NCBI RefSeq assembly: GCF_000313135.1
Contig: NW_004457313.1
Span: 671,292-735,291 of the forward strand
From: Acanthamoeba castellanii str. Neff
Lineage: Eukaryota > Discosea > Longamoebia > Acanthamoebidae
Reading direction: 5' to 3'
DNA length: 64,000 nt
Shown: piece after piece, positions 1 to 64,000 of the stretch
Layout: every line of letters starts with the position of its first letter
How positions within the stretch are numbered: the stretch's first letter is position 1
Made by a program: the position numbers and the translations under genes
The notes under the pieces: model-generated
Told to the model about the DNA's origin: nothing
The model's database searches: none
Seen by the model: only the letters and a program-made list of their open reading frames with translations

Positions 1-1106
1 TCTGCGACCCGCGCCGAAGAGAGGGTACACGAAGCGTTATGCGGTTAGCGAGTAAGAACACCAAACACGGTCGTGGAATGAAAGGCGGCGAAGAGCTCGA
101 GCGGGGGCACGGAAGCTACGTACATCATGCACTTTGCCAGCCTTGCCGAAGAATTCGAAGAGCTCCGACTCACTCGCGCGGATGGGAAGATTGGACGCGA
201 ACACGGTGCGCTCGTCCCGATCGGCCTCCTCGGCCTCCTTTTGCTTCCTCCTCCGTTCCTGCTCTTCGGGAGTGAGTATCTCGTCATCTTTACCTGCGCC
301 ACGACGATCCCTGTCTCGCCTGCGATCGCGGTCTCGGTCCCTGTCGCGATCACGGTCGCTGTCCCGGTCTCTGCCCCTGTCACGGTCCCTCCTGTCTCTT
401 CCCCGGGGTGAGCGAGAGCGAGAGCGCGAACGACGCGAACGGCGATCGCGCGACCGGGAACGTGAATGCCTCCTGCTTGCGCGTAGAGGGTTAGCGATAC
501 TGTTCAGGGGAGAGGTATTCGCATGGGGAGTGTGAGGGGGGGTGTAAACCTGCGCTTGTGCCTATGACGGTCGCGGGACCTGCTACGCGATTTAGACCTG
601 CGTAGAAAGAAAAAGAGATAAAATTAGATTGTTTTTGGGGCTGGGCAAATTGGTGTCCTCGTTGGTCAGTTAGCCAAACGGGGCGCAGCCCAAATTCGCA
701 AAACCTATAGAAATTTAACCGGCGTTCCTAGAGCGAGAGATGAGTGTAAATACAAGCGAGCGCCGGGCAGAAGCCATGATTACATTGTCGAGATGGAGTA
801 AACACGTGCGCATGGTAAGAGGATTGATTGATTACCTTCTCTTCCGGTGTTTGTCGTCCTTGGAGTCGGATTTGGACTCCTTCTCACTTCTACTCACTTT
901 GTCGTGTGCAGATCCATTCTTGCTTACCTCTGAGCTGGAAGATGCCTCTTGCTGCGGCGCATCCTGCGAGAAATAGAGCGCGGTCAGAATACGCGATCAA
1001 GAAAATTGTGGAGTAATCTGTTCCAAGGTGTGAAAGGTACCTTATGTGTCTGTGTGGACTTCAGAGAAGCCTCAAGAAGGGCCTCCACATCGAGATCGTC
1101 GGCCAT
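1..1106 (-). CDS. RBM39/CAPER-like RS-domain splicing factor (5' part, cut by left window edge)
   Basis: The first exon (1041-1106) starts MADDLDVEALLEASLKS, closely resembling the start of the RBM39 family. The next exons are 928-963 (acidic/Ser) and a short ESKSDSKDD exon. After a larger intron (about 600-837) comes a long Arg-Ser/Arg-Asp domain, itself interrupted by an intron at about 477-553. Then comes TPEEQERRRKQKEAEEADRD and the opening of an RRM with the RNP2-like element TVFASNLPIR and FFGKAGKVHDV. In the family the RS domain is followed by RRM1, RRM2 and a C-terminal UHM. Only the RS region and the first half of RRM1 lie in the window. A phase-0 donor follows KVHD and the intron runs almost to position 1. 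Predicted role: nuclear pre-mRNA splicing factor or coactivator. Plus-strand reading frames in the RS region are shadows. Confidence 0.85.
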
Positions 1107-1282
1107 GTTGCGTGTAGCGTGGAATCGAATTAAGATGCCAATCACTGACGGCGTCTTTTTCTTGGCTTTCGCCGCTTTGGTCGGCACATATTCGGCATTC
1201 CACCCCTACGCCCAACAACATCAACAGGCTCTTTTTCACGAGCGCAAGAGTGCCACCTCTCAAGTCGTGTGTTCGTTACACG

Positions 1283-4200
1283 ATGTCGAGCACCAACGCC
1301 GAACGAAAAAAGAGTGGCTCCGCCTACTCGGCGAAAAAGAAGGCCAGTTCCTCTGATAGGAAGGAAACCTTCGCGCTGGCCGGTGCTTCGGGCCTCTCCA
1401 CTTCTGCCTCGAGCCTCGCCTACTCCCCCACGGCCTCGCCATCGCCCCCCTCCTATGGGAGCGGTTATGGATCGAGCGGCGGGACGGGGGGCGAGTACCG
1501 CTACAGCGATGATTCTGACGAAAACAACCTGGGCAATCAAACCTCCCTCTTCACCAAGATGGTCTATCGAGACATAGAAACTGTACGCCACCAGCTCTCC
1601 TGTACGGTGCGGAAAGAGCGCTCTTCTTCTCACTCTTGTGCTCTTTCAGCTCAAGACGGCCTTCCGCCAGCTGGAGGACACTTATGTAGAATCCATGAGG
1701 AAAAAACACAACGAGGTATGTATTTATTGTTTTTAATTGCTTTCAATTTTATTGGTATTTTATTGAACTTTGTGTGGTAGATGCTGGACATGCGAGCGTC
1801 GGTGAACGAGTGGCAAGCGAACAAGAACCAAGAAGCGAGAGTGGCCGAGCTGGAAAGGGAAGTTGCCACGCTCAGGGAGCGCGTGGTCGATGGCGACAAC
1901 TACAGCTACGCATTGCAGAAGCTGAACGCACGGATACGGGACGCGGTGGAAGAAGGCCAAGCACGATTCGAGGACAATCTGGTATGTACACCAACTACTT
2001 CTGCTTGATCATGGTATGGGTCTGTCACTTGACTATATTAACTCTCTATTCGGCCAACAACAACAACAACAGCGACACCTCCAAACCACGGAGAACCAGT
2101 TGCTGGAGGCCAACAAGGACGGGAGGGACGTGCTGGAGGAGAAGTACCGATTGTCCAACGAGAAGGTGCTGCTGCTCTCTGAGAAGGCCGATAGCACGGA
2201 GCGCGTGCTTCGCGAGATCATGCAACAGGTGGCCAAGGCCTCCTCCACGCCCTCCACCACCGGCAACTCCCTCCTCCAATTCACCTTGTCCAGCAAGACC
2301 ACTTCCTCCACCCTCAACTCGTCGAGCGCAATGTCCAAGAGCGGACTGCACGACCCCTTACCCTTTCGGTCCCCTTTGCTCGTACGGCTTTCCCACTCTT
2401 GTTCGCCTCATCACGGCCTCTTGTTGTTCTCATTGTCATGCACCGCGACACAGAGCGACGAAGACGCGGCCGAGAGGCAGGCCGACCGAGACCTGGAGAA
2501 GGTGGTCAAGGGGATCAAGCACAACACCATCCGCTCGGTGAGCTTTCGAGGGACCCACGCCAAGTCCAAACAGTTCAAGGCCGTGGCCGACGCGATGCGA
2601 GTGAACACCACCATCGTCGCAATGGACCTGAGCCACGTCAAGTACTTGAAGCGTTCTATTTTTTTGTTCTTTTATTATTTTGTTTTTATCCTTTCTTATT
2701 GGTGCTTACATTGTTTTTCTTCGACTGGGCAGAATACCCAACCCTTCGGTCAGCGCGCTATGTGAATCCTTCGCCGTGCACAAGACGCTCTCGACGCTCA
2801 AGTGCAAGAATAGCTCGCTCACGTTCGAGTGTTGCGTCTCCATAGCCACCTATCTGGCGTCTTCATCCACGCTACGCACGCTCAGCCTCGCTGCCAACGC
2901 CATCGACGAGAGCGTACGGCGCTGATTTCGCCACCCCACCATAACGATTTTGTCTCACTCTCGATCAACAATCCACAGGCGGCCGATGCGCTCGGCGAAG
3001 CCCTGCGCGAGAACAAGTCTCTCACGTCACTCAACCTGTCCTTCGCCGAGCTGGGGCCGAAGGGCGTGGCGCCGTTGGCGGCTGGGCTTGCCCAGCACCC
3101 CGCGCTGACTCAGCTCAACCTATCCCGCAACGCAATCACCAGCCACGGTATTAAGGAGATTGGTATAGCCTACAATCTTCGCATGAGTTGAGGATCGGCG
3201 ATGCATTATATAAGCAAACCTTCTCACTTTGTAAATTCTCAGCGGAGGCCCTAAAGAAGAACACAGTGCTGCAGCGCCTCAACCTTCAGGACAACAACAT
3301 CGGCTCACGGGGCGTGGTCGAGCTGGCGAGATCGCTGCGAGGCAACAAGTCACTCACCTGGCTCAACTTGACGCGCAACACCATGGACGCTACAAGCCTC
3401 TCCGCATTCGTCGACACGTTACAAGGTAACCTAAAATTCTCTTTTAAATCCCTAATGTCAAGCACTAAACACCGGGTGTCGGAAATCAGGCGGCTGTGGG
3501 GTCACGGACGTGGTGTTGGCGGGGATGGGACTGGGAGTCGAGGGCGGCGTGGCCCTAGGCAGAGCCCTGGAGCGGAGAGTGCCCATCAGGTCGCTGGACC
3601 TGTGGAGCAATGGCATCGGACCAGCAGGTGCTGCTTCCCTGGCCAAGGGAATATTCGCCAGCGGCCATCTCCACACCCTGAGCCTCAAGGTACGGGCCCA
3701 GACTCAACTTGGTCGTGGTGCAACGCCGACCTGACGCCACCTGGCTGCAGGGCAACTTCATCGGCCCGGCGGGCATGAGGGAGTTGAGCTCGGCGCTGGA
3801 GGGCAACCTCACGGTCACAACTCTCGACGTATCAGGCAACCGACTCGGTGTAGAAGGTGGAAAGGCGCTTGCGAGCCTGCTGACCGCCAACCAACACCTT
3901 AAGAATGTCTACGCCAGCGGCAACAACCTCGACAATGAGGGCGTTGCCGCCTTGGCGGAAGCACTTAGGACCAACGGTACTATTGCAGCCCTTCTTGAAT
4001 GATTATCGGAGATCCAATGAATGCTCGCTGTCTAACACCTTACGACAGCGACTGTGAGCACTCTCAATCTGCAGCTCAACCGGATAAGCGACGCGGGTGC
4101 CAAGGACATTGCTGCCATTCTAGCCAACAACAAGGCACATACGCTCACGTTCGCGCCACCACAGAGGCCTAGTTATTAACTTGATTTTTTTTTCGTGGCT

Positions 4201-4874
4201 CTTGCAGAACCTGACGCACCTTGACCTGGGGTGGAACCACATAACCCAAGTGGGTGCCCGCTCACTGGCCGACATGCTCAAGGCCAATCGCGTGCTCTGC
4301 GGCCTCGGGCTGGAGGGCAACCGCATCACGGCCGAGGGCGGGATGTACCTGTGCGAGTCCCTGGAGAACAACCACGCGCTCACCTTCCTCAACATCGCCT
4401 CCTGCAACCTCCGGAAAACGGGCGGCACCAGCATCGCCGCCTTGCTGCGGAAAAATGCCACCCTCGAGGAGCTAATCGTCAAGAAGAACGGCCTCACGTC
4501 TCAAGGCGTCCAGGTGGGTCCCCAATCACAAGTCTGAGCTGAATGATTGAGCTCATGCCTGGTGCTTTCTCTCTTTTTCGCAGTCCTTGGCTGATGGTCT
4601 GAAGCGCAACCTGGTGCTGAAGAAGCTGGACCTGTGCGAGAATAGGATCGACCTTGACGGTGCGGTGGCACTGGCGGAGATCTTCAGGCTCAACAACGGT
4701 TCGTTTTCTATCGTCGCTAGCCACCAATGTACCTCACTTATTTATGCTCACAACATCTTTCCTGCAGGACTGACGCACGTGAAACTGGCCGGCAATGCCC
4801 TCACAGACGAGGGAGTGTTTGCACTGAAGGAGGCAGCCACCAGAAACACCAAGCTCACCTACACGTTCTCCTGA
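1283..4874 (+). CDS. Coiled-coil protein with ribonuclease-inhibitor-type leucine-rich repeats
   Basis: The start MSSTNAERKKSGSAYS opens a Ser/Pro/Gly-rich disordered region of about 90 residues. Exons joined over introns at about 1588-1650, 1714-1780 and 1981-2070 then encode a long predicted coiled coil (LEREVATLRERVVDGD, LEEKYRLSNEKVLLLSEKAD). From about 2455 to the TGA at 4872-4874 most exons carry LRRs of the 28-residue type, for example LTSLNLSFAELGPKGVAPLA and LQRLNLQDNNIGSRGVVELA, like NLRC3/NOD3-type repeats but with no NACHT domain visible. Likely an intracellular scaffold, since no signal peptide is seen. Exon ends around 2340-2455 are uncertain. Divergently transcribed from the RBM39-like gene across about 175 bp, so the two may share a promoter region. 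Confidence 0.85.
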
Positions 4875-5074
4875 AGCTGCAAACTATTACACTTGTCCTA
4901 ATCGTTGTAGCATAGCCCATGTAGCTCAACTCTTGCTCGAACGGGCACGAGCCAATGAACATGTTCCCCCGATAATTTGAATACTGATTTCGTTCCCCAA
5001 ACGAAAATAAAAATGTAGCTTGAAAATTCTTACCCGCAGATCTCTGGCATTTGCGCCTTGTCTTGTTTATCGAA

Positions 5075-6971
5075 ATGGAGAGAACGGAAGAGGTCCCAGC
5101 CGAGCTTGCCGAGACCAACGATGAGCGATCTGTCGAGGTCTTCACCGACAGCCCGGCCACGCCACCTGCCAAATCGTACGCGCCCGCTTCGTTCTTCTGG
5201 AATTTCGCTTCTGCCTTGGCGCCGGTTTGCGGCCCCTCCGATTAACGCATGATTTCGTGTAGTGCCTCTTTCGAATCCGAAAATCAGGAAGTGGTTGAAG
5301 CCAAATCGCCGTCTCCATCTTCTTCGGGATCCTACACACCACAGAGCTCTAGGATGTCCGCGTCGTCCGCGTCTCCGTACACAGCTCGCGTGCGCGACAC
5401 GGAATCGCCTCACATGGAGGACATGCAGCGACTCCTCACTTTCCAGGCGCGTCAAATCGTGGAACTGGAACGCCAGCTCGCCCAGCAGGTTCGATCTCCA
5501 CCTCTCATCTCGGTGTTTTGTTCAAATCGGCCAACACGCCTTTGCGTTTCGCGCGTGCAGCGGCTTCAAATCCGAATCCTCAACTGGCGAACATCGGGCT
5601 ACACGGTGCGAGCATTCAAGGGGGAGGTCAACCACGCCGGCCAGGTCTTCGCGCTAAAGCTCAACGAGAAGGGAGACGAAGTCGCCTCTGGCTCACAGGT
5701 GCCCGCTCCCTCAGCCATAAGCACGTCTCTGACAGAAGGCCTTATACAACGCCAGCCAGACTGACCATGACGACTGTTCTACACGGCGTGTAGGACAAGA
5801 CCATCCTCGTGTGGAGCGTCAAAGGGGGACGATGCCTTCGTCGTCTGCGAGGACATGCGGCCGGCGTGTACTCTCTGGTACGGTAGTTGTTCACTCGTGA
5901 CGCCACCGTCTCTCATCTCTCGCTAAACTCTCGCTGGTGCTCGCCCCCCCCCTCCCTCACGCAGGACGCTCAAGGAGACATGCTGGCCTCGGGCTCGGCG
6001 GACAAGGTGATCCTCACCTGGAAGTTTTCCACCGGCGAATCTCTTCTGGCCTTCAAGGGCCACAAGGGCACCGTGTACGCCGTCAAGCTCGCTGGTCACC
6101 TGCTGGTCTCCGGCTCTGCTGACCGAACGGTCAAGGTACTGCCGCGCGCCCTCCTTCCTCTTCTTCTTCTTCTTCATCTTCTTCCGTTTGCTCACGGATG
6201 CAATCCCTCTGCTAGGTTTGGGACGTTCGGACCGGTGAGCTGCTCAACTCCCTCGAAGGCCACACCGGGTCCATTTCTTCGCTGGCGATCATTCGTTCTG
6301 CGTCCTCCCCCTCCTCTTCGTCTTCATCGTCTTCTTCCTCTGCTCCGAGCCCGATCATCGCCTCGGCCTCCTTCGACAAGACCATCAAGCTGTGGAATCT
6401 CTACACGGGCGAGTGCGTCGGCACGCTGGAGGGTCACACCGACTTTGTCACCTGCGTCCGTGCCGTGGGCGACAGGACGCTGGTCTCAGCGAGCAACGAC
6501 AAGACCATCAAGGCACGCCCCCCCACCCAATGCTTCCTCCGGGCTCCACCGAGCTTGCCTTCTTTCTGTCCTGGTGCTCATTCTCGTTCATTCTTTCTCC
6601 GCCTGTCGTGACCTGCAGGTGTGGGATCTCGAGCGACGGGAGTGTGTGCGCACGTTGACCGGCCACACTGAGTGGGTGAATGCGATCGCGGTCGAACCAA
6701 ATGGCCACGTCGTTGTTTCGCTCAGCAAGGACAGGAGCATCAAGGTGCGGACGCCGCCACGCGTGGAGGAGTGTAAGGTCTTTGGGCCGTCCAGCTTCTA
6801 ACCAACCAAGTGTGAATGTATGTCCAGGTGTGGCACCTTCCCACCGGCGAGCTGCTGCGCGAGCTCAAAGGGCACCAGGCTTCGATCCAGTGCCTCGAGC
6901 TTCTGCCCAACGGCATCCTCTCTGCGTCCGACGACGCCGCCATCAAGCTCTGGACCATGCTCTTCTGTTGA
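5075..6971 (+). CDS. WD40-repeat beta-propeller protein
   Basis: The start is MERTEEVPAELAETNDE. An acidic/Ser-rich N-terminus and a short predicted coiled coil (LLTFQARQIVELERQLAQQ) precede about seven WD40 repeats. Typical repeat ends are DKTILVWSVKGG, LASGSADKVILTWKF, SASFDKTIKLWNLYTG, SASNDKTIK-VWDLERRE and SDDAAIKLW, with GH elements such as GHKGTVYAV, GHTDFVTCV and GHTEWVNAI. Several introns fall at equivalent places between Lys and the Val-Trp of the next strand, as expected if the exons arose by repeat duplication. One loop is a long poly-Ser insertion near 6300-6350. The last repeat ends directly at LWTMLFC-stop. Probably a scaffold; the partner cannot be told. The repeats also resemble those of F-box/WD40 proteins, but no F-box is seen. 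Confidence 0.87.
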
Positions 6972-7135
6972 GTCAACTCGCCACGTCACCGACTGCAGGA
7001 AATATTTATTTATCTTTTTTCTTCCATTTTCCTTTCGGCGAGCAAGTCTGTGGTGTGCTGAGATCGTTCGCGTAGCGCAAGAGAAAGAGGAGGTGGTGGC
7101 GAACGAATCAAGAGGGCGACTCAACACAGATAAGC

Positions 7136-9118
7136 ATGGCCGAATCAACGGAAGATCCGGCCCTGGGCGTCAAAATCTTTGCCATCTTCGTCGTGTTTTT
7201 TTGCACGATTATTGGCACGTACGTGCTCTGGCTCACATCACCCTACACAAAGCTTTGCCCCTTTCTCTTGTCTTGAATGCTCAGTTTTCCTCCATCTCCA
7301 GCATTCCTCCGTTCATCCTCAGAACGGCTCAGTTGGAGATGACCGAGCAGCGACAACGACTGTTTTCCTGGATGAACTGTCTCGGTATGTTATTCGCCGC
7401 ACCTTGCACGTGCTCTCACTTCTCACTTGATGCTGTGCCGCGCTGCTCTGCTCTCAGGTGGTGGCATATTCCTCGGCTTTGGCTTCCTGCACATCCTGCC
7501 GGAGGCTGCGTACGTCGATGCGCATTCCCTGGTGGAGGCTAAGTAAAGAGAGTGGAGTGGACTAGAGAGTGGAGTGGCCCCAGGTTGGATTGAGCGAGTG
7601 ATGTGACTGTCCAGGCACCGTCTCCCCTTTGTGATGCTAACCTCAGCTCCAATCGCGTTTTCTTTTTTCTTGACAGACAGGACTTCAAAGCCGACACCAA
7701 TGTACCTCTCCATGACCCAGGCGCTTGCTTTGCTTCCCTGATTGCGACTAATAAGGACTGTGTGCTTCTTCTTCTTCTTCTTCTCTTTCTTGGTACTCGA
7801 CAGGGGTTCCCGCTTATTTATTTCCTGGCGCTGTGTGGGTTCATGCTCATCCTGCTCGTGGAGAAGTTCTTCACCTGGCTGAGCGAGCGAGCCAGCGGCA
7901 ACAACAAGTTCGAGAAGATCGATGATTCGGAGGAGCTCCAAGATCTTGGTGCTGGCGATCTTGACGACATGGAGGCCGTCGGCGACGAGGACGCGCAGGC
8001 GATTGTGCTGGACGGCGGCGACGATGGTGACGCTGACGGCGCGGAACTCTCCGTCAATGGCGACGCACCGGCCATTAAGAAAGCGAAGAAAAAGAAGAAG
8101 AAGCACGGAACGACGCACCAGCACGACTCTGCCTCCCATGGCCACTCGCAAGGCCACGGCCACTCGCACGGCCTCCCGTTGAACGTGGAATCGCCGCTGC
8201 TGCCCTACATCCTCACCGTCGGTGCGAACCACATTCCTCCCTCTGCGATGTCAATGCCCATGGCTGCGAGCGCCAACACTCACACGTGGCGACAACCTGC
8301 TGGCAGGTCTCTCCTTCCATTCGTTCTTCGAGGGTATGGCGCTTGCTCTCACCCGCCGCTTCATCACCGCCATCGTCATTCTCATCGGTACGTCGGCAGT
8401 GACGTCACCGCATGCCGCTGGTTCTTGTTTGATTCGAGAATCCTTCTGACTCACTCCAATTTCCTTTCATGTGCGCGCCAGGCCTCGCGGTGCACAAGTC
8501 CGCCGAGACCTTTGCCATCGGGGTCAAGCTCGTCAACACGAACATCAGCAGCCGCAAGTGGGTGTGGCTCATGCTCACCTACTCGGCCATCACCCCGCTC
8601 GGCATCGTGACAGGTACCTCTTACCCTGTCTACCTCCTGCAAATCGAATGGTGCGCCTAGATCTCATGGCTCTACTCGTTACAACAATGCGCGTACGTTT
8701 GGCCAGGCATCCTGATCGAGAACTCGGTTTCGGCGAGCGCGTTGGAGAGTGTGTCGTCTGTCCTCCAGTCGATCACTGTCGGTACGAACATCGTCGTAGT
8801 CGTCGCCTTTCTTCCCCTTTCTCCCCACTACGCCATCCAGCGTAGAGAAGCTGCTCAACACGTGCGGTCTTTGATCACGCTGCAGGTACCTTCCTGTACG
8901 TCGGCATTCTGGGCACCGTGGTGGAGGAGTTCTCCACGCACAAGGGCATCGTGCCCAAGGCCTGCCTCTTCTTCTTCGGTACGTTCACCTTCGCAATCAC
9001 ACTGCACACCTCTCTCCTCACCTCCTACCTATCTAACATGTATACGTGTTTCATGTCAGGCCTGTTGGCGATGGGCCTGCTGAGCATGCTGGACCCACCA
9101 GCGACCACGGCCAGATGA
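7136..9118 (+). CDS. ZIP-family (SLC39) zinc/metal transporter, ZIP1-3-like
   Basis: The start is MAESTEDPALGVKIFAIFVV and it already lies in the first membrane span. Later spans include GGGIFLGFGFLHILPEAAY and GFPLIYFLALCGFMLILLVE. The large loop between TM3 and TM4 is acidic and then histidine-rich (HGHSQGHGHSHG), the usual cytosolic metal-binding loop of ZIPs. TM4 contains HSFFEGMALAL and TM5 contains AVHKSAETFAIG. These match the His/Glu metal-site motifs of the ZIP family. At least eight exons are joined, many at glycine codons split by phase-1 introns. The gene ends MLDPPATTAR-stop. Predicted role: import of Zn2+ or a related divalent ion into the cytosol from outside or from vesicles. 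Confidence 0.9.
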
Positions 9119-9448
9119 GTTTTTATTTTTGGTGACGTCAGCATTCTCTACATTCCTGTTAATCTGATAATTAGCAGCAATAATTAATTCGATGTTGTTC
9201 GAATTGCTGCCTTTGGGCCACCGACACAACCCTCGCGTGCGCTAGTCACCACACCAGCCTCCACTCTCTTCTGCTCGTGCATCTTCTTTCAACCTCGTAT
9301 CGTAGCGGCTCTCTTCATCACAACCCATAAGATTTTTGATCTCTTCTTATCTCTATTGTTCTTCTGTAGATTATCACTTCTCAATCACAAGGGGTGGACG
9401 CGCTGAAAGCACACACCATCGATCAATAACAACAAGCTACAACACAAG
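9119..9448. other. Intergenic region between ZIP transporter and CRIB-Tudor genes
   Basis: This stretch of 330 bp is more AT-rich than the flanking coding exons and contains TTATC/TTCTT-rich segments. No coding segment or RNA gene was recognised. It presumably holds the 3' end of the transporter transcript and the promoter of the next gene. Confidence 0.5.
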
Positions 9449-11084
9449 ATGAACGGATCTGCGGCAGCGGCATCGCCGGCTCTCTTGGACAAGAAGGCGG
9501 CCAAGCTGAAGTATAAGGAGGAGAGGAAGAGGATCAAGGAGAAGGAAAAGGAGATGAAGGAGCAGAAGAAGAAGGAGGCCAAGGAGGCCAAGAAGCGCGG
9601 CAAGGGCTTCGTGGGTGCCTCCATCAGCGGGCCTACCAACTTCTCGCACGACACCCACGTAGGCTGGGACATGGACCACGGCTTCGAGGTACTCCACGAC
9701 TCGCTCTACTCTCTTCCTTCCATCTTGGGGGGGTCCTTGCACATTCCATTTTGTGTAGAGAGCGCATCGATGACCATGCTATCTGCAATCTGAGATTGAG
9801 AGCTCTAATGGCGAGTGCAGGTGCGCAACATTCCAGCCGAGTGGAAGCGACTGTTCATGGAGGCGGGCGTCAAAAAGAGCGAGCTCCAGGTGCGGTCTTG
9901 GTGTTGCTTTTCTTTGAAGCTCACTTTCTCCGCCTCTCGCTCTCCACTCACCTGTGCCGCTCTACTCCGCCGCACCTGGCTTTCTTTTGCGTCACCACCA
10001 CCTCTACCAGGACCCGGAGACCAGGAAGGCCATCCTCAACGCCGTTCGCCAGTCTGTCTACGGCGCGCCGCCCGCGCCTCCATCCGGCGGTGCGTGCCTC
10101 CACACGTTGGACCCGGCCTCTTCTTCATCGTCTTCCCTTCTCATCGTGATGTGTTCGTTCTCTTCTTGGTTTCTTCTTCTTTTGTTGGCGTGTGTGCAGT
10201 GCTGGGCGTGGCCGGGCCGCCCGCGCCTCCGGCCCNNNNNNNNNNNNNNNNNNNNNNNNNNNNNNNNNNNNNNNNNNNNNNNNNNNNNNNNNNNNNNNNN
10301 NNNNNNNNNNNNNNNNNNNNNNNNNNNNNNNNNNNNNNNNNNNNNNNNNNNNNNNNNNNNNNNNNNNNNNNNNNNNNNNNNNNNNNNNNNNNNNNNNNNN
10401 NNNNNNNNNNNNCCTGGTGCCCCCGCCTCTGCCTCCGCGCGTCGACATCGAGCCCGGCTTCAAGGGCCAGGCCCTGTGGAGCGAAGACGGCAACTGGTGC
10501 GTCGTCCTGCCGCCACTGACCCACTCTCAGGCCTGAGCGATCCACTCACTCTCTTTCATCAGGTACCAGGCGGTGGTCGACTCCATCAGCGATCAGGACG
10601 GCGTCAAGTACTACGCGGTCACCTTCACCGAGTACGGCAACCAAGAAACGGTGCGTGCTCCTTTCTCGTGTGTGTGTGTGTGTGTGTCGATTCGTGTTGT
10701 GTGTGTGTGTGTGTTTGTGCGTGTGTGCGTGTGCGTGTTTGAAACTTTAGAGGTTGACGTCGATCCACGACGTAGGTGACGGAGAGCGGATTGCGAAACG
10801 CGGATGGATCGCCGATCGACGGTGGTGGCTCGTCGTCGGCGCCCGGCGCCCCGGCGCCACCGGCCGGCGGAGTCGACCTGGCGGCGCTGCTGCAGGCCAA
10901 GGCCAACGCGCTCAAGACGCCCGATCTCACCAACATGTCCGAACAGCAGGAGGGCAACATCGTGGACGCCATCCAGAACGCGCTCTCGTCCCGCAGGCAG
11001 GGCATGTGCTACTCGGTCTACGGGCAGGACGCCGGCCAGGACGGCTGGGACGATGACGACGACGAGTCCTGGATGGACTTCTAA
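9449..11084 (+). CDS. CRIB-domain plus SMN/SPF30-type Tudor-domain protein
   Basis: Exon 1 encodes a strongly basic helix of about 40 residues (lysine/glutamate, residues about 15-52). A full CRIB motif follows at residues 59-72 (ISGPTNFSHDTHVG), which matches I-S-x-P-x(2,4)-F-x-H-x2-H-V-G. The next exon gives VRNIPAEWKRLFMEAGVKKS, the usual PAK/WASP-type extension. CRIB regions bind GTP-loaded Rac or Cdc42. After a Pro-rich part interrupted by the assembly gap (10236-10412) comes ALWSEDGNWYQAVVDSISDQ and AVTFTEYGNQET, a Tudor domain closest to SMN/SPF30, with the aromatic-cage Trp/Tyr/Phe/Tyr positions present. Such domains bind symmetric dimethylarginine. The C-terminus is acidic (DDDDDESWMDF-stop). 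No kinase or WH2/VCA part is seen. Some protein is lost in the gap, which also makes the intron structure there unclear. Confidence 0.85.
10236..10412. other. Assembly gap (177 N)
   Basis: A run of undetermined bases lies inside the CRIB-Tudor gene, between a Pro/Ala-rich coding stretch and the Tudor exon. The sequence on both sides is Pro-rich and GC-rich. Gap length may be an estimate, so the protein cannot be completed here. Confidence 0.99.
10667..10738. repeat. GT-rich microsatellite in intron
   Basis: Imperfect (GT)n/(GTGC)n run directly after the donor of an intron in the CRIB-Tudor gene. Similar CA/GT tracts occur in many introns of this window. Confidence 0.9.
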
Positions 11085-11270
11085 GATCGCTTCTGCTGCT
11101 CCTTGCATGGCAGCACTACGTCAAGGGAAGAAGTGGAAGTTGGAAGAGAGAAGCAGCATGTCGTCTATCTGCATCAATGTAAAGTGTACCCCACGGTTTG
11201 ATATTTTTTATATATTTATGCGGAGTAGATTTCTTTTTCTTTTTTTCTTGTGTAGAGCCACAACAATCAG

Positions 11271-14200
11271 ATGATGTGGTGGGCCACCAACAGCATGCGG
11301 CGGCCATACATCGCGAGTTGGACGGTGCTTGCGTGCCTTGTGCTCGCTGCCTGCACCACTTCCACTGCCGATGAGGCCTCCAGATCATCTTTCCTTTACA
11401 CAAGGGTAGCAGCCCCTTAGAAGTTTCTTTACACCAAATGCAAAAAATAATCAGGCCGCACACTCATCCTCTGGCATCTCGCCCACACAGGAGCCGATAG
11501 CGGTCGATCTCAGAATCAACGTGGTGCTGGTGGGGCTGAACGGCGACGGGGCCTTCACCTACAAGCTCCCAGAGTCGCGGCTGGCCTCGCTGCTCGCGAC
11601 AGCACTGCCCACCTACCGCCCGTCGCTGGTGGAGGAGGAAAGGCCGCTCAATGTGGAGTACACCCTGCGATACGATGTGCACCACCAGCACAACATAGGC
11701 ACCTTCACCAAGATGCTCGGCGAGGAGCTCAGCAAGCTCGGGCCTGTACGTTGCGACACTCACCACACAACACACTCACTTGTCGCGCGCTTTACTCATC
11801 ACACCCACTGTCGCACACGATCCAGCCGGACAGAGGCGCGACGCTGACGGACTACGCGGTTCCCCCGAGCGCACTGCAAGCGTGGCAGTCCTACTTTGAC
11901 TCCATCACCGTCGCGGTACGCAGTGCACACTTTTTCGTTTATGTTCTTCTGTGCTTTGCTTGGTGTCCACATTGTGTCACAGCACTTTCAAACGGTGGTG
12001 GTTGGGTGGTGGCTGGTGGCTGGTGGCTGGTGGTGAACATCAGGACGAGTACAGCATCATTCTGCTCAATCCGTGTAAGCGCGCGTTGGAAAACGCGAGG
12101 ACGGGTGCTGAGGGCACCACTGTCGAGCCCCGGTGGCAGTACCACTACAACTACGACGGAGCCCCCACCCAAGGTAATGACACACACACACAACGACATG
12201 CCAGATCACACACACATACACACACACACCACAACACGGGCTTTACCGCACCCTCGCGGCTAACACCCAACGACGAACAACTTATGAGAGGTCACCAATG
12301 GGCTGACACACTTGATCTATTCATCTATTTCTTCTCCAGCGTGGGTGTCCGAGGGCCGCTACACGGTGGTGGATCTGAGCGCTGGGCCGGTGGTCTACGG
12401 ACCCTCGGACGTGGGCGAGGGAGCAGTCACGGCCGGTACGTACCCGTTACCCCTTCATACCAACCAATCAATCGCTGGAGTGTGCGTTCGCACTCCGTTG
12501 CGTGCTTGCTTGCCTACTGACCGCCTCGTCGATCAGCCTCCTTGCCTCGCCTTGGGAAGTTCCACAACAAACTGAGGACGCTGGGCCAAAACAGACTCTA
12601 CGAGCGCTACACCGTACATTACCCCCCCACCTCTCTCTTCCAATCATCCTCGCGCCCGCGGGCACGTGGTTGTAGCCTCCTCCCCTCCTCCCCACCACAT
12701 GTGGCGGCTCATCGGCGCCCTGGCCTGGTGAGCAGGTGAGCGATTTCGCCGAGATCGAAGCCCACATCGCCACGACCGTGATCTCGGCCATCCAGCACGT
12801 CTTTGTGCCCGACATCCGGTTCCCTGCCGTCCAAGCCGACAAGGTACGCCTCTGGGGCAAGCTTGATGGGGGGGGGTAAGGCCTGTTTGGCATTCCGCTC
12901 ATGCTCATCTTTCACCGGTCGACGTGCACGTACCACTTAGGTCTTGGTCCCGATCGTCGTGCTACGGAACCACGTCGAGTTCAATCCGTGGCGCAAGGGC
13001 CACCCGTATTCGATCGACATCGACGCCATCAGGAGGGAGGTGGCCAAGCTGGCTCTGCCTAACCAGGAGGTGACGATCGTGACCGACCTGCACGGCCTGC
13101 ACGAGCACAAGCACATCGCCCTCGCCCTCGCCAAGGCCCACAAGACCGACACCGTCCACGAGCTCAACGTGTGGGGCCGTTATGACGTACGTCTGCAACT
13201 GACCGATGCAAATTCATGGGATTCTCTCCCGTGCACGGCTTGGCTCACCCGATGTGATGATGGTGTCTTTCTTACCCGACGCGTAAACAGGCGAAGGAGA
13301 AGCCCTACATCGACGGTCGCGCGCTGCTGCAGCAGATGAAGGACGCGCAGGACATCATCACCTCCGGGTTCCTTCAGTCGGCCGAAGAGCGCGCTCATCT
13401 GTCCGCCTTCTTCTCTCGGTACGCCGCACCTCTCCCCCTGCGCGGTTCGTAGTTCGCTCACCACGCACCGCTGGGCTTGATGGGGTTAACACATAGGTCG
13501 CAGCCAGCGGCCCAGGCCTCGGCCTCGGATTCGCAGAAGGCGTCGCGTCCGCTGGGCACCCGCATCCTGCCCGTCTACGTTTTCTCCCTCCTGCTTTCTC
13601 CTCACCTCCAGAACTCTCTGCTCGACCGCAGCTCTCTATACACTGCGTGCGTACCCCACACCACCGCACTCCACTGCACACAGCAACTGCTGATATCGCG
13701 AGATTCTTTCTCTGCGATGCAGGTCGGCCGAGGGCGTGATTGTGCTGCAAACGAATTCGACGGAGGTGCCGGTGCCCTACTTTGCCCAGGACTCGCCCGT
13801 GTTGGTCCACCCGAACGACCCCACGCGGTACATCATCGCCGGCATCGCCACTGCCCTGGGTGCCCTCAACACGCCCCTCCAGCGCTACTCCCCCCTTCAC
13901 TCGCGCGTCTTGCAGTCCCACATGTGGGCCAACGGGTACGCCCCCCCCCCAACTCATCCCACTGGCTGACCAGTGAACTAAAACAAAAATGCGCGACTGG
14001 TGGACGGGCAGACATCACCCGTTCGGGCCGTACGCCACGACGACGGGCATTTCGCGGGTGTTCGTGGACATGGTGACCAGGAATGCCGTGCTGTCGCGCT
14101 TGGACCAGGCCCTCAAGAAGATCCACAAGTCCATCGCCGACGTCGACCGGTTCGCCAAGGTAAGACTTGTAGAGGGCGGTCAGGACTTGTTGCGTTTCGT

Positions 14201-15126
14201 GCCGTGAGCGAGACCCGCGGAGCTGATCGCATGTGTATGTGCTGTCGCTGCAGCGGTACCTGTACGACCCCTTCGGCGAGAACATAACGATGACCGAATT
14301 CCAGGGGAGAACCGTCGGTTCGACGACCGAGTTCACCGGCTCGATGGCGGTGCGCTCACCTACCCAAGACTTTTGATTCACCGCAGGTGCATGTGCACCG
14401 TTGGAGGGGGGAGGGGGCTCATGCTGGGCTGTGTGGTTGGTGTGTATGTGACCAGGACCTTGAGCCCGGCTCCAATGGCCCCGAGCTATGGCAGAGCTCG
14501 GAGGGCGAGAGGACCTCCACGTTCCTGCACTTTCAGGAACTGCCCGCTTCCACCGGTCCGCTCTCCATTCACTACTCGGCTCCGTGTTCGGTAGTGCTCA
14601 CCGTTTTTCGTGTCGTGTGCCAACGCCAACAGTCGAGCGGCTGTACGGCGAAATGAATAGGCTCGAGGGCATGTTCCATCGCGTCGGCGGGCTCCTGCGG
14701 GACTACAAGCTCAATGAAGCCTATGAAGTACAACAACTGCTGCCTTCCAACGCCTCTTCATGCCGCATTATGAACTTACGGCCGCGTGCCAATTCAAACC
14801 ACAGGTGTCGAGCTCGCTGGGGCTCGCAGCGATGACCTTTGCCCAGTACGTGAGGGACGAGATCCAGGCGGCCGAGGCCGAGCTCGTTTGTTGCATTCTG
14901 CAGCACACCCCGACCCATTCCTCGTTCTTTGGCGACCTCCTCCAGTACTTCCTCGTGTACGAGTTCTTGCCCCACGTCTTGCCCCAATCTGACTGCTTCG
15001 CACGACTGACACTGGCGGGACACGCACAATAGCTTCGTGGTGGCGGTGCTCTTCATGCTGGCGCTGGTCGTCTTCCTCAAGAAGAAGCCCCAGACCAAGC
15101 AGTCCCTGCTGTCCAAGCGCCGATGA
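11271..15126 (+). CDS. Large secretory-pathway protein with C-terminal membrane anchor, function unknown
   Basis: The chosen start is MMWWATNSMRRPYIASWTV, followed by VLACLVLAACTTSTADEAS, a good signal peptide. An upstream in-frame exon beginning at 11157 could extend it. Some fifteen exons follow. Recognisable stretches are INVVLVGLNGDGAFTYKLPE, a segment with EFNPWRKGHPYSIDIDAI, and VIVLQTNSTEVPVPYFAQ. Near the C-terminus FVVAVLFMLALVVFLKKK is one transmembrane span followed by a short basic tail. The bulk should therefore be lumenal or extracellular. The layout and the INVVLVGL start of the mature part remind me of the plant DUF7906 family (SPOT1/At5g58100-like), but this is a weak recognition. 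No catalytic motif was identified. Exon joins around 14340-14640 and 14700-15030 are uncertain. Confidence 0.65.
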
Positions 15127-15877
15127 TTAATCGGGCTCCCCACTCCCCCAAACCTCTCTCTCGCCAGTTCTTATTTATTGACGTTTCTACTCAGCCCGTC
15201 ATTCTCTCTCTGCTCCGCCAGAAGTCGGTTGTGCTGGTGATCACTCACAAGCTGCTTGGTTTGTAAGTCGGTTCGTTTATTGGGCCTAACGAACCGGGTG
15301 GACAAGGAGCGTTGTGTGGTGTGATTGGTGGGTGGCGGTGGAGATGCAGCGAATGGGTCAGCCGAGGCCCTCTTCCGTGGAAGTTTGTAGCTACGGCTTC
15401 ATGCGCGCCGCATCGTCCAGCCGGCCGCTTGATGTCGCGACCAACGCCCCGAGGAGAGCGCGCTGGCCGGCACATCAATGATGTGAGGAGGACGATGATG
15501 TGGTGTTGTGAGCTCACAACCACCTAGACGGGGCCACGCCGCCTGCCCTCTTCTCCAGGTTGAAGAAGAGGATCGGCGACGGCGCAGCCCCTCCTCACCC
15601 GCCCCAAGGCAGCTCGGGAGTAGAAAGAAGAGAGAAAGAGAAAGAGAAAGAGCGAAAAAAGAGAGAGAAGAGCTGCCGTTGGGGGAGGGTGAGAGGGCGG
15701 TGGTTGTGGGCTTAACCTCATCCGCCGGTGTTGCAGGCCGGGGCCTTGAAGAAGCGAACGTTGCGACCTCCGCCACCGCCACCGCTGCTGCTCGACCACG
15801 GCGACAGTGGATAGTCGTCCGCTGCACAGAGTCACGCACACATGCACACACGCAAGTACACAGTCAGACGAACACGT
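15127..15877. other. Convergent intergenic region, no gene recognised
   Basis: About 750 bp lie between the 3' ends of two convergent genes. It holds a purine tract (about 15610-15670, GAGAAAGAGAAAG-type) and CA-rich patches. Reading frames here are low-complexity Ser/Arg-rich and lack a recognisable domain. No tRNA or other RNA gene was seen. Confidence 0.5.
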
Positions 15878-16426
15878 TCACTTCCTTTGGCGCGCTTTGG
15901 CGGGAGATAGACGCGTACTGTTGGGGCGAAGCTTTTGGGGCTTCTTCTTGGGCTTGAGCTTCTCCTGTTCTTTGGCCTCCTTGGAGGCCTCCTTCAACCG
16001 CTCCTGCTGCGCCAACCGGGCCAAACGCAGCCCCTCTTCATTATCGGCCTCTGTTGGGTGCAGACGAGACACGTGCGTCAGGTCTTGGTGGCTTCTCGCC
16101 ATCTTCTGCAGCCCATCTTTATTCAACGTAGAACAGACGCGGGGGGGGGTTGCAACGTACCAGGGATGCGAGGTGCCGGGTACACAATTTGGTTGCGGTA
16201 GTCGATGAGGGCCTGCCGCACGTGTGGCCAGGCGATTACCAGTACCACCACCACGAACAGAGCCACCCACAGGAAGGCCTGATGTGCAAACAGCGTGCAT
16301 CAATCAATTAATGATGAGCATTGAAGACATCAAGAAAGGTCGAGAAATGAAACGTACATAGTTTTGGGTGACGAATTGGTGCACCGTTTGGGTGGTGCTG
16401 GTCACCAGACCACCAGGGTCATTCAT
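15878..16426 (-). CDS. Small single-span membrane protein with charged cytosolic tail
   Basis: Three exons join cleanly. The start MNDPGGLVTSTTQTVHQFV is followed by an intron, then AFLWVALFVVVVLVIAWPHV, one strong transmembrane span. RQALIDYRNQIVYPAPRIPD follows, and after a roughly 44-nt intron comes a charged tail with EEGLRLARLAQQERLKEASK and a Lys/Arg-rich end. About 130 residues in all. Topology (short N-terminus, one span, helical charged tail) resembles VIMP/selenoprotein S-type ER proteins, but there is no clear sequence match and no selenocysteine codon context, so this is only a comparison. Convergent with the upstream membrane protein gene. Only about 90 bp separate its start from the divergent START gene. 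Confidence 0.65.
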
Positions 16427-16517
16427 CTTTTTGTGGCTTCCTTCTCGCTTGTTGCCTTTCTTTCTTAGGGTGACGTCACCCTAAAATCAAAAGAAAAGGC
16501 GGAAAGAAGCAGAGAAA

Positions 16518-18129
16518 ATGCGAAAGAGAAAAGGCGGGGATAGAGACACAAAAGAAGGCAACCGTAGAGGAACAAGTTGCTACTTCGGCGTGGAGCAGCC
16601 GCAGCGAGCCGAGCCGAGCAAGGTGGAGAAGGGCATGCTGCGCTCGGGGTCGGCACCGGCCCTGCCAACAGAAACGACGTCGATCGATCGCGCTACGTCC
16701 GCGTCGCGTCTTCGAATTGGTGCGGGGCGGGCGGCTACCCATCAGCAGGCTCATCTTGAGGGCGGGGTGGGGCCATCGCCCTGTGAGGCCTACGCAGCCC
16801 TCATCGAGGAGACCTTCGACGATCTGCTGGACGAAGTCGACCTCACCGAGGAGTGGAAGCTCATCAAGGAGGAGCTGGGCGTCAAGGTCAGCAAAAAGAC
16901 TCTTGCCGAAAATGGCTCGGTACTCCCATCTTCTTCTTCTCCCTTCTTCCCCGAAACACGCGAGTTGGTGGGAATGAACGGCCCAGCAGCGGCGAATTGG
17001 GCGGCAGCACTGCGCCTGCAACTTCTTCCCTCGTTCTTCTTTCTGCTTCTTCTTGCGTACACGCCGTCTCCGAGTTTCGTCTTCCTGACCGGCAGACACG
17101 TCTCGCAGGTCAACTGCATGCGCGGCGACGCCGACCTCCAGTGCTCCGCGCAGGAGTTCCGACAGCTCGTCCTGCAGGCCGGTTCGTTTTTTTCGCCTCT
17201 TCTTCTTCTTTCTGCCTCGCCTCGACCGCGCACTATTGAAGGAGTCCGCTGCTGTGAGCTCTGACTGACCACGCGTGGTCGCCTGGCCGGGTGGGTGTGC
17301 TCACACAGATCGGTGGCGGGAGTGGGACATTTTTGCGGCGGCCAGCCGGCGGGTGCGGGATCTCGAACCCGACACCCCTGGACACACCGGCATTGTACAT
17401 ATTACTTACTCCGCTCCCTGGCCACGTATGCTCGCCCTCCTCGTCGTTCACACGCACACGCACACAACGCACACGCACACGCACACAACGCACTTGAAGC
17501 GTGCCCTTATTATATTGACACGCCTGTGTGCATGGTTGGTGTACGGTGGTTGTAGTGAATTCGCGAGATGTGTGCGTGGTGATGTCCTCGCGAGAGTACG
17601 AGGATGGCACCGTGATCGTCATCGCACGATCCGTCGCCGACGACAACTGCCCCGAAATCAACGGTACTCTTCTCTCTTCTCTCTCCTCTCTCTCTGCTTT
17701 GCTGCGTCGTGCGTGGCACCACTGCCAGGACGCTAATGATTGCTCGGGGGAGGGGGCAGGCACCGTGCGGGCCGAGCTTTTGTCGTCGGGCTATGTAATT
17801 ACACCGCGAGACGAGGGCGGTATCCACGTGGCCTACATTTTGCAGATCGATTTCAAGGGTACGCCCCACCTTCGAGAATGACCTCTACTTACACTCACAT
17901 ACACCTAGCTGTCAACGCGCCCTACACACGTATATAATACATGTATAAACTCACTTAACACACACACGACACTCACACCACAGGCCGAATACCTTCGTGG
18001 ATTACCAACATATTGAGCATGGAGATGCCCAAGTCGCTGTCGCGGGTCGGGAAGTGCATCATCCGAGAGCGCGAGCAGTTTCTCCAGCCTCGGCAGAACA
18101 AGCAGAGGCGCGCCAGCACCAGCAGCTAG
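16518..18129 (+). CDS. START-domain lipid-binding protein
   Basis: The outermost ATG is at 16518. A second in-frame ATG (MLRSGSAPALPTET, at about 16635) is equally possible. After a disordered leader, a START domain runs to the end: AYAALIEETFDDLLDEVD, EEWKLIKEELGVKVSKKT, RWREWDIFAAASRRVRDLE, GIVHITYSAPWP, NSRDVCVVMSSREYEDGTVI, VRAELLSSGYVITPRDEGG, VAYILQIDFKGRIPSWITN and a terminal helix with SLSRVGKCIIRERE. The order and the W-x-x-x-F, RD, GY and D-x-KG-x-IP elements fit StAR-related lipid-transfer domains, which carry sterol, phospholipid or ceramide in a hydrophobic pocket. No TM, PH or kinase part is attached, so it looks like a soluble carrier. The lipid cannot be predicted. The last exon begins after CACAG at about 17984. 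Confidence 0.85.
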
Positions 18130-18414
18130 CCGCCTCGTCCGCCCCAAGTACCATAGGAGATCATCATCACCACTCTGCCCGCCCACCACCTTATTTATTG
18201 CCGGCACGGGTGGCCAACAGTTTTAGCAACACCAAATGCTTCTGGAACGAAAATGAAACACTTTCGAAAGCCTTTTGCGCACCCAACGAAAACTGTTTAT
18301 TTTTGTTTTCTCGATCGTTTTCTTCTTCAATTTGTGGGACCGCAATTTGGGAGTGCAGGACAACTACAAGAAGACTTGTGAGCAACGCGCGAGATCGCTG
18401 GACAAGGAGCAAAG

Positions 18415-19095
18415 ATGGTACCCCTCCTCACTCACTCTCTGCGGCGCAGGACACGTGGTTGTTCGTTACGTTTGTTTTGTTGGTTCTAATTATGGGCGAA
18501 ATGTGGTTAGGGCGACAAATTGGATGACGAGATGGTGGACGAGATCAAGCAGGCCTTCGCCAAGTTTGACAAGGACAAAGACGGGCGTGTGAACGCGCTC
18601 GAGCTGGGCAAGATCATGCGCGAGATGGGCCACAACCCCACCTACGGCGAGCTGGAAACCATGATCAAGGAAAACGGAGGTAGGCTTGGCCACCCCTCTT
18701 TATTTTTATTTTTATTTATTTATTCTTACAAACAAACATTTAACTTCATAATCAATAAATAGCGCTTCCTAATCAAATTTATTTGTATTTATTTATTAAA
18801 TATTCTATTGCTGCCAGGCGGCGGAGTGATGGACGTGAACGGCTTCCTGGGCATGGTGGCCAAGAACTACTCCTCGGTCGACAACGAGCGCGACCTCATC
18901 GAGGCCTTCCAGGTGTTCGACAAGGACGGCAAGGGGTTCATCTCCGTCATGGAGCTGCGGAGCATCCTGTGCAACATGGGCGAGAAGCTCACCGACCAGG
19001 AGGTCGAGGAGATGCTCCGCAATGCCTGCATCCAGGGCGATGGCAACGTCGACTACACCGCCTTCGTGCGCCACATGCTCGCCCGCGACCAGTGA
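18415..19095 (+). CDS. Calmodulin-like EF-hand protein (149 aa)
   Basis: Exon 1 is only the start codon (18415-18417) plus a GT donor. Exon 2 is 18511-18679 and exon 3 is 18818-19095. The spliced CDS is 450 nt, giving 149 residues, the exact length of calmodulin. It starts MGDKLDDEMVDEIKQAFAKF. EF-hand 1 (DKDKDGRVNALE) and EF-hand 3 (DKDGKGFISVME) have canonical 12-residue loops. EF-hand 2 (around ENGGGGVMDVNGF) and EF-hand 4 (CIQGDGNVDYTAF) lack normal first-position Asp residues, so probably only two sites bind Ca2+. Gly-2 follows the start Met, but the rest is not a clear myristoylation signal. Could be a myosin light chain or a CaM paralogue rather than true calmodulin. Confidence 0.9.
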
Positions 19096-19222
19096 ACAGC
19101 CATCGTGTAGTGTGTGTGTACAATTTTCTGAATTCCCAAGTCTGTGTTGCTGTGTAATGTGGCCGTGTGTGTGTGTGTGTGTGTCGATCGACATTCCGCC
19201 GCCGTGGTGGGAGTTGAAGGGG

Positions 19223-20708
19223 TTAGACGGCCCAGGTGAAGCAGAGGGCGTCGAGGTGGGTCGGACACTGCAGAATTTGGCCGGTGCCGCCATCGCCCCA
19301 ATCGAACGGGATTGCGTTGTCCTCGTTGATGTTGAACACCACGTTCTTCATCTCCGCCTCGCACGTCGGACAGGACGCGTAGCTCACCGCTGCCCACGGC
19401 CGCGCACGCATGAGCAACAACACACGCACTCACCACAAACGCACGCACGCACGCACACACACCGCACACGTACACTGGACCCAGGGCGCCCAGCCGCCCA
19501 GCTTGCACGAGTAGTAGGTTTCGTATTCTTCCTCGTCGTCGTCCTCTTGGCCGAGCTCCTCGACGACGTCTTCGCGCTCGTCGGCGTCGGGCCAGTCGTC
19601 GCGCGGAACCCACCTTACGAGCCGCTTGAACGGGAAGTGGCCGTTGAAGCAGGTGTTCTCCGTGTTACGCGCCACGTCATCGTGCGGCCGCTTGGCCAGC
19701 TGCGCCGCGGGGTCCTCGTTGGCGGCGACGTCGGCCATCAGCGCCCCATGCGCCAGCGAGTCCTCCACCTTTTCGTCGAGGCCCGTCAGGCTCAGGTTCT
19801 TCTTCACCTCCGCATCTTTATCTGCGCGCGCACAAGTGAGCTCGCGCGCGCGCGTGTGTGTGTGTGTGTGTGCGTGTGCGGTGGTGTGTGCGTGTGCGAA
19901 CGAGAGAACAGACCGGGGTTGGCGTCGAGGGAGTGGGCGACGGAGCGCGAGGCGAGGGAGAGAAGGCTCGGGGCGCGCCCGCGGTGGGATCGGCCGGCGG
20001 CAGCGGCACGAAGCGGAGCAGGACCGCCTTGGAGAAGGGCTCGTAGGTGTCTTCGCACGACCAACAGTAAAACATCTGTAGCAACTTGTTTGGATCTGTC
20101 ACACCGCACACACGTCAGGTGTCTGTGGTGATGGTGGGCAGGGGTGCGTGCGCACGCACCATCGCCCACGAACTGTTTGCGGGCCTCGTCGGGGGCGAAG
20201 CGGAAGTCGACCTGTAGGAAGAACTGCAGCTGGTGCGTGCAATCTCTGTTGCTGCAGCGCGGCCACTCTTCGTCCTTGCGCAGCCACGGACGCACGCCGC
20301 CGAAGCACGTCAGGTCGGTACGGTGGTCGAACCTGAACTCAGGCGCCTCGATGGCCAATCTTTTGGCATCATCTGTTCGATAAAAACATGAATGGATTTG
20401 GTCAGATCCAAATAGATTGGCGAAGGCACCAATTGCTTTGATCGATCACCTTCGGAGGAGCCGGCCGGGACGTCATAGGCAGGCGCGACTTCGGGCAGCC
20501 AGCACGTGCGCCGCAGCAGCTCGCGAAGGGGACCCTTCTCTTTCTCCTCAGCCTCGTCGCCTTCGTCTTCGTCTTCGTTCTTTTCGTTGGCTTCGCTCTT
20601 TTCGACGTCCTCCGTCTTGGCCTTCTTCTTGGTGCCCTCCAACTCCTTCTCCTCCACGGAGACCTCTTCCTCCTCCTCCCGGGTTCTCTTCCGGTCCTTG
20701 CTCTCCAT
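19223..20708 (-). CDS. DUF1963/YwqG-like protein with acidic, NLS-like N-terminus
   Basis: The start MESKDRKRTREEEEEVSVEE leads a highly charged N-terminus with KKKAKTEDVEK, possibly a nuclear localisation signal. The domain then reads LTCFGGVRPWLRKDEEWPRC, HQLQFFLQVDFRFAPDEARK, KLLQMFYCWSCEDTYEPFSK, KLGGWAPWVQ, SYASCPTCEAEMKNVVFNIN and GTGQILQCPTHLDALCFTW-AV-stop. The FGG-x-P, LQF-x-QVDF, CPxC and GTG-x-QCP elements in this order fit the DUF1963/YwqG family (unknown biochemical function, widespread in bacteria and protists). A CxxC pair may bind zinc. Exon ends near GT-rich introns (19846-19890, 19160-19184) are approximate. Divergent from the C2-SNARE gene across about 200 bp. Confidence 0.75.
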
Positions 20709-20905
20709 CCTTTGGTGACAATGCAGACGGCCAGGCTAGCCTTCCTCGAAACGGTTTGCGCAAATGATTTGGAATTCCGAGGGTTCAGGAAAGTACTTTA
20801 GTGCCCATTTTCTTTTTTCCTTTTTAAGCCAGAACAGCAGAGAAGAAACGTGAAGGGGGTCATAGATTTCAGGGACAAAGTAGTAGAGCTCCACAGCTGG
20901 GACAG

Positions 20906-22747
20906 ATGCGCAAAGGAACTGTCGGAAGGTCGCCACAGCCCCAGCCAAAGCGGCGTGGTCAGGCCGACAGCGGTGAGGATGACGATGGGCACCGAAAGCC
21001 CTCTTGGATGATACCAGGCAGCCCCGACTACCTGGCCATCAAGGTGCTGGTGGTCGAGGGCCGGTGCGCCCAGCGGGTGGACAAGAAGGGCAAAATAATC
21101 GGCGACCCCGACGTCTACGTGCGTCTCAGCTACTACGGCAACAAGTGGGAGACCCAGCTGATGCGCAACAACACAGCCCCCAAGTGGAACGAGGCCTTCG
21201 AGATCCCCATCCCTCCTGGTAATCTGCTCTTCTCCTCCACCCACTGCTACTCTGTCGCATCGATGTAGTTTCTTTCTGCCTCTCATTCCTGCTACTGACA
21301 TCCGCATGCGCAATACAGACAGGCGCAACGCACTGGGCGAGCTGGAGATCAAGGTGTGGGATATGTTGGACAAGAAGAAGGAGATCTTCATGGGCGAGGT
21401 TCGACTTTCCCTCGGTACGGTTCACCTGCAACACCAGACCTGGCCCACCCCTCGTAGCCCCGTGGAGGTCTCACCCACTGGCCGAGGGGCTATGCCACAG
21501 GGGACTATGGTGGCGTGAACTACGAGTACGTGGAACCGCGAAGGTACAAGCTGAAGGGCGGTGCCACCTCCAAGGATGCGCGAGGGGACGTGGTCATCGG
21601 CCGCCTCACCCTACGCGTGGGCATGGTCCTCCCCAAGAAGAAAAAGTACACCACGTAGTGGGTGGTTCTTCCATCAGTCCTACCTCTCATCACTTCCCAT
21701 CGCCCTACTACTTGATTCGCAGGTACCAGTGGGATGAGTCCAAGGGCGAGCGTACCACCGAAAGCTTGTAACGCCCTCCCTCTCCGTTCATGCACTTCTC
21801 CTCCATCGAGCTGCATCTCACCAAACGCGTTTTTCTGCCACAGCATCGCCGAGTCGGAGATGGTGGTGGACGATTCTCACGCGAGTGCTATGCGTTCCCT
21901 GGTACACTACGCCAGCTGTGTAGAACTCTTGTCTCACTTCCCCTTGCCCTCAGCTTACTGACCTAGGAGGACCCTTCGACAGAAACTGATCGAGAACACG
22001 ATGACGACAGCCACCACGACGCTGGAGGCTCTGGAGAAGCAGGGAGACCAGCTCCGCAGGGTGCAGGGAGACGTTGACGAAGTCGGTGAGATGCTGGAGA
22101 GGGGAGACAAACACATGCGCACCATCAAGAGCTGGACCGGCGCCATTGCCAACAAGTTCTCGGTACCCCCCGTGGCGGACTATGACAACCCAGCAGTTTC
22201 TTTTCCTCACCACACGTGTTGTTTGCGGCGTTGCGCAGAAAACCAAGAAGTACGAACATGCGGCCAAGATGGAGGAAATGACCGAAGAGCAGAAGGCCAA
22301 GAGGGCCGAAGAAGAGTTCAAGAAGTCCAGAAGGCAGAAGTTATCGGGCCGCACCGTCCTCCACCACTCGGGTTGTAAGAAGCACTTCTGTTAAATTATA
22401 TTCCCAAAGCTCATGATGCATGCGTGTGAGTGCAGGTCCTCCCGAGGTGAAGAAGCACAAGGAAGACTTCAGCCACCTGAGTGAGGACTCGCGCACCAAG
22501 ATCGACCAGACGGACAAGGCGCTCGACCGAATCGACGAATGTCTGGACCACCTGAAGCTCATGGCCTTTGTACTGCGCCTTCCACCCTCGGCAAATGCGG
22601 AATTCTCACCTCCAACGGCGTACACAACAGGACATGGGCGAGGAGCTCGATGACCACAACCGCAGGCTGGAGATCCTCAACAGGGACGTGGGGGATCGCA
22701 CCCAGAAAACCTCGGTCCTGGTGCACGACATCAAGAGGCGTCTCTGA
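20906..22747 (+). CDS. C2 domain fused to a SNAP-25-type Qb+Qc SNARE
   Basis: The start MRKGTVGRSPQPQPKRRGQ is basic. A C2 domain follows: YLAIKVLVVEGRCAQRVD, GDPDVYVRLSYYGNKWETQ, NNTAPKWNEAFEIPIPPG, LGELEIKVWDMLDKKKEIFM and GEVRLSLGT. Acidic Ca2+-ligand positions are only partly kept in loop 3. A linker (about 21500-21900) leads to the Qb helix (LIENTMTTATTTLEALEKQG, DQLRRVQGDVDEVGEMLERG) and then the Qc helix (ALDRIDECLDHLKLMA, QDMGEELDDHNRRLEILNRD, RTQKTSVLVHDIKRRL-stop). The helices align well with SNAP-25. The Qb zero-layer Gln (EKQG) is kept. The Qc zero-layer position reads His (DDHNRR). There is no transmembrane anchor; SNAP-25 uses palmitoylated Cys in its linker. Predicted role: membrane fusion, with the C2 perhaps giving lipid or Ca2+ recruitment. 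Confidence 0.85.
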
Positions 22748-22903
22748 ACTCGTGAAGAGCCACCTATCGACCCTTTGTTAAATAGCACGAAACCCCCAAG
22801 ATGGTCTCTAACCATAAAGCCGTCTGGCAGGAAGGAAACAGCAACCCGCTGACGTCAGCAGCGAGACAAATTCATTTTATTGTTTCTATCCCTGTCAAAA
22901 AAG

Positions 22904-23774
22904 ATGGGTCGTGTGTTGCCGGGAGGTGTGGTGGCGTGGTTCGTGCTTTCGTTCCCCGTGTGCTTGTGGGATGCCCTCTTTGTGCTGCTCCGCCCGCGCA
23001 CGATGCCCGGAGGCGACCTCGCCTGGTTTTGGGGGCCTTGTACGCACCTTCCCATTAACGAAGATTTTTGCGATTTTCTCACTTCATTTTGTTCTCCAAT
23101 GGTGTGCGGGTACGTCTAGACGAAACCTACATCGCGGTCGACCGTCGCTACCAGGACCTGAACGACGGCTTCAACATCGCCCAGGCCTGGTACGAAATAT
23201 ATTTATTATTTATTTTCAACTGTTTGCTTCACTTCCTGTTTTGACGCAACAGAGGAATAGGACCAACCCTCATCTTCTTTCTTTCTTTCTTCGTTCTTTA
23301 TCGACAACACCAGGATGAACCTCTTTGAGATCGCTGTGGGCCTGATCGCCCTCTTCCTGGTACCGACAGCGAGTCCGCGTTAGAAATCACTCTCACTCAC
23401 TCACTCACCAACCCCGCGCAGCACTTCCGTGGCCGCCAATCCGCTCATCTCTTCGCCTTTTCATCGCAGCTCATGTGCTTCGCCAAGACCGTACGCCCTC
23501 GTACTCCGCACACGCACACGCACACGCACACGCACACGCACTTCTAAGTGGGCACCGCCTGCAGGTGATCTATTTCCTGAGCGACCACGTGACGGGATGG
23601 GCCTACACCAAGCACAACGACCTGCAGAGCTTCTGGCTGCTCTTCGCCATCCCGAGCGGCGTGTGGCTCGTGTTCTCGCTGTGGACGGTGATCGTCGAAG
23701 GCGGCTACCTCGCGAAGGCGCTCAGCCGCTCCCCCGCCGGCGACAGGAAGCAGAAGCACACCAAGAAGAAGTGA
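22904..23774 (+). CDS. Four-span membrane protein, EXPERA/EBP-like
   Basis: The start MGRVLPGGVVAWFVLSFPV opens span 1 (CLWDALFVLLRPRTMPGGDL follows). Later exons give DETYIAVDRRYQDLNDGFNI and AQAW, then MNLFEIAVGLIALFL, LMCFAKT, VIYFLSDHVTGWAYTKHNDL and FWLLFAIPSGVWLVFSLWTV. The protein ends in a Lys-rich tail (KQKHTKKK-stop). It is about 180 residues. The four-span pattern, an acidic residue after span 1, and N/SGVW-x-V near the last span fit the EXPERA fold (emopamil-binding protein sterol isomerase, TMEM97, TM6SF2). The lysines near the end could be an ER-retrieval signal. Enzyme activity versus sterol-sensing role cannot be decided. An intron holds an (ACACGC)n tract at 23504-23543. Confidence 0.65.
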
Positions 23775-23876
23775 AGATGATGATGACCTCGTCAGAGTAA
23801 GTAGTACATGAGCGAGTCGTGGATGATGAATATCATTGTCATTGTGCTCCAGGGTGTGTAGCGGCTCCAACATCAT

Positions 23877-24732
23877 TCAGAACTGCTTGAAGTAGCGGCA
23901 GATGGCCGGATCGGCGGCAAAGCCGGCCTGGAACTCTTCCAGCGAGAGCGACCCGCTCTGGTTGGGGTTGTTGTACAAGAAAGCGTGACGAAGCTGGTGA
24001 TGATGGATTGGCATTATGAAGTGGTAGAGAGGCTCTCGGTACCTTATCAGTGTCGAACCGGAGGAAGATCTGTCGGATGACCTCCTTGGTGTCGGCCTTC
24101 GTGTCGTCGGAGAGCACGCCTCCCTCGGCCACCTTCGCAATGCGCATGAACATGGCCTCCACCTCCGCTACCGAAAGCTCCCCATTCCCGTCCTCATCGA
24201 ACATCCTGAACGAAGCTACACGCAAGGCACCATCAGCACAGATGCCCACGACACGCGCGACGACACACCAGGAAGTACCCGCCAGTCTGTCCCCTACGCT
24301 GCCTTTGGCGGTTAGCCCGGCCACGGCCACCCACTCGTTCACGTCGATGGTGCTGTACAACGAAGAAATTAGAAGGTAAGAAAGGAGAGGGAGGGGGGGG
24401 GGCAAGTAGAGGGCGCCTTACCCATCGCCGTCGAGATCCATGGAGCGGAAGACGGCCTGGAGCATGTCCTCACCGAAGGCGCTCATACGCGAGCTCACAA
24501 TCTCGAAGTACTGGGCCTTGGTTATGACGCCCTCCTTGTTGGCCATCTTCTTGAACCGTCGTAGTTCGTGCTCGACGTCTGCCTCAGTCACTGTGAAGAA
24601 GATAATAAAATGGAGAAATCAAAGGTAAGTGCCTGCCATGAACGGCATGGAAGGAGCTCGCGTACAATTGAACTGTTTCATCCATTTCTTCCTGTTCTTC
24701 CTGCGGATGCCGCCACCCGCAGAGTTGCCCAT
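23877..24732 (-). CDS. Neuronal-calcium-sensor/calcineurin-B-like EF-hand protein
   Basis: The start MGNSAGGGIRRKNRKKWMK has Gly-2 and Ser/Gly residues suited to N-myristoylation, as in NCS proteins. Later exons give EADVEHELRRFKKMANKEG, FGEDMLQAVFRSMDLDGD joined to STIDVNEWVAVAGLTAKGS, then SFRMFDEDGNGELSVAEVEA, VIRQIFLRFDTDK, and finally LYNNPNQSGSLSLEEFQAGF ending ICRYFKQF-stop. EF-hands around DLDGDSTID and DEDGNGELS are canonical. A third is split by the intron after FDTDK. The last begins with Asn in place of Asp. Predicted role: Ca2+-myristoyl switch or regulatory subunit acting at membranes. Convergent with the EXPERA-like gene, 102 bp apart. Confidence 0.82.
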
Positions 24733-24859
24733 GGTTCGACTGTACAATACACGACCGTGGCCTCTTGGCGTCACGCCCCAGCAGAGGCTCAACAAAGGGA
24801 ATGTCTGGTAGGTTTCCTTTTCCAGCGCAGTACTAAAAGGAAAATACATGTATTTTGAT

Positions 24860-26049
24860 TTAGGCGTCTACGAGGTTGACCGAGCGCCGTCGCTGGGCTG
24901 GGTCGGAGTCGTTGAGGGGGAGGTAGAGGCGACCGTCCTGGGCCGTCAGCTTGATGGAGTCCCGCGGTGCCGGGCCGGCCTCGGGAATGAGATCGGCGCC
25001 CTTGACCCAGAAATCGAAGAAGAGCACCACCAGGGCCAACACGAACGTCAGCACGTACACCGTAATCGCCGTGTTCTGTTCGCCTGATGATTTTGGTGTG
25101 TGTGTGTTGTCAGGTGTGTGCCATCAGTACAATTGGGTTCGCAGGAGGATCGCGCGGGAACTGCGTACTGGACTCGAACTTTTGCATCACGCCGGTGAGG
25201 AAAGCGGTGAGGGCGCTCGCGTAGACGAGGGTGCCCAGCCGGCCATGCCACCGCAGGAAACGCTGCTCTCGACGGTGGTGATTAATGTGGCGCACGACGT
25301 GGCCGTGAGCTATCTGATCTAGCCGGAGACAACGAAACGAAAGCAAACATGATCGCACAACACGCGTACCTGGTTGTTCTTGAAGAGGACGAACAGCTTG
25401 AGCGTACCCGCGACGCCCTGTATCAGCGAAAAGAACATGACCGCCAGGCCCAACCTCCCGTGCACTCTGCACACGACACGACACGACACACCGCCCGCCG
25501 CACACGCACACACGAAGAACGGGGGTGAGTGAAGTGTGGTGGACCTGCTTGCAAGGAGAGGAGAGCGGGTACGAGTGGTAGCGGGGTTTGCCGGTTTCCT
25601 GCTTGACCTGCTCGATGATGCCCAGGCCGGCGATGGAGAGACACACCCACACGCCCGACAGGATGCCGTGCACCACCCGCGCCTTGTTACGCGACAGACC
25701 GGCAAACGCCGTGTACACTCGCACGCCTGTGCACCGTTATGCATTTTTAATAATGCACTCGGATTATTTCTTTTTTGAAATATAATGATATTAATGCGCA
25801 AAAACAAATAGGAATAGATAAAGGTGACTAATTTTTCAACTGCGAAAGAACGAAACCCGCACCGTGCGAAAGGAAGAGGATGGCGCCGATGGTGAGGAGC
25901 ACCGGGTGCCAGAAGAATAGCTGGTCGGCGCCAATGACGCGCACGCAGGCGTCGATAACGATGACCACGATGGCCACCTCGATCGCCAGGCACGAGAGCC
26001 CGAGGCCCCACCTCACCACCACGTCCTTGGTCTGCAGTCCTTCTCCCAT
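24860..26049 (-). CDS. Cytochrome b561-family transmembrane oxidoreductase
   Basis: The start is MGEGLQTKDVVVRWGLGLS. Six predicted spans include LAIEVAIVVIVIDACVRVI, FFWHPVLLTIGAILFLSHG, ARVVHGILSGVWVCLSIAG, VHGRLGLAVMFFSLIQGVAG, RWHGRLGTLVYASALTAFLT and AITVYVLTFVLALVVLFFDF. Conserved histidines stand at HPVLL, SHG, VVHG, VHGRLG and RWHGRLG, the layout used by the family to hold two haems and carry electrons from ascorbate across a membrane. The C-terminus (NDSDPAQRRRSVNLVDA) is cytosolic. The protein has no added DOMON domain. Five or more exons are joined by GT-AG introns. It lies just downstream of a shorter tandem copy (26395-27140) on the same strand. Confidence 0.88.
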
Positions 26050-26394
26050 TGTTCGTTCTTTGTATTATGTGTCTTCGCCGTTCGTTCTGTTTCGTTCTTT
26101 GTTTGGGGGGGGGATGATACTCAGTTCGTCCGGAGCTCCGGACCAAAGGAAGCGAAGAATTGTGGGGGGGAGGGTGAAGGAAGGATACCCTCTGGCCCTG
26201 GAACGAAACCAACTTGAGTTGTGTGAAGAAGATGGAGGTGGCGACGGCCGGACGGAAACACAGGGGTGGTGGCACACGCGACGAAGCAAAGAAAAGTGGT
26301 TGGCCGTTTGAATCTGGAAGACGCCAAAATGGCGATACGCCAACTGGAAACGTCCGAGGAAATATTCTGGGAGGCCAGGTCGGTAACTGGCCGG
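26050..26394. other. Region between tandem cytochrome b561 copies
   Basis: About 345 bp hold the presumed promoter of the intact copy and the 3' flank of the truncated copy. No coding exon was recognised. Poly-G runs occur at 26104-26113 and 26164-26170. Confidence 0.5.
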
Positions 26395-27140
26395 TCAGGA
26401 GTTGAGGTTGAGGCCCAGGTCGAGGGCGGAGGAGTAGACGGGATGAGGGGCGTGGGTGCTGTCGAGGATCTTAATGCGCCGCTCGTTGAGCATCGGCGCG
26501 GGTGGGTGCGGCAAGAGGTCGCCTCCCTTCACGATGAAGTCGAAGAATATCACCATGAGCGACAAGACGCAGGTCAGCACGTAGACCGCTATCATGGTGC
26601 CCTGCTCGACTGCACACCATCATCAACCAAATCAGCATCGGTGCGTTACCCGCAGGCGTTGAGAAGAGCGCTACGAACTCGAGTCCAGCTGCGCGTAGGC
26701 ACCCGAGAGGACGGCAGGGAGGGAGCTCGCGTAGATGAGTGTGCCCAGGCGGCCGTGCCACCGCAGGAAACGCTGCGTGTGATAGAGTTTTGTTTTTTCC
26801 AGCTTTACCTTCGTTCTGGGCCAGAGCCGGCAGTGCCGGCAGTGCCGACTGGTTGGCGGCAGGTACCTGGTTCGTTTTGTGGAGGACGAACAACTTGAGC
26901 GTGCCCGCCATGCCTTGGACCAAGGAGAAGAAAAGGACCGCCAGGCCCAGCCTCCCGTGGATTCTGCACATCATCGTCATCGTCAGCATTCTGATGAGGT
27001 GTACCACGTAGAGGAGGAGATGAGGATGGGGGATAAACGCACGTGTTGAAGAGCGGCAACGCCTGGCTGAACTTGTGGCGTTCGACAATGACCAGGCCCG
27101 CCATCGAGATAATCACCCAGAGCCCGGACAGGAGGCCGTC
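26395..27140 (-). pseudogene. 5'-truncated second cytochrome b561 copy
   Basis: The copy matches the intact paralogue from DGLLSGLWVIISMAGLVIVE onward. It then gives IHGRLGLAVLFFSLVQGMAG, RFLRWHGRLGTLIYASSLPA, and after an intron MIAVYVLTCVLSLMVIFFDF with tail ILDSTHAPHPVYSS, ending NLNS-stop. The frame is open throughout and splice sites look normal. Homology stops abruptly at 27140, exactly where the paralogue has its VVHG haem-histidine codon; here the residue is Asp. The first two spans with HPVLL and SHG are not found upstream. A complete haem set is therefore missing. Either it is a recent 5'-truncated duplicate or the N-terminal exons were replaced. The frame upstream (to about 27428) shows no similarity. 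Confidence 0.7.
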
Positions 27141-27419
27141 AGCAGCTTGTCGGCAGCCACACCACCGCCCACCACCATCTCTCTTCTTGCAAGCGTAAAG
27201 ATAAGCCGCTGTCCTCCTCTCCCACGGTCTTACGGGCGGCCACAGCTCTGGGGAGTAGACCCACACCTCTTTCCGCTCTTCCCCCAGCAAACGGCGCTTT
27301 CCTTTTGTGCTCTGTTTGAAGAAACTGCTCAAGAAAACAAGAAAATTGCAACTATAACAGGCGTAGGCCGCCATGAAGTGCTGATTGACAGCCAATGAGG
27401 GATCCCTTGCTGGTTCCCG

Positions 27420-29717
27420 TTTATGCATGTGGGATCAGCACACACCTGGTCACCATATCAACAAAGGGGGAGGGTCATTTATTCATTCATCCCAGTGTCT
27501 CCACCCACTTGTGTGGTGCCAGGCAGTAACATGCACAACCCAAACTCCACTGGCATGACATCACACACACCACATCATACTGCCCCAGTGTGGGGCAGTC
27601 AAGATGGCTGTAAGTCTTCCTCTGTGTTGGACTCAGCACACAGATCAATGTAGAAGGGTTGTCCAGGTTGGACAAGTTGGTGATGAGGGTGAGGGAGAAG
27701 GAGTTGGACTGGTGCTAGTGGTGAGGTAGGGTTGGATGACAACAGGGGCTGCAACCTGTGTGTTGTGTGGTTGGTGAGATGTGAAGAGGGACAGAGTGGC
27801 TAGAGGTAGGTGAGGGAAGAGGGTCCCATTCCATGTAGTTCACAATGCTATGGCAGATGATAGTTGTGGTTGTTGCTGTGCATGGAGAACAAGTTCCAGA
27901 GCAAGGCTGGAGAGTGAGTGTCTACTACAATGGACTTCATCCCACTGCCCTTCCAGGTCAATGAGGTTGAGGCCTCAGATGCCAAGCATGGTGGTGGCAT
28001 GTGGACAACACCAATGATGAACATGATGGGCAGGAGAAGAGTGACCACACATGCAGCCCCTTCCACAGGGTGGCATGCTGGTCAACAGGAAGGGCAGCAA
28101 CACCACTGCCTCTGCTGGTGCCTCCTGCTTTGTATTGCCTCCCCAACTTAGTATATGCTCCAAGCTCATTCTTATCCCTACTATGTGCAAGGTCTGCTAG
28201 CAGCAATTCACAACCAGCAACAACTAGTTACCAGCCCAAGTTTTAGTAGCAATAGATCCAACACCAAAATACAAACTAAGCCAATTTTAACAACATAAAG
28301 ATGTAAAAAGTGTTGAAAAATGGCAAAGAAATAAGAAAGAAATCATTTATACTGTCGACAAGGTGAAAAAAAGTCCCCCTGCGGGGGGGCACTATGTTGG
28401 GAAAAGGTGTGGAGGTTGTGATGAAAAGGTGTTGAGGTGCAGGAAAAGGTGTGTGGAAAGGTGCACAGAAAAGTGTGGCAGAAAGGTGTGGAGGTGTGAT
28501 AAAAATGTGCAGAGGTGGCCAAAAGGTGCAGGAATGTGACCAAAAGGTGCCCAGGGGGTGGCATGAGAGGAGGGATCAGGCACCCAATTGCCATTTGCAT
28601 GAGTGGCAGCCCCAGTGGCATGTAGCAGCCCCTGCTGACAGTTGAAGCAAGTGAAGCCCATGAAGGGAGTGAAGGAAGTGCTGACAAGACCAAAGGCCAT
28701 GATGATGGGAGTGAAGGCCACAACAGGAGTGAAGAGTTGAGGATGTACATGAAGGCCAGGAAGGGGCACAGCAAGAGGTGCATGAAGAGTGGCCTGGTGT
28801 AGCACCACCTTGATGATGACAATGAGGTCTCCACTCAAGTGCTGTCATGGGTGAGGCCCTCCACAATGGCCTTCTTGACAGTCAGTGCATAGATGTGGAG
28901 GAGGTAGATGTTGTTGACATTGCTGTTGATATGGTTGATGTTGCTGCTGTTGCTGTTGTTGAATCTCTTGGTGAGGCTGAGGGGTACTGGATGGTAGGCC
29001 AATGTCAGTGGGTGAGGGCCAGGAAGGGGTGTATGAGCAAGAGGTGTGTGAAGACTGGCTGGGTGTAGCACCAACTTGACAATGGTGATGATGAGGTCTC
29101 CTCCACTTGAGTGCCAGGGGCAAGGCCCTCCTCAACAAGAAGCACATGGTTGTGGAGGATATTGTTGACATTGTTGTTCTTATTCTCATTGTTGTTGTTC
29201 TTGTCATTGTTGTTGTAGATCTTGATGTTGATGTTGTTGTTGTTGTTGTAGATCTCAATGACACTGAGGGGTCTGGGATGATGATAGGACAACACACCAG
29301 CCCTGGCAACCACATTGCAGTTGAGGTTGAGGTCAAAGAAGGTGAGAAGAAGGGGGTGGTTGAGCCCTGTCATGGAGTTGAAGGTCAAGCCAACTACACC
29401 AGAGGGAGTCATTTCCATGAGCAGATGGTACCAGGTGTGGTCAACCCCCAAACAACTGGGTGGCAAAAAGGAGGAATGCCAGAAGCAGGATGATGCTGCT
29501 AGACTTCATCATCATCATTGTCAACTACTTGCAGTAGTAGTTGCTTGAGCTGTTGACAGTACAATGGGAAGTTGGAGAACTGGTCTCTTCTCTCAAAATT
29601 TTTCCTGGCCACTGGAAAACACAATGTCCATGTCAGCAGTGAACCAAAGCACAAAGCACAGAAGCAAATCTGGGCACAGTACCCACCAAAAACCAGAACC
29701 ACATAACACAAATAACT
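27420..29717. other. CpG-depleted 2.3 kb block, possible decayed or methylated insertion
   Basis: From the CG at 27418-27419 to the CG at 29718-29719 I can find only two CG dinucleotides (28356-28357 and 28382-28383). Flanking DNA has several CG per 60 bp. TG and CA are abundant instead. The block is also richer in GTTGTT-type and GTGGTG-type low-complexity sequence, lacks the usual GTACG donors, and has no recognisable gene. This is the mark expected of CpG methylation followed by deamination, as in silenced transposons or endogenised viral DNA. The origin is not identifiable by eye. Reading frames inside (for example Asn-rich on minus around 29150-29280) are low-complexity. Confidence 0.75.
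28754..29290. repeat. Diverged direct repeat of about 263 bp inside the CpG-poor block
   Basis: Unit A starts GGCCAGGAAGGGG at 28754 and unit B starts with the same bases at about 29017. Both continue with GCAAGAGGTG, a TGTAGCACCA element, a GAGGTCTCC element, GGCAAGGCCCTCC or GTGAGGCCCTCC, a GTTGTT-rich middle and CTGAGGGGT near the end. They differ by many substitutions and small indels, so the duplication is old or strongly mutated. Confidence 0.65.
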
Positions 29718-31142
29718 CGCAAGCAAAGGAAAGTTGGTCAGGAAACGAATGAGGAAAACAACTGAAGGGGGGGGTACCGAGGTGCAGCAGCCCCCTGACC
29801 GAAAGAAGAAGATGATGATGAAACCGATGGCGAAGGGATTGCTTTAGGAGGTGTTCGTCGTCATCATTGCAGCTATTAAACCTCCCTTTACGAACACCTG
29901 CTGGGCAGGGAAGAGGAATGGGGAATGGGGAGCGGGAGATCAGTACGGCTTGCTTTAAAGCGGCAGCATAGCAGCAGCAGCAGATGATGATGATGATATC
30001 AGAGGGTAGCGGTATGTACAACAGGTACGTGCGACGTTACGGGGAAGCTCGGGGCGGCGACGGTGCGGGGGGGGGGAGTCTGCGCTCACACATCGACGAT
30101 GACGTCGTGCGTCCCATGCCCCGCCGCCGCCGCCACCAGCACGACGTCGGCCGGCTCCTCCAAGGGGAGGGGCTTTTCCTGCGTATCCAGCCCGATGCCC
30201 GACGGTGTTGGCGCCCTGGAGAGAGAGATAGAGAGAAGATGTCACGTGAGTCTGCATGTGCGTGTGCGGTCATGCGGTGGTGCGTGTGCGGTGGGAGGCC
30301 AGATGATACCGCGCGAGGAGGCGCTCACGTCTCGAGAAGGGAGGACGCGCGGTAGGCCTGCCTGCGGGGCTCCCGCACGGCCAAGGGGAGAAGAGAGCCG
30401 CAGATCAGCTGCGATGGCCGACACCACCCGCCGCCGCCCGAGAGAGCGTGTGCCTGACAGATCGGGCACCTTCACATCAGCATCGTGTGCGGTGGTGCGT
30501 GTGCGTGTGTTGTGGTGCGTGTCGAGCGTACCAAGACGGGACAGGGCATTGCAGCGGGGTGGTGGCCCGCGGGGCAGCGGGCAATCGAACGAACGCACTT
30601 GTCGGCGACGACATCCCTGGAAACCGCCGCGCGTGGCCCCCAGGGCTACTCTCCGCCGGCGTGTGGTGGGTGGTGGTCCTCACGCGCCGCACGGCGACTG
30701 ACAGACAACGAGCGGCGGGACCAGCAACGGCCGAGGCCTCCCCAACGAGTAGAGAGGGGGTGTACGGGGGGGGCTAGGCGACGCTCGGACGAGAGCTGCC
30801 TTGGTCGAAGAACTCTCTTCTTGTTGTTGGTTGTTGGTTGTTGTTGTGGAAGGTTCGCTCTAATCAAGCCTGGTTGTTGTCGTTGCCAGGGGCGGTGGTG
30901 GTGTGGAAAGCGATGGAGTCCCGCATCGAGGCGCCAGGAGAAGAAGAAGCCCTCATGAGCGAAGGGGGCCAAATCGAGAGGGGGACGAGATGGAAAAGGC
31001 GCATCTTATGACGAGAAAGAACTTCTAGGCCGAATTATGCGCCTTCTCTCTCAACTTTCTCTTTATCTCTCTTTGTGTACATCCTTGTGGTCGACCACGA
31101 CCACGGCCGCCCAGTCGGCCAGCCTCTGCGCAGGCGCCTCAG
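29718..31142. other. Poorly resolved region between CpG-poor block and exchanger gene
   Basis: Normal CpG content returns here. Sequence is CA/GT-rich with Arg-rich frames on both strands. Apart from the weak minus-strand candidate described separately, no gene, tRNA or repeat family was recognised. Poly-G runs lie at 29765-29774 and 30067-30077. Confidence 0.45.
30086..30956 (-). CDS. Weak candidate gene, unknown product
   Basis: A possible first exon begins MRASSSPGASMRDSIAFHTT. A middle exon after TTTCCAG gives DVVADKCVRSIARCPAGHH and ends at a GTACGC donor. A last segment after ATCGCAG reads LICGSLLPLAVREPRRQAYR and ASSLLE, then over a GTGAGC intron TAPTPSGIGLDTQEKPLPLE and ADVVLVAAAGHGTHDVIVDV-stop. 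The last two exons keep one frame. The first exon can be joined only with a non-standard GC donor. No family was recognised, so this may be an artefact. Confidence 0.25.
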
Positions 31143-33845
31143 TTAGTTGGTTGTTCCGGCGCTGAAGGAAGCCTGGCCACGGTCGAGTTCGTTCAGCGAC
31201 ACAGCACCGACCAGCTCCTCATCGTCCGAGAGATCGCCCACGCCCCCTTTCCGAAACTGCATGCGCGCTCCTGGAGAGAGATCGACGAGTGGGACGTCGG
31301 CGAGCGAGGTTGGTGCTGGTGACGATGATGGGATGGTAGCAACAGCCAGTAAATAATAAATAATAATAAAGGGCGTGAGTGATGCGCACCGTTGTTATCC
31401 TCGTCTTCCCCCATTGGGTCCTCCTCCATCTCCAGCTCCATCATCTCGGTGGTCTCAAAGTCCTGGCCCACCATCTCCGTCGCGTAGTAGTGGGGCAGCG
31501 CCACTCGCTTGATGAGCATGGGCTTGATGTATCTGCGCGCGTTCGAGAGATATTAATATGAATCACACCACATGTGATCCGTCATTATGGTAGGATGATA
31601 AACATAGCAAGAGATGAGTAGTCGGGAGTCGTCGCACCTTCTGTCGAGACGCATCCAAAACGTGGAGTCCACTTCATCGACTTCTTCCTCGTCGCCGGCG
31701 GCCTGAGGTTTGACGTCGAGCAAAATGAGCAGCGGACCCGTGGCGCCGCCCATGACCATCACCGTCAGCAGCACGATGAAGAGCGTCGTCGTGTGGATCG
31801 AGAGGGCGTGCTCCGTCTGCGTGTCCAGCGAAAGCGCAAACGCCATCGCTCCTCGCAGACCTTAATCGTTTGGACGACACACGTGTGAGCATCAAGACGT
31901 CGGGGGGGGGCAGCCGCGGGCGAAAAGCGTCGATCACACTTGGTGAAGCGAAGCGTACCGGCAAACCACATGACGAACTGCTCCTTGAGCGGTATCTGTC
32001 GCTTGGGGTTCTTCCGCTGGTAGATGTTGATCATCAGGCTGAGCGGGAAGATGTTGAACAGCCGTGACGCCAGGCAGAACAACTGTGTGTGTGCGTGTGT
32101 CGCGGATTGTCAGCGTCCACGCATCAGAGGGCTGAGAGATATTATTTGCGACGAGGCGAGGCTTGCGTGCGTACCACGCTGAAGAAGATCAGGCCAATGT
32201 CGTACACCTGATCGAAGCTGAACAGGGCGAGGCCCAGGTAGGCGAACACGAACATCTCCGACAGCGAGGCCATCACCTTGAAGAGCTTGGTCGAGAATTT
32301 TTGGGCCTGCGGGGAGAGGTTGTGGTACGTGTAGTGCGCCATGACCACCCCGCAGAACAGGATCGCGACAATGCCTGCACACGGGCCGACAACCCTGGGT
32401 TCAGCACACGCATGCACCGCAGACACCACGTCCAAGGCCGAGGACAGCACACGGCGCGGGGGGGGGGGTTGTACCAGATAGGCCCAAGCCGTCTGCGAGC
32501 AGGTACGACGAATAGGAATACAGCACGAGCAACACCAGCTCCAGGGTGTGGTACCTGTCGAATTGCGTGTACTTGAACAGCTGGTGTGGTGTGGTGTGGG
32601 TGTGTGTGTGTGTTAAAGGCTGGTAGAAGTGAGTGTTAATTGATTGGGGAGGTGTACCAGTGATGACAGCAGTCCAATCGTCACGCCCACGGCAAAGGAG
32701 CCGGCAAAGCTGACGGTGAACTCCAACACTATGTTGAGGAGGGTTCCAATAGAGAGCTCCTTGGACGTCGTCGTGCTCAGCGCTCTGTACGTATAGACAG
32801 CGCCGCTCAGCCGTGAATACGTTGCTCAATCGTCGCCTCTGTCCCGCTGGTGGGAGAGCGCGCGTACCTGAAGAGCACGATGGCAATGGCGTCGTTGAGG
32901 ATGCTCTCTCCAAAGACCGACGCGTAGAGGTTCTTGTTCACGCCCAGATCCTTAAAGATGGCTGTGTGCGTCGCGTGGCTCAGAGGTTAGATCTTGGTCG
33001 GGAGGGGACAACAACGTGATGGCGAGAAGAGAGTGAGAGAGAGAGAGAGAGAGGAACGCGTGTGTGTGGTGTGTGTGGTACTCACCGAGCACAGAGACCG
33101 GATCGGTGGCGGATATGAGGGAGCCAAAGATGAAGCACTCCAACAGCGACAGCGGGAGGGTGAGGCCCCAGGACACAACCACGTAGAGCAAGCCACCGAA
33201 AATGCCTGCCGAGATGAGGGTGCCGACGAAGGCCATCACAGAGATACGCCCGATGTTGTTGAAGAAGTTGCTCTGTGTGTCGTGTGTGTGGTGCAGGTGA
33301 CAACGTTAGGGACCAAATAAAGCCGGTGTGTTCTCCACGGTAACCGCCAGGTGGTGGTTGGCGAACGTAGAGCGTTTGGGTGTGGGAAGATGTACCCTTC
33401 GCATGTTGTAGCCAGACTCGAAGATGATGGGCGGGAGCAGGATGAGCATGAAGAACTCAGAGTCGAACTGGACGATCGACTGCAGTCGCTCCAACTTGGC
33501 GAAGAATCGAATGAAGGCCCCCATAATCGCGCCGAACAGGATGGCGGCACCTGTTTCGTGAAGGATCTTCCATTTGCTCTGTAGCTGGCGCAGGATGTAG
33601 GCCGAGACGAAGCAGACGATGAGCAGCACTATGAGGAGGAGCAGGGTGAAGCTGTCCTTGGACTCCTCGTTCGCCTCTCGGAATGTGAGAGAGGCGGCTG
33701 ATGTGGAATCGGAGATGGCCGACATTTTAGGCGCGTAGAGGAAAGATGAGCAGGCAGGAGCGATGAGGAGCAGAACCCAGAGCAAAAGTGGCAGAAGAAG
33801 AGCTAAAGTGTGGTGGAGGGAAGGAGGACGAGTAGAACGAGGCAT
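31143..33845 (-). CDS. Na+/H+ exchanger, endosomal/Golgi (NHE6/8-like) type
   Basis: The start [19 protein letters not shown] and following [15 protein letters not shown] make a signal-peptide-like first span. Core spans follow, with [56 protein letters not shown] and [14 protein letters not shown]. Further on are [58 protein letters not shown] and [13 protein letters not shown]. The ATDPVSVLA and GESILNDA motifs are the ion-binding region of CPA1 exchangers and here resemble intracellular NHE6/7/8/9. The C-terminal tail is short and acidic ([17 protein letters not shown]) and ends [12 protein letters not shown]. Role: exchange of Na+/K+ for H+ across endosomal or Golgi membranes, setting lumenal pH. 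Confidence 0.9.
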
Positions 33846-34159
33846 TCATCCAAGGGCTGAAGTGCGGAGGAAAGGGTGAAAGATTGCACGCGGCCGTCTA
33901 TCGAGTGTGCAAAGAGAGAGAGAGGAGGGCCACCAGAGGAGAGGTAAAGGCGTGCGTGTTTCGTGTGACGGCCTGTGCCTTCTGCGGGCACGTGATTTTC
34001 TCCTTCGTTTTCTAGACTTTTTTGGTTTTCGTTTTTGTCTTTTCTTTTTTTCTTCAACGAATAAGAAAAAAGAAAGAGAAAATCAGCAAAGAAACAGCAC
34101 CCAACCAACAGCATCTTGCGCCACCAGACCAGAGCAACCACACAGGTCCAACGTGCGCC
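33846..34159. other. Divergent promoter region, exchanger and CAP genes
   Basis: This region of about 314 bp separates two divergent start codons. It contains a T-rich patch at about 34008-34062 and an A-rich patch just after it. No coding exon was recognised. Confidence 0.5.
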
Positions 34160-35401
34160 ATGGCCGCCCCTCCGCCCCCTCCCTCCACGCCCCTGCCTCC
34201 CTACAACGGTGCCCCATCGCCCCCCATCTCGCTTTTCGCTCTTTCACTGCCGTCCCTCCGTCGTTGTTGGCTTGGTCGTGCTGGCTCTCTCACGGCTTCT
34301 CTCTTTTGGGCAATGGGGGCGTGCTCGTTGGCAGCCTGGGAGCTGGCCCTTGCCAGCGAGGTCGCGGCACTGCGGCGAAACCCGGCAGCCTACGCCCAGC
34401 TCCTCGAAACCGAGCGCAAGCCCCTCTACCGAGTACCCCCCCCCCAATCGTTTGTTTGTGGCTAGTCTGCGCGACGCGTTGCGTGGCCCACACGTCTCAC
34501 ACGCGCGGCCGTGGGCAGGGCAAGGACCTGGTCTTCAAGGCACAGAGGCGCAAGGACGACGTCATCATCGAAACCCGCGAAGGTGGCCCGCTCCCCTTGC
34601 GCCGCACACCAGGATAACGGAGGGCGCAAACCACTCACGATCGCGTGGTGGTGGCTGGTGGCTGGTGGTCTTCGTTTTCCGGTGTGCAGGCGTCGCGGGG
34701 TGCAATGAGGCCATCGCCGCTCTGCGCGCCACACAGCCTCTCCCCTCCCTCCGCCTCGAGCCCGCCATGTCGATTGCATGCAAAGGTGCACCCGCACTGC
34801 CACAATGGCACGCACAGCACACGCACACTCCACACATGACACACACGACACACACACGACACACACACGACACACACACGACACACACACGACACACACA
34901 CGACACACACACACACACAAACAAACGCATACTCTCACACGGGTCTGGTGGAACGGGCGCAGCTGTGGTGAACGTGAGCGGGCCGGCCGGGGAAGTGGAC
35001 ACCAACACGGTGGTCAAGATGCGCGAGTACGGTGGCCTGACCCCGGGCGGCACCGCCATCGAGGTGCCCCACCCGCTTCCCCCCCCCCACCACGCACCTT
35101 GAAGCTGATCTGCTCACCTGGTGTGTGTGTGTGTGTGTGTTGCACTCAGGTGAGCGCGTTCGGCGGTAGGGACGCACGGGCAGTGCTGATGAACCTGCTC
35201 ATTTCGGACGGGGACGCCGATAGGGAGCAGCGGAAGGACCTGCTCAACCCGCAGTGGACGGCGTTCGGGCTGGCCGTGGGCAAGCACGCCTCCTACGACC
35301 ACATGACCCTGCTCCTCTTCGCCACCCAGTTCAACCCCAAGCAGGAGGTCATGCAGAACCTCATCAAGTACAAACACCTCTGGACCATCAACGAGCCTTG
35401 A
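34160..35401 (+). CDS. CAP/SCP-domain protein (bacterial YkwD-like subtype), probably without signal peptide
   Basis: The start MAAPPPPPSTPLPPYN is Pro-rich. Splicing GTGCCC...TTGGCAG then leads to AWELALASEVAALRRNPAAY, the typical first CAP helix of YkwD-like proteins. Later exons give GKDLVFKAQRRKDDVIIETR, GCNEAIAALRATQPLPSLRL, a V-NVSGPAGEVDTN stretch, and finally RDARAVLMNLLISDGDADRE. The last part continues RKDLLNPQWTAFGLAVGKHA and MTLLLFATQF. NP-x-W/F-x-x-x-GLAVG and the HR/HK-like turn are the CAP signature. If the first intron is spliced, no signal peptide is left, unusual for a family that is mostly secreted. If it is retained, a hydrophobic stretch appears. The intron near 34836-34920 carries an 11-bp tandem repeat. 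Confidence 0.75.
34836..34920. repeat. Tandem repeat with 11-bp unit in intron
   Basis: Unit GACACACACAC, with G positions about 11 bp apart (for example 34869, 34880, 34891, 34902). It lies within an intron of the CAP-domain gene. Confidence 0.85.
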
Positions 35402-35671
35402 ACCATCTGCTTCACGTGCAACCTCTCTTACACCAAATAAGAAAAAAATATAAATATTTGTTTATTTTAGATTTATTTATTCATTCCAACTTTATTTTCC
35501 CACTTCCGGAGGCGCCCACCACCAGTACGGCTGGCCTTCCCGATGAGTGGTGCTCGTAGCAGGGGCCAGTGCCAGTGCGCAACGGGCACCAACGTGTTGG
35601 GGCTCCGGCAGAGTGCTCACTCACTACCCCCCCCCCAGTACACACAGATCTAGGCCAGGTGCAGAAAAAAC

Positions 35672-36888
35672 ATGTGGCTGCTGGCGCTGCTGCTGGTTGC
35701 CGGGCTAGTGGTGTTCCTCACGCTCCTCACGCTCTGGCTGTACTACGAAAAGAGGTCCGCCACCTAAGTTGAGCCTGTTCTGTTTATTTATTGATTGATT
35801 TATTTAATCTAGTAGCGAATATATACATTAAATAATTCGACCGTTATCTCTTCTTCTTGTTCGTCGGTGGCCACCGGTACAGGTTCGACTACGACGCGGG
35901 TAAGCGGAACAAGACCATCGACCAGCTGCCCGGGTCCAACCTCGTCACCCGCACCAAGGTGGTGCTCATCGGTACACCCAAGGCCTCTACACTCTACTCT
36001 GCGCTACTCCACTTACCACCACTTCTCCTCGAGCCTGCCCCCCTTCTGACGTCAGCCACCCCCCCTGCCCTGCGCCCGTCTACACCAGGGACGATGCCCG
36101 GCACGCCCCTCGAGGAGCGTCCGGCGTGGCGGTTGGCGCAGGCGCTCAAGGTGCCCTACCTGGAGCTGTCCAACGTCAACATCTTCTTCGACGAAGAAGA
36201 AGAGGATAAGGAGGAGAAGGAGGAGGGCGAAGGGAAGGGGAAGGGGTCCGAAGAAGGCGCGGTGCGGCGGCCGCGCGACTGGCGCAAGGAGGCCGAGATC
36301 AAGCAGCGCTTCCCGAGCCGCGTCGGGGACATGGTCCGCCGCTTCTTCAGCAAGAACAAGTACAACGGCTACGTCATCGACATGACCCTCGATCGGTGGG
36401 AGGTACGTGTCGTTCTCCCACCTTCTTGCTTCAATCATTAACCCATTCTCTTTGTGCGTGCGTGCGTGCGTGCGTGCGTGCGGTGGTGGTGTGCGTGTGT
36501 GCGTGGCCAGACGTATGATGCGCTGTTCGAGGAGGCGAGGGACATCGTGTGGCTGGACCTGAGCCTGGCCGACTACGTGAAGGCGCTGCTGTGGCGGGTG
36601 GTGCAGTCGACGCTGCTGCATCGCTCGCGGCCCATGTTCCGGGAGGACGCCGAGCGCGGGCGGCTGGGCTACACGCGGTACTGGTACAGCTGGGCCAACC
36701 TCGCGTGCCTGTGGGACGCCAACCGGTCCCTCCTGGCCAAGACCATCTCCGTCCACTACAAGAACCAGCACGTGGCCCCGTTCCTCCTCGACCACAACGG
36801 CCAGATCGAGTGCTGGCCCCTCCACTCGCTCGCCGAGTTCGAGACCCTCCTCCACGCTGCCGAGGCCGAGAAGAAAAAGGCCCTCTGA
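35672..36888 (+). CDS. Membrane-anchored adenylate-kinase/FlaR-like protein with degenerate P-loop
   Basis: The first exon is MWLLALLLVAGLVVFLTLLT followed by LWLYYEKR, an N-terminal signal anchor. The soluble part reads TKVVLIG joined to TMPGTPLEERPAWRLAQALK and VPYLELSNVNIFFDEEEE. After an acidic insertion come FPSRVGDMVRRFFSKNKYNG, YVIDMTLDRWETYDALFEEA, DIVWLDLSLADYVKALLWRV, SRPMFREDAERGRLGYTRYW and VHYKNQHVAPFLL. The order (beta-strand, P-loop, helix, LID-like region, WLDL-x-x-x-x-x-x-R-x-x-R) matches adenylate-kinase-like proteins of the FlaR/topology-modulation type. The Walker A motif GxxGxGK[ST] is here GTMPGTPLE, with no Lys. ATP binding is therefore doubtful. It could be a pseudoenzyme on an organelle membrane. 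Confidence 0.65.
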
Positions 36889-37073
36889 AGGGGTTCTTGT
36901 TCTAGTTCTTGTTGTTCCTGTTCTCGGCGAGGCTCATCAGCCCCGAAGTAAATGTCGCGCGTATTCACAGCACGGGTGTCCAGCCTCTCTTCTAGTTTGC
37001 CGAGCACTGCGGTGGTGGTTGACGAAGAGTGCGTGAGGAATCGACGTCGCTCTGACGGACTGGCTTCCTCGAC

Positions 37074-38747
37074 TCACACTCCGGCGTAGTGGGATTCCGA
37101 GCTCTCGTCTGTGCCCCATCACACCCGGTCAGCGGTGCGCGTATCGTGTGTTGAGTGCGTGTGTTGTGTTGCGTCGTGAGCGCGCGAGCGGCCCGCGGGA
37201 AAAACGCACCGAGGGGCGGAGGGGCGACGAGGGAGGGTAGCAGGACGAACGGCAGGCTGTGCTTGCCGAGAAAGTGTTCCCAGTTGCGTCGGAAGCCGAA
37301 GTCGTGCGGGTTGACGAACGGCCGCCCCTCCAGCTTGGCCTTCTTCCGCTGCACCCGATTGACCTGCCACTCCACCGACGTCTGCCCTGCAATGTCAACA
37401 CACAACGCACGCGGCGCACGCGGAAAGGGTCAACAGGAATGGCGCCGCACTTCACACCAACCGGGGCTTGCGCGTGTGCGCACCTGTGGAGATGAGGAAG
37501 GCCTGAACCGCGAGGAGGATGCTAACCGCCAGCACGGTCGACACGTTCAGGAATGTGGACACCGCCACCTGGCTGCGGGGCATCGGCAGCGTCCACTCCT
37601 GCGCGTGCCATGAGCATTGTCACTCCCGCGCTCGAGCGACTGGCGTGTGCGCACGCAGTGTGAGTACCTCGCTGTTGTAGGCCTCGTAGAAGAGCGGGAG
37701 CACGTTGAGGGCGCCGTAGAAGCTGGACAGCCACACGTAGACGACGAAGAGGAAGAAGTGGCGGTGGTTGTTCTGCCCCACACAGTTCCATATCCATGCT
37801 ATCACACGCACCACGCACCATGCACCATCGTCACCATCGTCACCATCGTCACCACGGCGCGCAACGATCGCACAGGTGCGGCAGGCTCGTAGACGTGCGC
37901 GAGGCCGAAGAGGAGAAGGATCATGCCCTTTTGTATGTATGGGTGGAGAAACGCGTACGACAGTGGTGATCCATCTTGAGCACGCACCTGTGCGCAATTC
38001 GGTCCCCCCGACACAACCAGTCAGCTGAACCGCGCAACCCACGGTGCCGAGCGTGTGCGTGTGCACAATAGTGCGTGCGGGTGCGCATGTGCCGGCAAGC
38101 ATGTCGCACGTACGTGTTGCAGTACTTGCAGTGGTGGGTGCGATCGAACTTGGGCTGCTGGCCTACGCACACGCCCCGTTAGACTCCGCCAGCGGCGACC
38201 AATGATGATGCAAGGAGGGGGGAGGGTGGGCAGCGGATGCACGGTACAGTGAGTGCACCAGCGCGAGAAGCCCTCGCCGCGAGCGGGCACGGGCATGTCG
38301 CGGAGGTGCGCATAGTGCTGCCGCACCTCCTGCTCCCCGATCCGCCGCGGATACCCCGGCCGGGTCAGCAGAGCCTTCAGTCACCCCCCCCCCCGGCACC
38401 CAAACGGAGAAGTGAGGCACTACTCGCCGCACAACAAATAAAATAAAATAAAATGCATAAATAAAAGGAAAGGGTGGTGGTACAGAGAAGTAGGAGGCGG
38501 TGCCGCCCTGGAAGAGCCAGAGGCACGAGGCGAGGTGGAAGCACCACCAGGCCTGGCCCCACCACCACGAGGACGAGGCGGCGGGAGCGCGTGCGGGTGC
38601 GGTGTAGGGCAGCACGGCCGTGAAGTGGAAGTAGAGCACCCACGACACCAGCACCACCACCCACGCCACGAGGAGGCCGCCCACCACATCTGCTCGCCAC
38701 TTGTCGGACCGCCTGGCTTCCTCCTCCTTGCTCACCTCTGCCTCCAT
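37074..38747 (-). CDS. DHHC-type palmitoyltransferase
   Basis: The start is MEAEVSKEEEARRSDKWRA. Two N-terminal spans follow (VVGGLLVAWVVVLVSWVLYF and HLASCLWLFQGG). The cysteine-rich domain is assembled over introns: [49 protein letters not shown] and HRHFFLFVVYVWLSSFYGAL. The CPW codon is split by an intron with donor GTACGC and acceptor ATAG, and the join restores DHHCPW exactly. A further TM pair (STFLNVSTVLAVSILLAVQA) and the tail TSVEWQVNRVQRKKAKLEGR with PHDFGFRRNWEHFLG complete the enzyme. Function: S-acylation of membrane-associated proteins, using the DHHC cysteine. Targets are unknown. The last exon end (TGA at 37074-37076) assumes one more intron; an unspliced reading would stop at 36992. 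Confidence 0.87.
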
Positions 38748-38840
38748 TGTTGCTCGGACGTAGAGAAGGGAAGAGGGAAATAAGAGGGGAAAATAAACAA
38801 GAAAGCCACGTCAGGTAATTAAGAAAAGTCCTCGTTTTAT

Positions 38841-40779
38841 CTACACGAAGAGGTAAAGGCTGAGGGCGATGAACACGGTGACGGAGCACATGGCGACGAG
38901 GTACTGCCAAAACTGCAGACTTGCCATCATGCCGGAGCCGCTGCCAAGTTGTTCCGTGATGACCACCTGATGCACCATCACCGTCAGCGGGCTACGTGCG
39001 ATGCGCGTGTCGTGCGCGTGTTGTGCCAGCAGCGAGGTCAAGAGTCTGCACGCTGCTGTGTGGGAGGAGCATACGAGTGCAGTGGCAGATGGGCTGGACG
39101 CCTGGATGACGAGGCAGAGTAGGAAGAGAGGGTCGTCGGGCAGCAGGCCCCATCGGCTGGCCGTCCACACCATCGCGATCCCGATGACGGGCATGAGCAA
39201 GAGCTTCACCCCGACGATACCCACGACCGCCCACCTGCCTGATCGATCATCGCAGCCCGGTTACACGTCAACCAATTCAATAATAATTGCACAGTTTGTG
39301 GGGGGGGGCATGCACTGATGCGGAGGGCTTGTGGGCCGTTGCTTAGGCTGGCGCCCAGAACGAGGAGGATGATGGGCACGGCGCAAGCGCCCAGTGTGCT
39401 GGTGAGGTCGCTCACGAATTTCAACGGCGCGCCCGGCTCGTGGAAGACGCTGCGTGACCGCACATGCAGCGCGTTACAATCGATGGCGGATCAGGGCCAC
39501 AAGGGCGGGTGGTGGGTGAGTGAGTGACGAGGGGTGGTTTACCTGCGGAGCGGCCCGACGAGCCCGACCACGAGGGCGATGGCGAGTGCGATTGTCACCG
39601 GGGTGAAGAGCTCCTTAGCCAGCCGCTGCCATGGCAATGCGCTTGCGGCTACCGCCTTCTTGTCACCGGAGGTGGCTTTCTCGGCTGCCGATCGACGACC
39701 ATCGTCGTTGTCATCATCGAGCTTCTTGTGTTGGCCGTACGCGAGAGGGCCCGCGTCGCCGTCGTCGGTGGTGTCGTCGGCGCCGATGGGCAGACGCAAG
39801 GGCGACGGGGAGGAGGGGCGCAGGTAGTTGTAGGCCACGCTCCAGCACATGAGGGATAGGTAGGTCATGGTGATCGACGTGTAGGCCACGCCGCGCGAGG
39901 TCGCCGTCGGGTCGGAGGCGAACGGCTCAATGTCGCGTGTGATAGAGATGATGAGACTGAGCGGCAGGTTTCCGGCGTTCTGCAGCGGTGGTGATGATGG
40001 TGATGGAGGCCATCGTGACATTCGGTTGAGCCAACGACCGCGCAATGCACAGACACGACACACACGATACGCGAACGTGTCCACGTACCCAGAACACCAA
40101 AGAGCTAACCAGGCACTTGACCACTTCTTCACTTCACCCGATCCGGCCCGGTCAGCATTGCAAGCCACACACGACACACACATGACACACGCACACAACA
40201 CTCACACGACACACACACACGATACGGATACATGAGCGCGAAGGAGAGCCTCACCGTTTGGAGCGCTGGAGATGGGGAACGGAGGCGGGCGAGGAGGAGA
40301 GGAGGGGCAGAGAGGAGGCGGGAGCGAGGGCGGGCAGGAGAGCCATCACCAGGAGGTGGCCGGCGGCGAAGGCGATGGCCTGCCAGATCATGGGGAACAC
40401 GACCAGGGGCCACCATCGCAGCAGACTCTCGGCGTCCGCCGTGGTGCTCACACTCGCGAACAGCAGGCACGGCGTGAACAAGTAGAACACCAGCTGCGCC
40501 CAATGCAAAATTTAAGACCATAACACCATAAAAATATGAATTAGCCACCTTGTAATTTTAACAGCTTTGTTTATATTTATATTTCTGTAAAAAATGACAA
40601 ATGATAAAAGATAAATAATAAATATTGTGGCGTACGTTGCTGAGGTCCTTCTTGGCGCCGGAGGAGAGGAGGTGGGAGCGAGTGAAGAAGCCCCCGAAGG
40701 CAGCAATAAAGATGACCTTCACGATGGCCAAGAACGAGTACCACAGCAGCAGGACCAGCGACTTGTAATCCAGCTCCAT
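38841..40779 (-). CDS. PIN-LIKES/auxin-efflux-carrier-family transporter (PF03547 type)
   Basis: The start MELDYKSLVLLLWYSFLAIV opens the first span, then KVIFIAAFGGFFTRSHLLS. Later exons give LVFYLFTPCLLFASVSTTAD, LLRWWPLVVFPMIWQAIAFA, NAGNLPLSLIISITRDIEPF (the hallmark GN-x-GNLPL element) and TYLSLMCWSVAYNYLRP. A charged central loop is rich in Asp/Lys (KKLDDDNDDGRRS). The C-terminal bundle follows: LFTPVTIALAIALVVGLVGP, CAVPIILLVLGASLSNGPQA, GVKLLLMPVIGIAMVWTASR and SATALVC, ending IALSLYLFV-stop. The 5+5 span design with a middle loop fits PIN/PILS carriers. In plants PILS proteins sit in the ER; the substrate in a protist is unknown. Confidence 0.87.
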
Positions 40780-40978
40780 CTTTGCCGCATAGATCGCTCA
40801 CAGCTGCGGCAGCTGCCTTGCCCGCACCACTTGCGAACTTGTGCCACCCCTCCGGTAGTACTCTTCGGAGCCCTTGCCGCCTTCGCCGGCGGAGCTGGAT
40901 TCGACTGCACAAATCGTGCTCACATTGGGGCCGGTCGACAAACTAAAAGTGGCGCAAATACCCGACGGTCGTCAATAG

Positions 40979-43900
40979 ATGATGCGGGTACCAGGGGGCG
41001 GGTGGGCGATCGCACCCGTGTTGTTGTTGTTGGTCCTCCTGTTCTCACCCCTTGGAAGTGCCGGTCCTCGTACGTCAACCAGTTCCTCCCCGCCGGTGTC
41101 GGACCTAAACTCAAAGAGGGGGGGGCATGCGCAGAGGAGGGAGTAGAGCAGCTGCTGCAGGACTTCTACCACGCCACCGGAGGTCCCTCGTGGACGCACC
41201 AGTGCCGCCATTCAGACGACAACTCGTGCGCCGCCCGCCACACCTTTCACCTCGCAGGTTGTGTGCAACTGGGGCGCTAATGACGGGGTTGGTTGGCTCC
41301 GTCTGTATTGGTCGTGTCGTGTCGTGTCGTGTCGTGTCGTGTCGTGTCGTGTCGTGTCGTGTCGTGTCGTGTCGTGTTGCGTTTGTCGTGTCGTGTGCAG
41401 GACGTGTTGGTTGGCGTGGGGCACGCACTGCAAGTGGTATGGCGTGCAGTGCGACGCGGGCGACATCTACATTCAGCTGCCGCGCAACGGCCTGACGGGC
41501 GAGCTGCCGGCGTCGCTGGGGCGGCTGGCGGGGCTCGTGGTGCTCGATCTCAGCCACAACCCGCTCTTGGGCGGGCCGCTCCCGTCGTCTCTGACCTCCC
41601 TCGGCCAGCTGGGGGTGCTCTACCTCTATTCGTGCTCCTTCTCCGGGCCACTATCGTCGCAGATCGGCAACCTATCGGCCCTCCAGAATCTCGACCTCAA
41701 GGACAACCAGGTACGACCATGTCGATCATGAACATGATAACACGGTGGCGAGCTTGATGGTGCAAAACACATCAAAGAACAAACTCACCAAACGCACATG
41801 TGTGCGATGCGGCTGGGCGCCTTCTGTGTGGGTGTGCGATGTGCAGTTGAGCGGGCCACTGCCGGATTCGCTGGGCGAGCTGAGCCAGTTGACGATCCTG
41901 CGTCTGGACAACAACCTCTTCTCCGGCCCGATTCCGCCTTCCCTGGGCCACCTCAACAACGTTGAGGAGCTGGTATACCTCCCCTCCTGATCATTTTCCT
42001 CCTGCACGATGGTGGCGGCGGCTCGTCATTCGCGACCGCCAAGCCCGGCTCATCGCCTTTTCTTCCCTCTCGACGCGACGCAGGACCTGTCGGAAAACGA
42101 CCTCAGCGGCCACATACCCAAGGAGTTGGGCCAACTATCCGGTACCGCACGTGCTCACATTTGAAATCCTCATCACAGTGGCGGCGGCGGCGGCGGCCTC
42201 ATTTCTATACACATATGCAGTGTCGCCTCCGGGCGTCGTGTACCTGGTGTTGGGCCACAACAACCTGACCGGACCCATACCCGAGGTACCCCCCATGTTG
42301 CCCTCTTGCTATTGCCCCTGCATGTGGATATGGATGGATGGATGGATGGATGGATGGATGTGGATGGATGGATGGATGGATGGATGGATGGATGGATGGA
42401 TGGATGGATGGATGGACGGGTCATCCGGCAGCGTTCAAACGCGCGTACGCTCATCTCCGCTGTCTCTCGTTGATTGGTCCATTCGTTGGGCAGGAGCTGG
42501 GGAACATCACCCGCTTGCAGAAGCTGATCCTCTCCGACAACAAACTCAGCGGCCCCATACCCAAGAGCCTCGCCAACCTCGCCATGCTCCGCCAGCTGGC
42601 CCTCGACCACAACAACCTCACCGGTGTGGCACACCCTCCCCCCACCCAGCTGCCCCTAAGAGCCTCTGCTCACTCTCCACACATCACACACGCACTCGTA
42701 CTCCGCACACGACACGCATACACGACACGTGCACGCAGGAGAGATTCCCGAACAGTTCTACACCAACTTGAAGCAGATCAACGGCATCGACCTCAGCTAC
42801 AACAACCTCGAGGGAGCCATCGACGATCGCATTCAGGCCATGGCCGACGCCTCCCTCACCGCCTTCTCCGTCACCGGTTCGTCGACTCTCTCCCCACCTC
42901 CGGCCACTCACGTCCTTCGCCACAGAAACCACGAAACGGACCCTTATCATCTGGTTACTCTGCATCGGGGGGGGGGCGGTGGGCGGTGGGCAGGCAACGT
43001 GTTGATGCGTGCGGTCAACGGCACTCTGCCGGTCTACTACGAGCAGGACCTCAACGAGATGTCGGTCGATGACGGGCGCATCTTCACCTGCCCCAGCATC
43101 GTTCTCGCCGGCAACGCCTTCCTCACCATCTCCATGTCCCCCGATTACTACAACTACCGCCTGTGCGAGTGTGCCAGTAAGCACCCAACACACCCGCGTG
43201 AATGCACCCTTTTAAGGGGTGTCGACAACATTGTTTTCATTCCTCTTTCTCGCCACACCTTGCCTCTTGGTCGAGCAGCAACTACCACGGGGAACCGCCC
43301 GATGAGTGCAGGTCGTGCCCGTTCAACTGTGACTGCAGTGAGGGCACCAACGTGCTCGAGTGGAAGGTGGGCTACTACCCCGTGCTCGTCACCTCCCAGG
43401 ACAAGCTCACCCTCGACCACCCCTCCACCGCTCCACCGACCACCGCGGACAGCCCACCCGTCTACGGTACGCTACCGCACGGGTTCATCTTCGTTTTATG
43501 CATAACCGGCCCTGAATTGGCCTACACTTACAATCACATTTTCTTTTGTGCTGCTGCTGCTGCTGCTGTTGTTGTCATCGCTTTTGCAGTTGGTTTGGCC
43601 ATTCCGTGCCCTGGTGCGCGTGCTGCTCCTCGTCCTCTGTTTGGATGTTAACCCGAACTTTGACTGACGCGCACGAGTGCATTTCCCCCAGACCTGGTCA
43701 TCGATGCTGTCAATGCAACCGCTCGTGCAACCCGACGGAAACTGCACGGCCACCTGGAAGAAGGGCCTCGCCCACTACTGCCGGTTGTGCGGTGAAGGTT
43801 TACCCCTCGCCCACTTCCTCCTTCGACCTCGTTCTCCTTGAACGCTTACACGCACCACTGCACGCGGATAGGTACCGAGGGTCGTCTGTGCAGCAGGTGC

Positions 43901-45943
43901 ATCTGCAAGGGCTTCGAGGACTGCTACTTCCGGAGCAAGTCGGCCTGCATCAAGTGCGAGAGCGTCGCCAAGAAGGGCGCAATCTCGCAGCGGGGTCCTG
44001 GCGGCCGTCGTGGGAGTCGCGTTCGGGTTCTACCTCTTCAACTACCGGAAGGCCTTCTACCTCAAGCTGTGCCAGACCATGAACATCATCTCCGACAGCG
44101 ACACCCTCAAGATCCTCCTCCTCTACCTCCAGACCACGTCATCCCTCAACAACATCTGGCCCGACTGGGCTCTCCGGTGCGCACGCCCTCACTTTCCTTC
44201 TGGTCTGGCTTTTTGTGTCATATAACTATTTTTATATATATCTAATAGTTAATTTTTTTAATGGTTGCTCTGCTTGTTCATTTTGAACGCATGCGATGAT
44301 CCAGGCTGGGCATGCGGTACCTGGACATCCGTAATGCCAAGACTGCAGGCACTACACGTGGAATGCGATCAATTTTTTTCGGTCTCAATTCGGCATGGCT
44401 CATGACGATGATGTTGGTGACCACCAGGGCTGGGTCTGGAATGCGTTCTGCCGGTGCTGTCGTCACCCGCGCTCAACCTCCTCTCGTCGTTCCTGCTGAT
44501 CCCGGGGGCCACGGTCCTGGTCCTCGCCTATGTTGGCCTCGCCACCCTCGCCGGCTGGGCCTACGGCAAGTTTGTCGAGTCGAGCGACGACAACGACAAC
44601 CAGCTGCCGCAGGAGCCGGAGCCCTGCAGCCAGCCTGTCAACGACGACGACGACGATGCCACGCCGCTGCTGCTCGCTCCAGGCGCCCGCGACCCGCAGG
44701 CCGGCGGCGAACAGGCAGACGACGTAGCTCCGCCGCCCGCGTCGTCGAGCCGGTGGGGGTTCGGCCTCTACCTGTGGATGTACACGCTCTACTTCCTCTA
44801 CTTCGAGATGTCCAGGCGCGCGCTCGAGGTCTTCAACTGCCCCGAGGAGCCACTCACCCAGGTCCCCTACATGCAGAGCCTCCCCTGGCTCCAGTGCTCT
44901 CTGTACGCATCTCCCTCTTTGCACGCACACGCTCGCACGCTCTCTTGCGACATCATCGTAACCGCAAAGGCCATGACAGGGACACGGAGTGGAGCGTGCT
45001 GGTGCCGATGGCGGCAGTGGCCTTGGCCCTGTACGTGGTGGGGATCCCCATCCTGTTCGGCGTGCTCCTCTTCCTCCACCGGAAGGACATCGATCAGCCG
45101 CAGGTCAACCAATGGTGCGTGCTAGCGGTGACCACGCGACGTGCCCTGAATGGTTTGCATTCCAACAGGGGAAGCACCTCACGATTTGAGATGAATAACG
45201 TTCTTGTCCTGGTTGGTTGATGTGTAACCACCACCACCACCACCACCACCACCACCACCACCACCACCACCACACATGCGCGCAGGCTGGGCAACCTGTA
45301 CTACTGCTACAAGCCACAGTTCTTCTGGTTCGAGCTGGCCATCCTCCTGCGGCGCCTGGCGCTCGCCCTGGCCATCTCCGTGGTGCCCCTCCACACGCCC
45401 TGGCGCGCGAGTCTCATCTTCGTGGTCCTCCTCTTCTCCCTCTGCCTCCAGTTCGTCTTGCAGGCACGCCTCCCTCCCATCTCCCATCTCACAACCCCCC
45501 TTTGGTGTCGGCATAGAATATTTCATCATCATCCATGAATGCTGAACCGTTTGTTCTTCTTCTTCTTCTTTTTCTTCTTTGCATTGCAGCCCTTCAAGAA
45601 GGTGATCGAGAACAGGATGGAGGAGCTGGCCATACTCACGGTGACAGTCACCTTCGGCGCCCAGACGGCGTGGCGCAACCACGGCCAGGTGGGCGCGATC
45701 GTGAGCTACCTGCTCGAGGGCACCACCTACGCCGACGAGCTCCAGGAGAGCCAAGGGTTCAACAGCGCGCTGGTCATCCTGACCCTCGTGCTCAACCTCT
45801 TCGTCCTGGGCCTCCTCTGCGTCGTGCTCGTCTGGCCCCTGGCCCTCCTCCTCTGGCGCAACCTACGCGCCCGCTGGTGGCCACGACGCCCCACCACCGC
45901 CGCCGCTTTCGCCCCTCCCCCAAGCGAATCCCCCAGCAAGTAA
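40979..45943 (+). CDS. LRR receptor-like protein with Cys-rich region and multi-span membrane domain
   Basis: The start [19 protein letters not shown] continues [10 protein letters not shown], a signal peptide. Splicing out about 48 nt restores the frame into [20 protein letters not shown] plant-like LRR cap ([18 protein letters not shown]) precedes about eight LRRs of the L-x-x-N-x-LSG-x-IP type ([50 protein letters not shown]). Next come Cys-rich segments ([38 protein letters not shown]) and then at least seven hydrophobic spans, with [60 protein letters not shown] and [20 protein letters not shown]. The membrane half resembles the TRP/polycystin-like module on the ephrin-receptor-like GCC2/GCC3 proteins of protists. 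Likely a surface receptor or channel-like sensor. No kinase domain is present. Confidence 0.8.
41311..41377. repeat. Pentanucleotide (CGTGT)n microsatellite in intron
   Basis: About 13 nearly perfect copies of CGTGT lie in the intron before the LRR cap exon, ending just upstream of the TGTGCAG acceptor at about 41400. Confidence 0.95.
42330..42418. repeat. Tetranucleotide (GGAT)n microsatellite in intron
   Basis: More than 20 copies of GGAT with a single interruption near 42360. It lies in an intron between two LRR exons of the receptor gene. Confidence 0.95.
45228..45274. repeat. (ACC)n trinucleotide run in intron
   Basis: About 15 copies of CAC/ACC in the intron before the LGNLYYCYK exon of the LRR receptor gene. 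Confidence 0.95.
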
Positions 45944-46008
45944 AGAAAATAAACGAATAAACAAACCTTTCCTTTCTGCACACAGTGGCGGGTGACGGAA
46001 GAATAGTA

Positions 46009-46855
46009 ATGGAGCAAGAAGAGGCCCAAAAGCCTTGCTACGCCTCCTATTGCCTGCTGGCTGACCGTCCGGACTTCGTGCCGACCCTTGCCCGCTGGTT
46101 CTGGCAAGAATGGGCCGTGGTCTACCGGGTTTGCCCCCTTCCCCCCCTCCGCTGGTCTTGCCAACTCCGGAGAAGCTCACCTGCGGAGTATCCTCTCTCT
46201 CTCGTCTCTACCGGGCAGGACTTGGGCCTGCACAGCGAGCAGGAGGTGGGGGCCGACATGCACGCCCGCTGCATGAACCGCGACAAGATACCCCTCACCC
46301 TCGTCGCCTTTGTGCCCGGACCGGATGGGGCCGACATCCCGTGCGCCACCGGTGCGAGCCCAGCCCGTCCCAGCGAGCACCGACATGTGGGTAGCGTGGT
46401 CGTCTGACCAACATCTCTTTCCTCCTCCTCCTCCTCCTCCTCCTGGTGTGTGCCGTGTTAGTGACCCTGGACACGGAGGACCTGCCCACGCACAAGCACA
46501 TCAACTCGTGGCTCGTGTGCGTCTTCGTCGAGGAGCACCACCGAGGCCGAGGTGCGTCCGTCGGCCTGCCTTGCGTCCCTGTGCCGGACAAACAAAGCTC
46601 ACTTTGCTTGCGCTGTGGTGTGTGTCGTGTGTGTGTCGTGTGCTGCGTGTGTGTGGAACAGGATTGGCGGGCGCGCTGCTGACGCAGATTCTGGCCAAGG
46701 CGCGCGAGGTGGGCCTGCCCGAGGTGTGGCTGTGGACCAAGGACCAGACGGCCGCCATGTACGAAAAGTACGGCTGGGTGCGCAAGGAGAGCGCAGTCTA
46801 CCACGGCGACCAGATCAGCATCATGCAGGCGCTCCTCCCGCGGTCCGATGCATGA
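46009..46855 (+). CDS. GNAT-family N-acetyltransferase
   Basis: The start is MEQEEAQKPCYASYCLLADR. Exons then give PDFVPTLARWFWQEWAVVYR, DLGLHSEQEVGADMHARCMN, IPLTLVAFVPG, VTLDTEDLPTHKHINSWLVC, VFVEEHHRGRG joined to LAGALLTQILAKAREVGLPE, and VWLWTKDQTAAMYEKYGWV, ending PRSDA-stop. The HRGRG-LA segment matches the acetyl-CoA pyrophosphate loop (R/Q-x-x-G-x-G/A). W-L-W-T-x-D-x-x-x-MYEKYGW is the usual C-terminal part of the fold. It would move an acetyl group from acetyl-CoA to an amine or protein N-terminus; the substrate is unknown. Short introns carry GT- and CTC-rich tracts. Confidence 0.85.
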
Positions 46856-46951
46856 ACAGCAAAGAAACAGCAGTGGTGCAACAATAACAACAACACTTGA
46901 ACACACAGGCTTTGTTTAATCCAACTGATGGGGGGGGGTTACCGTGGGGTA

Positions 46952-49900
46952 TTACCCCGCCGAAGAAGGCTTCTGTGCGGAGACGGCGTCCTTGAGCGTG
47001 GTCACGAGAACCCTGAATGCTGTCATCCAGCGGATCCGTGCGATGTGGGTGGCCTGCGAGAGCTCCTTCCGTTTGGCCGCCTCCGTTCTGTTTTTGTTGT
47101 GGTCAAAACCAATCAACAACCTCCGGGAGGGAGGGGAGGCGCGTACTCGGCGTCGCACTGCTCGATGGCCGACACGAGCGGGATGGCGCACTGGAGATAC
47201 TTCTCGGCGGCGTCGAGGACGGCCTTACGGTACTCCAGAGGCAGCTTGGCGGCGGTGACCTGCAGCGCGCGCGTGATGGTCCGGAGCAGCTGCCGCACGT
47301 CGGCCGCGTGGAAGCCGCTCGGCGCGTCGCTGCCCGTCTCGTCGGTGCACAGGCCCACCGCCCGGGTGAGCCCCCGCACAACCAGGTTGACGTGCTCCTC
47401 GAGGCCCACCTCCTCCCCGCCACCCGACACGCCCGCCAGCTCGTCGGCCGACCAGCTGAGGGCGCGCGGTGCCAGACGAGGCGACGGCTCACCCGTCCGG
47501 GTCGTCGGAGAGAGCTTCCCCGTCGGCGTCATGGGGCCGCTGCCGCTGCTCGATGTCGATGTCGATGTCGATGTCGATGTCGATGTCGATGTCGATGTCG
47601 ATGTCGATGTCGATGTCGATGTCGAAGCGTGCACTGACTTGTCGAGTCGGTCGAAGGCGGCCAGCAACCTGCCGACGCGACAGGGCACACACACGACACA
47701 CACGACCAGGTCAGTGCGTGAGCCCTGGTCGCCTGGCCCCTCGCCAAGTGGGGGAGAGTGGTGGGGTACCGATTCTTGATCCGACTCTCGGTGCGCGGGG
47801 TCTTGGGCGGAGTCTGCAAGGAGGAGGTACCGCCGGTGCGCGCGCTGGCCGTGGTGCAGGCGCCGCAGCGGATCCACTCGGCCCCGGCGGTGGCCAGGTG
47901 CTGGCAGTCCTGCACGATCTGCGCCCGCCGCTGGAGCGCCTCAGGCCGATCAGCCACCTCCTGCGCGTGCGAAATGACCGTCCTGGCGGTGGTCCCCGAC
48001 CCGAATAAAGGGCACACCAAGGGGTGAGTCGCGGGTGGCGCGGGTGGCCGCGGTGCGGGCGGAAGCCGTGTGTGGTACCGGAGAAGCTCGGCAAAGTTCC
48101 GGAGCGACGAGGCGTCGAGGAAGGTGCATCTGCCGATGTCGCGTCGCCAGGCCCTGAACCTGTCATCGTCATCATCGTCGCCGCCTCCCTGTCCCCAAAT
48201 GGTGTCAGTCGCTCACTGGTGGGCAGATCATTGCGGATCGAAGAGTGGCGCCATGTACGCCATTGGTGGCAGCAGTGGCCTGGCGACGTTGTTGGCCGTT
48301 CGCCAGAGTGTCCCGCTGGTGGTGCACGACACCACTGGCGGTAGCGGCGGCGCCGACGTTCGGGTGGTGGGCCGGCTCTCCGTGGGTCGCCTGTGGTGGT
48401 GCTGCCGCGGGCGCGAGGACTGCCAGCCGCAGCGAAGGGATCGGAGGAGATCGTCCTTCGGTTTTGCCGGAGGAGCTGCTGCTGCTGCTGCTGCTGTTGC
48501 CAATAGAAGCCGAATCGTCCGGCGCGCGCCTGCTCTGTTGCGGCGCCCCCGCGGGTTCCTTCGCCGCCGGCGCCGCCGACGCCACCTGCTCGTCGTCCCC
48601 CACCACGAGAGGGGCGGCGGCGGGGAGCACCACGTGGGCGAGGTGGGCAGCGGCGAGCACGAACTCGCGGCTCTTGGCCTCCAGCACGGCGTCGCTGGCC
48701 GTCGTGTTCTGGCGGAAGAGGCTGGCCAGCTCCAGCATCCGCCCCACCAGCTCCTGGCTCCGCAGGGCCGCCTCGTCGCCCGTCTGCTTCCCCGTCGCGA
48801 CTGTGTGGTGGGCGGCGGTGAGCTCACGGAGGAAGCCAAGAACGTCGCGATCGCAGGCACATGCGAGGCAAGTACGCACGTGCGAGGAGTTTGACGCGGC
48901 TGACGAGGGACTTGGTGGTGAGCACCACGCCGTGCAGGTAGGGCGCCTCCTTGGCCCTCTCCCACGCACCCATCAGCTCCTCCAGACGACCCAACTCTGC
49001 CATCATCATCATCATCATCACAAACAACAACATAATCAACATTTGGGAGGGAGAGAGAGTGCGAGTCCCCGCATGGATGCGGGACAGGCAGCGGTACGAG
49101 TACAGGCCGGGGTACGAGTACCTTGGCTCACGGCGCCCACCGCATCGCCGCTCGCCGGCGCGGACGCAGGCGGCAGGGCCGAAGTGGTAGCGGCGGACTC
49201 TTCGGCGCTGTGTGGGCGGTGGAGGCTGCTCCCAGCTGCGGCGGCGGAGTCGGCAGGTATCGGCGATGTTTGCGCTGCCGCGGAGGCGAGTTGCTGCGGT
49301 TGTGCAGGGCCTCGAGAAGCAGCAGCAGAGGGGGCTGGGTGTGTGTCAAGCTGCTGGCGGCGTCGCTCGTCGGCCTTGGCCTTTTTGATCATCTCCTCCT
49401 CCATGGCCCGCTGGAGGTTGTCCCAGGTGCGCCCCTTGCGCGACGATGCCGTGACCGTCGCCCGCTCCTGCCACAGCCGACGCACGTCCGAGAACAGAGG
49501 AGCGCCTACGGGGGATTGCCCGACGGCGCCACCGCCGCCGATGCCGACAAGGCTCTGGCTCTGGCTCAGCCTGCCCAACACGGGCTCCGGAGACGTCGTG
49601 GGTGCCGCCGGCGGTCGCGTGGCGATAGGCGCCGGCAAGCTCTGGTGCAGCGGCACATCCCGCTGCTGCTGCTGGTGGTGGTGGTGGTGGTGAAGCTCCG
49701 CGAGCGGGCCGGCGATAGCGCCAGCGGGGGACGGCCCCACCGACGCATCGCGCGGGGAGGGCGCCCTGGGATCCGGCTGCGCGATGTCTCGCGGGAGCAG
49801 CAGGGCGCTCAGGTCCAACGGGTGATGGGAAGGGATCGTCGCGGGGACGCCAGCCCCATCGCCCGCAACAGCTTCAGGCGGGGCGGCGAGGCCCAGGCTC

Positions 49901-50976
49901 CGTAGGTCAGCCACCAGGTCCATCAGCCCGCTGTCCTTCTTGTCGTGGCTCCTGTGCTCAGAGCAGATCAGCACCAGAATTGAGAATGTCCGAAAGAAGG
50001 AAGAACGAAGAACGAAGAACGAACAAAGAACGAAGAGGGAGCAGCGCACGATCGGGGTGTGGAGGGTTCGGAGAGGCTGGCAAGGGTGGCATCAAAGTCG
50101 GTGTCTGTCGACTCCAAGTCTCCGTCGTCGGTGGTGTCGTCCCCCGGCTCGAAATCTGCGAGGGCAGCCAGCCGATGAGATCCTTGGGAGGAGGGGGGAC
50201 AAAGAGCGGCCGGCCCACTGAGGAACCTACACGGGGGGGGGAGGAGGAGGTCGGGTTGGGCGGTGGGTCATCGTGGGGCTGGTACGTACCCGGGTCGAGG
50301 TACTTCTTGTAGCGCGGGGAGTCCCACGCGCAATCCAGGGCCAGGGAGGCCAGCTCTGTGCGATGATGAGACGGATGGACGGATGAATGGGTGGTGAACG
50401 CAGCGCGAACGCGACGACCAAGGCGTGGGAGGGAGAGGTACCAGAGAGGTCGTCGTCGTCAAAGACATCGTCGTCGTCGTCGTCGTCGTCGGACTCGGAA
50501 TGGAGGTCGGAGAGGTCGGTAACTTCAGTGTGGCTCACCACATCGGCTCCCTCGCCGTCCAAGTCCGATATCGCCCGTGGGCGCGCGCCGTCCCTGGAGG
50601 CGGGGCTCTTGCTGTTGTTGTTGCCTGGCTTGCCGCCGCCGCCGCCGCCGGCCTCCTTGGCGGCGAGGAAGCGGATGAGCGAGTCAAAGTTGTCGAACGT
50701 CTGGTTGCTGAGGTCAAGGTCCTGCCCCAGCATTGCGCACTCCTGCCATGTACACACGGGACACACGCGGCACACAGCCCGGGCGTGTGAGCGCACAGTC
50801 AGCCCGTGGTGCTCTCCGAGAGGTCTTGGGGCGGTGGCTGCTGGTGGTGGCTGGTACGTACCAGGAGAAGCTGGAGGCTCTCCTTCTCGGGCTTCTTGTG
50901 GACGGACTTGATGACGCTCCCACGACTCTGCAGGGCCGGTTCCGCCCGCTTCTTGTGCGGTGAGTGGCCGGCCCGG

Positions 50977-51024
<48 letters not shown>

Positions 51025-53189
51025 CCACTGGTGCTGCTGGTGGCGGTGTGCTCCGGCGGTTGCGGTGCGCGCGAGAAGGAGTCGAGGGTGGCCTGGAGCT
51101 GCAGGCGCGTGGCCTGGTCGATGAACAGCTCCGAGTGGCGCAGTCCCTTGTATCCCGCCGCCTGCTTCTGCCGAAGCTGGTCTTCGACGTCATCTCCGTG
51201 GGGCTGGTGTGGCGGCGGCGCGTTGCTGCTGCTGCTGCTACTGCTCACGTCGTCGTCGTCGTCGTCGTCGTCGTCAAGATCGTCCCGGGTCCCTCCCGAC
51301 AGCAGGGAGGGAGACGAGGCCGAGACGGGCGGCCGAGGCGCAGCTGGCAGGACGTAGGCAACCGCCGGGAATGAGCACGAGCGCGACTGGGTCTGCGCCT
51401 GCACGACCGGCTTGTGCTCGGTGCTCGCGCTCGGTGTGGAGGAAGACGACGTGGTGGCGGGAAAGGGCGCCGAGCTGCTGGTGCTGCTGGTGGCGGTGGT
51501 GGCGGTGGTGGCGGTGATGGGCAGGGACTTAGAGCCGAAGAGGAAGCTGCCCTTGGACTTGCGGCGGAGCAGGGGCGAGGGCTGGTCGTCGAAGCGGGCG
51601 AAGACGAGGGCCAGGTACACCATCACGCACTTCTCCACCTCTTCGGAGCGCACGCCCGCCTGCAGCTGCAGCGATTCCACATCTGCGCTCGGTTCCCCCT
51701 TGGTGCGTCAGCATTGGATGGTTGGTGTGGGTTGTTGCCCCTTCAATGAAGAGGCACAGAGAGGGAGAGGAGGAGTACCGACGAGCTTGGGCACGCCCCA
51801 CTTGCGGCGAAGCAGGCGGAGGGCGCGCTTCAGATTGCCCCGCTTGTCCTTGGCATCCAGCCCCTCGACCTCCAGCACCTCCGGACATTGCCTGCGTAGG
51901 CCACCAATCAACAATAGGCCGAGGCCGAGGCCCAAGTTCATCATTGCACGCGATTGATCGACGACGAAAAGGAGGAGGAGGAGGAGGAGGAGGGTAGGGC
52001 CGCGGTGCGTACCGGTGGATGAGTGCAGAGAAGAGGGTGCCATCGCTAAAGTCCTGCTGGAAGTTGCTGATCGCCGCAGCCGCCGCGGCCACGGGCGCTG
52101 ATGACAAGGCCACGGAAGTGCGCCCGCCCTCTCTCGCTGCACTGGTCTCGTCTCGGGCGAGGAATCGGGCGAGCTTGTCCTGCAGCGCGCGCCGCACTGC
52201 CGCCACTGCCGCTCCCTGCCCGTCACTCCCGCCGGCGCCGCGGCCCCGGGGCGACGTCGGGGCCGGGAGCAGCGCGCGGAACTGGAAGTGGAGTGCGAGA
52301 GCCCACAGCAGCCCCAGCACTGCCGCCGCGTCTCCGTCCCCTAGCCGCTCTGATCAACCGCCCCAGGTGTGCGCACCCCACGCGCGTCCGTCCGCCTTAC
52401 GTGAGCAATCCACGTCATCACCACCTGCCAAGTGCCGCCGCCGCCGCCGCTGTAGATGATATGTGACACACGTACCGGCCGAGCAGTCGTCGGAGAGGGG
52501 AATGGCGAGCGTGTGCCGCATGAACCGCTGCAGCACCACGTGGTTCGACACCTGCGGCGAGGCACGCATCGTGTGTGTGCGTGCGTATGCCGTGCGTGTG
52601 AGAGATCCCTGACATGTTGCGTGGAGGCGTTCGCCAGCGAGGAGCACTAGCGGGGAGTGCGGTACCTTGTGGGAGCGCGAGCGTGGCTTGTCGTGAGGCA
52701 GCGGTGGGAGTTTGTCGGCGACGTCGGGGGCAAGGCCGGCCAGGAGCCACGCCAGGCCCGACCCGCCCGCCACCCCTGGTGACATTCCCGCGCCGCGCGC
52801 CACATTGGCACGTCGTGTGAGGAACATTGATGCCGTGGAGAGCACGCTTGAGTTCGCTTCGATCGAAGAGAGGGTGGGGGGTTACCGGGGAGGAGGTCGG
52901 GCAGCTTCTTGCCGCGCTTGGCCACGTGGTAGTTGCACCACCGCCCCCAATACTATTTTAGACAAAAACACGACACACGTACGTTATGTACACGTGCCCA
53001 AGAAAACGGCGTACACGCCAGCGGAAATGCCCCCAAGTGTTGGTGGGGAGCGGGAGGAGGGGCCGATCTTTTCACTCTCTTTTCCTTTTGTGTGTCCGGT
53101 GCAGGTCCCCTACAGGTTGGGAAAAGCGGGGGGGGGAGTACCTTGACGAGCATTCGACATTCGTCAGCAGACCACGGGGGCGACGCCAT
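46952..53189 (-). CDS. Giant tandem calponin-homology (CH) actin-binding-type protein
   Basis: The start is MASPPWSADECRMLVK. CH1 is spread over WGRWCNYHVAKRGKKLPDLL, GLAWLLAGLAPDVADKLPPL, NHVVLQRFMRHTLAIPLSDD and VLGLLWALALHFQF. CH2 follows with DKLARFLARDE, NFQQDFSDGTLFSALIHRYR, VEGLDAKDKRGNLKRALRLL and KCVMVYLALVFARFDDQ. The tandem order suggests an actin-binding domain of the filamin/alpha-actinin kind. Beyond it the protein is mostly low complexity: Ser, Asp, Gln and His runs in several exons (about 49.1-51.6 kb). Helical segments lie between them, such as ELVGRMLELASLFRQNTTAS, RQLLRTITRALQVTAAKLPL and KAVLDAAEKYLQCAIPLVSA. It ends AVSAQKPSSAG-stop at 46952-46954. No filamin or spectrin repeat was found. 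The region could be split into two genes, but no in-frame start plus promoter gap is seen. Confidence 0.72.
47551..47625. repeat. Coding hexanucleotide (GATGTC)n run
   Basis: About 12 perfect copies. Read on the minus strand in the CH-protein frame they encode an alternating Ser-Thr chain near the C-terminus, followed by SSSGSG. This kind of coding tract is likely to vary in length between strains. Confidence 0.92.
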
Positions 53190-53425
53190 GACGACGACAG
53201 TGCTACTTGCCGGAAGGAGCGGTAAGGAGGAGTTTAAGCCAAAGTTTACCTCCTCCTCGGGCCTCGCGGTAACGGAGGTTGGTGTACAAAGCAATATAAA
53301 TAAAGAAACTAAAATAATTCTGTTGACTATTAATTATTTATTATGTGTTTAATTGCCGTGTGGTGATTGGCCGGCCCAAGCCCATACACCCACTCCGAAC
53401 GACCCTTCCTTACGTAAGTCTAACC

Positions 53426-56400
53426 CTAGCCTCGCTTGCGTTCGAGGGCGGTCAGTAGCCAGTCGAGGCCCTCGTAGAGCCCGTCGCCTGACGCCGGGCA
53501 CCATCACCGCCAATCAGTCAGTTTTTAACAAGAGACCAGGGTGGTGTCGAGTGGGACGTGTGCGTGGGGGGGGGAGTCATCCAAAGGGACAGTAGTGGAG
53601 CGTGTGTGCGTACCGGTGGGACCGCAGCACGGCTGCAGGTGGTACGGCATGTTGCGCAGCCTGCCCAGCTCCAGGCCCTCGGCCACCTTGGCCGGGGTCA
53701 TGGCCTGTGCGAGTGCCAATGGGTTGGTTTTCGGGGGAAGGGGGTATACCCCACAAGAACAGCGGCAGTCAGGGATGTGTGAATGTGGGTTGGGGGTTGG
53801 TTGGTGTGGCAGGGAGAGGGTAGCGTTACACAGGGCAAGTCCTGCTTGTTGGCGAAGATGAGGCACACGCAGTCCCTCAATTCGTCGTCGGCCAGCATGC
53901 GGTGGAGATCGGCCGCTGCCTCCCCGATGCGCTCCCTTTGTTGGAACCAACGTCACACCGGTGAGGGGTAGAACAAAAAGGGTCTCCGGGGGAGGGGCGT
54001 AGGCTCCGCACGCACCTGTCGTTGGAGTCCACCACCATGACCACGGCCTGCGTGTTCTGGTAGTAGTGCCGCCACAACGGCCGGATCTGGATGACGATGA
54101 CGGCGAAGAAAAATGGTAATAATAATAAAAAAATGAGACAGCGATCTCGGGCAGGGGTGACCAGCAGAGGATCGGGTGTGGGGGTGCCTTGTCTGGTCCT
54201 CCGACATCCCTGCCGGCATGCAGGAAGGACATTGGAGGAGAGTGGCGCGTCGGTAACAGCGTTGTTCGGAGTGGGTGGGAGGTGGGGGGGAGCGAAGGCC
54301 CGCGTACCAGAACGTGAGGTTGTGGTTGCGGTGCTCCAGCGTTTCCACGTTGAAGCCTGCCGGGAGGGGCGCCACGGTGAGCGTCTTGGGGGGGGGGGCG
54401 GTGAGGGGCGCTGGGATGCGAATGCATACCAATGGTGGGGATGGTGGTGACGACCTCGCCCAGCTTCAGCTTGTACAGGATGGTCGTCTTGCCTGTCCCC
54501 CCCAATAATGGCGCACGGGTGAGATGACGAGGGGAAGAACGCTGTGGATGGGCGCGGACGTACCAGCAGCGTCGAGCCCCACCATGAGGATGCGGGCCTC
54601 GCGACGGCCCGTGAAGAGGCGCCCCACGAACGAGCGTCCGAACAGGGAGGCCAGTCGGCCTCCCTTGCTCGCGCTACTCCCAGCGCTCTCGCCCCTGCGC
54701 GCACTCACCACCGATCAGAGGAGAAGCCGCAAGGCCAAGGATTGTGTGCGTCGGCGAGTGCGGACCCAGAGATCCTTCCAAAGGCGGTCTTGAAGGCGGC
54801 CTTCCACGGCTCTCGGCGCTCGGCAATGTCGTGGGCCTCGGTGGCCACCTGCGCGGGACTCATCCAGGGCGTCTGCGTGCGCCTCTGTGCCGCGAACAGC
54901 GCCCGCCACAGTTCGTCGTCTGTGTGGTCCCGGACCGAGTCCGTGTCAGCACAGTGCAGTTGTGCGTGCTCGAGCAGAAGCACGGTGTTCGAGGCCCGCG
55001 CGCGCTGACGGACGGACGCACGTACCTTCGGCGATGAGCTTGAAGGTCGAGTTGGTCTGGGCGAGCTGAGCGAGGCTGCGCACGTCCAGGAGGGAGAGCA
55101 CCGAGTAGAGGAGCTCGTTGGGACACACCTCAAACCTGCCCATGGCCGACGCCTCGTGCGCCTGCCTGGCCTCGGTCGCCTGGTGGGCAGAGATAGGCTC
55201 GTCTGCATCAAAAAAAAAAAAAACCTGTTAGCCCGCCAACTACGGGGCAGCTGCCATCGAAAATCTCGGGCGGTGGCGGTGGGCGGTGGGCGGTGGGCGC
55301 GAACGCGTCACGCGGCCGCACCGATGAGCAGGGCGGTGTGCAGCCACCCACAGGCCGCTCCCACCACACGCTTGCCGCGCAGGGAGGCCACGAGGCGGGG
55401 CTCCAGCTCGTCCTGCGTGGTGTGCGAGTGTCCCAGCTGACCGTACTTGCCTCCTGCGGGGACCCAAGTGGTACATAGCCCCGGCGCACGCGTGACCACC
55501 GCACACGTCAGGGAACCCGAGAGCAGAGCAGAGCACAGCACAGCACAGAATTCGAGCAATTCCACGCACCGCCCCACGTGTAGCAGTCGCCCTGCGCAGT
55601 GATTGCGACAGAATGGGAGACGCCGAGGCCGCCGCCGCCCGCCACCTGGTCCTCGCGGTGAACACATCATGAGGTGCGGAGGAGGTGAGGAGGGCGGACC
55701 GGACGAGCAAGGGGGGCAGATCACGCGGGGCAGAGAAAATGAGAGACCGCACCTGCACCACGGGTACGTCGAGCAGGGCCTCGACGCGGGTGGGCGTACA
55801 GCAGTCCAGGCGCGTGCCGTGGCCCAGCTGGCCGTGCTTGCCCTGAGTGTGTCGGAAGCGCCCTCGAGGTGAGTTGCACATGGATCGTGGCCAAGGGAGG
55901 GAGAGAGAGCGCGCGCGCAGATGGGAGGGGTAACCTGGCCGAAGGAGTAGAGGGCGCCGTCACTGGTCACGCAGAGCGAGTGGTTGTCCCCGCACGCCAC
56001 CCTCCGCACGTGGGAGAGCCCCGGCACCAAGGTGGGCGCCTTCACCTGCTCCGTGTTGCCCGTGCCGCACTGAGACCACACCACCCGCCCCACCAGCCAC
56101 CACCATGCAGAGACCGGTGTGCACGCCGTGAGCAAGCACCGCGCACCACCAAGCGTCATCGTCGTGGCCCACCCAATGGGTGTGCGTTGTCCAGTTGGGG
56201 GCACGCACCTGGCCGTGCCTATTTTCGCCGTACGCAAACACGTGGCCCCGATCTGAGGGCCCGAACGGCGTGAGTGAAGCCCAAAGGAAGCTGGGAGTGG
56301 GGGGGGAGAGAGAGAGAGAGAGAGAGAGGCGGTTGCTGCGATGGTGGAGGAGGAGGAGGAGGAGGAGGGGTACCGGTGAGGAGGAGCACGTGGGAGCCGC

Positions 56401-59400
56401 CGCACGCCACCTGGGTCACGGAGAGGGGACTCTCGGTGGAGGGGCACTCCACGAGCCGCATCTGGGTGTCACGCCCGAGCGTCCACTCGTAGACCAGCTG
56501 CTCCTCTGCGGGTGTTTTGTTGAAAGAATGGAGGTGAGGTGGTCAGCTCGGATGGGCGATGTGATGGCGGTGGTGGGCGATCCTACCGGTGAGAGCCACG
56601 GTGGAGAGGGCGGTGGAGGCCAGCTGAACCACGTGGAGGCCGCGGAGAGGCAGGAACGGATGGGGCGCGGTGGCTCCCTTCTGGGTGGGCGCCGATTCCT
56701 CGCCCCACAGGTAGACCTCCTCCGTGCCTCGCTTGCCTGCAGGTCACCACAAGACCACATTGCAAACCATGCCGCACGCCCACCCACGTCCGCGCATGTC
56801 AGGAGGAGCTGTGTGTCAGGATGAGAAAGGGGGGCGCGGGGCGTACCGCCGTGGGTGAGGGCGGCGGTGTGGAGGCAGGCCGGCGCGAGTGCGGCGGTTT
56901 GTCGGTGGGCGAGACCTCGCACGAGGCGCGGAATCAGCTTCCCCTCGCCGAAGAAGCGCCACGTCGCTCGCTCTCCCTCCCCGCCCCACTCGTACGCCAG
57001 ACCCTCTGAACCCTCCGTCACACGCGATCACACACGACACACACACACGATACACACGACCGCCGCATCGCCGCCACCAGTGATTGGAATTCAATCGCTA
57101 TCTGCGTATGTGTCCGCTCGCGACCGTGCCAAGAGAGAGAGAGAGAGAGAGAGAAGGAGCTGGGGAGTAACGTACGAGCAGTGAGGGCGTAGGTCTTGGC
57201 GCCCGCGCACGCCACCTGCACGACCTGGGCGGAGACGAGGGTCGGCACGATGGTGGGCTCCGCCGATTGGCAGAGCGTGCCGAGGCCCAGCTGCACGTGC
57301 GTGCCATATGGGAAATTGTGAGGGGGGGACAGGCACAACCACCTCCAGCACCCGCGCGGGCGTGGCCCTCTCGCCGAGAGAGGCGGATGGACGGATTGGA
57401 TGGGTCCGCGTAGGGAATGGATGGGCGCACCTGGCCGTGCTTCCCGAATCCGAAGGTGTAGACCTTGCCGTGGGAGGCGATGCTGCCCTCGGAGAAGCGC
57501 GGCCCGCGGCGAGCCAGCAGCGCCTTGCCTGCCCCCACGAGTGCAGCCCATCAACCACACGCAGCCGACAGAAATATAATATATATATATAGAGAGAGAG
57601 AGAGATATCAAGGTATAGATCGGTGAGGACACTGTCTGGCGAAGGTGGCGCGGGCAGCGCGTGGAGAGCGGGAGCCAGGCACGCACCGAGCACGCACTGG
57701 AAGGCAAAGTGTGCGGGGTAGGAGCTGCCCACGCCCTTGCCCCCGATGACCAGAAGGCGATCGCCCCAGCCACCATCTTGTGATCCCTCCGGCCCGATGG
57801 CCACTGGTCCCATTGCGGCGGGGCCACGCAACCTCCGCCGTCGTTCCTCCCGCGGCCCGTGCCGAATCCTCCCTCGGCCGCGTGATCGTCTTCGTCTTCG
57901 TTGTCCGCCAGCTTTTCTTTCCCCTTTAGGGCGGCGGTGGTCGACCCCTTCGCGGCGGACGTGGAGGCAGCAGCCACGTCGGCGGAGGAGGAGGAGGAGG
58001 CTGGCCCGAGGCATGTCCAGACGTGGGAGTCGAGGTCGAGGACCCACAGGTCGTCCAAGCAGCGCCCGCCCCGGTCGCACCCGCCTGCGTTGTAATATAT
58101 TTATATATAGATAGATAGATATATAGATAGATGGATAAATGTATAGATGCAGTGGTAAGCCGCACCGTACGAGGTGAACGCAGATGATTAGCAGATGGGG
58201 GATGGGGGATGGGGTGGCAAAGGGGAGCAGGCACCGAAGACGAGCATGAGTCGGGCCTCGTAGAGGGTGGCGGCGTGCCGGGTGCGGGGCGCCGGAAGCG
58301 ACCCGAAGCAGGGAAGACGCCGCCAGCTCCGCGTACCTGCCCTCACCCCACCCCAATCGCGATCAGCGTCAGCAGTTCCACGACCCGACTGGCGAGCGCC
58401 GAAGTGAGCAGGTGCCCGTACCAAAGTGGTAGACGTAGACGGAGTTGGCGTAGGTGTTGTCCTCGTCGACGCCTCCAAAGACCCACATGGCCCCGTCGTG
58501 CACTACCGCCGTGTGGCCATACCGGTTGGGTACCACTCCCGAGCCCTGCTCCACCTCCCACTCCCCGCGATCTGGCCCACGCGCGACACACGACACACAG
58601 GAGACATGTGTCAGACCGAGCTTATCCAGCCCGCGGACACCGTGAGCAGGCTTGTGGTCGGTTGCATGTACCGAGGGCGTAGCGGTAGAACGGCTGCGCG
58701 CTGTGGGAGCCCGAGGCGGCGTCGCACCCGCCGAACAGGTAGAGGTGACCCGCGCCTCCTCTCGATTCGGCCAATTTGCCTTCCTCCTCGTGAAGGTCGT
58801 CGCGTGCCAGGCCGTGCCACACCAGCGTGTGCCCGCTCCTGGCGCTTGGCACCGCCCCCTTGCTCGGCAGACGCGACCACACACCCATGTCTGCGCACAC
58901 GACACACACGACACACACGACACACGCACACGATACACACAACGACATGCTTGTCAATCCTGCTTAAGACCCATTCCCGCATCCCGCGTGCGGCGTCACT
59001 AGTGACAAGCCCCGAACGTGCAGTAGGTGGTCGGTAGTAGTAGGTAGTAGGTAGTGGCGAGTACGATAAGGAGGGGACGTACCAAAGCTGTAGCTGTAGA
59101 GGTCGTCGAAGCCCTCCTCACCCTGACCTCCGTGGATAAACCTGACAGCAACAGCAACAGCAGCAGCAGCAGCAACAACACATACATGTCAGACATTGGT
59201 GCGGCCATCTCCGGGCTGGGCGGGCGGGTGGAGAGGGGCAGTTAAAAGAGTACATTTTGGTGGCCGTGGCGGCGGCTGCGTGCGAGCTGCGAGGGGCGGG
59301 CGCCACGCCGCCGGTGGCACGCAAAGCTCCGGCGGGGAGGAGTGGCGGCAGGCTCTCCTCTTGTGCGTGTGTGGCACCTGCCTCGCCGCCGGCGCCCAGG

Positions 59401-59863
59401 TCCCATCGCCACAGGGAGGCGGTAGCGGCGCGTGCGATCCCGTCGTAGCCGCCAAAGAGCCAGCAGCGCCCTACCTGCGCTCCACACCAACACACCACAC
59501 ACACACCACACATAGAGAATACAAGTATAGATCACGCACCCACGACAAACAACGCGACAGTGTGAGCAACACGGCCGTTCTGTTGTACAATATAGGTTCG
59601 ACGCGCAACGAGGGCTATGCCCTTGCGGGGTGTGCCTGCCGCCTTATTTGGCGCATCGTGAGGAAAAGAGGGAGGAGGGGCGTGTGGGGCGGGCGTGCCT
59701 GCGCCACAATGGAGTGGTCGGCGAGGCGCATTCCTTGCGCTGCTGTCGTGCCGGCAGCCTGCTGCTGTTGCTGGCGCACTACGAAGGGAGCCCACCCGCC
59801 GCTGGCCAGGGGGTGCTCTGCCTCCTCCTCGACTGGGTGCTGGTGCTGCAGGGGGGCTTCCAT
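53426..59863 (-). CDS. Kelch - RCC1 - F-box - ARF GTPase fusion protein
   Basis: Reading from 59863 ([20 protein letters not shown]): kelch repeats come first ([76 protein letters not shown]). A split Gly codon then leads straight into RCC1 repeats ([72 protein letters not shown]). The next exon (55026-55202) stays in frame and holds an F-box ([33 protein letters not shown]). Exon 54766-54919 ([16 protein letters not shown]) joins by a 71-nt intron to exon 54564-54694 and the ARF domain. ARF motifs are [36 protein letters not shown] and [11 protein letters not shown]. No ATG precedes the ARF part, which supports fusion. The catalytic switch-II Gln is Pro (codon 54194-54196). Likely a ubiquitin-ligase substrate receptor tied to a G protein. 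Confidence 0.78.
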
Positions 59864-60311
59864 ATATTGGTTGAATTATTGATTGCTCGCTGTCCCCCAG
59901 CCCCTTTGCTTTTGTTCTCCCGCCCTTCTACGTCGCCTGGTGCAGCTGGCGAAAGAATTCCAAATATGTCACCAAGATGACGGTGATTGGTGGAGCACTG
60001 GTAGTAGCCAAAACTAACAAATTCATCACCACCCGGCGGCACCCACCTTGTTCGTGTCTGCTGCGCCCCCAGGCAAGAACTCTCCATGTTGGCGACTTCT
60101 TCGACAGCGCGGCGCCTACCCCCCACAGGTGCCCCAACCCACTCTCATTTCGCGGGGCATATGATGCCCTCACTTCACGTGAAGTACAAACATGTTTGGG
60201 GGTGGTGCGTGGAGAGAAGAGCAAATTAATTTATATTTATTATTATTATTATTGTTGTGTTTTATATGGTGACTTACGGGCGAGAAATAATAATAGTGTA
60301 CAAATTAGGAA
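59864..60311. other. Divergent intergenic region
   Basis: About 450 bp lie between the kelch-RCC1-F-box-ARF gene (minus) and the ankyrin-RhoGEF gene (plus). An AT-rich patch with TTATTATTATTATT lies at about 60237-60255. No coding exon or RNA gene was recognised. It probably holds both promoters and possibly a missing first exon of the plus-strand gene. Confidence 0.5.
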
Positions 60312-61908
60312 TTGGGGGTGGTTGGCAGGGCACTACTAACTTGTAACGTTGTTTGGGGGGGGGGACAAAATGCAGCAGCAGCAAGTACAGAAGGGAGGGC
60401 GACAGGCGAGGATGGCGGGAAAAAGGGCCACGACGACAGAGCAGCAGCAGCAGCACTGCGCGAGGAGGTGGCCCTCCTATGGGCCGAGCTGCGCGAAGAG
60501 CGCCGCTTGCGCCTCGCCCTCGAAGCCCGCCTACACAGCGTGCTCCCTCAGCTAGCTGCTACTGCTGCCGCTGCCGCTGCCGAATGCGCCCCCGCCACTT
60601 CCACCGCCACTTCCGCTTCTTCTCCTCCTCCTCCTTCGTCGTCGTCGTCATCGTCACCGGGCACGTGCTCGACAGTGGTGGTGCCCGTGGTGGTGATGCC
60701 CACCGACGATTCTTCTTCCACCGTCGTCGCCGCCACGGGCACCACCACTACTACTTCCTCTCCGGCCCCCTCCCCTAAGGAGCAGCAGGTGGAGGGGCAC
60801 CAGCAGAGCGAGCAGGGCGGGTCGAGCACGCCAACGTCGATGCCGTCGTCACCGTGGTCGTCATCGTCGTCGCTGCTGGTCCCCGTGCAGCCCTCTCCTC
60901 CGTCGACGTCGACCTCGCCGCACTCGACCCTGCGGCGCGCCACCCCGATCGGGTCCCTGCGGCGAGGCGGCGCCGAGCAGCAGGAGCACGCCCAGCAGCA
61001 GCAGCAAAAGGAGCCGCAGCCCCCCCAGTCGCCGGAGCAGCGGCTGGAGAGCGTGGAGAAGCGGCTGGCCAGCCTCGAGGAGAACGTGTGGGCTCTCTCG
61101 CGGCCCGGCCAGCTCCAGCCCGCCGCGTCGGGCCTCCTGAGCAACCTCCTGGGCCGCGTCGACGACAAGACCAAGTCCAAGCGACGCGTACGCCCGCCCT
61201 CCCGCCCTCCCTCCTTCCTCGCCTGGCTTGGCCTGGCCTCTTACCGTCGCTCCGTCGTGCCGGCTGCCCGCGGGGCCGCTGCTTGTCGTTGCCATGTCGT
61301 GGCGACCGCGCGTGGCGTGGTCTGTGGTATGCGCGCACGTGTGCTAAGCAGACCGTGAGGGACGCGAACAAGGGCGGCGCGGAGGGCGACAGCGACGACG
61401 AAGCGGGGAGCGCCCTGTTCGACCTGAGCCCGCAGGAGCTGGCCGAGCTCAAGGAGCGGACCGCCAACCGGTCCGTGCACGCCATCGTCAAGGACGGCAG
61501 CCTCAGCCAACTGCGCGTGCGTGCCCCCCCCCCAACACACACCGGGGACTTGCCATTCAAGCGGCGACGACGACGACGACGACGCACCTCCACGCATGCA
61601 TGACGTGCAGCCACAACCAACCACAACCAACCAACCAACAGGTCAAGGTGGCGGAGAACGTGGGGCTCATCAACCTCAAGGACGAGGAGGGCCAGACGCC
61701 GCTGCACGTGGCCTGCCTGGAGCATCCGGTCAAGATGGACATCGTCCGGTTCCTCCTCGCCAACAGCGCCGACGTGAACGCCGTCGACAGCAATGGATGG
61801 TCGCCCCTTCATGCCGCCTGCAAGAACGCCCACGGCAACGGCGATCTCGTGCGCCTCCTCCGTACGTCGCCACCACCCACCCACCCACCCACCCACCCGC
61901 CATCAGCA

Positions 61909-61940
<32 letters not shown>

Positions 61941-64000
61941 ATATGGTGCAGCATGCGTGCGGGCCATTGGCCTCACCAGCATGCATTTGTGCGTGCGTGC
62001 GTGCGTTGGGGGTACAGTGAATAATGGAGCGGAGGCGTCGCTGGCCAACTCAGACGAAACGCGTCCCATCCACTACTTCGCCCGCCAGGTACGCCACCCA
62101 CCCAACCCACCCAACCACGCGGAGGTCGAGCTGCGTCATTGTGAGTGCGCGCGCCAGTGTGGCACCTCGCACCACCAGCCACCACCACCACCACCACCAC
62201 CACCATGATGGTTGCCGTACCGTACCCGTCTGACTCGTGCTCGCCGCGCGCACGTATGCAATGTGTGTGTGTGTGTGTGTGTGCACCTAGAATTTCAGCC
62301 CCGAGCAGCTCCCGTCCTTCTCCAAAGCGCTCCACCTGCTCCTGGCCAAGGGCGCCGACCTCAGCCACACCAACCGGTGCGGCACCTCTTAAGAGCCTCT
62401 TCCCCCCATCCCGACCCCTCCTCCGCATCCCTCCCTCCCCCCCATCACACACGTGCATGCGTGGGCGCGTGGCTCACCGGCGTGTGTCATGTGCCGCGTG
62501 TGGGCGCAGTCACGGTGAAACGGCTCTCCACAACGCGGTGATGTACGCGTGCAACGAGGTCGCCATGTTCCTCCTGGCGCACAAGACGGCCAACCTCCAG
62601 ATCCGCAACATGTGCGTGCTCCCCCTCCCCACCTCGCCTGCCCCATGTCGACGCGTGGTTTGGTTGGGCGGCTCCTTCACTTACCATCGCCCTTCGTCGT
62701 CCCTTATCGCCGGCATCATCTTCTCCATCTTCGTCCATCATCATCATCACATCATCATCATTTGCGCCACTTCGTTGTCGTCGTCGTTGTCGTCCACCAT
62801 AGCTACGGCGAGACGGTGCTCAACTACGCCATACGCAGCTACAAGAAGGTAAAGGGGCTACCCTCCCCCCGCTGCACTCACGCGAAGCACACGCCCGCTC
62901 GTCCCCCCCCTCCATCGCGTTGGTGTGGTGGTTGTGCTGCTGCTGCTCACTACCGTGTGCCCGGTCGTCAACCCCGCGTCAACAGGAACTGGTGGACAAG
63001 CTGCTGGAGCTCGGGATGGACCCGCGCCAGCCCGACGACCGCGGCAACAAGACCGCGCTGCAGGTGGCCGCCGGCCTGGGCCTCCCCGCCAAGGACATCT
63101 TCAATCTCCTCAAAGGTACCTGCGCCGCCTTCTCCCTATTATTCCCCCCCCCCAAGGGTTATTAATATCGTGTGCGGGTGTGTGCGTGGCTGCAGCGCGA
63201 GCATCGGCGCTGGACATGAAGGACATGACCCCCGAGCAAAAGACTCGCTACCGCATGGTGCGCACCAGCCCCACCCCACCACCAACCACCACCACCACCA
63301 GCCACATCAGCCACCCACCAGCCACCCACCACCAGCCACCACGACCACCACCAGCCACATCAGCCACCACCAGCCGGGGCCTTTCCTACCATCGAGGGAG
63401 TGGGGTCTGCCCTGCCTCTGTCTGGCTCTGTCTCTGATCTCCTTCTCCTTCTTCTTCTTCTCTCCACCCGCCCGCCCGCCCACGCGCGTCCCTAGAATTT
63501 GGCGATTGAGGAGATCATTACCACCGAGACCGAATACCTGCAGGACCTGCGCGTCCTCATCTCCGTACGCGCCAGCCAGCCCCCCCCCTCGCGCGTCGTG
63601 ACAACTCGATCAACCCGGCGCTAAAACTCGGGCTGTTGCCGTGTATGGCGTGTGCGCATTGGGTGGTGGGTGGTGGGTGGTGGGTGGTGGTGGTGGTGGA
63701 GCGCAGGTGTACGTGGAGCCGCTCAAGAAGAATCAGCAGGACGACTCGGCGGCGACCAAGATCCTCACCAAGATGGAGATGCAGTCCATCTTCGGCAACG
63801 TGGAGCAGATCTACCAGGTCGCCTCCGACTTTGTCCGGTACCACTTGAGATCTTATTTTCTATACTCCGCTATTTATACGAAATCCTACCTCCCTCCCTA
63901 CCTACCCGCTACCTCCCTCCCATGCACACGCGCGCGCCTCTTGCACGTGTATGTGTGTGTATGTGTATGTGTGTGTACGTGCCTCACCGCCCCCATCAAC
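60312..64000 (+). CDS. Ankyrin-repeat RhoGEF (DH domain) protein, cut by right window edge
   Basis: The open frame begins near 60312, but its true start is unresolved: ATGs at 60370 and 60411 are in another frame, and the first in-frame ATG is at 60696. The N-terminus has a predicted coiled coil (LREEVALLWAELREERRLRL), then long Ser/Thr/Pro runs and a second coil (RLESVEKRLASLEENVWALS). Ankyrin repeats follow: INLKDEEGQTPLHVACLEH, VNAVDSNGWSPLHAACKNA, LANSDETRPIHYFARQ, HGETALHNAVMYACNEVAMF, SYGETVLNYAIRSYKK and RGNKTALQVAAGLGLP. A DH domain then begins with NLAIEEIITTETEYLQDLRV, VYVEPLKKNQQDDSAATKIL and MQSIFGNVEQIYQVASDFVR. DH domains exchange GDP for GTP on Rho-family GTPases. A PH domain is expected beyond the window. 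Confidence 0.82.

Follow-up and report, generated by a model that had tools for sequence, protein, structure and literature searches.

ARF proteins are usually treated as small single-domain switches; TRIM23 (ARD1) is the known exception on the side of ubiquitin, and its ARF domain likewise lacks the usual glutamine. As described in the available part of PMC5794181, TRIM23 joins an E3 ubiquitin ligase and a C-terminal ARF GTPase in one chain and is an example of functional coupling between a ligase and the ARF it carries; no paper on the TRIM23 variant K458I was found in the open-access literature. A second system is HERC1, a ubiquitin ligase with RCC1-like domains (RLDs) reported to act on ARF, of which, according to the accessible text of PMC6692442, ARF1 interacts with RLD2, and ARF may be made to release GDP by RLD1. 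Among more than 2,000 ARF family sequences, Vargova et al. (2021) counted 75 multidomain proteins with extra domains including F-box and BTB, and the parts of the article available to us call multidomain ARF architectures, ARF–F-box fusions included, generally lineage-specific (PMC8358228). The words RCC1, Q71, glutamine, and catalytic are absent from its main text in the form available (PMC8358228), and its figures or supplements may list the Acanthamoeba protein described here. ARF–F-box fusions are thus already in print, and we found no paper describing RCC1–F-box–ARF proteins in the main texts of the open-access literature.

The protein studied here is like TRIM23 in uniting a putative ligase function and an ARF GTPase, C-terminal in both, within the same chain. 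Whereas TRIM23 consists of RING/B-box and coiled-coil regions ahead of its ARF, the present protein would be linked to the ligase by an F-box and has propellers of the RCC1 and kelch kinds, and neither RING nor B-box occurs among the 20 Pfam families listed for it. HERC1 differs in being a HECT ligase whose action on ARF is in trans; the present protein carries the ARF within its own chain, and HECT is absent from the Pfam families listed. The Acanthamoeba protein would resemble TRIM23 or HERC1 in its way of working while belonging to neither.

Gene structure and domain content

The locus lies on the minus strand, at positions 59863-53426, of a 64,000-nucleotide stretch of Acanthamoeba castellanii str. 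Neff contig NW_004457313.1, hereafter the window. Our splice model, combined with Pfam searches of its 1122-residue product, resolves a 27-exon gene with the order kelch, RCC1, F-box, and ARF1-like GTPase (Table 1), all four domains being found where the original prediction had placed them. The 26 introns measure between 71 and 224 bases (median 111); 24 have GT-AG borders and two (introns 1 and 23) GC-AG borders. The junctions between kelch and RCC1 (57687/57528), RCC1 and F-box (55322/55202, an intron of 119 bases), and F-box and ARF (54766/54694, 71 bases) are each of the GT-AG type and each split a codon, so that the predicted single frame with GT-AG sites holds at the domain junctions but not over the whole gene, where a one-base frame break in exon 7 (58084-57687) and the two GC-AG introns depart from it. 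Exon 25 ends at 53830 in the same model. The F-box scores 37.5 bits against a Pfam cut-off of 24.3 (PF12937), and the ARF motifs GLDAAGKT (G1), TIPTIGFN (switch I), and NKxD start at residues 964, 985, and 1066, respectively. Third-position GC content of codons is 0.87-0.89 in the RCC1, F-box, and ARF parts and 0.81 in the kelch part. Next to the gene, the plus strand carries a divergent open stretch with ankyrin-like sequence recognized by eye (60300-62700 of the window), and the next downstream gene on the minus strand (52002-52353) contains a partial calponin homology domain (PF00307, 2.5e-5, just below the cut-off).

Table 1. Positions in the window of the gene, its domains, and its sequence signals
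Feature	Position	Strand	Basis and remarks
Whole coding span	53426..59863	-	Splice model; 6438-base genomic span, 1122-residue product with X at the frame break
Kelch propeller, exons 1-7	57687..59863	-	Pfam kelch families, best 4.4e-52
RCC1-like seven-bladed propeller, exons 8-17	55322..57528	-	PF25390 6e-66, residues 459-811
F-box and following linker, exons 18-19	54766..55202	-	PF12937 2e-9, residues 842-882; family profile
ARF1-like GTPase, exons 20-27	53426..54694	-	PF00025 4e-66, residues 949-1115; best PDB match ARF1, 3.5e-75
Hydrophobic, possibly amphipathic 15-residue stretch	Upstream of ARF core, within exons 20-27	-	Helix signal weak here (p 0.19)
Exon 23, G3 motif DVGGPDK with Pro at the ARF1 Gln71 position	54188..54209	-	Followed by GC-AG intron; splice matched by P0001
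Intron 23, GC-AG	54087..54187	-	Partly retained in the Neff protein model P0002, adding 16 residues
Intron 1, GC-AG	59475..59698	-	Splice matched by P0001
One-base frame break in exon 7	57763..57767	-	Frame shifts between kelch HKMVA and DRLLVIGG
AATAAA	53337..53342	-	84 bases beyond the ARF stop

The fused protein is already annotated in RefSeq for the Neff strain as an "ADP-ribosylation factor subfamily protein" (P0002), which contains all four domains under a different splice model. Over six blocks comprising 1018 residues, P0002 and our model have zero substitutions, their differences being confined to differing splice choices: P0002 departs in exons 1, 2, and 7 and is devoid of the end of exon 12 and of exon 13. 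It reads the stretch of the exon 7 break in another frame, with a frame change there too. A second listed protein, the relative P0001 (1115 aa), supports both GC-AG splices and stays in frame across the exon 7 site; upon this comparison we gave up a homopolymer error as the explanation of the break, which may reflect either an error in the assembly or a true allele.

One gene across all four domains

Aligned with the spliced model, P0001 has 1109 matching positions, 5 mismatches, and 9 gap columns, crosses every junction, and is continuous over model residues 413-1112, a span that begins as kelch ends and runs to the end of the ARF. Since its 1115 residues come from a 3498-base contig, compared with a genomic span of 6438 bases, we infer that the source of P0001 is free of introns and cDNA-like. 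The open frame of the ARF exon (ORF 54466-54714) has no ATG ahead of the domain, as originally noted, the first Met being located inside the GTPase core. On the minus strand between 52900 and 60500, AATAAA occurs only at 60241 and 53342, with none inside the gene. The whole window contains 51 copies of this hexamer versus 5.15 expected from shuffled sequences, an enrichment in line with its use as a poly(A) signal.

It is scarcely credible, given these observations, that the splice model merged two or more adjacent genes. Elsewhere in the genome, on contig C234, RCC1 and ARF genes are indeed neighbors, and the F-box–ARF donor (GTCCGC) looks the weakest among the GT donors; against this stand the crossing of all junctions by P0001, the ARF exon lacking an upstream ATG, the gene interior lacking AATAAA, and the same domain order in proteins from separate sources. 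Separate genes were ruled out by P0001 and by that shared order, and the sequences point to a single gene encoding a single protein, as predicted, separate genes being very unlikely. On C234 (153500-159000), an ordinary ARF gene with a Met-Gly start, the motif DVGGQD, and its own stop is followed closely, with no change of strand, by downstream exons encoding RCC1 repeats; these are neighboring genes and not a fusion. ARF and RCC1 matches less than 5 kb apart were found only there and at the present locus, so that a second RCC1–ARF fusion was not detected in the genome (38.4 Mb in 250 contigs; by-eye comparison of 72 ARF and 129 RCC1 matches, with 150 of 221 RCC1 candidates scored).

A protist family of RCC1–F-box–ARF proteins

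The RCC1 plus ARF architecture, a search for which had been suggested together with the prediction, is present in at least 40 of the proteins listed in two homology searches (best 120 of 460 and best 120 of 4471 matches), the two domains being separated by F-box-like sequence. Among the matches listed, the named members come from Acanthamoeba and Pelomyxa schiedti. P0031, with the prefix m51a1, is probably a Mastigamoeba protein. Three further members (P0018, P0030, and P0237) bear the prefixes PhM_4 or PhF_6, which we matched by name to PhM-4 and PhF-6, prokinetoplastid clones according to the available text of PMC7859406; since the prey of PhM-4 and PhF-6 are kinetoplastids too, according to the same portion of the source, contamination by prey would still mean Euglenozoa. 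Among the matches listed, RCC1 and ARF are not found together in any protein of animals, plants, or fungi. A third homology search returned, among the matches listed, mostly tandem ARF fusions and zero further family members. Close relatives are included in these counts (P0001 and P0002; P0024 and P0057), which therefore do not represent independent events.

Pfam detects kelch in P0001, P0002, P0007, and P0028, and the full kelch–RCC1–F-box–ARF order thus extends beyond Acanthamoeba. The order is therefore not unique, contrary to what was suggested by the earlier remark that no described protein with it was known: P0007 and P0028 possess it, and 36 further RCC1–ARF proteins, besides the four with kelch, are found among the matches listed. 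The window protein has all the features defining the family, namely the domain order and an ARF without Gln71. Judging from these comparisons, the Acanthamoeba protein belongs to a family of patchy distribution among protists, with a core made up of an RCC1-like propeller, an F-box, a linker, and an ARF1-like GTPase; Acanthamoeba and no fewer than two further listed proteins add a kelch propeller.

The F-box and a possible link to SCF ligases

Where the RCC1 propeller has ended and the ARF has yet to begin, 34 members and 6 more have a segment with the F-box pattern, the pattern being weak by eye in P0016, P0023, P0063, P0076, P0119, and P0120. At E values up to 0.5, Pfam gave an F-box-like match in 27 of 30 members tested and none in the other 3; matches were weak in the kinetoplastid-type members. 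A profile built from 18 of the 40 F-box segments retrieved 50 PDB sequences at E values up to 1, with F-box proteins first, starting at 1.5e-11. The matches include chains of FBXO3, FBXW7, and Skp2, whereas weaker ones are to Elongin-A and, at 0.79, to one dynein chain. As in the FBXW7-type F-box/WD40 receptors and the F-box/kelch receptors, the F-box adjoins propellers here; in contrast, the listed PDB chains of F-box receptors carry no ARF or RCC1 name, and in the present protein the propellers are N-terminal of the F-box and the ARF comes after it. The genome itself yields 3 Skp1 matches, 21 cullin exon matches, and 20 ArfGAP matches. The simplest reading of these sequences would be a substrate receptor of the SCF type that carries its own ARF. 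Of the receptor with its own GTPase switch put forward originally, the receptor half gains from the significant Pfam F-box, from the solved SCF F-box proteins found by the profile, and from the Skp1 and cullin matches, but the switch half is weakened by the proline that replaces the catalytic glutamine, with which the ARF may not switch normally.

Loss of the catalytic glutamine in the ARF domain

The ARF part clearly belongs to the ARF fold, with G1, switch I, and NKxD all present and the catalytic Gln of G3 replaced by Pro. In an alignment of the 40 listed members, not one has Gln at the position of ARF1 Gln71: Pro takes its place in 26 members and Glu in 10, the other four having Gly (two), Ala (one), or Ile (one). 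Pairwise reading gave Pro in 26, Glu in 9, other residues in 3, and 2 unread, the latter two being Glu and Gly in the alignment; the Gly of P0032 is doubtful because the Gln71 stretch is shortened in this protein. Glu is the residue found in the Pelomyxa and m51a1 proteins. Of 293 ARF domains from 212 other listed proteins, taken as a control, 252 have Gln, 34 have a residue other than Gln or Pro, and 6 were unread; the single Pro belongs to the tandem ARF P0270, in a domain that is incomplete. This set, which includes the second list, supersedes a smaller one of 235 domains (Gln 203, Pro 0). Multidomain ARFs as such therefore retain Gln. The ARF loci looked at in the Acanthamoeba genome have 14 distinct WD.GGQ motifs. 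Tandem ARF fusions of animals and plants, frequent among the matches listed, include some with Arg, Ser, Asn, or another residue at this position.

Studies of HRAS offer a guide to the consequences: Q61P and Q61E hydrolyze GTP more slowly than the wild type, and Q61P did not transform cells (available text of PMC6813200, on Der et al.), so that a Pro mutant is not to be equated with an always-on one. By analogy, slow GTP hydrolysis would be expected of the window ARF; permanent full activity does not follow.

The remainder of the nucleotide-binding site is conserved: Lys30 is found in 37 of the 40 members, Thr31 in 39, Thr48 in 38, and Asn126, Lys127, and Asp129 in 39 with one gap. Each residue of the effector triad (Phe51, Trp66, and Tyr81) is present in all 40. 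This conservation bears on the idea that the ARF might be a non-cycling nucleotide-binding scaffold that serves as an interaction surface rather than as a switch. The absence of Gln71 from 40 of 40 listed members and the additional loss of P-loop or other core residues in P0101 and P0032 would suit such a scaffold, but the nearly invariant P-loop Lys, Thr48, NKxD, and effector triad better fit a state-dependent switch, and we regard the scaffold as rather unlikely. A state-dependent switch that turns off slowly is the form of ARF assumed in the functional model proposed below.

Predicted structure and a possible membrane helix

AlphaFold2 modeled P0005 from a 30-row alignment with a mean pLDDT of 83.2 and a pTM of 0.61, predicting a propeller up to residue 374, helices at the F-box (395-453), then linker helices and the ARF, with a poor switch I; the AlphaFold model of P0001 reached a mean pLDDT of 67.2 and a pTM of 0.46. 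At these pTM values neither model gives a confident relative placement of the domains. The best 50 Foldseek rows begin with RCC1-like domains of HERC2, UVR8, and RCC1, followed by ARFs, RPGR being also a neighbor; no F-box protein is among them.

An N-terminal Met-Gly for myristoylation is absent from the window ARF, which is preceded by ~940 residues and has no ATG ahead of it. Just upstream of the ARF core, an amphipathic signal reaches p <0.05 in 9 of 37 members tested, with a combined p of 1.2e-7 over rows that are related to one another; P0001 has a p of 0.19. Such a stretch would suit a membrane helix retained in some members.

Origin of the family

In a tree of the ARF domain (33 of the 34 members then known and 35 of 36 chosen outgroups after a length cut, with the G3 residue masked), the members do not form one clade: 9 changes are needed, the starred branches force at least 2, and 0% of the bootstrap trees have a single one. 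One clade was nevertheless not rejected (p-AU 0.298), and ARF domain trees fail to resolve the family because the domain is too short. A tree of the RCC1 region likewise splits the members (4 changes), with one clade again not rejected (p-AU 0.108); it holds 29 of the 40 members and 9 of 13 RCC1-only proteins chosen from 23 such matches, has one row only 27% filled, and brings long branches together. In a joint-region tree of all 40 members, those with Glu fall into two supported groups. Of the 40 members, 32 have a loop rich in Gly within their RCC1-like domain, against 0 of the 23 RCC1-only matches, by a pattern made after the family had been seen.

Several independent fusions of RCC1 and ARF, with Gln lost every time, would account for the failure of the members to group together in either domain tree. 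We consider them unlikely, since one clade is unrejected on either domain and the domain order, the F-box position, the loss of Gln71, and the Gly-rich loop travel together. These shared characters instead lead us to favor one origin, which the trees neither show nor exclude. We would extend this tentatively, and with more doubt than confidence, to an ancient family of eukaryotic ubiquitin-ligase receptors that predates the split of Amoebozoa and Discoba and was later lost from well-studied lineages, its membrane-directing ARF having been fixed by the replacement of Gln by Pro (Glu in Archamoebae).

Proposed function and significance

Our functional model, which we hold with about even confidence, is that of a substrate receptor for SCF whose slow-off ARF attaches it to membranes or effectors, within a protist RCC1–F-box–ARF family. 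Docking on Skp1-Cul1 is the most likely role of the F-box, which would make the protein an SCF substrate receptor, and the propellers would select the substrate. With its catalytic Gln lost, the ARF should hydrolyze GTP slowly and resist the ordinary turn-off by ArfGAPs, and could then position the ligase by tethering it to a membrane or an effector for long periods. The RCC1-like propeller may also act in cis on the ARF, as the RCC1-like domains of HERC1 are reported to do on ARF1.

That cis activity could even be the main one, with the RCC1-like domain serving chiefly as an exchange factor for its own ARF and the F-box directing the ubiquitination or degradation of its own chain, so that the protein would be a self-timed ARF devoid of outside substrates. 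Precedents are the action of the HERC1 RLDs on ARF1 (available part of PMC6692442) and the ubiquitination by TRIM23 of its own ARF domain, which triggers GTP cycling (available part of PMC5794181), but RCC1-like propellers also bind many partners that are not GTPases, UVR8 and RPGR being among the Foldseek neighbors, and we judge a purely self-timed ARF improbable.

A family joining an SCF adaptor, an RCC1-like propeller, and an ARF that always lacks the Gln would allow the coupling between membrane traffic and ubiquitination to be tested directly on single purified proteins. The position equivalent to Gln71 is a cancer hotspot in Ras, and the Pro and Glu found at the Gln71 site are natural variants of that position. 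If the spread over Amoebozoa and Euglenozoa reflects descent, the family would be a candidate early ARF paralog, one left unnamed in the available main text of the eukaryote-wide survey. If the family is indeed ancient, its members would constitute a standing link between membrane identity and SCF-dependent ubiquitination, with a turn-off that does without ordinary ArfGAPs.
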